From: Cellulomonas sp. NS3
Lineage (GTDB): Bacteria > Actinomycetota > Actinomycetes > Actinomycetales > Cellulomonadaceae
DNA: 64,000 nucleotides
NCBI RefSeq assembly: GCF_024757985.1
Contig: NZ_CP103289.1
Coordinates: 3,038,001 to 3,102,000, forward strand
Direction of reading: 5' to 3'
Shown here: positions 1 to 64,000 of the stretch, piece by piece
How the letters are laid out: each line of letters opens with the position of its first letter
Numbering within the stretch: position 1 is the stretch's first letter
Position numbers and translations under genes: made by a program
Notes under the pieces: generated by a model
Seen by the model: only the letters and a program-made list of their open reading frames with translations
What the model was told of the DNA's origin: nothing
Databases searched by the model: none

Positions 1-266
1 TCGCGGTCGCGGGCATCGACCCCGAGGGCGAGCCGTCGCCCGCCCGCCTCGCGGAGATCGGCGAGGTCATCCGCAGCGAGGGCGTAACCACGGTGTTCTT
101 CGAGACCCTCGTGAGCCCGAAGGTCGCGGAGGCGCTCGCCGCCGACGTCGGCGCCACGACGGCCGTGCTCGACCCGCTCGAGGGCCTCGCCGACGACTCG
201 CAGGACTACTTCAGCATCGCCGAGGCCAACCTCGACGCGCTGAAGGTGGCATTGTCCTGCTCGTGA
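1..266 (+). CDS. Zinc/manganese ABC transporter substrate-binding protein (C-terminal end)
   Basis: The window opens inside this gene; about 87 codons remain, read from base 3, ending with TGA at 264-266. The visible tail includes VFFETLVSPKVAEALA, then VLDPLEGL, then a DYFSIAEANLDAL ending. These are hallmarks of the C-terminal lobe of cluster A-I (ZnuA-type) metal-binding receptors, which capture Zn or Mn outside the membrane and hand it to the permease. The stop overlaps the GTG start of the ATPase gene (GTGA at 263-266), and the permease follows, so this is the first gene of a znuA-znuC-znuB style operon. Metal specificity cannot be read from this fragment because the metal-binding His residues and lipobox lie outside the window. 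Confidence 0.88.
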   Translation, partial: AVAGIDPEGEPSPARLAEIGEVIRSEGVTTVFFETLVSPKVAEALAADVGATTAVLDPLEGLADDSQDYFSIAEANLDALKVALSCS

Positions 267-1039
267 GCACCCCCGTGATCGACGCCCGCGGCGTCGACGT
301 GACCCTCGGCGGGCACCAGATCCTGCGCGGCATCGACCTGGGGGTGCACCCCGGGGAGGTGGTGGCCCTGCTGGGCGCGAACGGCTCCGGGAAGTCGACC
401 CTCGTGCGTGCGCTGCTCGGCATCGTCCCCGTGAGCGCCGGCGAGGTCCGGCTGTTCGGCGAGCCGCCGGGCTCCCGTGGTGCTCACGACCGCGTCGGCT
501 ACGTCCCGCAGCGGCTGCCCGCGAGCGCCGGCGTGCCCGCGAGCGCCGTCGAGGTCGTCCTGTCCGGGATGCTGCACGGCCGCCGGCTGCGTCCCCCGCG
601 CGGCGCGCACGCCCGGGCCCTCGCGGCTCTCGACGGGGTCGGCCTGGCCGACCGGGCGCGACGTCCGGTGCACGAGCTCTCGGGCGGGCAGCAGCAGCGC
701 GTCCTCATCGCCCGCGCGCTCGTGCGCGACCCGGACCTGCTGGTGCTCGACGAGCCGACCTCCGGCATCGACGTGCCGACGCAGCAGACGTTCGTCGACA
801 CGGTCGAGCGCCTGCGCGGCGGTGGCGCGACGGTCGTGGTGATCCTGCACGAGCTCGGGGCGTTCGCCCCGCTCATCGGGCGTGCGGTCGTGCTGCGGCA
901 CGGGCGCGTGGTGCACGACGGCGCGCCGCCCCGGCCCCGCGACGAGCACGCCGGCGCGCACCACGACCACCTGCACGCCCACCCGGACCCCGAGCCGCCC
1001 GTCACCGGTCCGTCGCTCTCCGTGGAGGTGACCCCGTGA
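263..1039 (+). CDS. znuC: Metal ABC transporter ATP-binding protein (ZnuC-like)
   Basis: A 258-residue ABC ATPase that would power metal import at the inner face of the membrane. Walker A GANGSGKST is at residues 38-46, the Q-loop VPQ near 81, the signature LSGGQ at 139-143, Walker B LLVLDEP at 159-165 and the switch His near 196. The start is GTG at 263, overlapping the stop of the receptor gene, and its own stop overlaps the permease start (GTGA at 1036-1039), so the three genes are translationally coupled. The C-terminal tail (about residues 228-240) is His-rich, with five His in HHDHLHAH; this is unusual for the ATPase subunit and could bind or sense zinc, which is an inference. The family also serves Mn, so the zinc assignment rests on this tail and general resemblance. 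Confidence 0.93.
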   Translation: MSTPVIDARGVDVTLGGHQILRGIDLGVHPGEVVALLGANGSGKSTLVRALLGIVPVSAGEVRLFGEPPGSRGAHDRVGYVPQRLPASAGVPASAVEVVLSGMLHGRRLRPPRGAHARALAALDGVGLADRARRPVHELSGGQQQRVLIARALVRDPDLLVLDEPTSGIDVPTQQTFVDTVERLRGGGATVVVILHELGAFAPLIGRAVVLRHGRVVHDGAPPRPRDEHAGAHHDHLHAHPDPEPPVTGPSLSVEVTP

Positions 1040-1980
1040 GCCTGTGGGACCAGCTCGTCGCGATGGTGTCCTCCCCGCTCATGCTGCGGGCGCTGCTGGC
1101 GGCGGTCGTCGTCGGCGCCGCTGCGCCGGTGGTCGGCACGTTCCTCGTCCAGCGTCGGCTCGCGCTCATGGGCGACGGCATCGGGCACGTCGCCCTGACC
1201 GGTGTCGCGCTCGGCTGGCTCGTCGGCAACGCGGCGTCGGTCGTGCCGCAGGACTCGCTCGCGCTGCCGGGTGCGGTCGTCACGGCCATCGCCGGGTCCA
1301 TCGCGATCGAGCTCGTGCGCGAGCGCGGCCGCACGAGCGGCGACCTCGCGCTCGCGCTCATGTTCTACGGGGGCATCGCGGGCGGCGTGCTGCTGATCAA
1401 GGTCGCGGGCGGCACCAACGCCAACCTCATCAGCTACCTGTTCGGGTCGATCTCGACCGTCTCGAACGCCGACCTCGTGTGGACCGTGGGCCTCGCGGTC
1501 GTGGTGCTCGTGATCGGGCTCGGCCTGCGCGCCGCGCTGTTCTCGGTGAGCCACGACGAGGAGTTCGCGCGCGCGAGCGGGCTCCCGGTGCGCGTGCTCA
1601 ACATCCTCGTCGCGACGATCGCGGCGCTGACCGTGACCGTCGCGATGCGCGTCGTCGGGCTGCTGCTCGTGAGCGCGCTGATGATCGTCCCCGTCGCGAT
1701 CGCGCAGCTGTTCGCGCGGTCGTTCGGCCGCACGATGGCCCTGGCGTCGGCGACGGGGGTCGCCGTGAGCGTCGTCGGGCTCTCCTTCACGTACTGGCAG
1801 GACTACCCGCCGGGCGCGACGATCGTGGTCCTCGCCGTCCTGGTGTACGCGGCCGCGGCGGTCACCCGGCCGCTGCTGCGCCGCAGCGCCCCGGTGCACG
1901 ACCCGCACCCGGACGTGCTCGACGACCTCGAGCTCGACGGCGCGGAGAACGGCGCCGGGCGCGCGCCGGAGTCGTGCTGA
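1036..1980 (+). CDS. znuB: Metal ABC transporter permease (ZnuB-like)
   Basis: A 314-residue polytopic membrane protein of the ABC-3 permease family, which forms the translocation channel of Zn/Mn importers. About eight or nine hydrophobic segments can be seen, beginning with LMLRALLAAVVVGAAAPVVG. The conserved family stretches VQRRLALMGDGIGHVALTGV and ISYLFGSI are present. GTG start at 1036 overlaps the stop of the ATPase gene. The C-terminal tail after the last membrane span is acidic (DVLDDLELDGAENG) and probably cytoplasmic. It completes the receptor-ATPase-permease cassette; no further metal gene follows. No Zur box can be looked for because the operon promoter lies outside the window. 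Confidence 0.93.
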   Translation: MSLWDQLVAMVSSPLMLRALLAAVVVGAAAPVVGTFLVQRRLALMGDGIGHVALTGVALGWLVGNAASVVPQDSLALPGAVVTAIAGSIAIELVRERGRTSGDLALALMFYGGIAGGVLLIKVAGGTNANLISYLFGSISTVSNADLVWTVGLAVVVLVIGLGLRAALFSVSHDEEFARASGLPVRVLNILVATIAALTVTVAMRVVGLLLVSALMIVPVAIAQLFARSFGRTMALASATGVAVSVVGLSFTYWQDYPPGATIVVLAVLVYAAAAVTRPLLRRSAPVHDPHPDVLDDLELDGAENGAGRAPESC

Positions 1981-2014
1981 CGGGTCGTCGGTAAGGCTCG
2001 CCTCACCTCGCCGA

Positions 2015-2020
2015 TAGACT
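2015..2020 (+). promoter_or_regulatory. -10 hexamer TAGACT, leaderless start of the DedA-like gene
   Basis: TAGACT (TANNNT) ends six bases before the GTG at 2027, the spacing expected when transcription starts at the first base of the start codon. No convincing -35 and no Shine-Dalgarno sequence are visible. Confidence 0.45.
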
Positions 2021-2026
2021 CGGCTG

Positions 2027-2641
2027 GTGCTCGAGCAGACCGACGTCGCGGAGGCCTACGGCCTCGGCGGCAAGCCCTTCTGGCTCGTCGTCGTGCTGCT
2101 CGTCGTCATCGTGGCCGCCCGGTCGCACGGCACGTACTGGCTCGCGCGCGGCGTAGCGCACGGCGCGAGCGGGCTGGGTGCCCGGCGCGCGTCGCACCGA
2201 CCGTCGCGCCTCGCCGCGGCCCGCGAGCGGCTGCTGAGCTGGAGCGCCGGCCCGTCCGGTCGCCGCGCGACCGAGGCGCTGCGTCGCGTGGGTCCGTTCG
2301 CCGTGACCCTCGCCTACCTCACGGTGGGCGCGCAGACCGCCGTCTTCGCCGCCGCGGGGCTCGCGCGGATGAGCTACCCGCGCTTCGTGCTCGCGTCGGT
2401 CCCGGGCTGCATCGCGTGGGCGTTCGTGTGGGCGACCGTCGGGCTCGGCGCCCTCTGGGGCGCGGTCGCGCTCGCCGCACGCTCGCCGTGGCTGCTCGCG
2501 GTCGTGGCCGTCGCCCTGACGGCGCTGGCGGTCGCGGCGCGGCGGCGCTCGGCCCGCCGCCGTGCCGCCGCGCGGACGCACCCGGGCGCCGGCCCCGGGG
2601 ACGCGGCCCCGACGCCGGTCACGGCGGACGACGTCCGCTGA
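2027..2641 (+). CDS. DedA/VTT-domain integral membrane protein
   Basis: 204 residues with an N-terminal membrane span (FWLVVVLLVVIVAA) and a core resembling the DedA/SNARE-associated (VTT) domain: GPFAVTLAYLTVGAQTAVF, then GLARMSYPRFVLASVPG, then IAWAFVWATVGLG. DedA proteins are polytopic membrane proteins tied to envelope lipid recycling and proton-motive-force homeostasis; the substrate here is unknown. The GTG start at 2027 has no ribosome binding site but has a -10 motif just upstream. The basic C-terminus (AARRRSARRRAAART) is cytoplasmic in orientation. It stands alone between the metal transporter and a convergent VOC gene. The family call is moderately sure; the VTT match is by motif pattern only. 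Confidence 0.7.
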   Translation: MLEQTDVAEAYGLGGKPFWLVVVLLVVIVAARSHGTYWLARGVAHGASGLGARRASHRPSRLAAARERLLSWSAGPSGRRATEALRRVGPFAVTLAYLTVGAQTAVFAAAGLARMSYPRFVLASVPGCIAWAFVWATVGLGALWGAVALAARSPWLLAVVAVALTALAVAARRRSARRRAAARTHPGAGPGDAAPTPVTADDVR

Positions 2642-2679
2642 GGCCCGCCGTCAGCCCGCGTCCTGCGGCGGTGGCAGGG

Positions 2680-3036
2680 TCAGGCGCCGTCGCCCACGCA
2701 GAACTGGTTGCCGTCGGGGTCCGCGAGGACGACCCAGGCGTAGCCGTCGTGCTCGTGGCGCCCGACGAGCGTCGCGCCGGCCGCGAGCAGCCGCTCCGCC
2801 TCCGCCTCCCGGCCCGCCGACCCGCCGAAGTCGAGGTGCACGCGGTTCTTCCCGGGCGTGGGGTCCTCGACCTTCTGGAAGCCCAGCACCGGACCGCCCA
2901 TCGGTCCGGGCGTGACCATGACGAACCAGCCGTCGGCGATGTCCCGCACCTCACCGCCCGTCTGCTCCGCCCACCAGGCGCTCAGCGCCCGGGCGTCGAG
3001 GGTGTCGAACGTGACCATCGCCGGTGTGAGCGTCAT
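2680..3036 (-). CDS. VOC (glyoxalase/bleomycin-resistance fold) family protein
   Basis: 118 residues forming a single vicinal-oxygen-chelate domain: two beta-alpha-beta-beta-beta units with MVTFDTLDARALSAWW at the N-terminus, the KNRVHLDF strand in the middle and VVLADPDGNQFCVG at the end. The last motif is typical of Glyoxalase_6-like proteins. The retained HLD and DPDGN elements suggest a metal or small-ligand site, but the reaction cannot be predicted. ATG at 3036 lies seven bases after a TAGCGT -10 hexamer (3044-3049), suggesting a leaderless transcript. The longer upstream frame is not protein-like. It is convergent with the DedA-like gene. Confidence 0.8.
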   Translation of the reverse strand: MTLTPAMVTFDTLDARALSAWWAEQTGGEVRDIADGWFVMVTPGPMGGPVLGFQKVEDPTPGKNRVHLDFGGSAGREAEAERLLAAGATLVGRHEHDGYAWVVLADPDGNQFCVGDGA

Positions 3037-3043
3037 GCCCCGC

Positions 3044-3049
3044 ACGCTA
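3044..3049 (-). promoter_or_regulatory. -10 hexamer TAGCGT before the VOC gene
   Basis: On the minus strand TAGCGT is followed by seven bases and the ATG at 3036. This matches the leaderless arrangement seen repeatedly in the window. Confidence 0.4.
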
Positions 3050-3170
3050 GGGGCCGCCACCGACACGCCTGCGACGACGGCGTCGCGCCGACGCGAGGGC
3101 TCCCAGGGGGCAGGAGGACGCGGGGCAGGACGAGGGGACGGCGCAGCGGACGGGCTCCCGCCCGCACGCG

Positions 3171-3974
3171 TCAGGCCCCGCCGCCCGCCCCACCCGCGGC
3201 GCCTGCCTGCGGACGGTCGACCGCCCCGCCGTAGCGCCGGTCGCGCTGCGCGTACGTCTCGACCGCGCGCCACAGGTGCCGGCGGTCGACGTCGGGCCAC
3301 GGCTCGTCGAGGAACACGAGCTCCGCGTACGCGGCCTGCCAGATCATGAAGTTGGACGTGCGCTGCTCGCCGCTCGAACGCAGGAACAGGTCGACGTCGG
3401 GCAGGTCGGGCTCGTCGAGGTAGCGCGCGACCATCTTCTCGTCGACCTTGTCCGGCTTGATCCGCCCGGCGGCGACCTCGTGCGCGATGGCCTTCGCGGC
3501 GTCGGCGACCTCGGCCCGGCCCCCGTAGTTGACGCACATCGTCAGCGTCACGGTGTCGTTGCCCCGCGTGAGCTCCTCGGCGATCTCGAGCTCCTTGATC
3601 ACCGAGCGCCACAGCCGCGGCCGGCGACCGGCCCACCGGACGCGCACGCCCCAGGAGTTCATGAGGTCACGGCGCCGCCGCAGCACGTCGCGGTTGAAGC
3701 CCATGAGGAAGCGGACCTCCTCGGGCGAGCGCGACCAGTTCTCGGTCGAGAACGCGTACGCCGAGACGTGCTGCACGCCGATCTCGATCGCCCCGGCCAC
3801 GACGTCGAGCAGCGAGGCCTCCCCCGCGGCGTGCCCCGCCGTCCGCGGCAGCCCGCGGGCGTTCGCCCACCGGCCGTTGCCGTCCATGACGACGGCCACG
3901 TGCTTCGGCACGAACTCGAGCGGGATCGCGGGCGGGCGGGCACCGCTCGGGTGCGGCGGCGGCGGGACGGGCAT
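3171..3974 (-). CDS. uppS: Isoprenyl (undecaprenyl) diphosphate synthase
   Basis: 267 residues of the cis-prenyltransferase family, which condenses isopentenyl diphosphate onto an allylic primer to make the lipid carrier for peptidoglycan and other glycans. The catalytic P-loop [10 protein letters not shown] is near residues 29-38, followed by [11 protein letters not shown], the AYAFSTENW block, and the C-terminal signature [19 protein letters not shown] with the RxS and downstream Glu used in Mg-IPP binding. The ATG at 3974 overlaps the stop of recO by one base (TGATG), so the two genes are coupled. The C-terminus ends in a short Gly/Ala tail. Actinobacteria often have two cis-prenyltransferases; this one sits in the recO-uppS context typical of the long-chain enzyme. 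Confidence 0.93.
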
Positions 3975-4705
3975 CAGATCCTCTCGACCATGGGCAGCGA
4001 GCGCAGCGTGCGCTCGAGGTGGAACTGGCAGTACGCGGCGACGACGCCGTTGCCCTCGCGCCGGTGCCGCTCGGCGCTGGCCTCGACGGTCGGCCAGTCG
4101 CCGGCGAGGAGCGACGCGAGCAGCTCGAACGTCTCGGGCGCGGGCGAGGTGGCCCCGGGCGGGCGGCACGCGCGGCACACCGCGCCGCCCTGCGCGACGG
4201 CGAACGACGTGTGCGGGCCGGGTGCACCGCAGCGGGCGCAGTCGGTGAAGCTCGGCGCCCAGCCCGCGATCGCGAGCGCGCGCAGCAGGTAGGAGTCGAG
4301 CACCAGGCCGGGGGCGTGGTCGCGCGACGCGAGCGAGCGGACCGCGCCCACGAGCAGCCAGTACTGCTGCAGCGCCGGCTCGTGCTCGGCCTCGACGAGC
4401 CGCTCGGCCGTCTCGAGCATGACCGTGCCGGCGGTGTAGAGCGCGTAGTCCTCGCACACCGGGCGGCCGTACGCCCCGAGCGTCTCGACCTGCGTGACGA
4501 TGTCGAGGTTGCGGCCGGAACTCAGCTGGAGGTCGACGTGCATGAACGGCTCGAGGCGCGACCCGAACCGCGACGTCGTGCGCCGCACGCCCTTGCCGAC
4601 CGCGCGCACCTTGCCGTGCTGGCGGGTCAGCAGGGTCACGATGCGGTCGGCCTCGCCCAGCTTGTGGGTGCGCAGGACGATGCCCTCGTCGCGGTAGAGG
4701 CTCAC
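3974..4705 (-). CDS. recO: DNA repair protein RecO
   Basis: 243 residues. The N-terminal OB fold begins [22 protein letters not shown], the classic RecO opening, followed by a helical core and a zinc-finger-like [14 protein letters not shown] pair of CxxC motifs. RecO helps RecR load RecA onto SSB-coated DNA in gap repair. The GTG start at 4705 is preceded by GGGGGAGGA at good spacing. Its stop overlaps the start of uppS, the usual actinobacterial recO-uppS pairing. The gene lies downstream of leuA but is separated from it by a strong hairpin, so it probably has its own promoter in the 4706-4861 interval. Confidence 0.94.
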
Positions 4706-4861
4706 GTGCCCATCCTCCCCCGTGCCACCCACGCCGGGCGCACGTGACGGGCCGCGGTCACGCGATCGGCACGCGCCCGCCACGCGACCGGCACCGGTGC
4801 GGACCACAGGACGGGGCAGCCGGGCCGGCTGGTCCAGGTCCGGGGCGAGCGGGCCTCGGAC

Positions 4862-4899
4862 GTGCCGGCGCCCCCGCACGCGTGCGAGGGCGCCGGCAC
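4862..4899 (-). terminator. Hairpin terminator downstream of leuA
   Basis: A perfect 12-base inverted repeat: GTGCCGGCGCCC at 4862-4873 and GGGCGCCGGCAC at 4888-4899, with a 14-base loop that itself contains the palindrome GCACGCGTGC. It lies 18 bases past the leuA stop. There is no clear U-tract, as is common in GC-rich actinobacteria. Confidence 0.7.
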
Positions 4900-4916
4900 C
4901 GCAGGTCGCCCGGTGC

Positions 4917-6813
<1,897 letters not shown>

Positions 6814-6819
6814 CCGCTG

Positions 6820-8292
6820 TCACCGCAGCGCGACCACGAGCCGCGGACCGATCCCGACGAGGTGCGTCCCGAGCTGCTCGACGCGGGTCACGCCGGGCGG
6901 CAGCAGCACCTCCCAGGCGGTCCTGCCGTCCCGGACGCCCAGCGCCTCGAGCACCGTCCCGCGCCCCGGCTCGACGCGCGCGACGATGACGTGCGTGCCG
7001 TCGGTGAACGGCTGGTCCGACGACGTGAGCGTGACCTGCCGTCGCCACAGCTGCTCGCCGCGCCGCGCGTCCACGCCCACCTCGAAGCCCGCCCCGTGCA
7101 GGACCGCGACGCCGTCGAGCTCGAGCAGCACGCCGGCGGACGGCCCGGGCGACTGCCACAGCTCCTGCCCGGTGAGCCGGGAGACTGCCCTGACCCGGCC
7201 GCCGAACGGGCTGCCGGGCAGCGAGCTCCACGCGTAGAGCCGCTCCTCGGGCCGGTCGGAGACCCGGGGCTCGCTCAGCGTGCCGCGCGTGGTGAAGCGC
7301 TCGGCGCCGCCGGGGTCGTAGACGGTCGTGCGGATCATGAGCGCCGAGCCGGCCGTGCCGTACGCGCCGACGAGCACGGAGCCGTCGCGCAGGAGCCCCA
7401 CGTGGTCGCGCGGGCGGTTGCCGCGGTCCACGACCTGCACCGCCCGTCCGGTGGCCTCCTCGAGCACGAGCGACGTGCCCCCGGTCGCGACCAGCAGCGC
7501 GCCGTCCCCCTCGCGCAGGACGACGCGCTGGGGCGGCACCGTGACCGGCGGGTCGAGCACCTGCGTGCGCCACACCGGGGTCCCGGTCCGGGCGTCGCTG
7601 CGCTCGACCGCGACCCCCGACTCGTCCGCGAGCGGCAGCACGAGGTCGCGCCCCACGACGACGGCACCGGCGACGGTGCCGCGGGCGTCACGCCGGGCGA
7701 CGACCCGGCCGTCGAGCGCGTCGAGCACGACGACCGGCCCGGCGACCGGCTCCGTGCGGACCGCGGACCGCTCGGGCTCGGTCAGGCACACGACCGCTGC
7801 CGGCTCGCCGGGCGCGGGGTCGACCGCGAGGCAGCGGCGCAGCGTGCCGAGGGGGCCGCCCGGGAGCGTGGTGCGCCAGCGCACGGCACCCGTCACGAGG
7901 TCGAGCCCCTCGGCCGTGCCGTCGTCCACGTCGGCCGCGTAGACCACGACGGTGTCTCCCGCGAGCACGGTGCGGGGCGACCACGGCCCGCGCGTCGTCC
8001 AGGCGACGGCCGGCGGGCTGTCGAGCGGGCGGACCGCGCCCGCGAGCTCGACGGGTGCGGTCAGGACCCGCCGCTCGTGCGCGAGCGACCAGCGCGGGAG
8101 CCCGACGAGCACGGTCAGCGCGAGGGCCACCAGAGCGGTCGTCGCCGCGCAGGCCCGCACCACGTGACCCCGGCTCCAGCCGACGAGCGCGGCCCCGGTG
8201 GAGCGCAGGTCCGGCGCGGGCGCGAGCGCCGGCGCGTCGTCCTCGTCGAGGACGACGTCCTGCATCGACGGCCGCTCCGCGTGCGGGGCCAT
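6820..8292 (-). CDS. Membrane-anchored PQQ-like beta-propeller protein, tandem copy 1
   Basis: 490 residues. A short cytoplasmic N-terminus carries the acidic motif MQDVVLDEDDAP, then one membrane span (ACAATTALVALALTVLVGL). A large extracytoplasmic region follows, made of repeated blades such as GLDLVTGAVRWRTTLPGG and DARTGTPVWRTQV, typical of PQQ/WD40-like propellers. No catalytic role is indicated; such folds bind other proteins or ligands. It is the last of three adjacent homologues. The ATG at 8292 lies six bases after TAGCGT, whose first three bases are the upstream gene's stop codon; an internal ATG at 8265 is the alternative, since all three copies share a motif from that point. It is the promoter-distal end of the phospho-signalling locus. 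Confidence 0.78.
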   Translation of the reverse strand: MAPHAERPSMQDVVLDEDDAPALAPAPDLRSTGAALVGWSRGHVVRACAATTALVALALTVLVGLPRWSLAHERRVLTAPVELAGAVRPLDSPPAVAWTTRGPWSPRTVLAGDTVVVYAADVDDGTAEGLDLVTGAVRWRTTLPGGPLGTLRRCLAVDPAPGEPAAVVCLTEPERSAVRTEPVAGPVVVLDALDGRVVARRDARGTVAGAVVVGRDLVLPLADESGVAVERSDARTGTPVWRTQVLDPPVTVPPQRVVLREGDGALLVATGGTSLVLEEATGRAVQVVDRGNRPRDHVGLLRDGSVLVGAYGTAGSALMIRTTVYDPGGAERFTTRGTLSEPRVSDRPEERLYAWSSLPGSPFGGRVRAVSRLTGQELWQSPGPSAGVLLELDGVAVLHGAGFEVGVDARRGEQLWRRQVTLTSSDQPFTDGTHVIVARVEPGRGTVLEALGVRDGRTAWEVLLPPGVTRVEQLGTHLVGIGPRLVVALR

Positions 8293-8301
8293 CCCTGCAC
8301 G

Positions 8302-9831
8302 CTAGTCCTGACCGAGCGCGACGACCTCTGTGGCGGTGCGCCCGAGCAGCCGGCGGCCGGACCGCTCGACCGAGCGGACGTCGGGCGGCAGCGGCGCGGT
8401 CCACGCTGCGCGGCCGTCGACCGCGCCGACCGCGACGAGCACCGGCGAGCCGTCGGCGAGCAGGAGCGGCACGAGGAGGTGCTCGCCGTCGGTCTGCACG
8501 GCGCCGAGGGCGGTGGACGCGCGCACGCCGGTCCACCTCGTCGCGTCCGCCGACCACAGGACCCCGCCGGAGCCGGCGTCGCGGGCGGTCAGCGTGCCGG
8601 TGGCGTCGGACGTGACCACGCGGCCCTGGACCACGAGCGCCGAGTCGGCGGCGGTCCCGGCCGACCACCGTGCCGTGCCGGCGGCCGCGCGCAGGTCCAC
8701 GCCGTCTCCGGCGGGCCGGGCCACGAGCCCGAGGTCCGGCACCGACCCGTCGTCCCCCGTGAGCGCGACCGGCACGTCCGGCCGGGCGACACCCGCCGGC
8801 CAGGTGCCGACCGGGTCGCCGTCCCCGTCGAGCACGCGGACCGCTCCCCCGTCGACGACGAGCAGCCCGCGCTCGACGCGGGTCACGGCCGGCTGCGGCC
8901 CGCGCGCGTCGGGCGCGCGGGCGTCGACGTCGGCCGTCCACACGTCGGCGCCGGTCCGGGCCACCTCGCGCGTCACGCGCACGCCACCGCCGGGCACGGT
9001 GCGCGTGAGCACGAGGTCGGGCCCGAGGGCGGTCAGCCCGACGTCGCTGCGGTCCGCCGGGTCGTCGCGCACGAGCGTGCCCGTCGCGGCGTCGAGCACG
9101 ACGACCCGCACGTCGCCCCGCCGCCCGAGGCCGCCCCACGCCTCCTTGCCGACCGCCGGCACGGCGACGCACGCCACGCTCGACCCCTCGCCGGGCGCAC
9201 CCCGGCCGCCGGCCGCGTCCCCGGCCGTCGCCGTACCGTCGTCGCCCGCGACCTCCCGGCCGGCGCCGGCCGTCAGCACGCACGTCAGCTCGCCCTGCGG
9301 GCCGACGGAGTCGACCTCCGCGTCCCACAGCGCTGCGCCGGTCGTCGCGTCGTAGGCGGCCACGCCTCCGACGCCCGCCCCGGTCACGCCCGCGGTGGCG
9401 ACCAGACCGTCACCGGCGACGAGGCCGTCGAGCGCCGGACGGCGCCACCGCTCCAACCCCGCTCCGTCGGCGGACCCGGTCGCGTCGAGCACCGCGGGGG
9501 CGACCGCGAGCTCCGCGGCGCGGGCACGGTCGGCGCGGGCGTCCCGGACGGTCCCGACCGCGAGCGCCGCGGCCACGACGAGCCCGGCGGCGACGAGGCG
9601 GACGCGATGACGCCGCACGAACGCCGTGCCCGGGCGTGCGCCGTCGCGCGGCCGGCCCGGCGCGCCGGCGGCGTGCGCGGTGCGGTCGCCACCCGCGGGG
9701 TCGCCACCGGCGTGGTCGACACCCGGGCGGCCGCCGTCGTCGGCACCGGCGCGGTCGGCGCTCGTGCGCGCACCCGCGGCGTCGTCCCGCCGGGCGCCCG
9801 GGGACGACTCGACGAGCTCGACCTCGTGCAT
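8302..9831 (-). CDS. Membrane-anchored PQQ-like beta-propeller protein, tandem copy 2
   Basis: 509 residues from ATG 9831, chosen because MHEVELVESS lines up with MQDVVLDEDD and MQPVEILEED in the flanking copies; a GTG at 9867 is possible but has no supporting signal. After an Asp/Ala/Gly-rich cytoplasmic stretch there is one membrane span (VRLVAAGLVVAAALAVGTV). A propeller domain then follows, with blades such as AAYDATTGAALWDAEVDSV, VLDAATGTLVRDDPA and GSGGVLWSADATRW. It ends SGRRLLGRTATEVVALGQD, close to the C-terminal pattern of the other copies. Function is unknown; the pattern indicates a surface-exposed binding protein. A 123-base gap with 18-base repeats separates it from copy 3. Confidence 0.78.
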   Translation of the reverse strand: MHEVELVESSPGARRDDAAGARTSADRAGADDGGRPGVDHAGGDPAGGDRTAHAAGAPGRPRDGARPGTAFVRRHRVRLVAAGLVVAAALAVGTVRDARADRARAAELAVAPAVLDATGSADGAGLERWRRPALDGLVAGDGLVATAGVTGAGVGGVAAYDATTGAALWDAEVDSVGPQGELTCVLTAGAGREVAGDDGTATAGDAAGGRGAPGEGSSVACVAVPAVGKEAWGGLGRRGDVRVVVLDAATGTLVRDDPADRSDVGLTALGPDLVLTRTVPGGGVRVTREVARTGADVWTADVDARAPDARGPQPAVTRVERGLLVVDGGAVRVLDGDGDPVGTWPAGVARPDVPVALTGDDGSVPDLGLVARPAGDGVDLRAAAGTARWSAGTAADSALVVQGRVVTSDATGTLTARDAGSGGVLWSADATRWTGVRASTALGAVQTDGEHLLVPLLLADGSPVLVAVGAVDGRAAWTAPLPPDVRSVERSGRRLLGRTATEVVALGQD

Positions 9832-9894
9832 CGACCGGCGCCCGCCGCGCGACGGCCGCCTCACCACGCGGCCGCCCGGCGCTCGGCGCGGCGG

Positions 9895-9948
9895 ACGCGC
9901 CCAGCCCGGCAGACGTGCGCAGCCCGGCGCACCTGCGCGGCCCGGCGC
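9895..9948. repeat. Three imperfect 18-bp tandem repeats
   Basis: Units at 9895-9912, 9913-9930 and 9931-9948 share the core CNGCCCGGC spaced every 18 bases. They lie in the short gap between propeller copies 3 and 2. The gap shows no hairpin with U-tract, so the repeats may be a relic of the duplication or an expanded spacer. Confidence 0.55.
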
Positions 9949-9954
9949 CCCGGC

Positions 9955-11487
9955 TCAGCCCAGCGCACGGTGCTCGTCCCCGGTCGTCAGCACGAGGTGC
10001 CCCGCGACGGCGCGCACGTGGCGCGTCTCCGGCGGGACGGGGACCGACCAGTACCGCACGCCGTCCGGCACCCCGCGCCCGACGAGGTGCGTCGACCCGC
10101 CCGGGCCGAGCCCCGGGCCCAGCACCAGGGCGCCGTCCGTCAGGGGCGGCCACGGCAGCGGCGCGCCGAGCTCCTCGTCCCACACCTCCGCCCCGGTGCG
10201 CGCGTCCACGACCCCGTAGCGGCTCGCGCCCGCGACGACGAGGCGGTGGTCGACGACGATCTCGGGGTCGAGCGCCGTGGTCGCACGCCACCGCTCCTCG
10301 CCCGTCGCGGCGTCGTAGCCCACCACCGCGTGGCCCGCGTCGAGCACGACGAGCCCGGGCTCGGACCCGTCGTCGACGGCGAGCGGCGCCGGGAGCCCGG
10401 GCACGTCCGCCGTGACGGCCCCCGCCGTGGCGTGCACCGCTCCGCCCTGGGCCGGCGACCACGTCCCGAAGCCCGCACGCAGGGGCACGACGCGCAGGAA
10501 GCTGAAGTCGGGTGCGGCCGTCAGCTCCGTGCCGTCGGCGACGTCGAGCACGCGGGTCGCAGACCCGGCGACCACGACGAGCCCGCGCGTGACCTCGACG
10601 GACGTGAGCGCCCGCACGCTCGTCCCGCGGATCGGCACGGGGCTGCGCCACCCCCACCGGACCGCTCCGGTCGCGCCGTCCCGCCGGGCGGCGACGACGT
10701 GCTCGTCGCCGTCGACCGACACGACGACGACGTCGTCCCCCACCCGCCCGGCCGCCACCAGCTCACCGAGCAGGGTCCACGTCCCGAGCGCGGACCCGTC
10801 CCGCGCGGACAGGGCGACGACCCGGGTCTCGGGCAGGGCGACCTCGACCTCCGAGAACGCCGCGACGTCACCGGAGGCGACCGTGCCGTCCGGGTCGTCG
10901 GCGTACAGCGGGTCCGGGTCGGTCGCGAGGCAGACCACCACGGCGCCGACGTCGACGCCCGGGTCGGGGCAGCGCACCGGTCCCGACTCCATCGCCGCCC
11001 CGGCCGCCGGCGCCACGTCGGCCGTCCATCGCGCCTCACCGGTGCGCACGTCGTGCGCGGTCGCGTGCCAGGCGTCCGTGCGGGGCTGCACCACGACGAG
11101 CAGCCCGCGCGCGACGAGGAGCTGGTCCCCGGGCGCCGCAGGCGCGGTCCACAGCACCTCGGGCGGCCCGTCGAGCGGACGCACCACGCCGGGCACCGCC
11201 GCGAGGCGTTCCGCGCGCTCGCGGTCCCGCTGCGTCCCCACCGCGCCGACCGCGGCCACCGCGACGACGAGGGCGACAGGCACGGGCCACCAGCGGCGCA
11301 GGAGGTGCCGCACGTCCGGTGCGGGCGGCGGGGCGGCCCCCGCGCCGTCGTCTGCGACGAGCACGTCGTCCGGGGGCCGGACCTCCGTGGGTGGCTGCGG
11401 GTGCCGTCGCCGCGCGCCCGTGTCCGGGAGGTCCTCCTCGAGGATCTCGACGGGCTGCATCCTCGCAGCGGGCCGCACGGGCGCCAT
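9955..11487 (-). CDS. Membrane-anchored PQQ-like beta-propeller protein, tandem copy 3
   Basis: 510 residues with the shared opening MQPVEILEEDLPD near residue 10, one membrane span (WWPVPVALVVAVAAVGAVG near residues 70-90) and a blade-repeat ectodomain (TAHDVRTGEARWTADV, VVGYDAATGEERWRATT, VVDARTGAEVWDEELG). ATG at 11487 is seven bases downstream of TAGAGT at 11500-11495, in which TAG is also the stop codon of the RDD-FHA gene. An internal ATG at 11460 has GAGG immediately adjacent and is the alternative. Being first of the three copies downstream of RDD-FHA, it may be co-transcribed with that gene and also have its own start. The ligand is unknown. Confidence 0.78.
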   Translation of the reverse strand: MAPVRPAARMQPVEILEEDLPDTGARRRHPQPPTEVRPPDDVLVADDGAGAAPPPAPDVRHLLRRWWPVPVALVVAVAAVGAVGTQRDRERAERLAAVPGVVRPLDGPPEVLWTAPAAPGDQLLVARGLLVVVQPRTDAWHATAHDVRTGEARWTADVAPAAGAAMESGPVRCPDPGVDVGAVVVCLATDPDPLYADDPDGTVASGDVAAFSEVEVALPETRVVALSARDGSALGTWTLLGELVAAGRVGDDVVVVSVDGDEHVVAARRDGATGAVRWGWRSPVPIRGTSVRALTSVEVTRGLVVVAGSATRVLDVADGTELTAAPDFSFLRVVPLRAGFGTWSPAQGGAVHATAGAVTADVPGLPAPLAVDDGSEPGLVVLDAGHAVVGYDAATGEERWRATTALDPEIVVDHRLVVAGASRYGVVDARTGAEVWDEELGAPLPWPPLTDGALVLGPGLGPGGSTHLVGRGVPDGVRYWSVPVPPETRHVRAVAGHLVLTTGDEHRALG

Positions 11488-11497
11488 GAGGCCGACT

Positions 11498-12694
11498 CTA
11501 GGCCAGCCGGCGCTCCACCGGCGGGGGGACCACGCGCAGCCCGCAGTCGCCGAACGACACCGTCGACCCGAGCGGGACGCGCACCCGCTGCTCGACCCCG
11601 CACACGATCTGCTGGCCGTCGGCGAGCGTCACGAGGGTCCCGTTCGTCGAGCCGCGGTCGGCGACCCACAGGCCGCGGTCGTCGACGCCGAGCTGCAGGT
11701 GCGTCTTGGACACCGAGCGGCCCGGGTCGACGACCCGCACGAGCTGCTCGGCGCCGGTCCCGACGGGGTTGCGGCCGACGAGCACGGTGCCGTCGACCGT
11801 CACGGTCCGCCCGTCGCTCAGCTCGAGCGCGACGGCCCGCGGGTCGAGCGGCTCGGGCGGGGCCGGGCGCTCGTCGGCGCGCAGGGGCGAGCGCCGGGTC
11901 TCCTCGAGCGCGGGGTCGAGCGCGAACACCGCGGGCCGCAGCATCGGGATCGCGCGCGTGTCGACGTCGGGCGCGACGCCGGGCTCGCCGAGCGGCGGCA
12001 GCACGAGCGACGGTCCGGCGCCGCGGCGCTCGGCGAGCAGCGCACCCAGCCGGCGGCTCCCCACGTCCTGCGGGTCGGCGGTGCGGACGGCCTCCGCGGT
12101 CTCGGCCGCGGCGACCGGCGACCAGTCCTCGTGGGGCGTCGACCGGGGCGTCACCAGGTGCGGGCGCACCGGGCCGCCGGTGCGCACGCGCGACCCGCGC
12201 GCGCCGTCGCGTCGTCCGGTGAGCGGGACCTCGACCGTGCGCAGGTCGACGACCTCGCCGCCGGCGACACGGTCGTGCCAGCCCCGGTTGCGGCCCGTGC
12301 GGTCGAGCAGCGGGGACGCGAGCACGACGAGCGAGCCGACGAGCACGACGGAGCCGGCGGCGACGACGAGGCTGCGCAGCAGCACGCGCGTGAGGCCCAG
12401 CGGACGCCCGGTGCGGGCGTCGACCGTGCGCAGGTGCAGCACGCGCCGACCGAGCGTCCACCCGAGGGTCCCGTGGGTCCACCACTGCACGAGCGCCTGC
12501 ACGAGCAGCAGGGCCCACGCGCCGATCAGGACGCCCGGGGAGGTCGGCGTCGCCGCCGGGCCGGACCCGAGGTCCCGCGCCGTCCGGAGCGCGACGGCGA
12601 GGACCACGCCGCCGCCCAGCACGAGGGCCACGGCCTGGTCGAGCAGGAACGCGGCGGCGCGACGTCCGAGCGACGCCGGTGCGGGGTGGCTCAT
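11498..12694 (-). CDS. RDD-family membrane protein fused to a C-terminal FHA domain
   Basis: 398 residues. The N-terminal RDD domain shows GRRAAAFLLDQ followed by two or three membrane spans, GTLGWTLGRRVLHLRTVDARTGRP and a further span, ending NRGWHDRVAGGEVVDLR. A linker of roughly 150 residues leads to an FHA domain with GRNPVG, the phosphothreonine-binding SVSKTHL and DRGSTNGT, all key positions intact. FHA domains bind phospho-Thr, so this protein can recruit a phosphorylated partner, probably a product of the kinase in the same locus, to the membrane. ATG at 12694 overlaps the upstream stop (ATGA), so it is translated with the transglutaminase-like gene. Confidence 0.88.
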   Translation of the reverse strand: MSHPAPASLGRRAAAFLLDQAVALVLGGGVVLAVALRTARDLGSGPAATPTSPGVLIGAWALLLVQALVQWWTHGTLGWTLGRRVLHLRTVDARTGRPLGLTRVLLRSLVVAAGSVVLVGSLVVLASPLLDRTGRNRGWHDRVAGGEVVDLRTVEVPLTGRRDGARGSRVRTGGPVRPHLVTPRSTPHEDWSPVAAAETAEAVRTADPQDVGSRRLGALLAERRGAGPSLVLPPLGEPGVAPDVDTRAIPMLRPAVFALDPALEETRRSPLRADERPAPPEPLDPRAVALELSDGRTVTVDGTVLVGRNPVGTGAEQLVRVVDPGRSVSKTHLQLGVDDRGLWVADRGSTNGTLVTLADGQQIVCGVEQRVRVPLGSTVSFGDCGLRVVPPPVERRLA

Positions 12695-15090
12695 GAGCGG
12701 GGTCCTTGCTCGTGGGTCGACGGGGTGTCCGGGGTCGCGCGCCGCCGGACGCGGCGCAGCGGCCGTCCGGGCGGTCCGCCGGCGCGCGGCACCCGCCGGG
12801 AGCGACGCAGCGACGCGAGCGACACCCGGGCCCGCACGCGGCGGCCCCACGGCAGCGCGCCGTGCATCTCGGTGACCGCCTGCTCGACCCGCCGCCAGTA
12901 CGCGGCCGCCTCGGCGAGGGTCGGCGCGCCGGGACCGAACACCGCGGCGTCCGCCTCGGCCGCCAGCCGGCCCACGACGGAGCCGGCCCGCTGCGCGGAC
13001 CACGCGGCCCCCGCACCCGCGACCCCCGACAGCGCGCGCGTGAGCTCGTCCGCGGTCTCGCGCCGCGTCGCGAGCGGCGACGGCGGGTGGCGCAGGTCGC
13101 GCGCGGCGTCGAGCACCTCGTCCCAGCCGCCGGCCACACGCACCACGGCGTCCGGGTGGTCCCGGCGCCGGCGCCGGCGCCGGGCCTTGAGCACGAGGAC
13201 GAGGACGAGCGGGCCGAGCAGCACGACCAGCGGGATCGCGACGACACCGGCCACACGCGCGACGCGCAGCCACACCGGACCGCCCTGGTCGCCGGAGTCC
13301 GGGTCCTCGGCCTGCGGCTGCTCGGTGTCGTCCTCGGGCGGGGTGACGGGCTCGGGCGGCGGGGGCGGCGGCTGGACGACCTGCGGCTCGGGGTCGGACG
13401 GCTTGGTCGTCGACTCCTCCTGCGGCGTCTGCGAGCGCGGCGGGGTCGGGTCGAACGGGACCCAGCCGTGGCCCGTGAAGGCCACCTCGACCCACGCCTC
13501 GACGTCGTCGCCCGTGACGGTCATCGACTCGGCGCCGCGCTCCTCCTCGCCGGGCACGAAGCCCAGCACGACGCGCGACGGCAGACCCATCTCCCGGGCC
13601 ATGAGGGCCATCGCCGACGCGTACTGCTCGCCGTCGCCGACCATGAGCTCCGAGCCGAGCAGCGTCGTCAGCCGGTCGGCGCCGTGGCCGGACAGCGACG
13701 GCGTGTCCCCCGCCTCGGTCAGTCCGTGGCTGAAGAAGCCTCCCTCGGCGAGCGCCTTCTCGAGGCTCCGCGCGATCTGCACGGGCGACCCGGCGTCGCG
13801 GGCGACGTCCGCCGCGGTCGCGCGGATCACGTCGGGCACCCCGGTCTCGTCGGGGACGACGACCGGCGCGGGCGGCGCCTCGCCGACCGTCGCGTCGTCG
13901 GGCACCGGCGGCACCACGGCGTCGACCGTGTACCGCAGGCCGCGCTCGACCCCGCCGGTCAGCACGGCGGCGCCCGTCGCGTCGTTGTAGCGCAGGTCGC
14001 CCGCGACGACCGGGTCCTCGAAGCGCACGGCGGTCGCCTGGCCCACGGTCGGCAGCCACACGCCCGAGAGCGTCTCGACCTCGATGGTGACCTCGGCGCG
14101 CTCGCCGCGGGTCGTGGTCTCGATGGTCTCGCCGACGCGCCGGAACTCCCCCGAGCCCTGCGCGGAGCCGTCACCCGCGACGTTCCACACGACGCCGTCG
14201 AACTGGTCCATCGTCGCGAGGCGCACGCGCGCGCCGGCCGGCAGGCCGCTCACCGTGAACAGCGGGTCGTCCTTGGCCTTGACGAGCTTGCGGAACCCCG
14301 AGAGCGGGCTCGGGTACGCCCGCGGGTCGAACGGCGGGACGAGCTCGTCGCGCAGCACGTACCGCGGCGTCGAGCCGGTCACGAGGGGCCCACCGAGGGC
14401 GCCGCACCCTGCGACGACGGCGACCAGCACGCCGAGCGCGACGAACCGGCGCGGCCGCACCCCGCCCGCGCGCCACGCGGCCCACCCGACGAGCACCGCG
14501 GCGAGGCCGAGGCCGGTCGCGACGGGCGCGACCACCTGACGCGTCCCGAGCAGCACGGCGCCGACGAGCGCGACGCCCGGGACGACGGCCGCCAGCGCCG
14601 CGCGGCCCGGGGCGCGCACGCGCAGCGCGGTCGCGGTCGCCGTCGCCGACCCGACGAGCGCGAGCAGGAACGGCACCGCGAGCAGCGCGTCGCTGGTCCC
14701 GACCGGCGGCTGGAGCGTGAGGACCTGCTTCCAGGACGCCGTCGCGCCGACTGCGAGCTCGGTGAGCGTGCGCAGGGTCGGGACGACGCCGGCGACGGTC
14801 GTGCTCGGGGCCGCGAGCGCACCGCCCGCGAGGAAGTACGCGAGCACGACGAGCGCCACCACGACGATCGCGGACCAGCGCCGGAGCGCCCCGACGACGC
14901 CGATCGCGGTGCCCAGCAGGAGCCCGCCCACGAGCGCGGGGACGGCCGCCCGCGCGCCGTAGACCGGCACGAGCGGCACGAGCGCGACCGCGAGCGCGCC
15001 GACGAGCAGCACGACGTCGACGACCGCGGGCCACCCTCCGCGGGGCGGGGCGCCGCGGGGTGCCCGGGGCGGGGACCCGGCACCGGCCAT
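12691..15090 (-). CDS. TgpA-like transglutaminase-fold membrane protein, catalytic residues lost
   Basis: 799 residues. The N-terminal half has about six membrane spans (DUF3488/TgpA type), then an extracytoplasmic transglutaminase-like core, one further span (GVVAIPLVVLLGPLVLVLVLKA) and a cytoplasmic DUF4129-like tail. In active relatives the core reads GxCEQFA and HAWVEV. Here it reads GDGEQYASAMALMARE, with Gly where the nucleophilic Cys belongs, and VEAWVEVAFTG, with Glu where the His belongs; only the FDPTP Asp remains. It is therefore predicted to be non-catalytic and to act as a binding or scaffold domain. It overlaps the DUF58 stop by one base (TGATG) and the RDD-FHA start by four. 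TgpA, MoxR and DUF58 are a recurrent bacterial trio. Confidence 0.88.
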   Translation of the reverse strand: MAGAGSPPRAPRGAPPRGGWPAVVDVVLLVGALAVALVPLVPVYGARAAVPALVGGLLLGTAIGVVGALRRWSAIVVVALVVLAYFLAGGALAAPSTTVAGVVPTLRTLTELAVGATASWKQVLTLQPPVGTSDALLAVPFLLALVGSATATATALRVRAPGRAALAAVVPGVALVGAVLLGTRQVVAPVATGLGLAAVLVGWAAWRAGGVRPRRFVALGVLVAVVAGCGALGGPLVTGSTPRYVLRDELVPPFDPRAYPSPLSGFRKLVKAKDDPLFTVSGLPAGARVRLATMDQFDGVVWNVAGDGSAQGSGEFRRVGETIETTTRGERAEVTIEVETLSGVWLPTVGQATAVRFEDPVVAGDLRYNDATGAAVLTGGVERGLRYTVDAVVPPVPDDATVGEAPPAPVVVPDETGVPDVIRATAADVARDAGSPVQIARSLEKALAEGGFFSHGLTEAGDTPSLSGHGADRLTTLLGSELMVGDGEQYASAMALMAREMGLPSRVVLGFVPGEEERGAESMTVTGDDVEAWVEVAFTGHGWVPFDPTPPRSQTPQEESTTKPSDPEPQVVQPPPPPPEPVTPPEDDTEQPQAEDPDSGDQGGPVWLRVARVAGVVAIPLVVLLGPLVLVLVLKARRRRRRRDHPDAVVRVAGGWDEVLDAARDLRHPPSPLATRRETADELTRALSGVAGAGAAWSAQRAGSVVGRLAAEADAAVFGPGAPTLAEAAAYWRRVEQAVTEMHGALPWGRRVRARVSLASLRRSRRVPRAGGPPGRPLRRVRRRATPDTPSTHEQGPRS

Positions 15091-16238
15091 CAGCTCACCA
15101 CCCGGCGCAGGACGCGCGGCAGGTCGTCGAGGGTGCCCAGGGTCGCGAGGCTCAGCGACCCCTGCGTGCGCACCTGCACCTCCTCGCCGGCCGTGCAGCG
15201 CATGACGACCGTGCGGGTCCCCACGGGTACGTGCCGCGCGCCGGCGCGCAGGTCGCCCGCGGACGGGACCGAGCCGGTCACGAGCACCGCGACGGACGCC
15301 TCGGGGGCGTCGCGCGCGACGCGCCGCCCGAGCGCGGACATCCCGGTGCCGCCGATCGTGAGCTGCACGCCCGCGCAGTCGTCGAGCAGGAGCGGCGGGG
15401 TCTCCACGCGCAGGCGGCCCGCACCGACGAGCACGGCGAGGTCGCGCTCCTCGCGCAGCGTCTGGACGCCGAGCGACGCGACGGTCGAGACGGCGAGCTC
15501 GAACTCGTCGTCGTCGGCGTAGTCGCGCGGGTCGGTCGAGAGCGCGAGCGCGGTCTGCGTGCGCCGGGTGTCCTCGAACTGCTTGACCATGAGCGCGCCG
15601 CGGCGGGCGGTCGTGCGCCAGTGGATGTAGCGGCGGTCGTCGCCCGCGACGTAGTCGCGCAGGGCGTGGAACGACAGGTCGCTGTCGGACAGGTCCCGCG
15701 TCGACTGCCCCTCGAGGTCGCGCAGGAGCCCCGCGCTCGCACCCGCGAGCGACACGAGCTCGGGGTGCACGTAGAGCTCGACGGGCTCCGTCCAGCGCAC
15801 GCGCCGCCGGGCGAGGCCCAGCGGGTCGCCCCGCACCGAGCGCACCGGGCCGACGACGACGACCGCACGCCGCGACGTCGGGATCGCGAAGATGTCGTCG
15901 TGCTCGACGCCCGGGCCCAGCGAGGGCAGCGCGAGGTCGGCGGCACCCGCACCGACGGGCAGCTCGATGCGCGCCGGGAGCGATCGCCGACGGGCGACGT
16001 TGCGCACCGCGAGCCGCCCGACCGCGCGCTCGCCGACGCGCACGCGCCGGTCCGCGAGGTCGAGCTCGACCGCGAACCGCTCCCGCCCGACCGTCATGAG
16101 CAGCGCGACCACGACGAGCCCCGCGAGTGCGGCTCCACCCACGGCGAGCTCGAGCCAGCCGAGCACCCGCCCCAGCACGAGGCCGACGACCGCGGCGACC
16201 GCGGCCGCCCAGCCGGCACCGGAGACGCGCAGGGCCAC
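15090..16238 (-). CDS. DUF58 domain-containing membrane protein
   Basis: 382 residues. Two hydrophobic segments at the N-terminus (AAAVAAVVGLVLGRVLGW and AALAGLVVVALLMTVG) are followed by a beta-rich part. The DUF58 signature comes next: DLSFHALRDYVAGDDRRYIHWRTT, then GALMVKQFEDTRR. The remainder resembles a vWA fold, as in other DUF58 proteins. The GTG at 16238 lies two bases after the MoxR stop, and the gene stop overlaps the next start. DUF58 proteins are partners of MoxR AAA+ ATPases and are thought to be remodelled or activated by them at the membrane. The molecular substrate is not known. Confidence 0.9.
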   Translation of the reverse strand: MALRVSGAGWAAAVAAVVGLVLGRVLGWLELAVGGAALAGLVVVALLMTVGRERFAVELDLADRRVRVGERAVGRLAVRNVARRRSLPARIELPVGAGAADLALPSLGPGVEHDDIFAIPTSRRAVVVVGPVRSVRGDPLGLARRRVRWTEPVELYVHPELVSLAGASAGLLRDLEGQSTRDLSDSDLSFHALRDYVAGDDRRYIHWRTTARRGALMVKQFEDTRRTQTALALSTDPRDYADDDEFELAVSTVASLGVQTLREERDLAVLVGAGRLRVETPPLLLDDCAGVQLTIGGTGMSALGRRVARDAPEASVAVLVTGSVPSAGDLRAGARHVPVGTRTVVMRCTAGEEVQVRTQGSLSLATLGTLDDLPRVLRRVVS

Positions 16239-16240
16239 CG

Positions 16241-17374
16241 TCAGGCCGCCCGCTGCGCCGGAGGTGGCGTGGACGCGACGATCCGCTCGATGACCTGCAC
16301 CGAGGTCACGCCTGCGAACTCGGCCTCGGTGTCGAGCACGAGGCGGTGCGCGAGGATCGGCACGGCGAGCGCCTTGATGTCGTCGGGCACCACGAACCCG
16401 CGCCCGTCGGACGCGGCCCAGACCTTCGAGCAGCGCACGAGCGCGAGCCCGCCGCGCACGGACGCCCCGAGCGCGGTCTGCGCGTCCTCGCGCGTGGCCT
16501 CGAGCAGGCGCGCGACGTAGTCGAGCACCGCGGCGTCGATGTGCACGGTGCCCGCGAGGTCGGCCATGTCGGCGACGGCCTTGGTCGTGATCTTGGGCTG
16601 CAGGCCCGTCGTGCGGTCCTTGGCGCCCGCGAGGATCTCCACGGTCGACGCGCGGTCCGGGTACCCGAGCGAGGTCTTGATCAGGAAACGGTCGAGCTGG
16701 GCCTCGGGGAGCCGGTAGGTCCCGGCCTGCTCGATCGGGTTCTGCGTCGCGATGACCATGAAGGGACGCCCGACCGGGTGCGTCACGCCGTCGACGGTGA
16801 CCTGCCCCTCCTCCATGACCTCGAGCAGCGCGGACTGCGTCTTGGGCGACGCGCGGTTGATCTCGTCCGCGAGGAGCACCGAGGTGAAGACCGGGCCGGG
16901 GTGGAACTCGAAGCGCCCGGTGCCCTGGTCGTAGATCGTCACGCCCGTGACGTCGCTCGGCAGGAGGTCGGGCGTGAACTGGATGCGGTGGTGCGTACCC
17001 TGGACGGTCGCCGCGATCGCCTTCGCGAGGGACGTCTTGCCGGTGCCCGGGGCGTCCTCGAGCAGCAGGTGCCCGTCGGAGAGCATCGCGGTCAGCGCGA
17101 GGCGCACGGCGTGCTCCTTGCCGAGGACGGCGCGGCCCACGTTGGCCACGAGCGCGCCGAAGGTCTCGGCGAACCACGTCGTCTGTTCGGGGGTCATCGG
17201 GGCTCGGGTCTCCTTGGTGGTGGCCGTGGCGGGCGTGGTGGCCCTCGCGGCCAGGGCGGCGGTGGCCGTGGCGGTCGGGCGGGTCGTCGGGCTGGCGAGG
17301 GGCGAGGGCGGCTCGGGGGCCGGCTGCGGCGGGCGGGCGGGCTCGGCGGGTCCGTAGCGGGCGTCGGGGGTCAT
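16241..17374 (-). CDS. MoxR-family AAA+ ATPase
   Basis: 377 residues if the ATG at 17374, which overlaps the stop of the giant Fn3 gene (ATGA), is used. The first 59 residues are then a Pro/Ala/Thr-rich extension. An internal ATG at 17197 (MTPEQTTWFA), preceded at some distance by AAGGAG, would give a typical 318-residue MoxR. The AAA+ core shows Walker A DAPGTGKTS, the FTPDLLPSDVTG motif, Walker B LLADEINRASPKTQ, sensor-type ATQNPIEQAGTYRLPEAQLDRF and a C-terminal lid. MoxR ATPases act as chaperone-like activators of vWA/DUF58 partners, matching the next gene. The tight overlaps either side argue for co-translation in one operon. Confidence 0.93.
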   Translation of the reverse strand: MTPDARYGPAEPARPPQPAPEPPSPLASPTTRPTATATAALAARATTPATATTKETRAPMTPEQTTWFAETFGALVANVGRAVLGKEHAVRLALTAMLSDGHLLLEDAPGTGKTSLAKAIAATVQGTHHRIQFTPDLLPSDVTGVTIYDQGTGRFEFHPGPVFTSVLLADEINRASPKTQSALLEVMEEGQVTVDGVTHPVGRPFMVIATQNPIEQAGTYRLPEAQLDRFLIKTSLGYPDRASTVEILAGAKDRTTGLQPKITTKAVADMADLAGTVHIDAAVLDYVARLLEATREDAQTALGASVRGGLALVRCSKVWAASDGRGFVVPDDIKALAVPILAHRLVLDTEAEFAGVTSVQVIERIVASTPPPAQRAA

Positions 17375-20300
17375 CCGCCGCCCCCGGCCGCGGGTGCGGG
17401 ACCGGTCACGGTGGCCGCTCGCTCGGACCACGCGCCCCAGCCGACGGAGTTGCGCGCGCGGACCCGCACGACGACGTCCCCGCCACCCGGCACGTCGACC
17501 ACGACCGGCTCGGTGGGGAGTGCCGCGTTGGCGTCGCGGTCGACGCGGTTCCCCCCGCGGAGCACCTCCCACTCGTACTGCTGGACGTCGCGGCCGTTGG
17601 GCTCGGCTGCGCTCCAGCGGAACGCGAGCTTCTCCGCGGACGGGCTCGTCGCGGAGTCGATCCGCGGCGCGCCCGGGGCGCTCGGCTCCCCGGCCCGGGC
17701 GGTCGAGGCAGCCTCGGCGCTCCAGCCGACGGCGTTGGCCACCTGGTAGCGCACGGTGACCTCTCCCTCCTGCGTGAGCGTGGCGGGCGGCGCGCCGTTG
17801 ACCCATCCCCCGCCGTTGACGCGGTAGCGGCGCGCCGTGATCCCGGTGCCGCCGTCGGCCGCGTCCGAGGCGGCCACCGTGACCTGGTCGACCCCGCCCG
17901 TCGCGACGGACAGGTTCGGCGTCTGCGGGACGGTCCGGACGGTGACCGACGGGAACGAGACCGCCTCGCTCCAGATGCCGCGCGAGCTCCGTGCGCGGAT
18001 GGCGAACGAGTAGCCCGACCCGCCCGGCAGGCCCGTCACGGTGTGGCTCGTGGTGCCTCCGCCCACCGAGATCGGCGCCGGGCCGCCGGTGATCTCGTAG
18101 TCGGTGATGACGAAGCCCCGGCCGCCGGCGCTCGCCGGTGGCTGCCACGTGAGCCGGACCGAGGCATCGCCCCACGAGCCACCGTCGACGGCTGTCGCCA
18201 CGGGCGCGCCGGGCGGCTGCGGACCGCTCCAGACCTCCGCGGTGACGGTCCCCCACGCCGACGCGCCGGCCTTGTTGAGCGCGCGCACGCCGATCGAGTA
18301 GACACGGCCCCGCTCGGCGCCGGGGATCCGGTACGCCAGCTCGCCGCCCACCGCGACCGGGGCACCGCCGTCGACCGCGACCTCGTAGCCACGCACCGGG
18401 TCCCCGTTGTTCGCGGGCGGCGCCCACGTCACGACGATCTCGGGCTCGCTCGACCAGCCGGTCTCGCCGGAGGTCGCGGTCGGCGCCGGCGCGTCGGGCG
18501 CCTTCGCCGGGACGATCGTCGCCGACGACGGCCCCCACCCGCTCGGCTCGGGTGCCCGGTTCTGCGCGCGCACCCGCACCGTGTACGCCGTGCCGTTCTG
18601 CAGGCCGGTGAACCGCTGCGTGAGCGTCGACGTCGTGACCGAGGCGGGACCGTTCACCGGCGCCGGGGTGATCTCGAGCGTGTAGCTCGTGATCGGCGAC
18701 CCGGTGCTGCGCGGGGCCTCCCAGCGGACCGTGAGCTCGCGGTCCCCGGTCGCGACCTCGACGGGCGCGCCCGGCGGGTCCGGCACGGCGTCCGGGCGGG
18801 CCGGCGCCGACGCGGGGCTCGGGTCGGACCAGTCGACGGCGTTCTGCGCCGCGACCGTGAAGGTGTACTCGGTGTCGTTGGTGAGGTTGTCGATCGTGCA
18901 CGTCGTGCTCGCGCACGCCCGGACGGCACCGCCCGGGTTGGCGACGACCCGGTAGCCGGTGATGGGCGCGCCGCGGTCCCCGGGGGCGTCCCACGCGAGG
19001 ACGACCGTCCGGTCGCGCACCTCGACGACGCGCGGGGCGCGGGGCGCCTCGGGCTTGCCGCGCACGGAGACGGTGATGCGGCCCTCGACCTCGCGGTCGG
19101 GGTCACCCGTGGCGTCGCGCACCCGGAAGCGCGTGACCATGGTGCCCTGGAAGTCGGGGCCCGGACGCACCGAGACGGTGCTCGACGTCGCGCTCGCGGT
19201 GCCCGCCACCGGGGTCTCGACGCTCGCGCCCACGACCGTGAGCTCACCGTCCGGGAACGGGTTGAACGCGCCCTCGAGCACGTTCACGACCGTCTCCCGG
19301 CCCTGCACGCCGTCCGTGATCGTGCGGTCGAGCACGCGGGCGAGCGACCGCGTGCTCGCGGTCACGCGGAGGTCGACCTGCGCGTCCATCGAGCCCGAGC
19401 GGCCGTAGCCGATCTTCACCGCGAGCGAGCCGAGCGTGCCCTTGGGGGTCGTGCGCGCCGCGGAGACCCGCAGCGTGCTGCCCTCGAGGGTCGCGGTGAA
19501 GCCCGCCGGGACGGCCGAGGTGAGCTGGTAGGTGTACGGCGTCGTCGTGGTCGTCTCGCCCTCGGGGCCCCGCGTGAGCGCCCGGAGGTCCACCGCGAGC
19601 GGCGCCTCGCCGGGGCCCATGTCGAGCGTCGTCGGCTCGAACATGGGCGGGTGGTCGTCGAGCGCGTAGACCGTGATCGAGAGCGTGATGACCGACGTCC
19701 GGCCGTCCGCGTCCCCGGCGCTCGTCCGGTCGGTGACCGGGACCGTGATCGACGCCGGCCCGGCGTACCCCGCGGCCGACTGGAAGCGCAGCGTCGTGGC
19801 GTCCTTGACGAGCGCCGTGCCGTCGGACTTGGTCGCGGTCACGGCCGCCGGGTCGGCGACGCTCGCGGTGCGGCCGGGCGCGACCTGCACCTGCTCGTCG
19901 AGCGGGATCTCGAGCGGCTCGCCCGAGGCGACACGGAGCTCGGGCGCCTTGGGCCGCGGCGTCGGCGGGAAGAACCCGAGGGCCGGGACCGTGATGAACG
20001 CGTACGACGAGACCCGGTCCGCCTGCGGGGAGACGTTGGTCAGCAGGTAGGGCACCGTCTGGGCGTGGTCGACGAGCGTCACGACCACGTTGCCCTGCGG
20101 CGTCACGGTCGCGACCTCGGACGCCGAGCGGGGCACCGAGACCTCGAGGTCGCTCAGCGGGCCGCTCGGGTTCTGCGCGACCTCGAGGACGTCGACCTCG
20201 ACGCTCTCGCGGCCGATCGTGTCGATCGGGGGCACGACGACGTCCTGCGCGATCGGCGGCAGGACCGTCGCGTCGCCCGCGACCGTCACGGTCAGCACGG

Positions 20301-23300
20301 CGGTCGCGCGCCCGCCGCGGATGTTGGTCGCGGTGTAGACGATCTGCAGCACCACGGGCTCGTCAGGCGCCTGCACGAGGATCCGGCGGCCCTCGACGCG
20401 CGCGTCGACCCCCTCGGCCGTCTCGAGCTCGGTCTCGAGGCTCAGCTCGCCGCCGTTGGGGTCGACGTCGTTCGCGAGCACGCGCACCTCGACGCGCTCG
20501 CCCGGGCGGACCTGCACGGCGTCGTCGCGGGCCACGACCGGCACGGTCGTCGTCGGCCGCGGGCTGATCCCGACGCGGATCGTCGCGACCGCGCGCTGGC
20601 CGACCCAGTCCTCGACCGCGTAGGTGAAGGTGTCCGTCCCGAGCTCGCCCGGCAGCGCCTCGTACTCGAGCCAGTCGGCCCCGACGTCGACGATGCGGCC
20701 CTTGGTCGGCGCGAGCGCGGCCCCGAGGAGCGTGACGCCGTCGCCGTCGTCGTCGATGCCGACGAGCGGCACGGGGATCCGGATCGTCTCGCTCTCGAAG
20801 ACGCGGGCGGTCAGGTCGCGCGGGCGCGGCGGCGCCTTCGTGGTCGCGTCCGACTCGTGCACGCGCACGGTGAGCGTCGCCGCGGTCGTGTTGCCGAGGG
20901 CGTCCCGGACGGCGAACGTCGCGTGCGCGGTGAGCGCGGACTCGGGCGCCTGGTAGCGCAGCACGTCCCCCGACACGAAGAGCAGGCCCTGGCCCTCACC
21001 GAGCGGCTCGGCGAGCTCGGGGACGAGCGTGAGGCGGTCGCCGTCGGGGTCGTAGGCGTCCTCGAGCACCGGCACGGTCACGACGCCGCCCGTGCGCACG
21101 GAGACCTCGACGTTCTCCACGACGGGCGGCTGGTTCGTCGCGGACGGCGGCACGGGGTGCACCGCGATCTCGCTCGTCGCGGTCGTCGTGCCGTTCGAGA
21201 CGACGTACCGGACGGACACCGGGGCCTCGAGCGTGCGCGTCGCCGAGATCTGCACGAGCTGGTGGCCGATCACGGCGATACGGAGCCCGGAGTCCGCCGG
21301 AGCCTCGACCGACTGCACGACGAGCACGCCGCCCGCCGGGTCGGTGTCGTTCGCGAGCGGGTCGACCGTGACCTCGCCTCCCGCGGGCAGGTACGCACGG
21401 TCGCGCACGGCCACCGGCGGCTGGACCTCGGACGGCCACTCGCGCACGTCGACGCGCGCGAGCCCGGTCGCCTGCTGCGGCGGCGCGGCGACCACGAACG
21501 GCACGTAGTACGTCCCGGGCCGCGCGGCGCTCACCGTGAACGTGCCGGCCGCGAGGTCGGTCGTGATGGTCAGGCCCGCGACCTCCTCGACGCCCGCGAG
21601 CCGCACGGGCTCGGCCGACGAGCTGCGCACCGCGGCGAGCGGCTGCACGAGCGCGGGCAGGTCGACGTAGGTCACGACGTGCACCGGGTCGACCTGCGGC
21701 GCGAGGGAGCCGGCCGCGCGGACATCGACCTCGAGCACGCCCTCGGCCGTCTCGACGCCGTCGGTCACCGTGAGACGCACCTGCGTGCGCCCGAGGGCCC
21801 CGCCCTCCGCGCGGAACGTCACGGAGCCGTCCTGCCGGAAGCTCACGCCGCCGCCGTCGGAGGCCGCACCGACGAGCACGAGGTCGTCGCCGTCGGGGTC
21901 CGTGAAGTCGGCGAGCGCGTTGTAGGTGGCCTGGGCGCCCTGCTCGACGCGCATCGACCCCGTCCGGACCTGCACCGGCGCGTCGTTCACGCCGTCCTCG
22001 CGCACCGTCAGCGTCACGCTCGCGGTCGAGGGTGCGCTCGTCCCGCGCCCGTCGGTGATCGTGTAGGTGAACGTCGCGCTCCCGGTGGCGTCGGGCGCGA
22101 CGGTCAGCTGCAGCGAGCGCCCGCCGTAGATCGCCTCGAGGCGCCCGAACTCCTCGGGCACCGGGTCGAACTCGCTCACCGCGAGGATGCCGCAGTCCGA
22201 CGAGGAGTCGTTGTCGATGACGGGCAGGATCGTCGCGCGGCCCGGACGGACCCCGAAGTCGTCGTCCTGGGCGGTCGGCGGCGCGGACTGCGTACCGCAC
22301 TCCGCGACGAGGTCCTGCGTGGTCTCGGTGCCCTCGGCGTCCTCCTGCTCCTCCTCGAGCTCCTCCTCGGGGACGATGTCCTCCCAGTTGGGCTCGCGCA
22401 GCGCGGTGTCCTCGAGCGGCATCCACACGCGCCCGCGCAGCGTGTCGTTCAGGACGACGGCCCCGCGGTTGACCCGGAACGTCAGCTCGTCCTGCGACGA
22501 CATGTCCTCGAGGTCCTCGACCTGCGGCCGGGAGCCGCCGTCGCACACGCGCAGGTAGCTGCCCGTCGCGGACGCCCACGCGGCGTGCGCGCAGTCCCGC
22601 ACGCGCACGGGCGCGGCCGGACGGCCCGTGCCGCCGGTGAGGCGCTCGACCGGGTCGCCGCCGCCGAGCGGGACCTCCAGCAGCGCCGTGCGGCTCGCGA
22701 CGAGCGCGTCGTCCGCGGCGGGCCCCGGCTGCTGCAGCACGAGGTCGTCGCCCTCGAGCTCGACCTCCCCGCGCAGGGTCACGAGGGTCGACCCGTCGAG
22801 CCCCACGGGCTCGTCACCGACCGCGGTGAGCGTCTCGACGCCCGTCCCGAACGAGCCGACGGGCTCGACGACCGGTGCGCCGGCCTCGAGCCGCACGCGC
22901 GTGACGTCGCCGGTCGCGCCGTCGACCCCGAGCGCGACCCCGTCGCGGGTCACGACGACACGGCCGCCGTCCCCGAGCTCGAGGTCCGGCTGGTCGGACG
23001 AGACGCGCAGCGCGTCGAGGGTCTCGAACGGGCGCACCCAGGCGTTGCCGCCGGAGTCGAGGACCGCGACGGTCCCGCCGCCCATCCATGCGGACGCCCC
23101 GCCCGGGACGGGCACCTGCGCGACGAGGGTCACGCTCGCCGGGTCGACCACCGAGACGCTGCCGGGCTCGACGAGGAGCACGTCGCCCGCGTCCTGGAGC
23201 ACGTCGAACTCGTTGCCGGCCGTGACCAGGCCCGAGTTGAGCTCCTCGACCTGCGTGTTGAAACGGCCGAGCTTGAGCTGGCTCGTCGCGGTGAGCCACA

Positions 23301-23433
23301 CGCCGCCGTCGTTGAGGTCGACGCGCGCGAGCGGGTAGCCGGGGTTGACGAGCGCGAGCACCGCGAGGACGACGGGCACGGTCACGACGGCCGCGGCGGA
23401 GACGGTGCGCCGACGCACGGAGGCGAGCCTCAT
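17371..23433 (-). CDS. Giant surface protein with Ig-like/cadherin-like and fibronectin type III repeats
   Basis: 2020 residues. An N-terminal signal-anchor (TVSAAAVVTVPVVLAVLALV, about residues 10-29) is followed by a region to about residue 350 that resembles the propeller proteins of this locus. A Glu-rich linker (EELEEEQEDAEGTE) leads to about nine or ten Ig/cadherin-like repeats with the recurrent pattern VRPGERVEVRVLANDVDPNGG. About six Fn3 domains complete the protein (PITGYRVVANPGG, YTVRVRAQN, YSIGVRALNKAG and similar). No LPXTG sorting signal is present; the C-terminus is Gly-rich, so it is probably tethered by its N-terminal span and extends through the wall. Start and stop both overlap neighbours (kinase and MoxR). 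The likely role is adhesion, or sensing paired with the kinase. Confidence 0.88.
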   Translation of the reverse strand: MRLASVRRRTVSAAAVVTVPVVLAVLALVNPGYPLARVDLNDGGVWLTATSQLKLGRFNTQVEELNSGLVTAGNEFDVLQDAGDVLLVEPGSVSVVDPASVTLVAQVPVPGGASAWMGGGTVAVLDSGGNAWVRPFETLDALRVSSDQPDLELGDGGRVVVTRDGVALGVDGATGDVTRVRLEAGAPVVEPVGSFGTGVETLTAVGDEPVGLDGSTLVTLRGEVELEGDDLVLQQPGPAADDALVASRTALLEVPLGGGDPVERLTGGTGRPAAPVRVRDCAHAAWASATGSYLRVCDGGSRPQVEDLEDMSSQDELTFRVNRGAVVLNDTLRGRVWMPLEDTALREPNWEDIVPEEELEEEQEDAEGTETTQDLVAECGTQSAPPTAQDDDFGVRPGRATILPVIDNDSSSDCGILAVSEFDPVPEEFGRLEAIYGGRSLQLTVAPDATGSATFTYTITDGRGTSAPSTASVTLTVREDGVNDAPVQVRTGSMRVEQGAQATYNALADFTDPDGDDLVLVGAASDGGGVSFRQDGSVTFRAEGGALGRTQVRLTVTDGVETAEGVLEVDVRAAGSLAPQVDPVHVVTYVDLPALVQPLAAVRSSSAEPVRLAGVEEVAGLTITTDLAAGTFTVSAARPGTYYVPFVVAAPPQQATGLARVDVREWPSEVQPPVAVRDRAYLPAGGEVTVDPLANDTDPAGGVLVVQSVEAPADSGLRIAVIGHQLVQISATRTLEAPVSVRYVVSNGTTTATSEIAVHPVPPSATNQPPVVENVEVSVRTGGVVTVPVLEDAYDPDGDRLTLVPELAEPLGEGQGLLFVSGDVLRYQAPESALTAHATFAVRDALGNTTAATLTVRVHESDATTKAPPRPRDLTARVFESETIRIPVPLVGIDDDGDGVTLLGAALAPTKGRIVDVGADWLEYEALPGELGTDTFTYAVEDWVGQRAVATIRVGISPRPTTTVPVVARDDAVQVRPGERVEVRVLANDVDPNGGELSLETELETAEGVDARVEGRRILVQAPDEPVVLQIVYTATNIRGGRATAVLTVTVAGDATVLPPIAQDVVVPPIDTIGRESVEVDVLEVAQNPSGPLSDLEVSVPRSASEVATVTPQGNVVVTLVDHAQTVPYLLTNVSPQADRVSSYAFITVPALGFFPPTPRPKAPELRVASGEPLEIPLDEQVQVAPGRTASVADPAAVTATKSDGTALVKDATTLRFQSAAGYAGPASITVPVTDRTSAGDADGRTSVITLSITVYALDDHPPMFEPTTLDMGPGEAPLAVDLRALTRGPEGETTTTTPYTYQLTSAVPAGFTATLEGSTLRVSAARTTPKGTLGSLAVKIGYGRSGSMDAQVDLRVTASTRSLARVLDRTITDGVQGRETVVNVLEGAFNPFPDGELTVVGASVETPVAGTASATSSTVSVRPGPDFQGTMVTRFRVRDATGDPDREVEGRITVSVRGKPEAPRAPRVVEVRDRTVVLAWDAPGDRGAPITGYRVVANPGGAVRACASTTCTIDNLTNDTEYTFTVAAQNAVDWSDPSPASAPARPDAVPDPPGAPVEVATGDRELTVRWEAPRSTGSPITSYTLEITPAPVNGPASVTTSTLTQRFTGLQNGTAYTVRVRAQNRAPEPSGWGPSSATIVPAKAPDAPAPTATSGETGWSSEPEIVVTWAPPANNGDPVRGYEVAVDGGAPVAVGGELAYRIPGAERGRVYSIGVRALNKAGASAWGTVTAEVWSGPQPPGAPVATAVDGGSWGDASVRLTWQPPASAGGRGFVITDYEITGGPAPISVGGGTTSHTVTGLPGGSGYSFAIRARSSRGIWSEAVSFPSVTVRTVPQTPNLSVATGGVDQVTVAASDAADGGTGITARRYRVNGGGWVNGAPPATLTQEGEVTVRYQVANAVGWSAEAASTARAGEPSAPGAPRIDSATSPSAEKLAFRWSAAEPNGRDVQQYEWEVLRGGNRVDRDANAALPTEPVVVDVPGGGDVVVRVRARNSVGWGAWSERAATVTGPAPAAGGGG

Positions 23434-25106
23434 GGCGCGCACCCCTCGGCGGAACGCGCGGACGCCCCGCCGTCGGACCGCACGATCGACACCTCGACGC
23501 ACACGGGGCTCCCGGTCGCCGCGGCAGCGGGCACCGTGACGGTCGGCTCCTCGACGAGCTCGAGGACGGGCTCGCCGGTCGCGGCTCGCACGCCCCACAA
23601 ATAGTGGTCGCCGTCGACGGGCTCCGGGTTGGTCCAGGTGAACACCACGGCCCCGTCGGCCTGCCGCACGCCGGTGAGGTCCGCGGGAGCCGGGACCGCC
23701 GCCGCGACGCCGCTCGCGGGCGGCTCGAAGCCGGTCGGGTCCTGGGTGGCGGGCGGCGCCGCGGAGTCGCCGAGCGTCAGGGCGACGACCACGACGAGAG
23801 CCCCGAGCACGACGGCGCCGGAGACCAGCCCCGCGACGAGGCGACCGCGTCCGGCCGGCTCCGGGTCGGGCTGCGGGATGAGGATCTCGCGCGCGGCCGT
23901 CTCGGTGCCGAGCTCGTCGGCGAGCGCGCGCCGGCCGGTCGTCGCGGCGCCGGGCGACGGCGGGGTCGACGTGGGCGAGCCGGCGGCGGCGCGCAGCCGG
24001 TGCGCGACCGTCGCGGGGGGCACCGCGGGCACGGCGTCGGGCGAGACGCTCGTGACGGGTCGCAGGCGGGTCCCGTCGTCCTCCGCCGTGCGCAGTGCGC
24101 GGCGGGTGGGACGGACCGGCGGAGCACCCGACGGGTCGATGCTGACCACGGGGCGCAGGCGCGTCCGGTCGTCGCCGTCCTCCTCGCCGGGCCCGTCGGC
24201 GTCCCGCGAGACGCCCGCGGCCGGCACGCGCGCCTCGTCGGTGAGGTCCAGCGGGGTCACCGCGAACCCGAGCTCGGCCTCGACCTGCTGCAGCGAGCGC
24301 GCGAACGCGACCGCGCTCGGGTGCCGGCCCGCGGGCGAGCGGCTCATCGCGCGCGCGAGCACCGCGTCCAGGGTCGCGGGCACGTCCTGGCGGCCCGTCG
24401 GGGGCACGGGCGAGCGCTCGATGCGGCCCACGAGGTCGGCCGCACCGTTCGCGCCGCCGGGGACCTCGAACGGCGTGCGGCCCGCGAGCAGCGAGTAGAC
24501 GGTCGCCGCGAGCGAGTACACGTCGGAGCGCGCGTCGCCGGTCGGCCGCTCGGCGAGCAGCTCGGGCGGCGACCACGGGATCGACATCCCGATCGCCACC
24601 CCGGCGCCGGCCCCGGTGGTCGCCGCGATGCCGAAGTCGGTCAGCGCGGGCCACCCGAAGTCGGTGGTCAGGACGTTCGCGGGCTTGATGTCGCGGTGCA
24701 GGATCCCGGCACGGTGCGCGGTCTCGACCGCCGAGCCGAGGCGCACGCCGATACGCAGCGCCTCCGCGACGGAGATCCGCTCGACGCGGTAGCGCTCCGC
24801 GAGCGCCGGCCCGGAGCAGTACTCCATGACGAGGTACGGGCGCCCGTCGGGCGCGATGTCCGCGTGGAAGATCGTGACGATCGACGGGTGGTGCGAGAGC
24901 TGGGCCATGAGGTTGGCCTCGGTCTGGAACCGCGCGCGCAGGTCGTCGTCGAGCGAGCCCGCGAGCAGCACCTTGACCGCGACGGAGCGCCGCGGCATGT
25001 CCTGCTCGTAGAGGAAGACGTCAGCGAACCCACCGAGGCCGAGCACCCGGACGAACCGGTGCCCGGCGATCCTCGGTGGGGCAGAGGCGACGCGGCGTGC
25101 GGTCAC
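23430..25106 (-). CDS. Transmembrane Ser/Thr protein kinase with extracellular Fn3-like domain
   Basis: 558 residues. The kinase core has glycine loop GLGGFADVF (about 23-31), Lys45 in AVKVLL, HRD at 137-139 in HRDIKPAN and DFG at 157-159, so it should be active. The cytoplasmic juxtamembrane region holds two near-identical acidic-Thr motifs, DDRTRLRPVVS (Thr315) and EDDGTRLRPVTS (Thr346), candidate phospho-docking sites for the FHA proteins next door. A membrane span (LVAGLVSGAVVLGALVVVVALTL, about 423-445) leads to a roughly 100-residue outer domain resembling one Fn3 module (VVFTWTNPEPVDGDHYLWGV) rather than PASTA repeats. GTG at 25106 and the stop both overlap neighbouring genes. Confidence 0.93.
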   Translation of the reverse strand: MTARRVASAPPRIAGHRFVRVLGLGGFADVFLYEQDMPRRSVAVKVLLAGSLDDDLRARFQTEANLMAQLSHHPSIVTIFHADIAPDGRPYLVMEYCSGPALAERYRVERISVAEALRIGVRLGSAVETAHRAGILHRDIKPANVLTTDFGWPALTDFGIAATTGAGAGVAIGMSIPWSPPELLAERPTGDARSDVYSLAATVYSLLAGRTPFEVPGGANGAADLVGRIERSPVPPTGRQDVPATLDAVLARAMSRSPAGRHPSAVAFARSLQQVEAELGFAVTPLDLTDEARVPAAGVSRDADGPGEEDGDDRTRLRPVVSIDPSGAPPVRPTRRALRTAEDDGTRLRPVTSVSPDAVPAVPPATVAHRLRAAAGSPTSTPPSPGAATTGRRALADELGTETAAREILIPQPDPEPAGRGRLVAGLVSGAVVLGALVVVVALTLGDSAAPPATQDPTGFEPPASGVAAAVPAPADLTGVRQADGAVVFTWTNPEPVDGDHYLWGVRAATGEPVLELVEEPTVTVPAAAATGSPVCVEVSIVRSDGGASARSAEGCAP

Positions 25107-26710
25107 GCACCCCGCTCCACGGTGAACGTCACGCCGTCCCCGAGGTCGACGACCTCGCCGGCGGCGACGACCGTCGCCTCGCCGGGGTGCAGACGCCGGG
25201 CACGCTCGCCCGGCCGGGACACCAGGATGCCGTTGGTCGAGTTGAGGTCGGTCACGAGCACGTCGTCGCCCTCGGCGCGGACCTCGGCGTGCGTGCGCGA
25301 GATGTCCTGCTGCGGGCTGGGGACCGTCACGAGGCGCGGGAGCTCGCGGTTCGTGACGCGGGAGACCTGCGGGGCGCGGCCGAGCAGCACCGAGCGGTCG
25401 AGCGCGACGACGAGGCCCGTCGACAGCACGAGCTTGGCGGTCGGGTCGACCTCGGGCGCGACGACGCGGAACGGTCCGGGGACCTCGTCGCCGGCCCACG
25501 AGGGCAGCTGGTCGCGGATCGCGACGAGGTCGCTCGACAGGATCGTGAGCCCGTCGTGGTCGTCGTCGAGGTCGGGGTCGGTCTGCGCGGCGGCCTCGCC
25601 CTGGAGCACGGCCTCCGCGGCGGCCACGACGTCCGCGCCGTAGGTGTCGTCGTCGTCGAGGTCCTCGTCGTCCGGGACGAGCGCGGGGGTCACGACGGCG
25701 TGCTCGGCGGGACGCTCGCTCGCGGGCAGGACCGGCGTCGGCGTCGACCACGTGCGGGCGAGGTCGCCCTGCGGGTCGCGGGCCGGCTCGGGGTCGAGCT
25801 GCTCGTGGGAGGGCGCCGGGGCGTCGACGGCCTGGAACGCGGGCATGGGCAGCTCGGCGACGTGCACGGGGAGCACCGGCACCGACGGCACCGACGTCGC
25901 GCTCGGCAGCGACCCGGCGGCGCCCGACGCGAGCGGCAGCTCGGCCGAGTGCGTCGAGGGCTCGGGCCGGGAGCCCGCGACGGGCTCGTCCGACGGCTCG
26001 ACGTGCACCGGCTCGGCGTGGACCGGCTCGGCCTGCACCGGCCCGGCGTGGACCGGCGTCGCGAGGTCGACGGCACCATGGGGCGCGGCGCCGGCCGTCA
26101 CCGGTGCGTCGTCCGGCACCGGTGCGGCCGCCGGGGTCTCGACGCCGGTGCCCGTCGCGGTCCCGTCGGTCGCGCTCGCGCCGGCGGCCACCGCCGCAGC
26201 ACCGGCCTCGCCCGTCGTCTCGACCGGCACGGACGCCGGGGCAGCCTCGGCGTCAGCCGCGTCGTCGCGCACGGCGAGCGGGACCCGCACCGCGGACGCG
26301 CGCACGACGCCGCTCACGACCGGCAGCGCCTCGACGGCGGTCCACGCGCCGGCACCGGCGACGCGCACGGTCACCACGTCGGCGCCCTCGGCGACCCGCT
26401 CGGACCACGTCGTGACCTCGCCCGCGGCGAGCACGGAGGCCCCGTCGGGCCCGCTGACCTCGACCTCGACCGGGCCGCGCAGCGCGGCGTGCACCCGCCC
26501 GCCGGTGAGGTCGACGAGCGCGAACGGCTGGAGCCGCGCGATGCCGCCGGTCAGCAGCACCTCGAGCTGGTCCGCGAGGCCGCCGTCGGCGGGCACGGCG
26601 TCCCACACGGCCCGCACCACGGAGGGCGGCGTGGTCGGCGCGAGCAGCGCCACGACCCCGCCTGCGACGACCGCGTGCCAGTCTCCGGGGGTGTACTCGG
26701 GCACGATCAC
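25103..26710 (-). CDS. FHA domain protein with long disordered linker
   Basis: 535 residues from GTG 26710, which overlaps the phosphatase stop (GTGA). The N-terminal part (about 1-150) is a small folded domain of unknown family (VIVPEYTPGDWHAVVAGGVVALL). A long Ala/Pro/Val/Glu-rich low-complexity linker follows, including His-containing repeats of the type VHAEPVH. The C-terminal FHA domain shows LLGRAP, the phosphothreonine-binding ISRTHAEV and LNSTNGILV. Just before it are acidic stretches (DDEDLDDDDTYG) and DGLTILSSDL, which could be phosphorylated. It overlaps the kinase start, so kinase, FHA adaptor and phosphatase form a compact signalling module. The partner it binds is inferred, not shown. 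Confidence 0.87.
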   Translation of the reverse strand: MIVPEYTPGDWHAVVAGGVVALLAPTTPPSVVRAVWDAVPADGGLADQLEVLLTGGIARLQPFALVDLTGGRVHAALRGPVEVEVSGPDGASVLAAGEVTTWSERVAEGADVVTVRVAGAGAWTAVEALPVVSGVVRASAVRVPLAVRDDAADAEAAPASVPVETTGEAGAAAVAAGASATDGTATGTGVETPAAAPVPDDAPVTAGAAPHGAVDLATPVHAGPVQAEPVHAEPVHVEPSDEPVAGSRPEPSTHSAELPLASGAAGSLPSATSVPSVPVLPVHVAELPMPAFQAVDAPAPSHEQLDPEPARDPQGDLARTWSTPTPVLPASERPAEHAVVTPALVPDDEDLDDDDTYGADVVAAAEAVLQGEAAAQTDPDLDDDHDGLTILSSDLVAIRDQLPSWAGDEVPGPFRVVAPEVDPTAKLVLSTGLVVALDRSVLLGRAPQVSRVTNRELPRLVTVPSPQQDISRTHAEVRAEGDDVLVTDLNSTNGILVSRPGERARRLHPGEATVVAAGEVVDLGDGVTFTVERGA

Positions 26711-27546
26711 GGCTGGACCTCCGTCGTCCTGGTTCGCGGCACGGTCGCACCGTCGAGCATCTCGTCCCACGCGCTCGGCGCGAGCTCCGCGCCCGCCCGC
26801 GGCACGGTCACGTGCACGTCCTCGTCCCCCACCGCGGTCGCCACGTCGACGACGACGGCGCTCACGTTGTCGTGGCCGCCGGCCTCGACCGCGCGCTGCA
26901 CGAGCTGCTGCGCGGCCTGCTGCGGGTCGCTGTGCTCGGCGAGGATGCCCGCGATCGCGGCGTCGTCGAGCTCACGGGTCAGGCCGTCCGAGCACACGAG
27001 GACCCGGTCGTGGGGCCCCGCGGGGATCAGCCAGTAGTCGGGCTCCGGGCTCGGGCCGGTGCCGAGGGCGCGCGTGAGCACGTGCCGCTCGGGGTGGGTA
27101 CCGGCCTGCGAGGAGCTGAGCTCACCCGAGTCGAGCATCTCCTGGACCACCGAGTGGTCCACGCTGATCTGCTCGAGGACGCCCTCGCTCACGCGGTACA
27201 CGCGCGAGTCGCCCACGTTGAACACGAGCCAGTAGGAGCCGTCGTCGTGCTCCGCGACGGCGACGCCCGCAACGGTCGTCCCGCCCGCACGCCCCTCGAA
27301 CGTGTCCCGGATGCGCTCGGCGGTGCGGGTGAAGCACGCGTGGACGTCGTCCGCGGAGGCGACCGTGCGCCCCGCGAGGTGCGCGAACTCCTCGACCGCG
27401 AGCCTGCTGGCGACGTCACCGGCGTCGTGGCCGCCCATGCCGTCCGCGACGAGGAAGACCGGGGGGTACGCGAGCAGGGCGTCCTCGTTGACGGACCGCA
27501 CGAGACCGCGGTCGGTCGCCGAACCCCACGACGTGCGCACTCTCAC
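26707..27546 (-). CDS. PP2C-type Ser/Thr protein phosphatase
   Basis: 279 residues. The PPM motifs are complete: SVNEDALL, VADGMGGHDAG with the metal-binding Asp and Gly, VFNVGDSRVYRV, ISVDHSVVQ, LICSDGL-like VLVCSDGLTREL and GGHDNVSAVVVDV. It would dephosphorylate proteins modified by the kinase two genes downstream and is soluble (no membrane span). The GTG at 27546 is chosen because AGGAG lies seven bases upstream. An in-frame ATG at 27585 would add 13 basic residues and lies shortly after GATAAC. It is the first gene of the long run that ends at 6820, and its stop overlaps the FHA gene start. Confidence 0.92.
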   Translation of the reverse strand: MRVRTSWGSATDRGLVRSVNEDALLAYPPVFLVADGMGGHDAGDVASRLAVEEFAHLAGRTVASADDVHACFTRTAERIRDTFEGRAGGTTVAGVAVAEHDDGSYWLVFNVGDSRVYRVSEGVLEQISVDHSVVQEMLDSGELSSSQAGTHPERHVLTRALGTGPSPEPDYWLIPAGPHDRVLVCSDGLTRELDDAAIAGILAEHSDPQQAAQQLVQRAVEAGGHDNVSAVVVDVATAVGDEDVHVTVPRAGAELAPSAWDEMLDGATVPRTRTTEVQP

Positions 27547-27648
27547 CCCCGCTGCTCCTCGGGCGCGCCGCAGCCGCACCCACATGCTTGGTTATCGGCC
27601 ACATCGTGCCCTACATGAGCAAGACAAGTGTAAGGATCCGCGGACGTC

Positions 27649-29157
27649 TCAGATGCCCAGCTGGTACACGCCCCAGTAGGCGAGCACGACGAGGATCACG
27701 GCCGCGCCCACCACCGACGTCCAGAGCTCGACGACCGCGACCCGGCCGGTCGCCACGCGGTCCCCGGCCTCGCGCAGCCGGCGTCCGCGGTCGAGCAGGG
27801 CGACCCCCGCGACGACCGCCGCGATGCCGAGCACGCGCACCCCGATCCACCCGCCCTGCACCACCCACGCGTTGCGCTCGTAGCCGAGCGCGAGCCGCGC
27901 GACCGCGACCAGGTACCAGACGAGGGCCGCGACGGTCGCGACGACGAGCAGGCGCAGCGCGTCCGCCCTCCCCCGGATGCCCGCACCGAGACCGTCCGGC
28001 CGCTCGGGCTGGCCGCGGCGGCGGCGCACCGTCCGGGTCAGCACCGTGCCCAGGTGCGCGAACGGGCCGACCGCGAGCAGCGCGACCCCGCCCCCGACCG
28101 TCGCGAGCACGACGTCGCCGTCGCCGAGCCACCGCGGGGTCGGCACCGGCGCCGCCCAGTAGTCCTGGACCGGCTGGGCCCCGGCGATGCGCGGGCTCGC
28201 GCCCGACGTCTCGGGCAGCCCGCGGACCCAGCCCGTGAGGTCGCGCAGGAACTCCTCGACGACGACGCCGCCCACGCGGATGCCGTGGCTCGCGCCCTCG
28301 TAGTACCGCACGGTGTAGTCGGCGCTGCCCGCGATCGCGGTGTCGCGGATGATCTGCTCCGCGCCCTGCACGAGCGGCATCGACGCGTCGCCGGTGCCGT
28401 AGACGACGAGCACGGGCTGGCGCATCTGACGCTGGTACGGCGCGACGTCGAAGTCGGCGTACTCGAAGCCGCCGCCGGGGAGCGACATGCCGACGGCACG
28501 CGGGATGGCGCGGAACACCCCGCTCGGGACCCCGGTGTTGCGCAGGTAGGAGTCGGTCGCGAACGCAGCCTGCTGGCGCGGGGGCACGACCGGCGCCGAG
28601 ACGAGCGCGACGAACGCGAGCGACGGGTCCTGCGCGGCCATGACCGGCGCGATCCAGGCGCCCTCGCTCTCGCCGTACAGCCCGACGCGCGCGGGGTCGA
28701 CGTCGGCCCAGCCGCGCAGCACCTCGACCGACCGGGCGTAGTCCGCCGCCATCGCGACGTAGTCCCGGTGCCGGGCCGTGTAGGTGTCGAGCCGCTTGTC
28801 GGGGACCATCGCGACGACGCCGGACTCCGCGAGCGCGTACGCCTGCTCCTCGAACGCCGTCGAGAACTTCCCCGTGCCGGCCCCGTGCACGAACACGACC
28901 CCGGCGCGCTCGCCCGGCGCGCCGACCGGCTCGCTGATCTGCGCCTGCACCACCGCGCCGTCGAGCTGGACGCTCACGACGGTCGTGCGCACCTCGTACC
29001 GGGCGGGCTCCGGCGCGGCGCCGATCGCGGTCGACCGGCTCTGCACCTCGAGCGGGTCGGTGAGCGGGACGGGGTCCCACTGCGGACCCATGACGGCGCC
29101 GAGGACGGCCAGCAGGATGATCCCCACGACCGTCCCCGCGGCGACCCGGTTCGGCAT
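27649..29157 (-). CDS. Membrane-bound alpha/beta hydrolase
   Basis: 502 residues. A signal-anchor at the N-terminus (VVGIILLAVLGAVMG) is followed by a secreted alpha/beta-hydrolase domain. This shows VVFVHGAGTG (oxyanion region), nucleophile elbow GLYGESEG with the Ser, Asp in YGTGDASMP and His in GASHGIRVGG. The C-terminal third has about four membrane spans (VVLATVGGGVALLAVGPF, LLVVATVAALVWYLVAVA and others). The combination of esterase-like domain and multi-span tail is found in dipeptidyl-peptidase/BAAT-like hydrolases; the substrate is unknown. ATG at 29157 is six bases after GATAAT, favouring it over the ATG at 29199. It sits between era and the signalling locus and shares the strand of both. 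Confidence 0.82.
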   Translation of the reverse strand: MPNRVAAGTVVGIILLAVLGAVMGPQWDPVPLTDPLEVQSRSTAIGAAPEPARYEVRTTVVSVQLDGAVVQAQISEPVGAPGERAGVVFVHGAGTGKFSTAFEEQAYALAESGVVAMVPDKRLDTYTARHRDYVAMAADYARSVEVLRGWADVDPARVGLYGESEGAWIAPVMAAQDPSLAFVALVSAPVVPPRQQAAFATDSYLRNTGVPSGVFRAIPRAVGMSLPGGGFEYADFDVAPYQRQMRQPVLVVYGTGDASMPLVQGAEQIIRDTAIAGSADYTVRYYEGASHGIRVGGVVVEEFLRDLTGWVRGLPETSGASPRIAGAQPVQDYWAAPVPTPRWLGDGDVVLATVGGGVALLAVGPFAHLGTVLTRTVRRRRGQPERPDGLGAGIRGRADALRLLVVATVAALVWYLVAVARLALGYERNAWVVQGGWIGVRVLGIAAVVAGVALLDRGRRLREAGDRVATGRVAVVELWTSVVGAAVILVVLAYWGVYQLGI

Positions 29158-29163
29158 CCGGCG

Positions 29164-29169
29164 ATTATC
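29164..29169 (-). promoter_or_regulatory. -10 hexamer GATAAT, leaderless start of the hydrolase gene
   Basis: GATAAT matches TATAAT at five of six positions and ends six bases before the ATG at 29157. No Shine-Dalgarno is seen. Confidence 0.5.
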
Positions 29170-29222
29170 GCGCAGCCCCTCATCAGCACCGGGAGCCATC
29201 CCGGGACGCAGGGCGGTCGTCG

Positions 29223-30140
29223 TCAGAAGCCCATCCGCCCGAGCTGCTTGGGGTCGCGCTGCCAGTCCTTGGCGACCTTGACGTGCAGGTCGAGGAACAC
29301 GCGCGTGCCGAGCAGCGCCTCGATGCCGCGGCGCGCCTCGGTGCCGACCTCGCGCAGCCGCGAGCCGCCGCGCCCGATGATGATGGCCTTCTGGCTGTCG
29401 CGCTCGACGAACAGGTGCACGCGCACGTCGAGCATCGCGGGCCCCTGGGCGCCGTCGGCCTGCGGGCGCGGGACGATCTCGTCGACGACGACGGCGAGCG
29501 AGTGCGGGAGCTCGTCGCGCACGCCCTCGAGGGCGGCCTCACGGACCAGCTCGGCGACCATGACGTTCTCCGGCTCGTCGGTCAGCTCGCCCTCGGGGTA
29601 GAGCGCCGGGCCCTCGTCGAGGTGGCCGATCAGCACCTTCTCGAGCTCGGCGACCTGGTAGCCCGACTCGGCGGAGACCGGGATGATGTCGGCCCACTCG
29701 CCGAGTGCCGAGACGGCGAGCAGGTGCTCCGCGAGGCGCGCCTTGCCGACGAGGTCCGCCTTGGTGGCGATGGCGACGACCGGCGTCCCGCGGCCGTCGC
29801 GCGCGAGCTCGCTCAGCTGCTCGGCGATGTACCGGTCCCCCGGGCCGACCTTCTGGTCCGAGGGCAGGCAGAAGCCCACGACGTCGACCTCGGTCAGCGT
29901 GTCCTTGACCAGGTCGTTGAGGCGCTCGCCGAGCAGGGTGCGCGGGCGGTGCAGGCCCGGGGTGTCGACGAGCACGAGCTGCGCGTCGGGGCGGTGCACG
30001 ATGCCGCGGATCGTGTGGCGCGTCGTCTGCGGGCGGCCCGAGGTGATCGCGACCTTCTGGCCGACGAGCGCGTTCGTGAGCGTCGACTTCCCGGCGTTGG
30101 GCCGGCCCACGAGGCAGGCGAATCCGGATCGGAAGGTCAT
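29223..30140 (-). CDS. era: GTPase Era
   Basis: 305 residues, the usual Era length. G1 GRPNAGKST is at residues 12-20, G2/G3 include RHTIRGI and VDTPGLHRP, G4 is ATKADLV, and the C-terminal KH domain carries IIGRGGSRLREVG. Era binds 16S rRNA near its 3' end and licenses 30S assembly. The ATG at 30140 overlaps the stop of the CorC/HlyC gene (ATGA). It is the last gene of the coupled phoH-ybeY-corC-era unit that is widespread in bacteria. Confidence 0.96.
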   Translation of the reverse strand: MTFRSGFACLVGRPNAGKSTLTNALVGQKVAITSGRPQTTRHTIRGIVHRPDAQLVLVDTPGLHRPRTLLGERLNDLVKDTLTEVDVVGFCLPSDQKVGPGDRYIAEQLSELARDGRGTPVVAIATKADLVGKARLAEHLLAVSALGEWADIIPVSAESGYQVAELEKVLIGHLDEGPALYPEGELTDEPENVMVAELVREAALEGVRDELPHSLAVVVDEIVPRPQADGAQGPAMLDVRVHLFVERDSQKAIIIGRGGSRLREVGTEARRGIEALLGTRVFLDLHVKVAKDWQRDPKQLGRMGF

Positions 30141-31456
30141 CGGGTGGCTCCAGGGGTGGCTTGGGTGGACGCGTCGTCGACAGCGTCCTCGGGGATGTCG
30201 TCGGGCGCGTCGTCGGCGCTCGTCGCGCTGCGGCTCACGAGCAGCGTCGCGACCTGCTTGCGCCGGCCCTGCGTGCGCTCGGCGACGAGGTGCAGACCGT
30301 GGATGTCGCCGGCCGAGCCGGGGAGCGGGACCTTGCCGAGCGCCTTCGCGAGCAGGCCGCCCGCCGAGTCGACGTCGTCGTCCTCGACGTGGAGCTCGAG
30401 CAGCTCGCCGAGCTCGTCCTTGCCGAGCCGGGCCGGCACGCGGAAGGTGCCGTCCCCGAGGTCCTCGACGACGGGGCCGCTCGGGTCGTGCTCGTCGGTC
30501 AGCTCGCCGACGATCTCCTCGAGGGCGTCCTCGATCGTCACGAGGCCCGCGACGCCGCCGTACTCGTCGACCACGATCGCCATGTGCGACGACCCGGCCT
30601 GCATCTCGCGCAGCAGGTCGTCCGCCGGCTTCGACTCCGGGACGAACACCGCGGGGCGCGCGATCGACGCCGCGGGCGCGTCGGCGGAGGCCGGGTCGTC
30701 GTGCTGGCGGCGCACGAGGTCCTTGAGGTAGAGCACGCCCCGGACGTCGTCGACGGACTCCCCCACGACGGGCACGCGCGAGTAGCCGGAGCGCAGCAGC
30801 AGCGAGAGGACCTTGCGCAGCGGCGTCCCCGCCTCGGTCGTCACCATGTCGGTGCGCGGGACCATGACCTCGCGGGTGAGCGTGTCGCCGAGCTCGAGCA
30901 CCGAGCGGAACATGTCCCGCTCGTCCTCCTCGATGCCCTCCGACTCGCTCACGCGCTGCACCATCTCCCGCAGCTCGTCCTCGTCGAGCTCCGCGGTGCG
31001 GCCCGCGCCGGGCGACGCGCGCGCGACCCAGCCGACGAGCGCGTGCGTCGCGGCGAGCAGCGGCGCGAGCCCGACGAGCACCGTGACCGGGTGCTGGCGG
31101 CCGAAGGTGCGCGGGCTGACCCGCACGAGCAGGTACGCCACGACCGCGCACAGCGCACCCGCGACGAGCAGCACGACCCACCACGCGAGCGGGCGGCTCG
31201 CGACGACGAGCGTCAGGCACACGGTCGCCGTCATCTCGGCGAGCAGCCGCACGAACGCGGCCGACGACGCGACCTCGCCGGGGTGCTCCGTGAGCCGGTG
31301 GACCCGGGCCGCCCCGGGGCGCCGCTCGGCGAACAGCTCGGTCACCGCGGCGCGCGTCACGCGCACGACCGCGACCTCGCCCGCACTGAGCGCCGCCGCG
31401 AGCGCGATCCCGACGACCGCGAGCACGACGAGCAGACCGACGGGGATGTCGGTCAT
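30137..31456 (-). CDS. CNNM/CorC-HlyC family membrane protein with CBS domains
   Basis: 439 residues. The N-terminal CNNM (DUF21) domain has three or four membrane spans ([24 protein letters not shown] at the start). Two CBS domains ([37 protein letters not shown] and [27 protein letters not shown]) and a C-terminal CorC/HlyC transporter-associated domain follow. Proteins of this type are implicated in Mg or Co efflux and homeostasis, with CBS domains sensing adenine nucleotides. Start and stop overlap ybeY and era respectively. The hemolysin name for the family is historical and probably not the function. Confidence 0.92.
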
Positions 31457-31905
31457 CGCCCAGCCAGGAACGTGAGCAGGAGCTGGCGCTGGAGCGCGAA
31501 CATCTCCTTCTCCTCCTCCGGTTCCGCGTGGTCGTACCCGAGCAGGTGCAGGATCCCGTGGGTCGTCAGGAGCAGGAGCTCCTCGGCCGTCGAGTGCCCG
31601 GCGACGCGCGCCTGCTGGGCGGCGACCTCGGGGCACAGCACGACGTCGCCGAGCAGGCCGGCCGGCGTGGGCTCGCCCTCGCGCCCCGGGCGCAGCTCGT
31701 CCATCGGGAACGACAGCACGTCGGTCGGCCCGGGCTCGTCCATGTAGCGCACGTGCAGGTCCGTCATGACCTGGGTGCCGACCAGCAGGATCGACAGCTC
31801 GGTCTGCGGGTGCACGTGCATCGCGTCGAGCACGTACCGCGCGAGCGCCGCGAACTCGGCCTCGTCGACCTCGGCGCCCGACTCGTTGTTGACCTCGATG
31901 CTCAC
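31453..31905 (-). CDS. ybeY: Endoribonuclease YbeY
   Basis: 150 residues. The UPF0054 signature [11 protein letters not shown] supplies the three zinc-binding His residues, and [10 protein letters not shown] and [12 protein letters not shown] are the other conserved blocks. YbeY acts in 16S rRNA 3' maturation and 70S quality control. GTG at 31905 overlaps the stop of phoH (GTGA), and the gene stop overlaps the next start, so the four genes phoH, ybeY, corC and era are read as a unit. Confidence 0.95.
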
Positions 31906-32903
31906 GTGCGGTCCCACCGCGCGTAGGCGTCGATGATGTCGCTCACGAGGCGGTGGCGGACCACGTCCGAGGACGACAGCCGGCAGAACGCCACGTCGTC
32001 GACGTCCGCGAGGATCGACTCGACGACGCGCAGGCCCGACGTCGTCGCCGACGGCAGGTCGACCTGCGTGACGTCGCCGGTGACGACGACCCGGGAGCCG
32101 AAGCCGAGCCGCGTGAGGAACATCTTCATCTGCTCGGTCGAGGTGTTCTGGGCCTCGTCGAGGATGATGAACGAGTCGTTGAGCGTGCGCCCGCGCATGT
32201 AGGCGAGCGGCGCCACCTCGATCGTCCCGGCCTCCATGAGCCGCGGGATCGAGTCGGGGTCGACCATGTCGTGCAGCGCGTCGTAGAGCGGGCGCAGGTA
32301 CGGGTCGATCTTGTCGTTGAGCGTGCCGGGCAGGAACCCGAGCCGCTCGCCGGCCTCGACCGCGGGCCGCGTGAGCACGATGCGGTTGACCTCGCGCGCC
32401 TGGAGCGCCTGGACGGCCTTCGCCATCGCGAGGTACGTCTTGCCGGTGCCGGCGGGGCCGATCCCGAACGTCACGGTGTGCCGGTCGATCGCGTCGACGT
32501 ACTCCTTCTGCCCCGTCGTCTTGGGGCGGATGGTCTTGCCGCGGCTCGACAGGATGTTGAACGTCAGGACGTCGGCCGGGCGCGCCCCGGCGTCCGCGGC
32601 GAGCATCGCGACCGAGCGGGTCACGACGTCCGGCGTCAGCGGCGTGCCGCTCGCGGCCATCTCGACGAGCTCGTCGACGAGGCGCGCCACGAGAGCGACG
32701 TCGCCCGCCGGTCCGGCCAGGGTGATCTCGTTGCCGCGCGCGTGGATGTCGACGTCCCGGAACCCGGCCTCGACGGCCCGCAGCACCTCGTCGCGCCGGC
32801 CGAGCAGCTCGGCCATCGAGATCTCCGGGGGGATCGTGATCCTGTGCTCGAGGTGGGCGGTCACGCCTGCGCCCCCGCGCCGTGCGGATGTGCTGTCGGT
32901 CAT
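31902..32903 (-). CDS. PhoH-like ATPase
   Basis: 333 residues. The Walker [12 protein letters not shown] and Walker [12 protein letters not shown] motifs lie in a RecA-like core, with [18 protein letters not shown], the other typical PhoH block, between them. The N-terminus before the ATPase core has the short KH-like region common in PhoH paired with YbeY. Its precise activity is unsettled; helicase or RNA-linked roles have been proposed for the family, and the ybeY linkage suggests rRNA processing. ATG at 32903 is used. A GTG-initiated form starting near residue 14 ([10 protein letters not shown]) cannot be excluded. A TAGACT at 33003-33008 may be its -10, giving a leader of about 95 bases. 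Confidence 0.92.
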
Positions 32904-33002
32904 GTGCTCGGCTCGCGCCTCGCGCTCCTTCGGTGCGGACCCTCTCCGTTCCCGGCGCCGTCCCCGGCCCCGGGACCCCGACGCTGCTGCCGGGACGAGT
33001 CG

Positions 33003-33008
33003 AGTCTA
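33003..33008 (-). promoter_or_regulatory. Possible -10 of the phoH-ybeY-corC-era operon
   Basis: TAGACT on the minus strand, about 100 bases before the phoH ATG, is the only TANNNT in this otherwise GC-rich 255-base divergent interval. No clear -35 is visible. Confidence 0.3.
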
Positions 33009-33158
33009 CCGAGCGACGCGGCCCGTCCGCCCGTGCTCGCCGCACGCACGTGCGGCGAGATCACGGGTCCGTGGCGCGTCCTGCGCCCGGTGCCGTCGGA
33101 CCCCGGGCAGACTCGGGACGTGCGCCGGGCGGCGCACCAGGACGACGAGGGGGACGCG

Positions 33159-33698
33159 ATGCGGGCGCGAGCCGGACGACAGGGACGCGCCGCGGCGCGC
33201 ACGGTGCTGGTGCGCGCGACGGCGGTCGCGCTCGGGGCGGGCCTGCTCGCCGGCTGTGCGGGCACGAGCGGCGAGGAGCCCACCACGAGCCCGAGCCCTG
33301 AGCCGTCGGCCACCTCGCCGTCGGCGTCCGCGACGCCCGAGCCCACGGCGTCGCCGTCGGGCAGCCCCGTCGCCGGGGACACACCCACGAACGGGCCGGT
33401 CGCGATCACCGCGCCGACCTCGGGCGCGACGGTCGCCGGGCCGCAGGTCGACGTCACGGGGACCGGCACCGCGTTCGAGGGAACGCTGCTGTGGGAGGCG
33501 GTGTCGGTCGACACCGGCGAGGTCGGCGCGCAGGACTTCACGAACGCCGGGGCGAACGGCGAGGTGGGCCCGTTCGCGTTCACCGCGACCCTGCCCGCCG
33601 GGACGTGGACGCTGCACGTCTGGGAGCCGGGCATGGGCGAGGGCGACGGCGCGGCGGCGCGGCGCAACGAGGCGACGGTGACGTTCACGGTGTCGTGA
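33159..33698 (+). CDS. Lipoprotein with Gmad2-type immunoglobulin-like domain
   Basis: 179 residues. A signal peptide with basic start (MRARAGRQGR) and lipobox LLAGC predicts lipid anchoring. A Ser/Pro/Thr-rich linker (SPSPEPSATSPSASATP) spans the wall, and the C-terminal 95 residues resemble the Gmad2 fold: PVAITAPTSGATVAGPQVDV, FEGTLLWEAVSVDTGEV and GPFAFTATLPAGTWTLHVWEPG. Such domains occur in surface lipoproteins and spore-germination-related proteins; no enzyme role is implied. ATG at 33159 is preceded by GAGGGGGACG. Its last 14 bases overlap the end of the convergent AraC-type gene. Confidence 0.82.
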   Translation: MRARAGRQGRAAARTVLVRATAVALGAGLLAGCAGTSGEEPTTSPSPEPSATSPSASATPEPTASPSGSPVAGDTPTNGPVAITAPTSGATVAGPQVDVTGTGTAFEGTLLWEAVSVDTGEVGAQDFTNAGANGEVGPFAFTATLPAGTWTLHVWEPGMGEGDGAAARRNEATVTFTVS

Positions 33699-34662
33699 CG
33701 GCCGCGCGCTGCGGAGCGCGGTCCGTGCCGGGCGCGTCCGGCCGGTGCGCGCGCGGGCTGACGCCGCGGGTGCGCTTGAAGGCGGTGCTGAGCGCGAAGC
33801 CGTTGCTGTAGCCGACCCGCCGGGCCACGGAGTCGACCGTCGCGGAGGGCTCCCGCAGCAGGTCGGCGGCGAGCGCCAGCCGCCAGTCCCGCAGGTAGGT
33901 CATGGGGGCGCTCCCGACCAGCTCGGTGAAGGTCCGGGCCAGCGTGGCCCGTGCGCTGCCGGTCTCGGCGGCCAGGGCCGCCACCGTCCACGACCGCGCG
34001 GGGTCGTCGTGCAGCAGCCGCAGCGCCCGCCCCACCAGCGGGTCGCCGAGCGCCCGGTACCACGCCGGGGCCTTCGCCTCCGGCTGGTCCAGCCACACCC
34101 GGAGCACGCACACGAGCAGGAGGTCGAGCAGCCGGTCGAGCAGCACGTCCTGCCCGGGCGCCTGCGCGGTCATCTCCCGGCCCAGGAGGGTCACGAGGGT
34201 CGGGTCCCACCGGTCGCGCGTGACCACGAGGACGGGGGGCAGCGCGTTCAGCAGGCGCTGGCCGACCGCCCCGACCTCCTCGTACACGCCGAGCAGCAGG
34301 GACATCGACCCACCGGGGGCAGTGCCCCAGGCGCGTGTCCCGAGCGTCATCTCCGCGCGCAGGTCCCGGCCGTCCGGCGTCGCGCAGCGCTGCCCGGGGT
34401 GCACGAGGACCTGCGGGGCGGTCGCCGGGTCGTCGGCGAGGAGGTAGGGGTCCGCGCCGCGGACGACGGCGACGTCGCCGGGTCCCACCCGCGCCGGCGC
34501 ACCGTCCTGCGGGACGACCCAGCCACCCCCGCTCACCATGGCGACCAGGCTCAGCGCCGAGCGGTCCTGGACGCGGATCGACCACGGCGGGTCGAGCACG
34601 ATGCGGAGCATGAAGGCGCCGCGGGCCCGCGGGTTGTCGAGGAGCGCGGTCAGGGCGTCCAC
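33685..34662 (-). CDS. AraC-family transcriptional regulator with cupin sensor domain
   Basis: 325 residues. The N-terminal part (SIRVQDRSALSLVAMVSGGG and RVGPGDVAVVRGADPYLL) resembles the cupin_6 ligand-binding domain. The C-terminal part holds two helix-turn-helix units, with WTVAALAAETGSARATLARTF, SAPMTYLRDWRLALAADLL and SVARRVGYSNGFALSTAFKR, the AraC signature. The GTG at 34662 is six bases after TACGAT, a leaderless start; longer upstream frames are not protein-like. It is divergent from the NAD(P)-binding gene at 34743, the likely target. It overlaps the convergent lipoprotein end by 14 bases. Confidence 0.9.
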   Translation of the reverse strand: MDALTALLDNPRARGAFMLRIVLDPPWSIRVQDRSALSLVAMVSGGGWVVPQDGAPARVGPGDVAVVRGADPYLLADDPATAPQVLVHPGQRCATPDGRDLRAEMTLGTRAWGTAPGGSMSLLLGVYEEVGAVGQRLLNALPPVLVVTRDRWDPTLVTLLGREMTAQAPGQDVLLDRLLDLLLVCVLRVWLDQPEAKAPAWYRALGDPLVGRALRLLHDDPARSWTVAALAAETGSARATLARTFTELVGSAPMTYLRDWRLALAADLLREPSATVDSVARRVGYSNGFALSTAFKRTRGVSPRAHRPDAPGTDRAPQRAAVTTP

Positions 34663-34668
34663 AGGCCG

Positions 34669-34674
34669 ATCGTA
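34669..34674 (-). promoter_or_regulatory. -10 hexamer TACGAT, leaderless start of the AraC-type gene
   Basis: TACGAT ends six bases before the GTG at 34662. The divergent gene starts 80 bases away, so operator sites for both should lie in 34663-34742. Confidence 0.45.
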
Positions 34675-34742
34675 GACGCGCTGACATGGATGCGAGCGGG
34701 TCGGCCATTCCGCGGCCCGGGGCGCGGGTCTTGGCTGGGTGC

Positions 34743-35600
34743 ATGACCACCTTGGCGGAGCAGCAGACGACACTCGTGATCGGCGGCACCGGGAAGACCG
34801 GTCGCCGCGTGGCTCGACGGCTCGGGGCGCTCGGCGTACCGACGCGGCTCGGGACCCGCACCGGTGCGCCGCCGTTCGACTGGCAGGCACGGGACACCTG
34901 GGGGCCGGCCCTGACGGGGGTGCGGTCGGCCTACCTGTGCTACTCCCCCGACGTCGCAGCACCCGGTGCGGCCGACACGATCGGCGACCTCGCCGCGCTC
35001 GCCGTCCGACGCGGCGTCCGGCGGCTCGTGCTGCTGTCCGGGCGCGGCGACGCCGAGGCCCGACGCGCGGAGCTCGCCGTGCAGCGCTCCGGCGCGGCGT
35101 GGACCGTCGTGCGGTCGAGCTGGTTCGCCCAGAACTTCAGCGAGGGGATGTTCGGGCCCGCGGTGCTCCGGGGCGAGGTCGCCCTGCCGGTCGACGGCGT
35201 CCCCGAGCCCTTCGTCGACGTCGGCGACGTCGCGGAGGTGGCGGCCGCCGCACTGACCGGGGACGGGCACGACGGCCAGGTCTACGAGGTGACCGGCCCG
35301 CGCCTCCTGACGTTCGCCGACGCGGTCGGCGAGGTGGCCCGGGCGAGCGGCCGCGACGTCCGCTTCCGCACCGTCACCCTGACCGAGCTCGAGGCGGGAC
35401 TCGCGGCGCAGGGGGTCCCCGCCCCCGCGATCGACCTCACGCGGCACCTGTTCACCGACGTGCTCGACGGGCGCAACGCCTCGCTGGCTGACGGCGTCCA
35501 GCGGGCCCTGGGGCGCGAGCCGCGCGACTTCGCCGACTACGCCCGCGCCGCAGCGGCGGCCGGCGCGTGGGACGCCGCGCCGGCGGGACGGGTGGCGTGA
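34743..35600 (+). CDS. NAD(P)H-binding, NmrA-like family protein
   Basis: 285 residues. The Rossmann fold starts TTLVIGGTGKTGRRVARRLGALG with the atypical-SDR glycine motif GGTGKTG. Later blocks LVLLSGRGDAEARRAE, WTVVRSSWFAQNFSEG and YEVTGPRLLTFADAVGEVA are typical of NmrA-like and NAD(P)H-quinone-oxidoreductase-like proteins. It may act as a reductase or a redox-sensing regulator; the catalytic Tyr-Lys pair of classical SDRs is absent. ATG at 34743 is chosen because the fold begins directly after it; an in-frame ATG at 34686 has no support. It is divergent from the AraC-type regulator and its stop overlaps the next start (GTGA), so the three genes form one unit. Confidence 0.88.
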   Translation: MTTLAEQQTTLVIGGTGKTGRRVARRLGALGVPTRLGTRTGAPPFDWQARDTWGPALTGVRSAYLCYSPDVAAPGAADTIGDLAALAVRRGVRRLVLLSGRGDAEARRAELAVQRSGAAWTVVRSSWFAQNFSEGMFGPAVLRGEVALPVDGVPEPFVDVGDVAEVAAAALTGDGHDGQVYEVTGPRLLTFADAVGEVARASGRDVRFRTVTLTELEAGLAAQGVPAPAIDLTRHLFTDVLDGRNASLADGVQRALGREPRDFADYARAAAAAGAWDAAPAGRVA

Positions 35601-36094
35601 CCGTGGACGCGCACGGGATCGCGCTCGTCGTGGCCACGCTCTGCACGGGCCTCGTCGCCGGGCTCTTCTGGACGTTCGCGCACGCCGTGATGCCCGGGCT
35701 GGGCCGGAGCACCGACACGGTGTTCGTGGCCGGTTTCCAGGCGATCGACCGGGCGATCAGCAACCCCTGGCAGGCCCTCGGCTTCCTCGGCGCGCCGCTC
35801 GCGACGGCGCTGACCGCCGGGCTGCGCCTGCGAGCGGGCGGCGGGCCGGAGCTGGGCTGGACGCTCGCCGCGCTCGGGCTCTACGGGGCCATGGTGGCGG
35901 TCACCTTCCGCGTCCACCTGCCGCTGAACCGACGGATCCAGGCCGCCGGCGACCCCGCGCAGCTGGCCGACGTCGCGGGCGTCCGCAGGGCCTTCGAGCA
36001 GCGCTGGATCCGCTGGAACGTCGTCCGCGCCGCCCTGTCGACGGCTGCCTTCGGCTGCCTCGTCTGGTCCCTGGTGCTGCACGGGTCCGCCTGA
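35597..36094 (+). CDS. DUF1772-like four-span membrane protein
   Basis: 165 residues with four hydrophobic segments (LVVATLCTGLVAGLFWTFA, WQALGFLGAPLATALTAGL, TLAALGLYGAMVAVTFRV and ALSTAAFGCLVWSLVL). The region VHLPLNRRIQA between spans three and four is a hallmark of the DUF1772 family (anthrone-oxygenase-like by fold). Function is unknown; members often accompany NmrA-like or AraC/TetR genes, as here. GTG at 35597 overlaps the stop of the upstream gene, so the two are co-translated. Confidence 0.82.
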   Translation: MTVDAHGIALVVATLCTGLVAGLFWTFAHAVMPGLGRSTDTVFVAGFQAIDRAISNPWQALGFLGAPLATALTAGLRLRAGGGPELGWTLAALGLYGAMVAVTFRVHLPLNRRIQAAGDPAQLADVAGVRRAFEQRWIRWNVVRAALSTAAFGCLVWSLVLHGSA

Positions 36095-36115
36095 CGCCGC
36101 CGGCCCGCGCGGCGG

Positions 36116-36955
36116 TCAGGACCAGCGACCGAGGCGCTCCGCGAGCAGGGCGAGCGCGACCGGGCCCGCGGTCGACGTCCGGAGCACGTGCGGTCCGAGC
36201 CGCACCGTGCGCGCCCCCGCCTCCTGGAGCGTGTCGACCTCGCGCTGCGAGATCCCGCCCTCGGGGCCGACGACGACGAGCACCTCGACGGGGCCGGCGT
36301 TCGCGGCGCGACCCTCGGGTGCGCCGACGGCGTCCGGTCCGGCGCCGGTAGCAGCGGCAGCGGGCAGGCCGGACGCCGGGAGCGCGACGGACGCGAGCGG
36401 CGTGCTCGCCTCCTCGTGCAGCACGAGCGTGAGCCCCCCGCGCCGGGCCGTCTCCTGCACCCGCTCGACCAGGCCGCGCCCGTCGAGCGCCGTCCCGACC
36501 TCCGGGACCCACGCGCGCCGCGACTGCTTCGCCGCCGCCCGGACCGTGCCCAGCCAGCGCAGGCGGCTCTTGGCCGCGCGGTCGCCCCGCCACACCACGA
36601 CCGACCGCTCGGCCTGCCAGGGCACCACCGCGTCGACACCGACCTCGGTGGCCGCCTCGATCGCGAGCTCGTCCCGGTCGCCCTTCGCGAGCGCCTGCAC
36701 GAGCACGAGCGCGACACCCGGCGCCGGCTCCTCGACGCGCGCCTGCACGCGCAGCTCCACGCCGCCCGGGTGCGCACCCTCGACGACGCACTCGAGGCGC
36801 ACGCCCCGGCCGTCGACGACGTCGACCCGCTCCCCGGGCGAACGCCGCTGGACGACACCCGCGTGACGCCCCTCGGCGCCGTCGAGCAGGTGCAGGGCAC
36901 CCGCCTCGACGCCCGCGAGGCCCCCGGGCTCCGCGAGGAAGACCGGCGCGCTCAC
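36116..36955 (-). CDS. rsmE: 16S rRNA m3U1498 methyltransferase RsmE
   Basis: 279 residues of the RsmE branch of the SPOUT superfamily. A PUA-like N-terminal domain is followed by QALAKGDRDELAIEAATEVGVD, ERSVVVWRGDRAAKSRLRW, AAKQSRRAWVPEV and the knot-forming EVLVVVGPEGGISQREVD and VRLGPHVLRTSTAGPVAL. It methylates U1498 in helix 44 of 16S rRNA. GTG at 36955 lies four bases after the dnaJ stop, so it belongs to the hrcA-dnaJ-rsmE series common in actinobacteria. It carries an Ala/Pro-rich insertion near residue 190 relative to the minimal family. Confidence 0.94.
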   Translation of the reverse strand: MSAPVFLAEPGGLAGVEAGALHLLDGAEGRHAGVVQRRSPGERVDVVDGRGVRLECVVEGAHPGGVELRVQARVEEPAPGVALVLVQALAKGDRDELAIEAATEVGVDAVVPWQAERSVVVWRGDRAAKSRLRWLGTVRAAAKQSRRAWVPEVGTALDGRGLVERVQETARRGGLTLVLHEEASTPLASVALPASGLPAAAATGAGPDAVGAPEGRAANAGPVEVLVVVGPEGGISQREVDTLQEAGARTVRLGPHVLRTSTAGPVALALLAERLGRWS

Positions 36956-36959
36956 CGGC

Positions 36960-38087
36960 TCAGCGCCCCGCGAGCTTGTCGCGCAGCTTGGCGAAGACCC
37001 CGGCGCTCGCCGCCGAGAGCCGCCCCTCGGGGCGCTCCTCGCCGCGCAGCACCGCGAGCCGGCGCACGAGCTCGGCCTGCTCGTCGTCGAGCGACGTCGG
37101 GACCTGGACCTCGACGTGGACGTGCAGGTCGCCGCGGCCGCCGACGTGCAGACGCCCGACGCCGAGCCCCTTGAGCGTCACGACCTGGCCCGGCTGCGTG
37201 CCCGGGCGCAGGTCGATCTCGCGCGGGCCGTCGAGCGTGTCGAGCACGAGCACCGTGCCGAGCGCGGCCGCGGTCATCGGGACCGGCAGGGTGCAGTGCA
37301 GGTCGTCGCCGTTGCGCATGAACGTCTCGTGCTTGCGCTCGCGGACCTCGAGGTAGACGTCACCGGCGGGGCCGCCGGCCGGGCCGACCTCGCCCTGGCC
37401 CGTGAGCTTGATGCGCGTCCCGGTGTCGACGCCCGCAGGGACGTCGACGCTCAGGGTCCGGCGCGAGCGCACCCGGCCCTCGCCCGAGCACTCGGTGCAC
37501 GGCTCGGGGATCACGGTCCCGAAGCCGTGGCACGCGGCACACGGCTGCGAGGTCATGACCTGGCCCAGGAACGAGCGCGCGACCCGCTGCACGCTGCCCC
37601 GCCCGCCGCAGACCTCGCACGTGCGCGGCGAGGTCCCCGGGCGGCAGCACGTTCCCGAGCAGGTGGGGCACACGACGGCGGTGTCGACCTGCACGTCGCG
37701 GTGCACGCCGAACGTCGTCTCCGCGAGGTCCAGGTCGAGGCGCACGAGCGCGTCCTGCCCGCGGCGCGCGCGCGGGATCGGGCCGCGCTGGGCCCCGGCG
37801 CCGGCCGCGGCGCCGAAGAAGGTCTCGAAGATGTCCTGGAAGCCGAAGCCGCCGCCCATGCCGCCGCCGGGCGACGCGGGGTCCGCGCCCAGGTCGTACA
37901 TGCGGCGCTTCTCCGGGTTGGAGAGCACCTCGTACGCGCGGGAGACGTCCTTGAAGCGCTCGTCCGAGGCCCCCTCCGTCCCGGCGACGTCCGGGTGGTG
38001 CTCGCGCGCGAGGCGCCGGTAGGCCTTCTTGATCTGCTCCGGGCTCGCGTCGCGCGGCACGCCGAGGATCTCGTAGTAGTCGCTCAC
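36960..38087 (-). CDS. dnaJ: Molecular chaperone DnaJ (type I)
   Basis: 375 residues. The J domain [22 protein letters not shown] includes the HPD tripeptide (REHHPDVAG), followed by a Gly/Phe-rich region. Four zinc-finger repeats follow ([32 protein letters not shown]), then the substrate-binding C-terminal domains. The first zinc repeat reads [12 protein letters not shown], slightly off the usual CxxCxGxG. DnaJ stimulates DnaK ATPase activity and presents unfolded clients. GTG at 38087 follows an AGAGAG sequence. The position directly after hrcA identifies it as the DnaJ2 often seen in actinobacteria, a second copy separate from the dnaK operon. Heat control by HrcA through the upstream CIRCE is likely. 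Confidence 0.95.
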
Positions 38088-38127
38088 TGAACTCTCTCTG
38101 TGCTGGGGGGAACGCAGGGGGGAGGCG

Positions 38128-39159
38128 TCATCCGGCGAGGATCCGGGACAGGTACCGCGCGACCGCGCGGACCGAGGCCATCGTCGCCGGGTAGTCCATG
38201 CGCAGCGGCCCGATCGAACCGATCCGGGCCACCGCCGTGCTGTCGTCGCGTGCCCCGCTGTAGCCGCTCGTGACGAAGCTCGTCTCGAGCAGGCCCTCGT
38301 GCTGGGTCTCGCGCCCGATGCGCACCGCGACCCCGCCCGAGTCCTCGGCCATCTCGCTGAGGAGCCGCAGCAGCACGACCTGCTCGTCGAGCGCCTCGAG
38401 GACCGGGCCGATCGTGTGCGTGAAGTCCGAGCCGGTGCCACGCGCGAGGTTCGCCGTCCCGGCGAGCACGATGCGCTCCTCGATCTCCTGCCGCAGCGTC
38501 TCCTCGACGACCGCGACGACCGAGCGCACGAGCGGCACGTCGTGCGGGGCGAACGCGTCGGGGAGCGCGGCGAGCACCCCGTCGAGCTCGGGCAGGCGCC
38601 GGCCGACGGCCGCGACGTTGAGCCGCGCCCGCAGCTGGGCGACGACGCCCTCCTCGACGTCGGCGGTGAGCTCGAGCGTGCGCTGCTCGACGCGGCCGTT
38701 GTCCGTGATGATGACGACGAGCAGGCGGCGGTCGCCCACCGGCACGAGCTCGAGGTGGCGCAGCGCGGAGCGCCGCAGCGACGGGTACTGCACGACCGCG
38801 ACCTGCTGCGTGAGCTGCGCGAGCAGCCGCACGGACCGGTCGACGACGTCGTCGAGGTCGACGGCGTCCTCGAGGAACGACTGGATCGCGCGCTTCTCGG
38901 GCGCGGAGAGCGGCTTGACGGTCGAGAGCCGGTCGACGAACAGCCGGTAGCCCTTGTCGGTCGGGACGCGGCCCGCGGACGTGTGCGGCTGGGCGATGTA
39001 GCCGCCCTCCTCGAGGGCCGCCATGTCGTTGCGGATCGTCGCGGGCGAGACGCCGAGCGAGTGCCGCTCGACGAGCGCGCGCGAGCCGACCGGCTCCTTG
39101 GTCTGCACGTAGTCCTCGACGATCGCGCGCAGCACGTCGAGCTTGCGGTCCTCGCTCAT
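38128..39159 (-). CDS. hrcA: Heat-inducible transcription repressor HrcA
   Basis: 343 residues. The winged-helix N-terminus includes [27 protein letters not shown] and [38 protein letters not shown], diagnostic of HrcA. The central GAF-like and dimerisation regions follow. HrcA represses chaperone genes by binding CIRCE and is kept active by GroEL. ATG at 39159 has a textbook ribosome binding site, AGGAGGTGCG. A CIRCE element and a TAGAAT -10 lie about 90-120 bases upstream, so it is autoregulated together with dnaJ. Confidence 0.96.
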
Positions 39160-39249
39160 CGCACCTCCTGGCCGTCGGACCTGTGGCGTGCCCGGAGCGC
39201 GTCGGCCACCAGGCGACCGCCCGCGGGGCGGGCCGGACCGGCGCAGGCG

Positions 39250-39274
39250 TGGCACTCAGGCATCGAGAGTGCCA
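39250..39274 (-). promoter_or_regulatory. CIRCE operator for HrcA
   Basis: TGGCACTC (39250-39257) and GAGTGCCA (39267-39274) form a perfect 8-base inverted repeat with the canonical 9-base spacer, matching the CIRCE core GCACTC-N9-GAGTGC. It lies directly downstream of the TAGAAT hexamer, where bound HrcA would block initiation. Confidence 0.9.
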
Positions 39275-39280
39275 ATTCTA
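39275..39280 (-). promoter_or_regulatory. -10 hexamer TAGAAT of the hrcA-dnaJ promoter
   Basis: TAGAAT on the minus strand abuts the CIRCE element. The predicted start point falls within the first CIRCE arm, giving a leader of about 105 bases before the hrcA ATG. No good -35 is visible. Confidence 0.6.
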
Positions 39281-39430
39281 CCTGGCGGACGGCGCTGCCT
39301 CGCGGCGGGACGGGCGCACGTGACGCGCGCCACGACCCGGGCGCCCGGCGGCTCGCGGTGCGCCGGTCTGCGCTCCGGGGGAACGCCGACACGCGTGGGT
39401 GCGCTCTCCCGGCTCGGCAGAGGCGTCCGG

Positions 39431-40570
39431 TCAGGCGGCGGGCACCCGCTGCACGAGGTGGTCGACGAGGTCGCCGACGTCGACGGTGCCCAGCACGATG
39501 CCGCTCGCCTCGACGCACACGACCGGCGCCCCGCGCCAGATGACCGCGCGAGCCGTCGCCCGCCGCAGCACCTCGAGCGGCGCCGCGGACGGCGTCACCA
39601 CCAGCGCCGGCGCGAGGTGCGTCCCGCCGGACGGGTCGCGCACGACGACGCTCGCGGGACGGTTGCGCGCGTCGAGCACGACGGCGCCGGGGGCCGCACC
39701 GGTCGCGTGGCGGGCCATCGTCGCGGGCAGCACCTGCGCGACGCGGACGAGGCCGACGACGTGCTCCCCGCGGTCGGTGCTCGCGGCGGTCGCGCGCACG
39801 AACGCCGTCATCTCGTCGTCCATCCCGGTCCAGCCCGACGCGGGGCGACCGAGCGCGTAGCCCTGGACGAGCGGGACCCCGAGGTGGATGAGGGCCGCGA
39901 GCTCCTCGCGCGTCTCGACGCCCTCGGCGACGAGCCAGGCGTCCATCTCGCCCGCGAGGTCGCCCAGCATCCGCACCGTGGCGCGCTGCACCGGGTCGGC
40001 GTGCACGCCCGTGATGAGCGCGCGGTCGAGCTTGACGATGTCCGGCCGCACGCGCAGGAGCTGGGTGAGCCCGGAGTGCCCGGTCCCGGCGTCGTCGATC
40101 GCGACGAGCCCGCCGAGCGCCCGCACCTCTGCGAGCACGTCGCCGAGCGCGTCGTCGTCGTGCGCCGCGACGTGCTCCGTCAGCTCGACCACGACGCCGT
40201 CGAGCCGGCCGCGCTCGAACAGCGCACCGCGCACGACCGGCTCGGCCATGAGGTGCGGCTCGACGTTGATCGAGCAGAAGCCGTCGACGACGCCCCGCTC
40301 GCGCAGCGCGTGCATCGAGCGCAGCACGATCGCGGTGAGCAGCGCGTCGACCCCGCGGCGCCGCGCGGCCGCGAACCACACGTCCGGGCTCGCCGCCGGC
40401 GGACCGTCGAAGCGCGAGAGCAGCTCGTACCCGCCGACCCGCGCGTGCGTCACGTCGATGATCGGCTGCGCGACGAGGCGCACACCCTCCCCTGCGAGCA
40501 CCCGGTCGAGCGCGTCGTCCCACACCGGGTCGTCGAGCTCGTCCGTCGCGCGCGTCACGACCGCCGTCAT
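39431..40570 (-). CDS. EAL-domain c-di-GMP phosphodiesterase with C-terminal CBS-like region
   Basis: 379 residues. The EAL domain starts RLVAQPIIDVTHARVGGYELL, with ELL in place of EAL. Key residues are retained: the first Glu (YELLSR, about 48-53), Asn in CSINVEP, Glu in VELTEH, Asp pair in IDDAGTGHSG, Lys in IVKLDRAL, Glu in AEGVET and Gln in LVQGYALGRP. It may therefore hydrolyse c-di-GMP. The C-terminal 130 residues (VVGLVRVAQVLPATMARH, VVVTPSAAPLEVLRRATA) look like a degenerate CBS pair that could sense a nucleotide. ATG at 40570 follows GAGGGGGAGGC. It stands alone between DUF3097 and hrcA. Confidence 0.87.
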   Translation of the reverse strand: MTAVVTRATDELDDPVWDDALDRVLAGEGVRLVAQPIIDVTHARVGGYELLSRFDGPPAASPDVWFAAARRRGVDALLTAIVLRSMHALRERGVVDGFCSINVEPHLMAEPVVRGALFERGRLDGVVVELTEHVAAHDDDALGDVLAEVRALGGLVAIDDAGTGHSGLTQLLRVRPDIVKLDRALITGVHADPVQRATVRMLGDLAGEMDAWLVAEGVETREELAALIHLGVPLVQGYALGRPASGWTGMDDEMTAFVRATAASTDRGEHVVGLVRVAQVLPATMARHATGAAPGAVVLDARNRPASVVVRDPSGGTHLAPALVVTPSAAPLEVLRRATARAVIWRGAPVVCVEASGIVLGTVDVGDLVDHLVQRVPAA

Positions 40571-40758
40571 GCCTCCCCCTCGCCCGTAAGTCACAGCCGC
40601 CTTGTCCATCGGTTGTCCAGCTCCGCGACATGAGCCCCGGGACCCGACGTGTTTTCCCTGGTCACGCACCAGCCCGTCTCCCACCCGGACGGGCCACCCG
40701 CCCGTCACCCGGACGCGCCGTCACCGCACGGCGCGGTGCCCGTCCGTGGACCCCCGTC

Positions 40759-40764
40759 TACGCT
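40759..40764 (+). promoter_or_regulatory. -10 hexamer TACGCT, leaderless start of the DUF3097 gene
   Basis: TACGCT ends six bases before the GTG at 40771; no Shine-Dalgarno lies between. Confidence 0.45.
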
Positions 40765-40770
40765 GCCCGG

Positions 40771-41637
40771 GTGACCCACGACCGCTACGGGAACGACGTC
40801 CTCGGGAGCACCCGGCCGGCGCCCTCGCACCACCGCGCCCCCCGCACCTCACGCCCGCAGACCGCCGAGCCGGGGCTCGTCGTCGAGGAGGTCATGACCG
40901 GCTGGGTCGGGGCCGTCGTGCGCGTCGAGAAGTCCGGCGGGCAGCACGTCGTCGTCCTCGAGGACCGGCGGGGGAAGACCCGCACCTTCCCGCTCGGGCC
41001 CGGCTTCTGGGTCGACGGCGAGCCCGTGGAGCTGCTCCCGCCTGCCGGTCCGGCCGCACCCGCGGCCCCGACGCGCACCGCCTCCGGCTCGGTCGCCGTG
41101 CCGCACGCGAAGGCCCGCGTCGCGCGCGGCAGCCGCATCTGGGTCGAGGGCAAGCACGACGCCGAGCTCGTCGAGAAGGTCTGGGGCGACGACCTGCGGC
41201 TCGAGGGCGTCGTCGTCGAGCTGCTCGACGGCGTGGACAACCTGGCCGACGCCCTCGCCGACTTCGGCCCGACGCGCGAGCGCCGCGTCGGCGTCCTCGT
41301 CGACCACCTCGTGCCCGGCTCGAAGGAGCGCCGGATCGCGGACGCCGCGATGCGCACCGTCCCGGCCGGCACGGTGCTCGTGCTCGGCCACCCGTACGTC
41401 GACGTGTGGCAGGCCGTGCGTCCCGAGCGGATCGGTCTCACCGCGTGGCCGACCATCGAGCGCGGCACGGAGTGGAAGCACGGCGTCCTGCGCGAGCTCG
41501 GCTGGCCCGCGGACGAGCAGGCCGACGTCGCGCGGGCGTGGCAGCGCATCCTGCGCTCGGTGCGCTCCTACGCGGACCTCGAGCCGTCGCTGCTCGGGCG
41601 CGTCGAGGAGCTCATCGACTTCGTCACGACCGGCTGA
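40771..41637 (+). CDS. DUF3097 family protein with Toprim-like motifs
   Basis: 288 residues. The opening YGNDVLG is characteristic of DUF3097. The middle part holds IWVEGKHDAELVEKVWGDDL, VVVELLDGVDNLADALADF and RRVGVLVDHLVPGSKE, a pattern resembling a Toprim fold (Glu in EGKHD and the Asp pair later), then HPYVDVWQAVRPER. The family is almost confined to actinobacteria and sits conservatively between hemW and hrcA; a nucleic-acid role is an inference from the Toprim resemblance. GTG at 40771 is favoured over the upstream ATG at 40630 because the family opening begins there and a -10 hexamer sits six bases before it. Confidence 0.87.
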   Translation: MTHDRYGNDVLGSTRPAPSHHRAPRTSRPQTAEPGLVVEEVMTGWVGAVVRVEKSGGQHVVVLEDRRGKTRTFPLGPGFWVDGEPVELLPPAGPAAPAAPTRTASGSVAVPHAKARVARGSRIWVEGKHDAELVEKVWGDDLRLEGVVVELLDGVDNLADALADFGPTRERRVGVLVDHLVPGSKERRIADAAMRTVPAGTVLVLGHPYVDVWQAVRPERIGLTAWPTIERGTEWKHGVLRELGWPADEQADVARAWQRILRSVRSYADLEPSLLGRVEELIDFVTTG

Positions 41638-41664
41638 GCGCGCCGGTGGTCCCGGTCGCGCCGG

Positions 41665-42369
41665 TCAGGGGGCGACCGGGCGGCCCAGCAGCGTGCGGTA
41701 CAGGTGTGTCTGCGCGACCACCACGAGCGGCGCGGCGAGCACCACGCCCACGCCGCACACGAGCACCCCGACGAGGCACGCGAGCAGCGCGACGACCGCG
41801 AAGCCGGCGCACGCCCCCAGGTTGCGCTGCACGAGCGTCGCGCTCGACCGCAGCGCGGCGACCGGTCCGAGCCCCGTGTCGAGCACGAAGAGCAGCGTGA
41901 ACTGCGCGTAGAGCATCACGGCGAGCACCGGCAGGTAGCACAGCAGCGTGCCGAGCCCTGCGAGCGCCGCGACGAGCAGCGCGGCGAGGAGCACCTGACC
42001 GGTCCGCCCGCCGCCGGCGAACGTGCGCGCGGTCGGCACCCGGCCCTCGGTCACCGCGAGGGCACCCCGCGTCAGCACGGCCTGCACGAGCCCCGCGAGG
42101 AGCATCCCCGTCACCGCGAGGAGCAGTACGAGGCCCGCGAAGCCCGCGACGCCGAGCACCCGGAGCGCGGACGCGTCCTCGCCCGCGACGGCGTCGACGA
42201 ACCGCGCGACCCCCCGGCCGACCGCGAGCGTCACGAGCAGCTGCAGCAGCGCGGCCGCCACCGTCGCCGCGAGCGCGGCCAGCAGGAACGGCCCGGCGTG
42301 GTCGCGGACCTTCCGGACGGCGTATCCGTAGGCGTCCTCGACGCCCCTGTCCGGCATGGGGTCGCTCAT
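41665..42369 (-). CDS. Six-span integral membrane protein of unknown function
   Basis: 234 residues with about six hydrophobic segments, including FLLAALAATVAAALLQLLVTLAV, LLLAVTGMLLAGLVQAVL and LVGVLVCGVGVVLAAPLVVVA. The order AGLGTLLCYLPVLAVMLYAQFTLLFVLD followed by the GLGPVAALRSSATLVQRNLG block resembles DUF975/DUF4013-type or GDPD-membrane-domain proteins. ATG at 42369 has a clear GAGGAGAAC ribosome site. It is divergent from two DUF4870 genes across a 189-base interval and convergent with the DUF3097 gene. No enzymatic residues are recognisable. Confidence 0.75.
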   Translation of the reverse strand: MSDPMPDRGVEDAYGYAVRKVRDHAGPFLLAALAATVAAALLQLLVTLAVGRGVARFVDAVAGEDASALRVLGVAGFAGLVLLLAVTGMLLAGLVQAVLTRGALAVTEGRVPTARTFAGGGRTGQVLLAALLVAALAGLGTLLCYLPVLAVMLYAQFTLLFVLDTGLGPVAALRSSATLVQRNLGACAGFAVVALLACLVGVLVCGVGVVLAAPLVVVAQTHLYRTLLGRPVAP

Positions 42370-42558
42370 CGTTCTCCTCGGGTCGGGTGCGGCACCATCC
42401 TGGCTGCACGACGGTCCCGGCACCCGTCCGGCCGCGCGCGACCGGGGCCGGGTGGGCGGATTTTCCCGGGTTTGTCCCTGAGCCGCACGCCGGACCACTA
42501 GTGTGCGGCGCATCGGCGCGTCCGCCGCGCCGGAACCCCCTCACGCGAAAGGCTCGAC

Positions 42559-42933
42559 ATGAGTGACCACCCGCCCACGGCGCACCCCGCCGCTCCGCTC
42601 ACCGACGCGGAGACCCGTCAGTGGGCCGGACTGGCCCACCTCGGCGGGATCCTGTGGATCATCCCGGGCCTCATCATCTGGCTGGTCTTCCGGGCGCGCA
42701 GCGCGTTCGTCGACCAGGAGGGCAAGAAGGCCGTCAACTTCCAGATCACCCTGCTGCTCGCGGGCGTCGCGCTCTCCGTCCTCGGCGGGATCATCGACCC
42801 GCTGTGGGCGCTCACGCAGCTCGCCAACTTCGCCCTCTGGGTCGTCTCGATCATCTTCTCGATCCAGGGCTACCTCGCCGTGCAGCGCGGCCAGGCCTAC
42901 CGCTACCCCGTCTCGCTGGAGCTGATCAAGTGA
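42559..42933 (+). CDS. DUF4870 family membrane protein, copy 1
   Basis: 124 residues. The DUF4870 core begins ETRQWAGLAHLGGILWIIPGLIIWLVF, continues FVDQEGKKAVNFQITLL and ends in a paired hairpin of membrane spans with YRYPVSLELIK. The family resembles Tic20-like small membrane proteins; function is unknown. ATG at 42559 follows AAAGGCTCGAC. Its stop overlaps the GTG start of a second DUF4870 gene, an apparent tandem duplication. Confidence 0.88.
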   Translation: MSDHPPTAHPAAPLTDAETRQWAGLAHLGGILWIIPGLIIWLVFRARSAFVDQEGKKAVNFQITLLLAGVALSVLGGIIDPLWALTQLANFALWVVSIIFSIQGYLAVQRGQAYRYPVSLELIK

Positions 42934-43424
42934 CCACCAACCCCGAGAACCCGCAGCAGCCCTCCGGCGCCGTCCCTCCGCCGCCCGCCGCCGGCTACGG
43001 CCAGCCCGGCGCCGTGCCGCCCCCGCCCGCACCCGGCTACGGGGCACCCCAGGGCGGCTACCCGCCGGCCGGCTACGGCGCCCCCGGCGTCGGCGCACCG
43101 CTCAACGAGTCGGACCAGCGGATGTGGGCGATCTTCGCGCACGTCGGCGGCATCATCACGTACTTCGTCGCGCCGCTCGTCATCTGGCTGGTCTTCAAGG
43201 GCCGCGGCCAGTACGTCGAGGACCAGTCGAAGGAGGCGCTGAACTGGCACATCACGCTGCTCATCGCCTACGCGGTGTGCTTCGTCACGAGCTTCGTCTT
43301 CATCGGCCTCGTGCTGTTCTTCGTCGTCGCGCTCGCGCAGCTGATCTTCGGCATCCTCGCGGCCGTGGCCGCGAGCTCGAACCAGTACTACCGCTACCCG
43401 CTCACGCTGCGGCTCATCAAGTGA
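42930..43424 (+). CDS. DUF4870 family membrane protein, copy 2
   Basis: 164 residues. A Pro/Gly/Tyr-rich cytoplasmic N-terminus carries repeats of the type PPPPAAGYGQPGAV, then the same core as its neighbour: DQRMWAIFAHVGGIITYFVAPLVIWLVF, YVEDQSKEALNWHITLL and a C-terminal YRYPLTLRLIK. The PGY-rich tail is typical of actinobacterial proteins of this class and may mediate protein contacts. GTG at 42930 overlaps the copy 1 stop. A strong terminator hairpin follows 20 bases after the stop. Confidence 0.88.
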   Translation: MTTNPENPQQPSGAVPPPPAAGYGQPGAVPPPPAPGYGAPQGGYPPAGYGAPGVGAPLNESDQRMWAIFAHVGGIITYFVAPLVIWLVFKGRGQYVEDQSKEALNWHITLLIAYAVCFVTSFVFIGLVLFFVVALAQLIFGILAAVAASSNQYYRYPLTLRLIK

Positions 43425-43443
43425 GCTGAACCCCGCAGGTCCC

Positions 43444-43477
43444 GACGCCCCGCGCTCCGAGAGGTGCGCGGGGCGTC
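43444..43477. terminator. Bidirectional terminator between DUF4870 copy 2 and hemW
   Basis: GACGCCCCGCGC (43444-43455) and GCGCGGGGCGTC (43466-43477) form a perfect 12-base stem with a 10-base loop, between two convergent genes. There is no U-tract. A short near-repeat of GTCGTCGTGCG follows. Confidence 0.72.
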
Positions 43478-43521
43478 GTCGTGCGCGGGGTGTCGTCGTG
43501 CGTGGGTCGTCGGCCGGCCGG

Positions 43522-44760
43522 TCAGTCGGTCAGCGTGCGCACCACGGCGTCCGCGAGCAGCCGCCCGCGCCGGGTGAGCAGCACGCGCCGCTCGCCGTCG
43601 GCGCCCAGCGCGGCCGGCCCGTCGACGAGCCCGTCCGCGACGAGCCCCGCGACCCGGCCGCGTGCCCCGCCGCTCAGCGCACCGAGCCCCAGGCCCTCCG
43701 CGAGCCGCACCCCGAGCATCACGCGCTCGAGCTGCGCCGCGTCGGCGGCGACGGTCTCCCGCCCCGCGGCCGGGCTCAGGCCGCGCGCGAGGCGGTCGGC
43801 GTACGCACGCGGGTGCTTGACGTTCCACCACCGCACACCGCCGACGTGGCTGTGCGCGCCGGGCCCGACGCCCCACCAGTCGTCCCCGCGCCAGTACGCG
43901 AGGTTGTGCCGGCAGCGGTCGGCGTCCGTGCGGGACCAGTTGCTGACCTCGTACCAGCCGAGCCCGGCGGCGGTCAGGAGCTCGTCGGCGAGCTCGTACT
44001 TGGCGGCGAGGTCGTCCTCGGTCGGCAGCGCGAGCTCGCCGCGGCGGACCTGCACGGCCATGCGCGTCCCCGTCTCGACGACCAGCGCGTAGGCGGACAC
44101 GTGGTCGACGCCGGTGGCCAGCACGGCGTCGAGGCTCGCCCGCCAATCGCCGAGCGACTCCCCCGGCGTCCCGTAGATGAGGTCGAGCGACACGCGCAGC
44201 CCGGCGTCCTGGGCCCAGCGCACGACGTCGGGGATCCGCCGGGGGTCGTGCGTCCGCTCGAGCGTCGCGAGCACGTGCGGCACCGCGGACTGCATCCCGA
44301 ACGACACGCGCGTGAAGCCCGCGGCCGCGAGCTCGGCGAGTGCCCCTGGCGTCACCGAGTCCGGGTTGGCCTCCGTGGTGACCTCGGCGTCCGGCGTCAG
44401 CCCCCAGGCGTCGCGGATGCCGTCGAGCATCCGCACGAGGTCCCGCGCCGGCAGCACCGTCGGGGTCCCCCCGCCCACGAACACGGTGGAGACGGCCCGC
44501 GGGGGCAGGCCGGCGTCCCGCAGCACCCGGGCGCCCAGCGCGATCTCGGTCAGGGCGGTCGACGCGTAGGAGGCCTGGTTCGCGCCGCCGCCGAGCTCGC
44601 TCGCCGTGTACGTGTTGAAGTCGCAGTACCCGCAGCGCACCGTGCAGAACGGCACGTGCAGGTACACGCCGAGCGCCCGGTCGTGGGCGCCGTCGCGGAC
44701 CGAGGCGGGCAGCGCGCCGTCACCCGGTGCGGCGTCGCCGACCGGCAGCGCCGGGCTCAC
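43522..44760 (-). CDS. hemW: Radical SAM heme chaperone HemW
   Basis: 412 residues. The radical SAM cluster motif is in [19 protein letters not shown] (CxxxCxxC). The block [12 protein letters not shown] and [29 protein letters not shown], and the HemN C-terminal domain with [23 protein letters not shown], place it with HemW rather than true HemN; HemW inserts heme into respiratory enzymes. GTG at 44760 overlaps the lepA stop (GTGA), the lepA-hemW pairing common across bacteria. Confidence 0.93.
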
Positions 44761-46625
44761 TTCTTCTTCGCGTCCTTGTTCACGCTGCTGCCCGCGGCCT
44801 CCGACGACAGCGCCGCGATGAAGGCCTCCTGCGGCACGTCGACCCGGCCGATGGTCTTCATGCGCTTCTTGCCCTCCTTCTGCTTCTCGAGGAGCTTGCG
44901 CTTGCGTGTGATGTCGCCGCCGTAGCACTTCGCGAGGACGTCCTTGCGGATCGCGCGGATCGTCTCGCGAGCGATGACGCGGGCACCGATCGCGGCCTGG
45001 ATCGGGACCTCGAACTGCTGGCGCGGGATGAGGTCCTTGAGCTTGCCGACCATCATCACGCCGTACGCGTAGGCCTTCTCCTTGTGCACGATCGCGCTGA
45101 ACGCGTCGACCTGCTCGCCCTGCAGGAGGATGTCGACCTTGACCAGGTCGGCGGCCTGCTCGCCGCTGGGCTCGTAGTCGAGGCTCGCGTACCCGCGCGT
45201 CTTGGACTTCAGCTGGTCGAAGAAGTCGAACACGATCTCGGCGAGCGGGAGCGTGTAGCGCATCTCGACGCGCTCCTCGGACAGGTAGTCCATCCCGAGG
45301 AGGTCGCCGCGCCGCGTCTGGCACAGCTCCATGACGGCCCCGATGAACTCGCTCGGCACGAGGATCGTCGCGCGCACGACCGGCTCGCGGACCTCCATGA
45401 TCCGCCCGCCCGGGTACTCGCTCGGGTTCGTGACCGTCACGACGGTGCGGTCCTCGAGCGTCACGTCGTAGACGACGTTCGGCGCGGTCGAGATCAGGTC
45501 GAGGTCGAACTCGCGCTCGAGCCGCTCGCGCACGATCTCGAGGTGCAGGAGGCCGAGGAAGCCGACGCGGAACCCGAAGCCCAGGGCCACCGACGTCTCG
45601 GGCTCGTAGACCAGCGCGGCGTCGTTGAGCTTGAGGCGGTCGAGCGCGTCGCGCAGCACCGGGTAGTCGGTCCCGTCGAGCGGGTACAGGCCCGAGAACA
45701 CCATGGGCTTCGGGTCGCGGTAGCCGCCGAGGTCCTGCGTCGCGGGCTTGCTCGCGTTCGTCACCGTGTCGCCGACGCGGGACTGGCGCACGTCCTTCAC
45801 GCCCGTGATGAGGTAGCCGACCTCGCCGACCCCGAGGCCCTTCGTCACGACGGGCTCGGGCGAGATGACGCCGATCTCGAGCAGCTCGTGGGTCGCGCGC
45901 GTCGACATCATCGCGATCTTCTCGCGCGGGTTGAGGTTCCCGTCGACGACGCGGACGTACGTCACGACGCCGCGGTAGGTGTCGTAGACCGAGTCGAAGA
46001 TCATCGCGCGCGCCGGGGCGTCCGCATCACCGGTCGGTGCGGGGATGAGCTCGACGATCCGGTCGAGCAGCGCCTCGACGCCCTGGCCCGTCTTGCCCGA
46101 GACGCGCAGGCAGTCCTCGGGGTCGCCGCCGATGAGCTTCGCGAGCTCCTCGGCGTACTTCTCGGGCTGCGCGGCCGGCAGGTCGATCTTGTTGAGCACC
46201 GGGATGACCTGGAGGTCGTTCTCCATCGCGAGGTACAGGTTCGCGAGCGTCTGCGCCTCGATGCCCTGCGCTGCGTCCACGAGCAGCACCGCGCCCTCGC
46301 ACGCCGCGAGCGACCGCGAGACCTCGTACGTGAAGTCCACGTGGCCGGGGGTGTCGATCATGTTGAGCGCGAACGGCTGCACCACGCCGGACGCGTCGGC
46401 GACGCCCCACGGCATGCGCACGGCCTGCGACTTGATCGTGATGCCGCGCTCGCGCTCGATGTCCATGCGGTCGAGGTACTGCGCACGCATCGCGCGTGCG
46501 TCGACGACGCCGGTGGCCTGCAGCATGCGGTCCGCGAGCGTCGACTTCCCGTGGTCGATGTGCGCGATGATGCAGAAGTTGCGCAGGAGCTCGGGCGGCG
46601 TGGCCGCCGGCTGGATGCGCTGCAT
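44757..46625 (-). CDS. lepA: Elongation factor 4 (LepA), ribosomal back-translocase
   Basis: 622 residues. The GTPase motifs are [10 protein letters not shown] (G1), the effector region [18 protein letters not shown] (G3), NKIDLP (G4) and SGKTG (G5). The LepA-specific C-terminal domain is present, with [41 protein letters not shown] and [24 protein letters not shown]4 acts on stalled or mispositioned ribosomes under stress. ATG at 46625 is chosen; a TTG at 46652 (reading LSPIPAAAG first) is an alternative since no ribosome site precedes the ATG. It overlaps the start of hemW. Confidence 0.96.
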
Positions 46626-46727
46626 GCCCGCGGCGGCTGGGATCGGGGACAACTCGGGTTCGCTCCGGCTTCGACGGGGGGCTGGGTTCGGGCCCCGATG
46701 GTCGACCGGGCCCGCCACCATGGTCCC

Positions 46728-47426
46728 ATGACCGACGCCGACCTCGACCATCTGGCGCTCCTCGGGCTCGTGCAGCGCGAGCTCCTCGACACGATCGCCC
46801 TCGTCCCCGCGGACGCGCCCGTCCGCTCGTGCGGCGGCTGGGACGTCGCGGACCTCGTCGACCACCTCGCCGGGATCCACCACTGGGCCGCCGCGATGGC
46901 GCGCGGGCAGGACGAGGAGCCGCTCGAGCGCGGGTCGGTGCCGCTCGCCGAGCACTACGCGCGGTGCGCGCACGAGGTGGCCGCGACCCTCGCCGCGCTG
47001 GGCCCCGACGCACCCGGGCGGACGCTCGAGGGCCCCGGGCCGGCGTCGTTCTGGCGCCGGCGACAGCTCCACGAGACGCTCGTGCACCTGTGGGACCTGC
47101 GCACCGCGGGCGGGCTCGGCGTCGAGGCCGCACCCGAGGTGTGGGCCGACACCGTCGACGAGGTCGTCCACGTGATGCAGCCGCGGCAGGTCCGCCTGCA
47201 CCGGATGCCGGCGCTCGACGTCCCCGTCGACCTCACGGCGCTCGACGCGGGCCGTGAGTGGCGCCTCGGGCCCGCCGGCGTCGCCCCGCGCGCCGCGGTC
47301 GCGGGGTCGGCGGAGTCGCTCGCGCTGCTCCTGTGGGGTCGGCGCACGCCCGGCGGGCCGCACCTCGCGGTCGCCGGCGACGCCGCCGCGCTGGACGGGG
47401 TGCTGGCCCAGCCGCTCGTCCCCTGA
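46728..47426 (+). CDS. Maleylpyruvate isomerase/DinB-fold mycothiol-type family protein
   Basis: 232 residues. The N-terminal four-helix bundle includes [26 protein letters not shown] and later [12 protein letters not shown]; the His residues of DHLAGIHHW and HETLVHLWD form the metal site of the mycothiol-dependent family (MDMPI). The C-terminal half is the smaller accessory domain ([12 protein letters not shown]). Reaction unknown; homologues are isomerases or thiol S-transferases using mycothiol, consistent with an actinobacterium. ATG at 46728 is preferred over the upstream ATG at 46698. It is divergent from lepA. Confidence 0.84.
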
Positions 47427-47539
47427 CCCGTCCCGGACGGGTGTCCGTCCAGGCAGGCGCCGTACGTGCGTCATGCTTCTGGGTGTGCCGCGCGCTACCC
47501 AGGTCGCTGCGCGGCGCACGGGGGGAAGGGGAGCACGAC

Positions 47540-49768
47540 GTGCCGAACACGGCGCCAGCACCGGACGACGCGCCCGGGGAGCACCACGCGCTCGGATCTG
47601 CTCACGCAGCGCACGTACCTGCCGATGGGGAGTCGACCCTGTCTGGAGGCAGCATGCTCGGCACGAACCCGCCGCGACCCGTGTCGCTCGGTGGCGTCCG
47701 CCTGCCCGACGCGATGGTCGACGCGCTCCAGGAAGGCGTCCTCATCTGCGACGCCCGCGGGGTCGTGGTCGACGTCAACGAGGCAGCGGAGACGATCCTC
47801 ACGCTCGACCGGGAGCAGCTCCTCGGGCTCGACCTCGCGTCGCTCGACTACGACGCCGTCGGCCCCGACGGGGCACCCCTCCCGGCGCACGAGCTGCCCG
47901 TCGCGCTCGCCCGCGCCACGAACCAGCCGGCGTCGGCGACCATCAAGGTCCGGCGCGGCTCCCCCCACCCGCTGTGGCTGCGCGCCACCGCGATCCCCTT
48001 CGTCCCCGTCGAGCACGAGGTCTGGTGCATGGTCACGCTCACGGACGTCACCGGCGAGCAGCACGCGCAGGAGCGGCTGCGGCACAGCGAGGAGACCTTC
48101 CGGCTCACGTTCGAGGACGCCCCGATCGGCATGGCGATCGTGTCGCTCGACGGCCGCTACCTCGAGGTCAACCGCGCGCTGACCGAGGGTCTGCAGCGCA
48201 CCCGCGAGGAGCTCGTCGGCGCGTCGTTCGAGGACATCACGCACCCCGACGACCTCGAGACCGACCTCGCCCACGGCGCCCGCCTGCTCGACGGGAGCCT
48301 CGACTCGTTCCAGATCGACAAGCGCTACCTGACGCCCGGCGGCGACACGATGTGGGCCCGGCTCACGGTCTCGATCGTGCGCGACGGCGACGGCTCGCCG
48401 GTGCACTTCGTCAACCAGATCGAGGACGTCACCGAGATGCGGCTCGCGCAGGAGCAGCTCGAGCGGCGCGCGCTCTACGACCACCTGACCGGGCTCGCGA
48501 ACCGCAGCCTGCTGCTCGACCGGCTCGCGCACGCGCTGACCCAGCACGCGCGGTCGGGCAGCCTCGTCGCCGTCGCGTTCGCCGACCTCGACCACTTCAA
48601 GCGCCTCAACGACTCGCTCGGGCACGACGCGGGCGACCGGATGCTCAAGGCCGTCGCGGAGCGGATGACCGCGGCCGTGCGCGCGGGCGACACCGTGGCC
48701 CGCATCGGCGGCGACGAGTTCGTCGTGGTGCTCGAGGGCGTCGACTCCGCGGAGCACGCCGGCGAGCTCCTCGACGGGCTGCTCGCCGCCGTCGAGCTCC
48801 CGCTGCACATCGACGGTCACGAGGTCGTGCCGCGCCTGAGCGCCGGCCTGACCGTCAACGACGGGACGGGGGTCGCGGAGGAGGTCCTGCGTGACGCCGA
48901 CACGGCCCTGTACGTGGCGAAGGACGCCGGGCGCTCGCGTTGGGAGGTCTTCCACGACGTCTACCGCCGCGACGCGCTGCGCCGCCTCTCGGTCGAGACC
49001 GAGCTCCGGACCGCGATCGACCGGGGGCAGTTCCTGCTGCACTACCAGCCGGTCGTCGAGCTCGACACCCGCCGGACGGTCGCGTACGAGGCCCTCGTGC
49101 GCTGGATGCACCCGCGTCGGGGCCTGCTCCTGCCCGGGGAGTTCGTGCAGATCGCCGAGGAGTCGGACCTGATCAACGGGATCGGCGGGTGGGTGCTGCG
49201 CGAGGCCGTGGAGTTCCTCGCCCGGCACCCCGAGCTGCCCGGCAAGGTCTACATCAACGTCTCGCCCCGCCAGCTCGGCCGCGGCACGCCCGCGACGGAC
49301 GACCGGGACGCAGGGCTCGCCCCGCTCGTCGCGCAGGTGCTCCGCGAGAACGACGTGCCCGCCTCGCGGCTCGGCATCGAGATCACCGAGAACGGCGTGC
49401 TGCAGGCGACCGAGCAGACCCGCGAGGACCTCGAGCAGCTCGCCGCGCTCGGCGTCGAGCTCCTGCTCGACGACTTCGGCACCGGCTTCTCGGCGCTCAC
49501 CTCGGTGCTCTCGACCCCGGTCAGCGGGCTCAAGCTCGACCGCTCCTTCACGGTGCGGCTCGGCGACGGCGCGGCGTGCGACCGGATCAGCACCGCGATG
49601 GCCGCGCTCGTCGACTCGCTGTCCAGCCACGGCGTCGTCGAGGGCATCGAGACCGAGAAGCAGTGGGCGCTCGCGCTCGGCCACGGGTGGACGCACGGCC
49701 AGGGCTGGCTGTTCGGGCACGCGGTCGCGGAGAGCGCGCTGTTCCCGGCGGTCGACACGGCGTTCTGA
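47540..49768 (+). CDS. PAS-PAS-GGDEF-EAL c-di-GMP signalling protein
   Basis: 742 residues. Two PAS domains (about 60-170, and about 180-310 with [22 protein letters not shown]) are followed by a GGDEF domain with [22 protein letters not shown] and an intact RIGGDEF. An RAGD I-site five residues before GGDEF suggests product inhibition. The EAL domain has [47 protein letters not shown] and GQGWLFG, with all catalytic positions present. Both cyclase and phosphodiesterase activities are therefore possible. GTG at 47540 has a GGGGGAAGGGGAG ribosome site. No membrane span is seen, so it is a soluble sensor. Confidence 0.93.
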
Positions 49769-49776
49769 GCGTGCGC

Positions 49777-49816
49777 GGTGCGGTCCGGCCCTCGCGGTGA
49801 CCGCACCGCCGGACCG
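49777..49816. terminator. Overlapping hairpins between convergent genes
   Basis: GGTGCGGT (49777-49784) pairs with ACCGCACC (49800-49807), and the overlapping CGGTCCGGC (49781-49789) pairs with GCCGGACCG (49808-49816). The two stems are mutually exclusive. They lie between the GGDEF-EAL gene and the transglutaminase gene and probably terminate one or both. Confidence 0.5.
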
Positions 49817-49837
49817 GGCCCGCGCCGGCGCCCGGGG

Positions 49838-50674
49838 TCAGGCCTCCTGCGTGATCCGCACCTGCACCTCGAGGTCGATCGTGCCGGCGCCCGCGTAGAT
49901 GCCCCGCAGCGGCGGCACGTCGTCGTACGAGCGCCCGCGCGCGAGCACCACGTGCCGCTCGCCCGCGACCGTGCGGTTCGTCGGGTCGTACGGGTGCCAC
50001 TCGCCGGACCACCACTCGACCCACGCGTGCGACTCGCCGACGACCGTCTCGCCGATCGCGTCGGCCACGGGGTGCAGGTAGCCCGAGACGTACCGCGCGG
50101 GGATCCCGATGCTGCGCAGCGCGCCCGCCGCGAGGTGCGCCATGTCCTGGCACACGCCCGTGCGCGCCGCCCACGCCTCGCTCGCCGGGGTGTGCACCGC
50201 GGTGACGCCGGGGACGTACTCGAGCTCGTCCCGCAGCGCCGCGCACACCGCGACGGCGGCCTGCGACGGCTCGAGCCCCTCTGCGACGCGCGCCGCGAGC
50301 TCGGCGACCTCGGGCGGCGCCTGCGTCGTCGAGGTGTCCGCGAGGAACTCGGCCAGGTGGTCGCGCAGCTCGGGGCTGCGCAGGTGCTCCCACGTCGTCT
50401 CGGAGCGCACGTCGCGCCGCGGGGCGATCTCGACGCGGTGCTCGGACGTGATCACGAGCGACTCGTGGGGGGTGAGCACCTCGAACACCGTGACGTGCGC
50501 GCCCCAGTAGTCGCGGTGCTCGGACATCCACGTGTGCGGCTGGACCTCGAGCCGGGTCTCGAGCACGGACTGCCCCGGCTGCGACAGCGGCGTCATGCGC
50601 GCCTCGTTGTACGACGCCGTGACCGGGCTCGCGTACCGGAACGACGTCGTGTGGACCACGTGCAGCCGGCTCAC
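49838..50674 (-). CDS. Transglutaminase-like cysteine protease (catalytically intact)
   Basis: 278 residues. The N-terminal beta domain (LHVVHTTSFRYASPVTASYNEA) is the bacterial transglutaminase N-terminal region. The core has the full Cys-His-Asp set: RTGVCQDMAHLAAGALRSIG, ESHAWVEWW and WHPYDPTN. It is probably an amidase or protease acting on a peptide substrate. GTG at 50674 overlaps the alpha-E gene stop. The order ATP-grasp, alpha-E, transglutaminase is a widespread uncharacterised operon, suggesting synthesis and then trimming or attachment of a peptide. Confidence 0.92.
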   Translation of the reverse strand: MSRLHVVHTTSFRYASPVTASYNEARMTPLSQPGQSVLETRLEVQPHTWMSEHRDYWGAHVTVFEVLTPHESLVITSEHRVEIAPRRDVRSETTWEHLRSPELRDHLAEFLADTSTTQAPPEVAELAARVAEGLEPSQAAVAVCAALRDELEYVPGVTAVHTPASEAWAARTGVCQDMAHLAAGALRSIGIPARYVSGYLHPVADAIGETVVGESHAWVEWWSGEWHPYDPTNRTVAGERHVVLARGRSYDDVPPLRGIYAGAGTIDLEVQVRITQEA

Positions 50675-51600
50675 AGCGCCTCCCCCACCCAGTTCGTGAC
50701 GTGCCCCGAGGGGAAGTAGCGCGCGCGGATCGCGTCGCTCGCCGCCGAGCACGCGCGCTGCACGCGCTCCATCTCCTCGGGGAGCCCGTCGAGCACCTCC
50801 ATGAGCGGGCGGTACTCGAGGCTCGCGCGCGCGTGGCCCAGGTGGCGCAGCGCGTCGTCGACGCTCGCGCGGCTCGTGACCGGCTCGAGCGCCGTGAGGC
50901 ACGACTCGGCCTGCCCGAGGGCGAACACGAGCGAGCGCGGGAACAGCCGGTCGAGCAGCAGGAAGCCCGCGGCGCGCTCGTCGGACGCGATGCCGCGGTA
51001 GGTCCGCAGGTAGGCCTCGTGCGCGCCGCAGGAGCGGAGCAGCGTCTGCCAGCTCGGCCCGGTCGCCCCGACGAGAGCGCGCGTCGTGAGCAGGCGCGCG
51101 GTCATGTCGACGCGCTCGATCGAGCGTCCGAGCACCATGAACTGCCAGGTCTCGTCGCGCGACGTGACCGAGTCCATGAGCCCCGCAACGACCGCGGCCC
51201 GCTCGCGCACCCAGGTGAAGTAGTCGTGCGGCCGCGCGGGACGCATGTGCGACGGGAGCTGGTTCCACGTCGTGTTGAGGCACTCCCACAGGTCCGTCGA
51301 GATGATCTCGCGGGCGCGCCGGGCGTTCTCGCGCGCGGCGACGAGCGACCCCGCGATCGCGCTCGGGGCCCGGCGGTCGTACGCCAGGATGTCGAGCACG
51401 CTCTCCCGGCCCACCGCGACGCCCGCCGGGGGCGCGGGGCGGTCCATCACCGAGAGCAGCGAGCGGCACGCGAGGTCCTCCTCGGCCCACGGGTCCTCGA
51501 GCAGGCTCTGCACGTGCACGTCGAGCAGGCGGGCGGTGTCGTCCGCACGCTCGATGTACCGGCCGATCCAGAACAGCGACTCCGCGATCCGGCTCAGCAC
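50671..51600 (-). CDS. Alpha-E domain protein (DUF403)
   Basis: 309 residues, all-helical. The signature start SRIAESLFWIGRYIERADDTARLLDVH, with RSIERVDMTARLL in the middle, is diagnostic of the alpha-E family. The GTG at 51600 overlaps the ATP-grasp gene end by seven bases, and the stop overlaps the transglutaminase start. Function is unknown; the invariant association with a permuted ATP-grasp protein suggests it is a partner in an amide-ligation complex. Confidence 0.92.
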   Translation of the reverse strand: MLSRIAESLFWIGRYIERADDTARLLDVHVQSLLEDPWAEEDLACRSLLSVMDRPAPPAGVAVGRESVLDILAYDRRAPSAIAGSLVAARENARRAREIISTDLWECLNTTWNQLPSHMRPARPHDYFTWVRERAAVVAGLMDSVTSRDETWQFMVLGRSIERVDMTARLLTTRALVGATGPSWQTLLRSCGAHEAYLRTYRGIASDERAAGFLLLDRLFPRSLVFALGQAESCLTALEPVTSRASVDDALRHLGHARASLEYRPLMEVLDGLPEEMERVQRACSAASDAIRARYFPSGHVTNWVGEAL

Positions 51601-53171
51601 GTGCCCACCCCGTCCTGCGCCTGCTGCTGCTGCATGACCTGGGCCCGCAGGTCGTGCGGGTTCGCGTCGATCGGCACCGACGACGACGCCGGCACCGTCT
51701 GCGGCGTCGTGTCGCCCGCCGGCTGCGCACGCCTCGGCAGCGCACCGCCGAGCACCCACGTGTCCTTCGAGCCGCCGCCCTGCGAGCTGTTCACCACGAG
51801 CTGCCCCTCGGGGAGCGCGACGCGCGTCAGACCGCCCGGCAGCACCCACACGGAGTCGCCGTCGTTGACCGCGAACGGGCGCAGGTCGACGTGCCGCGGC
51901 CGGAGCCGGTCCTCGATGAGCGTCGGGACGGTCGAGAGCTGCACGACCGGCTGCGCGATCCACCCGCGAGGGTCCGCGACGAGCCGGTCGCGCAGCGCCG
52001 CGAGCTCGGCGCGCGACGCGCGCGGCCCGACGACGAGCCCCTTGCCGCCCGAGCCGTCGACCGGCTTCACGACGAGCTCGTCGAGGCGGTCGAGCACCTC
52101 CTCGAGCGCCCCGGGGTCCTCGAGCCGCCAGGTGTCGACGTTGGCCAGCACGGGCTCCTCACCGAGGTAGTAGCGGATGAGGTCGGGGACGTAGGTGTAG
52201 ACCAGCTTGTCGTCGGCGACGCCGTTGCCCACCGCGTTGGCGATCGTGACGGTGCCCGCCCGCGCGCACGTCATGAGGCCGGGGCTGCCGAGCAGCGAGT
52301 CGGACCGGAACGCGACCGGGTCGAGGTACTCGTCGTCGACGCGGCGGTAGATGACGTCGACGCGCCGGCGTCCCTGCGTCGTGCGCATCCACACGCGCCC
52401 GCCCGCGCAGAACAGGTCGCGGCCCTCGACGAGCTCGACGCCCATCGACCGCGCGAGCAGCGAGTGCTCGAAGTACGCGCTGTTGTAGACGCCCGGGGTC
52501 AGCACGACGACGGTCGGGTCGTCGACGCCGTGCGGCGCGGCGGCCGTGAGCGCGGCGAGCAGGCGCCGCGGGTAGTCCTGCACGGGGCGGATGCGCAGCG
52601 CGGCGAACAGCTCGGGGAAGGTCTGGGCCATGGCGCGGCGGTTCGAGAGCACGTAGCTCACGCCGCTCGGCACGCGCACGTTGTCCTCGAGCACCCGGAA
52701 CCTGCCCACCTCGTCGCGCACGAGGTCGATCCCGGAGACGTGCACGCGGACCCCGTTGGGCGGCTGGATGCCCCGGGCGGCGCGGTGGAAGTGCGTCGAG
52801 GAGACGACGAGCCCGCGCGGCACGACGCCGTCGGCGACGGCCTTCTGCGGCCCGTAGACGTCCGCGAGGAACGCCTCGAGCGCACGGACGCGCTGCGCGA
52901 CCCCCGGCGCGACGTGGTCCCACTCGGCGCCGGTCAGCACGCGCGGCGTGACGTCGAGCGGGAACGGCCGCTCCTCGCCCGCGAAGTCGAACGTGACACC
53001 CTGCGCGAGGTACGAGCGGGCCAGGGTGTCGGCGCGTGCGCGCAGCTCGGCGGCGGAGAGCTGGGCGAGCGACGAGTGCACGTGCTCGTACGCCGGCCGC
53101 ACCCCGCCCACGCCGTCGAGCATCTCGTCCCAGGCCGCCCCGGCCGGGTAGTCGTCGAACACGTCCGCCAT
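51594..53171 (-). CDS. Circularly permuted type 2 ATP-grasp protein
   Basis: 525 residues. The family opening GAAWDEMLDGVGGVRPAYEH is followed by GVTFDFAGEERPFPLDVTPRVL. The ATP-grasp-type blocks FRVLEDNVRVPSGVSYVL, YNSAYFEHSLLARSMGVELVEG, ANAVGNGVADDKLVYTYVP and VVKPVDGSGGKGLVVGP come next. Such enzymes are thought to ligate amino acids or peptides through acyl-phosphate intermediates; the substrate is unknown. The C-terminus has a Gln-rich tail (QQQQAQ). ATG at 53171 is seven bases downstream of TAGGGT. It heads the three-gene operon and is divergent from the PemK-like gene. Confidence 0.92.
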   Translation of the reverse strand: MADVFDDYPAGAAWDEMLDGVGGVRPAYEHVHSSLAQLSAAELRARADTLARSYLAQGVTFDFAGEERPFPLDVTPRVLTGAEWDHVAPGVAQRVRALEAFLADVYGPQKAVADGVVPRGLVVSSTHFHRAARGIQPPNGVRVHVSGIDLVRDEVGRFRVLEDNVRVPSGVSYVLSNRRAMAQTFPELFAALRIRPVQDYPRRLLAALTAAAPHGVDDPTVVVLTPGVYNSAYFEHSLLARSMGVELVEGRDLFCAGGRVWMRTTQGRRRVDVIYRRVDDEYLDPVAFRSDSLLGSPGLMTCARAGTVTIANAVGNGVADDKLVYTYVPDLIRYYLGEEPVLANVDTWRLEDPGALEEVLDRLDELVVKPVDGSGGKGLVVGPRASRAELAALRDRLVADPRGWIAQPVVQLSTVPTLIEDRLRPRHVDLRPFAVNDGDSVWVLPGGLTRVALPEGQLVVNSSQGGGSKDTWVLGGALPRRAQPAGDTTPQTVPASSSVPIDANPHDLRAQVMQQQQAQDGVGTC

Positions 53172-53178
53172 GATCCGG

Positions 53179-53184
53179 ACCCTA
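53179..53184 (-). promoter_or_regulatory. -10 hexamer TAGGGT of the ATP-grasp operon
   Basis: TAGGGT on the minus strand ends seven bases before the ATG at 53171. The divergent gene uses an identical hexamer. Confidence 0.5.
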
Positions 53185-53241
53185 ACGGCGCCGTGGGTCC
53201 GGCGCGTTACGGGCGCCCCGCGCCACGCCGTGGCCCGCCGG

Positions 53242-53247
53242 TAGGGT
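53242..53247 (+). promoter_or_regulatory. -10 hexamer TAGGGT of the PemK-like gene
   Basis: TAGGGT ends six bases before the GTG at 53254. The two divergent starts are only 83 bases apart and each carries TAGGGT. Confidence 0.5.
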
Positions 53248-53253
53248 TCCCCC

Positions 53254-53937
53254 GTGCGCGGACGGACGTGGGTGCGGGTGCTCGATGCGGTGCTGCGCGC
53301 CGTGACGTCCGGCGGCGGTCCTGGGGCGTCCGGGAGCGGGTCCGGCCGGGGCGGCACGTCCGGCTCCGCGACGCAGCCCCCGGCCCGGCGCGCTCCGCTC
53401 CGGCGGACCCGCACCACCGCGGACCGTCCGGCAGCGGACCGGGGCACCGCAGCCCGCGGCGGCGGGGACGCCGGCCGCGGCGCCCAGCCCGCGCCGGCCC
53501 CTCGGTCGGGTCGCGAACGGTCCGCGGCGCGGCCCGAGGGCGACTACACCGGCGTCGTCCGCCCCCAGTACTCCCCCGACCCCGACGGCCGCGCCGACCC
53601 GGGCGAGATCGTGTGGACGTGGGTCCCCTACGAGGACGACCCGTCGCAGGGCAAGGACCGCCCCGTGCTCCTCGTCGGGCGCGACGGGCCGGACCTCCTC
53701 GGGCTCATGCTCACGAGCAAGGACCACTCGCGCGACGCGGCCGACGAGGCGCGCTGGGGTCGGGTGTGGCTCGACATCGGTGCGGGCGACTGGGACTCCC
53801 GGCGCCGCCCGAGCGAGGTCCGCCTCGACCGCGTGCTCCGCGTCGACCCGGACGCGGTGCGCCGGGAGGGCGCCGTGATGCAGCGCGCACAGTTCGACCG
53901 GGTCACGGGCTCGCTCGCGGAGCACCACGGCTGGTAA
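53254..53937 (+). CDS. PemK/MazF-fold protein with long disordered N-terminus
   Basis: 227 residues. Residues 1-95 are a basic Gly/Ser/Arg/Pro-rich low-complexity stretch. The C-terminal 130 residues form a PemK-like domain: PGEIVWTWVPYEDDPSQGKDRPVLLVG, the central LLGLMLTSKDHSRD, and the end VLRREGAVM-like DAVRREGAVMQRAQFDRVT. MazF/PemK toxins are ribosome-independent mRNA interferases. No antitoxin gene flanks it: the neighbours are the ATP-grasp operon and rpsT. It may therefore be a domesticated orphan rather than an addiction module. The GTG start follows a TAGGGT -10. Its TAA stop overlaps the putative rpsT -10 (TAAGAT). Confidence 0.82.
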   Translation: MRGRTWVRVLDAVLRAVTSGGGPGASGSGSGRGGTSGSATQPPARRAPLRRTRTTADRPAADRGTAARGGGDAGRGAQPAPAPRSGRERSAARPEGDYTGVVRPQYSPDPDGRADPGEIVWTWVPYEDDPSQGKDRPVLLVGRDGPDLLGLMLTSKDHSRDAADEARWGRVWLDIGAGDWDSRRRPSEVRLDRVLRVDPDAVRREGAVMQRAQFDRVTGSLAEHHGW

Positions 53938-53940
53938 GAT
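53935..53940 (+). promoter_or_regulatory. Putative -10 of rpsT
   Basis: TAAGAT overlaps the stop codon of the preceding gene and would give a leader of about 130 bases before rpsT. That leader contains an 8-base hairpin (TGTCCGCC 53952-53959 with GGCGGGCA 53966-53973, one G-U pair). Ribosomal-protein leaders can be autoregulatory, but nothing here proves it. Confidence 0.4.
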
Positions 53941-54078
53941 AGTAAATCGCGTGTCCGCCCAGGTCGGCGGGCACTGGTCCAGTTCCTCTCCGCGGGTGTC
54001 CCCACGCCCCAGTCCCGGAACCAGACGGGCCCTCTACGACCTATCCGACGCTCAGGCGACACACCAGAAAGTCCACAC

Positions 54079-54339
54079 GTGGCAAACATCAAGTCCCAGA
54101 TCAAGCGCATCGGCACCAACGAGAAGGCGCGCCTGCGCAACAAGGCCGTCAAGTCGGAGCTCAAGACGCACGTGCGCCGCGTCCGCGAGGCCGTCGCCGG
54201 TGGCGACAAGGAGGCCGCCTCGGTCGCGCTGGTCAGCGCGTCGAAGAAGCTCGACAAGGCCGCCTCGAAGGGCGTCATCCACCAGAACCAGGCGGCGAAC
54301 AAGAAGTCCGCTCTGGCGAAGGCCGTCGGCTCGCTCTGA
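54079..54339 (+). CDS. rpsT: 30S ribosomal protein S20
   Basis: 86 residues. The sequence [21 protein letters not shown], then [24 protein letters not shown], is textbook S20, which binds 16S rRNA early in 30S assembly. Start is GTG at 54079. It is followed by a strong hairpin and lies opposite in strand to holA and lepA, the usual actinobacterial neighbourhood, here split by inserted genes. Confidence 0.97.
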
Positions 54340-54360
54340 CACCTCGCGCTCAGCGCACCG

Positions 54361-54404
54361 TACGACGAAGGCGCCGCCCGTCCAGGGCCGGCGCCTTCGT
54401 CGTA
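54361..54404. terminator. Terminator hairpin after rpsT
   Basis: A perfect 16-base stem: TACGACGAAGGCGCCG (54361-54376) with CGGCGCCTTCGTCGTA (54389-54404), with a 12-base loop. It starts 22 bases past the rpsT stop. It is one of the longest perfect stems in the window. Confidence 0.85.
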
Positions 54405-54462
54405 CCCGCTGTCCCCGTCCGGCCCGGGCAACCGTGACGCCGAGGGGCGCGCCCCGGACGCG

Positions 54463-54500
54463 ACGAAGGCGTCACCCCCCCTGCGGGGCGACGCCTTCGT
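54463..54500. terminator. Second terminator hairpin between rpsT and the XRE gene
   Basis: ACGAAGGCGTC (54463-54473) and GACGCCTTCGT (54490-54500) form an 11-base stem followed on plus by TCTCTCC. It serves the convergent XRE-TPR gene or backs up the first terminator. The two hairpins share the ACGAAGGCG arm. Confidence 0.75.
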
Positions 54501-54520
54501 TCTCTCCGACCCGACGGGCC

Positions 54521-55849
54521 TCAGCCAGCTGCGGCGGTCCATGCCTCCCGCAGCGTCGCCGGGACCGTGGGTCGGAAACCTGCCTCGCGCAGTGCGCGGT
54601 CGAACGCGTGCGCGGCGCCGGCCACGTCCCCGTGGCCGAGGAAGCGGTCGCCGAGCTCGCGCCACGCCGCTGCCGACTGCCGGGTCGCGGACATCATGCC
54701 GAGCATGTCCGCCGCCCAGCGGTACGCCCGCGCCGCGCCGGCGACGTCCTCCCGGGCGTGCAGCGCGTCACCGAGCGCGAGCTGGGCGACCGCGGTCTCG
54801 AGACGCGGCTGGTCGCCGAGCCGTCGCAGCGCCTCACGGGCGCTGGCCTCGGCGACGTCGAGGTCACCGAGCACGAGGTGCGCGCGCGAGCGCTCCACGT
54901 CGACGCGCGAGAGCTCGATCTCGGAGCCGATCACGAGCAGGTCGGGCAGCGCACGGTCGAGCTGGCGCAGCGCCTCGTGCGGCTCGGCCGGCTCGCTGCG
55001 CAGGAGCAGCCACGCGTAGTTGAGCCGCAGGCGCGGGAGGTCACGACCGAGCTCGCCCTCGCCCAGCAGCGCGAGCGCGCGCTCGGTGTACCGCTGCGCG
55101 AGCGGGTAGTCGCGGCGCTGCTCGGCGACGAGCGCGGCGTTCCAGTACACGCTGCCCCGTCCGCGCGGGCTGCCGAGCGCCTCTGCCTGGCGGACCAGCT
55201 CCGCGGCGCGGTGCGTCGCGTACAGGAGGTCACCGCGCTCGACGTAGGCCCACAGGACCGTCGACGCCAGGCGCAGGTGCTCGTCGGTGCCGGACATGCC
55301 GCCGGCCTCGAGCTCGTTCAGGATGCGCTCGCCGACCTCGACCGCGCGGTGCATGTCGCCGCCCTCGAGGTACGAGGCGACGAGCCCGGTCGCGATGGCC
55401 GCGGAGTCGAGGTTGTGCGACCGGGCACGGGCGTCGTCGAGCAGCGGCTCGAGGATGGCCACCGCGGACTCGAGGTCACCGAGGGCCTCGTGCGCGCGCG
55501 CCAGGGTCATGAGCGCCTCGACGCGGACGGCGTTCGTCACGCTGGTGAGGTCGATCGCGGAGATGCGCGTCCGGGCGCCCGCGGGCTCGCCGGCGCTGAG
55601 GTCCAGCTTCGCGTAGTCGATCTCGAGCCGGGCGCGGGCCTCGTTGGGGCCGTCGTCGCCGTGCTTGAGGTACTCGACCGTCGACCCCAGCCGCTGCGCG
55701 AGCACGGTGAGCGCGGAGTCCGTGGGCTCACGACGCCCGGCCTCGATCAGCGAGATGTAGCTGGGCGAGAAGGAGTCGCCCGCGAGGGCGGTCTGGGAGA
55801 GCCCCGCAGCGAGCCGCGCCTGCCGGACCCGGTCAGCGATCGTCGTCAT
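54521..55849 (-). CDS. XRE-family regulator with TPR-like C-terminal domain
   Basis: 442 residues. An N-terminal HTH_3 domain (IADRVRQARLAAGLSQTALAG, SPSYISLIEAGRREPTDSAL) is followed by about 360 residues of helical repeats of TPR character (VEALMTLARAHEALGDLESAVAIL, LARAHEAL-type units, YPLAQRYTERALALLGEGEL, DVAEASAREALRRLGDQ, AAWRELGDRFLGHGDVAGAAHAFDRAL). This two-part design is that of RRNPP-type regulators, whose TPR domains bind short secreted peptides, and also of other TPR regulators. ATG at 55849 lies eight bases after TACAGT, and a 17-base imperfect palindrome overlaps that hexamer. A 46-residue secreted peptide gene lies immediately upstream on the same strand. Confidence 0.9.
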   Translation of the reverse strand: MTTIADRVRQARLAAGLSQTALAGDSFSPSYISLIEAGRREPTDSALTVLAQRLGSTVEYLKHGDDGPNEARARLEIDYAKLDLSAGEPAGARTRISAIDLTSVTNAVRVEALMTLARAHEALGDLESAVAILEPLLDDARARSHNLDSAAIATGLVASYLEGGDMHRAVEVGERILNELEAGGMSGTDEHLRLASTVLWAYVERGDLLYATHRAAELVRQAEALGSPRGRGSVYWNAALVAEQRRDYPLAQRYTERALALLGEGELGRDLPRLRLNYAWLLLRSEPAEPHEALRQLDRALPDLLVIGSEIELSRVDVERSRAHLVLGDLDVAEASAREALRRLGDQPRLETAVAQLALGDALHAREDVAGAARAYRWAADMLGMMSATRQSAAAWRELGDRFLGHGDVAGAAHAFDRALREAGFRPTVPATLREAWTAAAG

Positions 55850-55854
55850 AGTCG

Positions 55855-55871
55855 GTCACTGTACCTGTGAC
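55855..55871 (-). promoter_or_regulatory. Imperfect palindrome over the -10 of the XRE gene
   Basis: On plus the site reads GTCACTGTACCTGTGAC: 5-base perfect arms GTCAC and GTGAC around a 7-base centre. It contains the complement of TACAGT (55858-55863), the likely -10. The position suits an autoregulatory operator. Confidence 0.45.
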
Positions 55872-55915
55872 GACCCGGAATTACCGCCCCTGACAGCGGG
55901 CGAATTTCCGACCAC

Positions 55916-55947
55916 GTGGTAGCGGACGATGGGGCGCCCGCTACCAC
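55916..55947 (-). terminator. Terminator of the small peptide gene
   Basis: GTGGTAGCGG (55916-55925) and CCGCTACCAC (55938-55947) form a perfect 10-base stem with a 12-base loop. It is 40 bases past the stop of the peptide gene and ahead of the XRE promoter, so the peptide is probably transcribed as its own unit. Confidence 0.65.
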
Positions 55948-55986
55948 GCCGGTCGCTGGCTCAGCCGGCGAGACGGCGTGAGCTGC

Positions 55987-56127
55987 TCAGTTCATGTTCA
56001 TGCGGCAGCAGCCCGTGGCACCGCCGGACATGAGGCTCACCTCGGAGGCGTGCGCGGACGCCGCGGCGGAGAAGGAGAGCGCGGCGGCGAGGGCGAGGGC
56101 GGCGACGGCCTTGAGCGAAGACGACAT
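55987..56127 (-). CDS. Small secreted peptide precursor (46 residues)
   Basis: A typical Sec signal: MSSSLKA, a hydrophobic core AVAALALAAALSF, and an AxA site near SAHA. Cleavage would release roughly a 19-residue product beginning SEVSLMSGG and ending GCCRMNMN. The mature part has two adjacent Cys, two Gly-rich turns and a Met/Asn tail. ATG at 56127 has an excellent ribosome site, AGGAG seven bases upstream, which strongly supports real translation despite the small size. It sits directly upstream of the XRE-TPR regulator gene, the arrangement expected of a signalling peptide and its receptor, but it could equally be a bacteriocin-like or wall-associated peptide. No family is recognised. 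Confidence 0.75.
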   Translation of the reverse strand: MSSSLKAVAALALAAALSFSAAASAHASEVSLMSGGATGCCRMNMN

Positions 56128-56160
56128 GGGAAGGCTCCTGTCATAACTGATTGACTGCGT

Positions 56161-56345
56161 GTCACGTCTATCATGACCGATCCCGAGCGCCGAGTCGCCC
56201 CTTTCACAGGGCTCTGGCACAGCTCCGCCCAATCGAGTGACCCGCCCGAATCGGGCAGCGCGGATTCCCCGGCGTCGTCGCAGTTCAGCCGATCGGAGGA
56301 GTGTCAAGTCAGGGATGGTTATGGTGTCATAGTTGTCATGACCGG
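56161..56345. repeat. Direct repeat ending in TCATGACCG flanking the EAL-gene leader
   Basis: GTCACGTCTATCATGACCGA (56161-56180) and GTCATAGTTGTCATGACCGG (56326-56345) match at 13 of 20 positions, including a 9-base identical core TCATGACCG. The second copy spans the EAL gene start codon; the first lies in the peptide gene's upstream region. It may be an operator pair or a duplicated start region. Confidence 0.35.
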
Positions 56346-57078
56346 AGACAAGGACGCACTGGCGGCACAGCTCGCCGCCGCGGTGGACGACGCGATCTCC
56401 GACAGCGCGCGGCACGACTGGGCGCAGCACCTCGCTCGCGAGCGCGTGCTCGTCGGGCGGCAGGGGATCTTCTCGCCGCGCCTGCGGCCCTTCGCCTACC
56501 AGCTCTCGTTCCGCCCGCCGGGCACCGGCGGCCAGCCCGCGCCGCACCACGCCACCTGGACCGAGCTGCAGCACGAGCGCGCGACCGCGCACGTCCTGCG
56601 GGCGACCTTCGGCCGCGCGGACCTCGAGCAGGTCGCCCACGGTCGCTGGATGTTCGTGCGCTTCCCGCGCGCCTACCTCGTCCAGGACCTGCCCGTGCCG
56701 GCCCGTCCCGACCGACTCGTCATCGAGATCGCGGACAACGTCGAGGTCGACACGGAGGTCATCGCGGGCGTGCGGCGGCTGCGCGAGCGCGGGTTCCGCG
56801 TCGCCATCCCCGGCTTCGTCAGCCGGCCGGGGCAGCGCCGGCTGCTCCCCCACACCGACTTCGTGAAGATCGACGTGCGCGACCTCGACGTCGAGGGACG
56901 CCCGGTCGTCGAGCTCGCCCGGTCGTACGGCGCGCTCCTCGTCGCCGAGTACATCGAGCACCCCTGGATGCTGCACCAGAGCCGTGACCTCGGGTTCGAC
57001 CTCTTCCAGGGGAACCTGCTCGAGCCGTCGGCCACCCTGGACCGCTCCGCGGCTCGGCTGCTCCGCCCCGTCGGCTGA
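56338..57078 (+). CDS. Degenerate EAL-domain protein
   Basis: 246 residues. The layout follows YuxH-type EAL domains (VLVGRQGIFSPRLRPFAYQLSF, then VIEIADNVEVD, FRVAIPGFVSRPGQ, DFVKIDVRDL, ALLVAEYIEHPW, FQGNLLEPS). The signature EAL/ELL is replaced by YQLSF, the catalytic Asp pair by IPGF and the Asn position by FVRF, so hydrolysis of c-di-GMP is unlikely; ligand sensing or protein binding is more plausible. ATG at 56338 is chosen over the in-frame ATG at 56173 because the sequence between is AT-richer and not protein-like. It is divergent from the secreted peptide gene and followed by a related EAL gene. Confidence 0.75.
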   Translation: MTGDKDALAAQLAAAVDDAISDSARHDWAQHLARERVLVGRQGIFSPRLRPFAYQLSFRPPGTGGQPAPHHATWTELQHERATAHVLRATFGRADLEQVAHGRWMFVRFPRAYLVQDLPVPARPDRLVIEIADNVEVDTEVIAGVRRLRERGFRVAIPGFVSRPGQRRLLPHTDFVKIDVRDLDVEGRPVVELARSYGALLVAEYIEHPWMLHQSRDLGFDLFQGNLLEPSATLDRSAARLLRPVG

Positions 57079-57188
57079 CCGGGGTCTCCACCGCCGGTCC
57101 CGCTCTCGCCGGACCGGCGCAGCCACGGGACGACGGGGGCGCCGGGCGGCCGACTGGCGAGATGTCCTGACTCGCGTCATCATCCGCG

Positions 57189-57980
57189 ATGTGCGCGCTC
57201 TCATCCGGTGTGACCCTCGCAGCGCCCGCCGCCGTCCCCCGTTCGCACCGGCGGCGGCACGCCCCGGCAGAGCGCAGCGGCCCCACGGGTCCTGACGACG
57301 CCGTCGCCGCCGTCGGTCGGCGCATCCCGGTCGGGAGGCAGCCCATCACGGACCCGGACGGGACGCCGCGGGCCTACGAGTTCCTGTACCGGTCGCTCGC
57401 ATCCGAGCGCGTCGGCGTGGACCGGTGGGCCGCCGCGCAGCAGGACGTCGCGACGGGCGCCGTGCTCCACTCGGTCTTCGCCGACCGCGGCGTCGGGATC
57501 GCTGCCGCCGGCTGCCCCGCCTTCGTCAACGTGACCCGGTCCTACCTCGTCGGCGCGCTCCCGCTGCCCGCGGACCCGGCCCGGCTCGTCCTGGAGGTCG
57601 TCGAGTCGGTGCAGGTCGACGCCGAGGTGCTTGCCGGCGTCGCCCGGCTCCGGGCCGCCGGGTTCCGGATCGCCGTCGACGACTTCGTCGCCCTGCCCGA
57701 CCAGCTGCGCCTGCTGCCCTTCGCCGACTTCGTCAAGATCGACCACCGCGACCTCGTGCGCCACGGGAGGCCGCTCCTCGAGCTCGCGTCCCGGTTCGGC
57801 GCCCGCCTCGTCGCCGAGCACCTCGAGACCACCGAGGCGCTCGACGCCTGCGTCACGGCGGGCTTCACCCTCCTCCAGGGCGACGTGCTCGCCCCGACGG
57901 TGGTGCTGCCCGGCGCGGAGCCCGCTCCGGTGGGACCGAGCGCGGCCGCGCCCGCGCTCGCGTCAGCGCGAGCCCGCTGA
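57189..57980 (+). CDS. EAL-domain protein of YuxH type lacking an HDOD partner domain
   Basis: 263 residues. After about 45 residues of Arg/Ala/Pro-rich sequence, the domain begins RIPVGRQPITDPDGTPRAYEFL. Most catalytic positions are kept: Glu in YEFLYR, Asn in FVNVTRSYL, Glu in LEVVESVQVD, Asp pair in VDDFVAL, Lys in VKIDHRDL, Glu in AEHLET and Gln in LLQGDVLAP. YuxH-like proteins normally carry a C-terminal HDOD domain, which is missing here. Homology to the preceding degenerate copy suggests duplication with one copy losing catalysis. ATG at 57189 or the nearby GTG at 57210 could start it. Its last 18 bases overlap the convergent holA end. Confidence 0.8.
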   Translation: MCALSSGVTLAAPAAVPRSHRRRHAPAERSGPTGPDDAVAAVGRRIPVGRQPITDPDGTPRAYEFLYRSLASERVGVDRWAAAQQDVATGAVLHSVFADRGVGIAAAGCPAFVNVTRSYLVGALPLPADPARLVLEVVESVQVDAEVLAGVARLRAAGFRIAVDDFVALPDQLRLLPFADFVKIDHRDLVRHGRPLLELASRFGARLVAEHLETTEALDACVTAGFTLLQGDVLAPTVVLPGAEPAPVGPSAAAPALASARAR

Positions 57981-58991
57981 GGCCACGCGGAGCACCGCCC
58001 GCTCGACCGCGAACTGCGGGTCCCGGCTCTCGCCCTTCACCTCGGCATCGGCCTGCGCGACCGCGCTGATCGCCACCGCGAGACCCTCGGGGGTCCAGCG
58101 TGCGAGGTCGCGCTGCGCACGGTCGACCTGCCACGGGGCGAGCCCCAGATCGCGGACGGCACCCGAACCGCGACCCCGCACCGCCGCCACCTTCGCGAGC
58201 GTGCGCAGCTTGGCCCCGAGCGCCGCGACGATGGGCACCGGGTCGACACCCGTCGCGAGCGCGTGCCGCAGGAGTGCGACGGCGTTCCCCGCGTCGCCCT
58301 CGATCGCGGCGTCGGCCACGCGGAAGCCGGTCGCCTCGATGCGCCCGCCGTAGTACCGCTCGACGGCCGCCTCCCCGATCGTGCCCGTGGTGTCCGCGAC
58401 GAGCTGGGCGCATGCCGACGCCAGCTCGCGCAGGTCGCTGCCGACGGCGTCGACGAGTGCCCGCACCGCCTTCGCGTCCGCCCGGCGCTTCGCCCGCCGG
58501 AGCTCCGCCGTGACGAACGCAGTCTTGTCGGAGTCCTTCTTGAGCGCCTCGCACGCCACGACGGGCCAGCGCCCGGCGCGCACGGTGTCCAAAAGCTTCT
58601 TGCCCCGCTGGCCGCCGCCGTGCCGCAGCACGAGCACCACGTCGTCCTGCGGCGCGGCGACGTACGCGAGCGCGTCGGTGAGCAGCTCGTCCGTCGCACG
58701 CTCGACGGACTCGACGATGACGAGGCGGTCCTCGGCGAACAACGACGGGCTGGTCACGACACCCAACGACCCGGTGCCGTAGTCGGCGGCGTCCAGGCGC
58801 GTCACCTCCACGCCGGCGTCGCGCTCGCGGGCGAGCGCGACGAGCCGCTCGACCGCACGGTCCGCGAGCAGACCCTCGGGCCCCGCCACCAGGACGACCG
58901 CAGCCAGCTCGACCTCGTCCCAGCCGATGCCCGGTGCGGCAGGGCGTCCGCCGGAGGTCGCACGGGAGCTGGAGCGGGTCGGGGTCGGCAC
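57963..58991 (-). CDS. holA: DNA polymerase III subunit delta
   Basis: 342 residues. The clamp-loader delta pattern is present: VVLVAGPEGLLADRAVERLV at the start of the AAA+-like domain, SPSLFAEDRLVIVESVERA, VVLVLRHGGGQRGKKLLD, VACEALKKDSDKTAFV, and the C-terminal collar helices (GDAGNAVALLRHALATGVDPVPIVAAL). Delta opens the beta sliding clamp. It lies downstream of comEC on the same strand, the standard comEA-comEC-holA order. GTG at 58991 is selected; an ATG at 59030 would add 13 residues. The 3' end overlaps the convergent EAL gene by 18 bases. Confidence 0.93.
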   Translation of the reverse strand: MPTPTRSSSRATSGGRPAAPGIGWDEVELAAVVLVAGPEGLLADRAVERLVALARERDAGVEVTRLDAADYGTGSLGVVTSPSLFAEDRLVIVESVERATDELLTDALAYVAAPQDDVVLVLRHGGGQRGKKLLDTVRAGRWPVVACEALKKDSDKTAFVTAELRRAKRRADAKAVRALVDAVGSDLRELASACAQLVADTTGTIGEAAVERYYGGRIEATGFRVADAAIEGDAGNAVALLRHALATGVDPVPIVAALGAKLRTLAKVAAVRGRGSGAVRDLGLAPWQVDRAQRDLARWTPEGLAVAISAVAQADAEVKGESRDPQFAVERAVLRVASAGSR

Positions 58992-59040
58992 GCGACCAGC
59001 CTGCCATGCCGGACCCACGTCCCGACGCACAGCGCGACGG

Positions 59041-59071
59041 GTGCCCGGCGTCGACCTCGGGCACCGGGCAC
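59041..59071 (-). terminator. Hairpin between comEC and holA
   Basis: GTGCCCGG (59041-59048) pairs with CCGGGCAC (59064-59071) in the 107-base gap between the two genes. It may attenuate rather than fully end transcription, since holA follows on the same strand. Confidence 0.4.
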
Positions 59072-59098
59072 GGGGCCGGCGCCGGACGCGTGTGCCGC

Positions 59099-60946
59099 TC
59101 AGGTGCTGGCCCTACGGCGCCCGGGCACGCGCTCCGTCGCGGTGCCCACCCCGTGGTCGACGTCCCCCGGTGGGCGGCCCAGGAGCAGGGCGAGCCCGGC
59201 GGCCGTGCCCGCGGCGAGCAGGACCAGGCCGACGACGCCCGGCGTCCACGCGACCTGGGCGCCCGGCAGCGCCGCCGCGACACGCGCCACGGTCGCGATC
59301 CACCAGCACGCGAGGCCGGCCAGCTCCGCCAGGATCACCCCCGCGGCGTGCCACCACGGCGACACCAGCGCCGCGAGGAGGCCCAGCACGGTCGCGGGCG
59401 CCACCGCGGGCGCGACGAGCACGTTGGCCGGGACCGCGTACAGCGCGACCGCCGGGCTCAGGAGCAGCACGACCGGCGCGCACACGCTCTGCGCCGCGAC
59501 CGGGACCGCGAGCGCGTACGCGACCGGCGCCCGCGCCGATCCGGACCACCGCCGCGCGAGCGGGCCCGCGAGCAGGACGAGCCCGGACGTCGCCACGACG
59601 GACAGCACGAAGCCGAGCTCGCGTGCCAGCCACGGGTCCGCCACGAGGAGCACCACGACCGCGGCCGCGAGCGCCGGGACCGCCCGTGCGGGTCGGCCGA
59701 GCACGAGCGCCCCCAGCCCGACCGCGCCCATCGCCGCCGCGCGCAGCACGCTCGGCCCCGGGTGCACGAGCACGACGAACCCGAGCATCACCGCGCAGAC
59801 GACCGCGGCCCGTGCGCGGCGCGGCAGCCCGGCGGCTCCGGTGAGCACGAGCACGCCCGCGCCGACGATCGAGAAGTGGGCGCCCGAGACGGCGGTCACG
59901 TGCGTCAGCCCGGAGTCGCGCATCGCCCGGTCCAGGTCGTCCGGCAGCGCGGACGTGTCGCCGACGGCGATCCCCGGCACGAGCCCGCGCGCGTCCGCAC
60001 CCAGCCCGGCGCACACGTCACGGAGCCCGGACCGCACGGCGTCGACCGCGAGGAGCGCGCCGCCCGGTGGCTCGACCAGCGCGGGTGTCCCGCCGGCCTG
60101 CAGCAGCGCCACCGCGCGGCGCCCCGGTGTCCCGGGCGCCAGCCGACCGCGCACCACCACCCGGGCGCCGTACGAGACGCCCGGCCACGGGGACCCGGTC
60201 AGGACGGTCACGGGCGCCGACGCCGCCCGGTGCTCGCCCCGCGTCCCGACGTCGTCGACGGCGAGCGTCGCGCGGTACCGCGGCGGGGCGTCGGGCGGCC
60301 CGGACCGGACGCGGGCGGGCTCGGAGGTGAGCGTGCCGGTGAGGGTCACGGTCGCGCCGGAGGCGGCCAGCCCGTCGAGGTCGCCGGCGTCCCGGGCCGC
60401 GAGCTGGCTCGCACCGGCGAGCAGCACGCCCGCGACGACACCGCAGGTCAGCACCACCTGGCCGGCGGCGCAGCGGTGCAAGCGCCGGGTGCGACGTGCA
60501 GCCGCGGAGCGGCGCTGCGGTCGGGTCGGAGGTGCAGCGGCGGAGCGGCGCTGCGGTCGGGTCGGAGGTGCAGCGCCGGAGCGGCCCTGCGGTCGGGTCG
60601 GAGGTGCAGCGGCCGAGCGGCGCTGCGGTCGGGTGGGACGTGCGAGGGTGCCGGGGCCGGGGCCGGCGTCAGGGCCCGGGCCGGGCGACACGGCGCTGTC
60701 GACCGACCCGGTGGCGGCACGGGGTCCCGGGCGCGTGGTTCCCGCGCGGCGCACGGCCCGCAGAGCACGCGCGGCCCGCAGGGCACGCACGGCCCGCAGG
60801 GCACGCACAGCGACGCCGAGCGGCACCGACCCAGCCGCGATCCCGGCGGCCAGTGCCCACGGCGCGGGCAGCACGACGACGACCACCGCCGCCGCCCACG
60901 CGGCGAGCGCCGCCGGGACGAGCCGCAGGTCGAGAGGCACGCTCAC
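59099..60946 (-). CDS. comEC: ComEC/Rec2-like DNA-uptake channel protein without a C-terminal MBL domain
   Basis: 615 residues. The N-terminal DUF4131-like part (two spans near residues 10-50, then an OB-fold-like region with VTLTGTLTSEP and VVVRGRLAPGTPGR) is followed by the multi-span Competence domain (VTAVSGAHFSIVGAGVLVLTG, GFVVLVHPGPSVLRAAAMGAVGLGA). ComEC forms the inner-membrane pore for transforming DNA. It ends shortly after the last spans (PPGDVDHGVGTATERV), so the metallo-beta-lactamase domain present in many ComEC proteins is absent. Residues about 100-150 are encoded by a four-copy 36-bp repeat. GTG at 60946 lies one base after the comEA stop. Confidence 0.9.
   Translation of the reverse strand: MSVPLDLRLVPAALAAWAAAVVVVVLPAPWALAAGIAAGSVPLGVAVRALRAVRALRAARALRAVRRAGTTRPGPRAATGSVDSAVSPGPGPDAGPGPGTLARPTRPQRRSAAAPPTRPQGRSGAAPPTRPQRRSAAAPPTRPQRRSAAARRTRRLHRCAAGQVVLTCGVVAGVLLAGASQLAARDAGDLDGLAASGATVTLTGTLTSEPARVRSGPPDAPPRYRATLAVDDVGTRGEHRAASAPVTVLTGSPWPGVSYGARVVVRGRLAPGTPGRRAVALLQAGGTPALVEPPGGALLAVDAVRSGLRDVCAGLGADARGLVPGIAVGDTSALPDDLDRAMRDSGLTHVTAVSGAHFSIVGAGVLVLTGAAGLPRRARAAVVCAVMLGFVVLVHPGPSVLRAAAMGAVGLGALVLGRPARAVPALAAAVVVLLVADPWLARELGFVLSVVATSGLVLLAGPLARRWSGSARAPVAYALAVPVAAQSVCAPVVLLLSPAVALYAVPANVLVAPAVAPATVLGLLAALVSPWWHAAGVILAELAGLACWWIATVARVAAALPGAQVAWTPGVVGLVLLAAGTAAGLALLLGRPPGDVDHGVGTATERVPGRRRAST
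60497..60640. repeat. Four-copy 36-bp minisatellite inside comEC
   Basis: Units at 60497, 60533, 60569 and 60605 share the core GAGCGGCSCTGCGGTCGGGT and encode 12-residue repeats of the type PTRPQRRSAAAP on the minus strand. The unit length keeps the frame, so copy number could vary without breaking the gene. Confidence 0.9.
60754..60807. repeat. Three 18-bp repeats inside comEC
   Basis: CGGCCCGCAGRGCACGCR repeats at 60754, 60772 and 60790, encoding RALRAV/A units in the basic loop after the second membrane span. Confidence 0.8.
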
Positions 60947-60947
60947 G

Positions 60948-62954
60948 TCACACCCGCACGGCCGGCGCGAGGCGCTCGAGGAGCGCGGGGCCGATGCCCT
61001 CGACCTCCGCGAGCTCGTCGAGCGACCGGAACCGCCCGTGCTCCTCGCGCCACGCGAGGATGCGGCCGGCGAGCACCGGGCCGATGCCCGGCAGCGCGTC
61101 GAGCGCTGTCACGTCCGCGGTGTTGAGATCGAGCGGCCCTGCGCTCCCCGCGGCGTCGGTGGCCGGACCCGCCGGCGCGGCGGGTGCCGCCTCCCCCACG
61201 GCGGAGACCGCGACCTGCTCGCCGTCGACGAGGACCCGCGCGAGGTTGAGGGCAGCGAGGTCCGCGGACGACGACGGACCGCCTGCCGCCGTCAGGGCGT
61301 CCGACACGCGCGAGCCCTCGGGCAGCTCGATGATCCCCGGCTGCGCGACCTGCCCCACCACGTGCACGACGACCTGACCGGCGCGCTCGGCGGATCCGGC
61401 GGCGGTCCCCGCACCGGTCGGGGCATCGGCGCCGCCCGCAACGTCGGCGCCGGTCGCGGCGTCCGGCTCCGGCTCGGCGCCGACCACCTCACCGGTCGCC
61501 CCCGGCGCTCCGGTGACCTCCGGGAGCTCGACCGCGTGCCCCACCTGCGGCACGAGCGCGGGCGCCGCGCGGGCGACCACGACGCCCGCGACGAGGGCCA
61601 CCGCGAGCGCCGCGACGAGCCCGAGCCGCGTCGGCACGGCCCAGCGCCGCGCTGCTGCTCCGGCGCCGACCTCGTGCTCGCGCTCGAGCGGCGAGCCGTA
61701 GCGGCCGGCGTACTCGTCCCGCGCACGAGCGAGCCGTCCCGTCGCGACCCGCCGGACGACGTCCTCGGCGCCCGCCAGGGTGCCGTCATCGAACCCCTCG
61801 GCCCGGGCCCGCGTCGTGGTCCCGGACAGGGCCTCGGGATCGTCGACCCATCCCGGACCCGGTTCAGGTAGCGGCTCCCCGCCCGGTTCCGGCTCCCAGG
61901 CGGCGCCGGGGCCCTGTCTCGCACCCGAACCCGGCGTCGGTCCGCGCCCGGGCCTGCGGCTCACGTCCGGACCCACCGTCTCGTTCTGCTCCGCGTCCGG
62001 ACCCAGCGTCTCGTTCTGCTCCGCGTCCGGACCCACCATCTCGTCCTGCTCCGCCTGCGCGTCGGGGTCCGCACCGCCCGCCACCTCGAGACCGCGCCGC
62101 CGGAGTGGGGCCTCGCGCAGCCCGTCCAGCGCCCGTCGACCTCCGCCCTGCTCGCCGGCCGCGCTCCACGCTGCCGACGCCGCGCGCTCGCCCCCGGCAT
62201 GATCGCCGCCGTCCGGGTGGGACGACGGGTGTCCGTCGGAGGCCACGCCGACCACGCGCGCGCGGCCGTCGACCGCCACACCGCGCACGCGCGCCTCCGG
62301 ACCGTCGCCCGGACCCGGCCGTCCGTCCGCCGGCGCAGGGGCACCGGTCCCGCGCGCGTGGCGCGAGTCACGCCCGTCCACGACGCGCAGCTCCGGCCAC
62401 CGCGGTCGCACGGTGCCCGGCGCCGCGGCGACGTCGCCGGACGTCGCCGGTGCGACGCGCGGCACGGGTGACGTCGGTGTCCGGAGCTCGTCCGCGCGGA
62501 GCGCCGTGCCGGGGTCCGATCCAGGCACGCCCGGGAAGGGCGCCGACGTCCGAGGGAAGGACCCCGCCGCACGACGTGGGACCGCCGCAGGACTGGAGCC
62601 CGCCGTCCCCGACACCCGACCCGCCGCGCTGCCGAGCGAGCGCGACGGGTCGGCACCGCCCGGCTCGCCGCCGGGGAACGAGCCCGCCACCCCGGGCACC
62701 GAGCCCTCCGGGCCGTCGGGCGGGCTCCTCCGGTCGACGACGCCTGGCTCGGCGCCGCGGAACGAGCCCGCCGCCCCGAGCACCGCACCCGCACTGCCAC
62801 CGAGCGGACTCGGCGCGTCGGAAACGCCCGGCTCGGCCCCCGGGCCGCGCTGCGGCGTCCAGCGCCGCGTGGCACCGGGGTGCGGCGTCGGTGCGGGGCT
62901 CAACGCCTCGAGTCGGCGCCGGGCGGAGTCGGAGGGGTCGGGGGCTCGGACCAT
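60948..62954 (-). CDS. comEA: ComEA-family helix-hairpin-helix DNA-binding protein with long N-terminal extension
   Basis: 668 residues. The last 200 are ComEA: a membrane span (RLGLVAALAVALVAGVVVARAA, about 435-457), a linker, an SLBB-like domain (VVVHVVGQVAQPGIIELPEG) and the C-terminal HHH region (LDLNTADVTALDALPGIGPVLAGRI, FRSLDELAEVEGIGPALLERL). ComEA binds incoming DNA outside the membrane and passes it to ComEC. The first 430 residues are a Gly/Pro/Arg/Ser-rich low-complexity cytoplasmic extension, far longer than usual, with a three-copy 10-residue repeat. ATG at 62954 lies six bases after TACGGT. Its stop is one base from the comEC start. Confidence 0.88.
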   Translation of the reverse strand: MVRAPDPSDSARRRLEALSPAPTPHPGATRRWTPQRGPGAEPGVSDAPSPLGGSAGAVLGAAGSFRGAEPGVVDRRSPPDGPEGSVPGVAGSFPGGEPGGADPSRSLGSAAGRVSGTAGSSPAAVPRRAAGSFPRTSAPFPGVPGSDPGTALRADELRTPTSPVPRVAPATSGDVAAAPGTVRPRWPELRVVDGRDSRHARGTGAPAPADGRPGPGDGPEARVRGVAVDGRARVVGVASDGHPSSHPDGGDHAGGERAASAAWSAAGEQGGGRRALDGLREAPLRRRGLEVAGGADPDAQAEQDEMVGPDAEQNETLGPDAEQNETVGPDVSRRPGRGPTPGSGARQGPGAAWEPEPGGEPLPEPGPGWVDDPEALSGTTTRARAEGFDDGTLAGAEDVVRRVATGRLARARDEYAGRYGSPLEREHEVGAGAAARRWAVPTRLGLVAALAVALVAGVVVARAAPALVPQVGHAVELPEVTGAPGATGEVVGAEPEPDAATGADVAGGADAPTGAGTAAGSAERAGQVVVHVVGQVAQPGIIELPEGSRVSDALTAAGGPSSSADLAALNLARVLVDGEQVAVSAVGEAAPAAPAGPATDAAGSAGPLDLNTADVTALDALPGIGPVLAGRILAWREEHGRFRSLDELAEVEGIGPALLERLAPAVRV
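61965..62054. repeat. Three 30-bp tandem repeats in comEA
   Basis: Units at 61965, 61995 and 62025 begin GTCCGGACCCA and encode the 10-residue repeat GPDAEQNETV/L on the minus strand. Confidence 0.85.
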
Positions 62955-62960
62955 GCCGCG

Positions 62961-62966
62961 ACCGTA
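62961..62966 (-). promoter_or_regulatory. -10 hexamer TACGGT, leaderless start of comEA-comEC
   Basis: TACGGT on the minus strand ends six bases before the ATG at 62954. Confidence 0.45.
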
Positions 62967-63024
62967 CGGAGGGCCGGGTCACCGGCATCGCCCGCCCGCG
63001 GCCACCAGGACGGCGTCGGTGCGG

Positions 63025-64000
63025 TCAGGCGGCTGGGGGTGCGTCGGCGTCGGCGACCACCAGGGCGAGCACCCCGGGGCCCGCGTGCGCGCCGAGCACC
63101 GCGCTCACCTCGCACACCTCGACGGTGCACGCACTCCCGGCGAGCCGGGACCGCAGGGACTCGGCCACCTCCGCACCGAGCTCCGGCTGGCCGAGGTGGT
63201 GGACGGCCACGCGTGCGCGCCCGCGGCCGTGCACGTCGGCGACGACGAGGGCCTCGAGACGTTCACGGGCGGCCCGACGCGTCCGGACCTTCTCCGCGAC
63301 CTCGATCCGGCCGGACCGCAGCGCGAGGATCGGGCGCAGGCCGAGCACGGTGCCCAGCGCGGCCGCGGTGGCGCTGAGCCGGCCGCCACGGCGCAGGTGG
63401 TCGAGCGAGTCGACGAGGAACCAGGCGTGCGCGTCGGCCGCGACCTGACGTGCCCGCTCGGCGACCGCGGCCCCGTTCGGCAGGGGTGCCGGCTCGTCGG
63501 CGGCGGGTGCCGGCGACCGGTCACGCCGCCTCCCGAACGGACCGTGCCACGTGCGCGACCCCGCGACGGGCGGGGCCGGGTCCGGCGCGCCCACCGACAC
63601 CCCGCCGCGCGCCAGCCGCGCAGCCGAGAGGACCGCAAAGCCGAGCCCCATCGCGACCGAGCGCGAGTCGACGACGTGCACGGGGAGCGGCGCCGCGAGG
63701 GCGGCGAGCTGCGCGCCACGCACCGTGCCCGAGAGGTCCCCGGAGAGGTGCACGGACACGATCTCCCGCGCTCCCCCGGCAGCAGCACGCGCGTACGCGT
63801 CGGCGAACGCGGCGGGCGACGGCTGCGAGGTCGTGACGCGCTGCCCCGCCCCGAGCGCCGCCGTCAGCGCGGCGGGGTCCAGGTCGCGCCCCTCGTGCAG
63901 GCGCTCGCCACCGAGGACGACCTCGAGCGGCACCACCACGACGCCCCACCGCTCGAGCTCGTGCGCGGGCAGCGACGCCGTCGAGTCCGTCACGACGGCG
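63025..64000 (-). CDS. DegV family fatty-acid-binding protein (5' end beyond window)
   Basis: About 325 residues are visible, starting AVVTDSTASLP; the true start lies a few codons beyond base 64000. DegV hallmarks: TDSTASLP, TSQPSPAAFADAY, IVSVHLSGDLSGTVRGAQLAA, VVDSRSVAMGLGFAV, LDHLRRGGRLSATAAALG and LRPILALRSGRIEVAEKVR. DegV (FakB-like) proteins bind a fatty acid for phosphorylation by a FakA-type kinase. A low-complexity insert of about 45 residues (Pro/Arg-rich, around GSRTWHGPFGRRRDRS) interrupts the domain midway. It lies upstream of comEA on the same strand, the usual position. Confidence 0.92.
   Translation of the reverse strand, partial: AVVTDSTASLPAHELERWGVVVVPLEVVLGGERLHEGRDLDPAALTAALGAGQRVTTSQPSPAAFADAYARAAAGGAREIVSVHLSGDLSGTVRGAQLAALAAPLPVHVVDSRSVAMGLGFAVLSAARLARGGVSVGAPDPAPPVAGSRTWHGPFGRRRDRSPAPAADEPAPLPNGAAVAERARQVAADAHAWFLVDSLDHLRRGGRLSATAAALGTVLGLRPILALRSGRIEVAEKVRTRRAARERLEALVVADVHGRGRARVAVHHLGQPELGAEVAESLRSRLAGSACTVEVCEVSAVLGAHAGPGVLALVVADADAPPAA

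Follow-up and report, generated by a model that had tools for sequence, protein, structure and literature searches.

The window, a stretch of 64,000 nucleotides from Cellulomonas sp. NS3, carries an island, bounded by holA and rpsT, that consists of a regulator gene, a peptide gene and two genes for EAL-domain proteins (Table 1). In the order of minus-strand transcription, a 46-codon peptide gene is followed, after a gap of 137 bp, by a 442-codon regulator gene. The first-pass annotation had described a tiny gene with a ribosome site and a signal peptide upstream of an HTH-TPR regulator, and this description holds: the coordinates of both genes match, an AGGAG ribosome site precedes the peptide gene, and the export signal, judged by eye, comprises a hydrophobic core and an A-x-A site (A-H-A followed by SEVSLMSGGATGCCRMNMN). 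A PemK/MazF-like toxin domain (Pfam PF02452, E 1.3e-8) is encoded nearby on the plus strand at window positions 53254..53937.

Table 1. Features of the holA-rpsT island, in window coordinates
Feature	Position	Strand	Remarks
46-aa propeptide gene	55987..56127	-	ATG 56127, stop 55987; signal-peptide-like start; C-terminal part SEVSLMSGGATGCCRMNMN predicted mature
XRE-type HTH + TPR regulator, 442 aa, predicted peptide receptor	54521..55849	-	ATG 55849, stop 54521; Pfam HTH_31, HTH_3, TPR_2, TPR_12
Operator-like GTCACAGGTACAGTGAC, regulator promoter	55855..55871	-	Overlaps -10-like TACAGT; probably leaderless start
Operator-like GTCATGATAGACGTGAC, peptide promoter	56161..56177	-	GTCA-N9-TGAC pattern, 37/53 loci
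Operator-like GTCATAGTTGTCATGAC, start of divergent EAL gene	56326..56342	+	Best operator model R1 match in the window's genome
Stable RNA hairpin between peptide and regulator genes	55909..55955	-	Possible terminator or processing site
First short EAL-domain protein, divergent from peptide gene	56338..57078	+	Pfam PF00563; start codon assumed
Second short EAL-domain protein	57189..57980	+	Pfam PF00563

A scan of genome contigs with the regulator returned at least 56 loci, namely 52 close relatives (L031-L082, titled nearly all as Cellulomonas or Actinotalea) and four from Streptomycetaceae. All 52 close relatives carry, upstream on the same strand, an ORF of 41-48 residues with a Cys-Cys pair 2-5 residues from its end. 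Together with the window's peptide these make 53 sequences, every one of which contains exactly two Cys, and 49 of which contain GCC[KR]; the core reads GGA[T/S]GCC[R/K], in the window GGATGCCR. When the 53 peptides are anchored on the Cys pair, the pair is invariant, G at positions -4 and -1 and R/K after the pair are each conserved to 96%, and most other positions drift. One Cys-Cys lies near the C-terminus in all 53 aligned peptides. Any weight on the Met/Asn tail first noted is not supported, as among the listed peptides only those of the window and its near relative L133 end in this way. The dN/dS ratio is below 1 in 51 of 51 close peptide pairs (median 0.31; the pairs share sequences and are not independent), and these substitution patterns show that purifying selection acts on the peptide gene. 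The window's peptide has no Pfam or PADLOC match, and its NCBIfam matches are weak and below cut-offs.

The peptide gene accompanies the regulator with great regularity. After merging of duplicates, it lies upstream on the same strand in all 87 distinct orthologous regulators sampled. Among 897 control blocks, six hold any Cys-Cys-terminal ORF preceded by a ribosome site and none holds one with GxGCC[KR]; the stricter ribosome-site filter used for the controls is passed by the peptides of 49 of the 53 loci, the window included, and misses the peptide in L215, the same gene as L080, where the peptide is present. With the two-flank filter, a Cys-Cys peptide occurs in none of 149 control blocks, which came from the window and L031-L082 loci only. 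Because the same type of ORF stands in the same place in 52/52 relatives, against 0/897 control blocks with GxGCC[KR], the pairing is more than chance.

The regulator contains HTH_31/HTH_3 at residues 5-61 and several TPR families including TPR_2 and TPR_12 (Pfam). An AlphaFold model built from 18 aligned sequences (mean pLDDT 90, pTM 0.78) is all-helical, with an HTH followed by a predicted TPR superhelix. Foldseek matches it to the PlcR-PapR-DNA complex (3u3w, E 7e-7) and to Rap-CSF (4gyo, E 1e-5), which are listed alongside generic TPR proteins; VIA places it close to Rap-pheromone (Z 21.9), NprR (Z 21.1) and NprR-NprX (Z 19.9), and the top VIA rank goes to the unrelated eukaryotic LGN (Z 25), which counts against a specific likeness, TPR superhelices being generic. 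A profile search of the PDB gave PlcR (2.5e-5, residues 3-183) and ComR (2e-5), both below generic TPR proteins among the best 60 of 108 matches. The predicted fold therefore fits a peptide receptor and is not proof of one; the fold alone is unspecific.

The island contains three operator-like sites of the form GTCA-N9-TGAC. This 17-bp pattern lies 21-25 bp before the regulator start in 48/53 loci and, where an EAL gene is present, no more than 60 bp from the EAL start in 42 of 49 loci; upstream of the peptide gene it is exact in only 37/53 loci, which counts against the signalling reading. All 48 regulator operators enclose a TAnnnT hexamer, and the gap between its end and the start codon is 7-8 nt in 47 cases and 11 nt in one; the position of the hexamer within the operator and so close to the start codon suggests a leaderless transcript that would be repressed by covering of the -10. 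Near the regulator, arm spacings other than 9 nt are nearly absent except for 13-14, 18-19, 22 and 28-29 nt, and at the peptide promoter the others are found mainly at 8 nt (12 matches) and at 30 nt (23 matches); these extra spacings may reflect an additional GTCA or TGAC arm next to the operator. Scans of the window locus for sigma-70 promoters and terminators found nothing. The terminator first annotated between the two genes is not supported as a canonical one: the hairpin there is strong (z = -4.5 for a 111-nt stretch) and lacks a U tract; runs of at least 11 pairs occur at this intergenic position in 11 of the 15 loci folded.

The reach of such an operator was estimated by genome-wide matching. 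Bare GTCA-N9-TGAC occurs 102 times per strand genome-wide, compared with 19 times for the reversed control, and is too loose for a regulon search; GTCAYNNT-N5-TGAC gives 15 forward and 11 reverse matches against one and one in the control, most of them GC-rich in the spacer. Operator model R1 is weak, with about 20 bits of information in total. Its top hit falls at this locus in all four genomes scanned, and in the window's genome its best match outside the locus has E 0.61. In G081 and G055 the regulator site itself (E 2.54 and 1.64) falls below other matches (E 1.03 to 1.39), and in none of the four genomes did the model recover the peptide-promoter site at E <= 10, which counts against the signalling reading. 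Together these matches suggest that the regulon is probably, not surely, local.

The divergent EAL gene, with an operator at its start, is a probable output gene. At L073 the EAL gene stands 1.5 kb further off, behind an inserted second regulator, and the operator is still kept. EAL genes are absent from the three Actinotalea-type loci examined (L077, L079 and L080). Many Actinotalea-type loci (L163, L205-L222) have a second operator about 140-180 bp upstream of the peptide operator; this second site has no clear target gene, which counts against the signalling reading. A fixed 165-bp loop between the distal and the peptide operators was considered and is ruled out by a spacing that ranges from about 140 to 203 bp. 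Catalytic EAL phosphodiesterases of c-di-GMP are recognized by the Glu of the EAL motif together with the DDF motif. The window's copy of the first EAL protein has lost both (YQL and PGF stand in their place) and so lacks the catalytic motifs, the Glu being kept in some other species; the window's copy of the second EAL protein keeps the motif residues.

Beyond the orthologs, the regulator belongs to a wider family. In a sample of the window's own family, a regulator at E <= 1e-30 is present in 80/200 genomes and 4/25 genera. Profile searches matched 17 of 297 genomes in the order (11 of the 17 belong to families other than the window's), 20 of 396 in a sample of the phylum (including the window's own and two of family f21) and 54 of 150 in f21. 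We take f21 to be Streptomycetaceae, since the Kitasatospora peptides of L083, L086 and L085 recur at L267-L269. Matches of fewer than 330 model positions and sequence duplicates are omitted from the counts of loci below; loci with less than 400 bp on both sides could also be excluded, and none was dropped. A Cys-Cys peptide belonging to the regulator itself was sought within 900 bp on both flanks with one filter.

The linkage recurs in these distant groups in rearranged form. In other families of the order, a Cys-Cys peptide adjoins 11 of 15 regulators, ten times divergent upstream and once on the same strand, with tails that include GPGPVCCAG, GPLGCCTC and PATCCTKG. Among Cellulomonadaceae paralogs it is found in 15 of 20, always downstream and with PCCK tails, and 7 of the 15 have a tandem pair; L177 and L189 were scored negative, as the nearby peptide belongs to the neighbouring ortholog. 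Streptomycetaceae and plasmid loci, counted without the Cellulomonadaceae fragment L162, have it in 13 of 22, eight times divergent upstream (tails such as GAGGCC, PPECC and DFPACC) and five times downstream (DIPLCC or DFPACC). The search for co-conserved pairs that the first-pass annotation proposed has thus found linkage both in orthologs and in distant relatives.

Some genomes hold more than one member of the family. At L180-L199, second regulators have one or two downstream PCCK-type peptide genes in 15 cases, and this paralog with its PCCK peptides would be a channel separate from the window's pair; five paralog loci (L183, L188, L190, L197 and L199) have GTCA-N9-TGAC about 70 bp upstream. 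L175 (genome G344) holds two adjoining regulators, and a different divergent Cys-Cys peptide goes with each; the two tails (LGCCTC and ATCCSPNIN) are unlike, which is what separate channels would lead one to expect. In G279, four family matches stand in a row (L169, L176, L178 and L179), some of them fragmentary and with short flanks, and a Cys-Cys peptide lies near one only.

The linkage has limits, which count against the signalling reading. No own Cys-Cys peptide was found within 900 bp in 9/22 Streptomycetaceae and plasmid loci (two of the nine are cut at the locus start), in 5/20 paralogs and in 4/15 loci of other families of the order; at L170 such a peptide is present with its pair too far from the end for the filter. 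Cys-Cys peptides occur in none of 14 low-score Streptomycetaceae loci and in one of 17 loci from other classes, which likewise counts against it. In the other classes a differing, divergent, signal-peptide-like ORF was seen by eye in 10/18 loci, with tails such as GFPWPK, GYPWPK, NWPHH and NWPKH, and in 6/14 low-score Streptomycetaceae loci the divergent short ORFs have in common, again by eye, AANAGP or a similar stretch. Divergent signal-peptide-like ORFs of 28-32 residues occur at L241-L247, L249, L255 and L259 of the other classes, ending in GFPWPK, NWPHH or APWPHCC. No peptide was found beside the relatives L273-L277, L194, L195, L264 and L265. The question raised at the outset, whether homologues of the regulator lack a neighbouring peptide gene, is therefore answered in two parts: all distinct orthologs sampled have it, and two distant groups are mostly without the Cys-Cys type.

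Among mobile elements, the phage collection yielded one partial regulator match with no small secreted ORF upstream, and viral contigs yielded two short HTH matches. The regulator matches 31 plasmid records, of which three were examined and one has a downstream Cys-Cys peptide; one of the 31 is labelled Exiguobacterium, a Firmicute.

The strongest argument for an RRNPP-like reading is that peptide and regulator stay linked in three or more gene orders and in several families, even as the peptide retains hardly anything beyond its Cys pair. On the strength of the counts (87/87 in orthologs; 11/15, 15/20 and 13/22 in distant groups), the initial idea of a peptide-signalling pair comparable to RRNPP holds as the best reading, resting on co-conservation and rearranged linkage. 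Judging from sequence comparison and the structural model, we consider it probable that a secreted and re-imported Cys-Cys pheromone controls its own locus and an EAL output. The 46-aa protein would be exported by Sec and cleaved after A-H-A by signal peptidase, possibly with later trimming. The product, a short peptide from the C-terminus with GGATGCCR as its core, would accumulate outside the cell. An oligopeptide permease would re-import it (the genome holds three oligopeptide-binding proteins of the SBP_bac_5 type, not specific to peptide re-import), and the peptide would bind the TPR superhelix on its concave side. The regulator, most simply a repressor, would occupy GTCA-N9-TGAC at its own -10-like hexamer, at the peptide promoter and at the EAL start; binding of the peptide would relieve repression, a direction of control that would give positive feedback and switch on the EAL proteins, with a possible c-di-GMP output.

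An unlikely alternative is that the regulator senses some other ligand (a metabolite or a partner protein) and that the Cys-Cys peptide is one of its target products, for example an extracellular metal or redox buffer. The operator common to the regulator and peptide promoters in 37/53 loci would suit a target gene, and vicinal cysteines are able to coordinate metal or to pair as a disulphide; a buffer is, however, hard to reconcile with a single Cys pair in 53/53 peptides and little else conserved, or with distant regulators accompanied by Cys-free short secreted ORFs with tails GFPWPK or NWPHH, and a gene that is only a target would not have to stay linked to the regulator through three or more gene orders, as the peptide gene does. 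Still less plausible, in our judgement, is a peptide that acts within the producing cell or at its membrane, as an export or envelope-stress monitor or in a leader-like manner, and carries no signal between cells: extracellular accumulation is itself a prediction and the search of four genomes brought out no additional operator sites (a weak test), yet the listed peptides have a signal-like sequence, and their conserved part is the C-terminus, which would be exported. An antimicrobial or ribosomally made natural product whose production the regulator controls is highly improbable, since its short precursor, signal-like start and Cys, and the frequent occurrence of regulators in natural-product clusters, are set against a mature part of only about 15-20 residues with one Cys pair and against an island in which neither a modification enzyme nor a dedicated exporter nor an immunity gene was recognized.

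The pheromone reading has its closest parallels in the RRNPP/RRNPPA systems (PlcR-PapR, NprR-NprX, Rgg-SHP and AimR-AimP): these share an N-terminal HTH with a TPR superhelix and an adjoining short propeptide gene whose C-terminus is the conserved part, export being predicted from the sequence in our case, and the predicted fold of the window's regulator matches PlcR, NprR and Rap. It differs from them in its Cys-Cys core, its variable gene order and its EAL genes as probable output; the sequence similarity of the regulator to theirs is marginal overall, and the system belongs to Actinomycetota, not Firmicutes. RRNPP systems are reported from Firmicutes, in genera that with one exception belong to Bacilli, and cytoplasmic peptide receptors are likewise described from Firmicutes (PMC9765709). 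The close relatives of the window's pair are Cellulomonas and other Actinomycetota, outside that distribution. We therefore call the pair RRNPP-like and do not file it as an RRNPP member, because it comes from another phylum, because the sequence matches are too marginal to establish descent from the known subfamilies, and because binding and import are predictions.

Two kinds of regulatory system in the same phylum invite comparison. NsdA and RamB are actinobacterial regulators with HTH and/or TPR-like parts, and the scores of the window's regulator against them are weak and well under the curated thresholds (NsdA 14.5 bits of 75, RamB 17.3 of 700); we know of no peptide partner for regulators of this type. 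The gamma-butyrolactone systems of Actinobacteria likewise serve cell-density signalling, and differ in using small enzyme-made molecules and other receptors rather than gene-encoded peptides; actinobacterial quorum sensing is described mainly through such small enzyme-made molecules (PMC10075063, PMC4748050). No account of actinobacterial HTH-TPR/propeptide pairs was found in the open-access literature searched.

We advance more tentatively, and hold somewhat short of an even chance, the broader proposal of a phylum-wide pheromone family in Actinomycetota, in which HTH-TPR receptors would be paired with interchangeable C-terminal signals: a Cys-Cys class, gated by disulphide, metal or dimer state, in Cellulomonas, other families of the order and Kitasatospora/Streptomyces, and sister classes of the Trp-Pro or AANAGP type in other lineages. 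If so widespread a peptide-receptor family exists, Cellulomonas, which are cellulose degraders, and Streptomyces/Kitasatospora, which are antibiotic producers, would possess a gene-encoded signalling channel open to switching by synthetic peptides. The invariance of the Cys pair poses the question of redox- or metal-gated signals.
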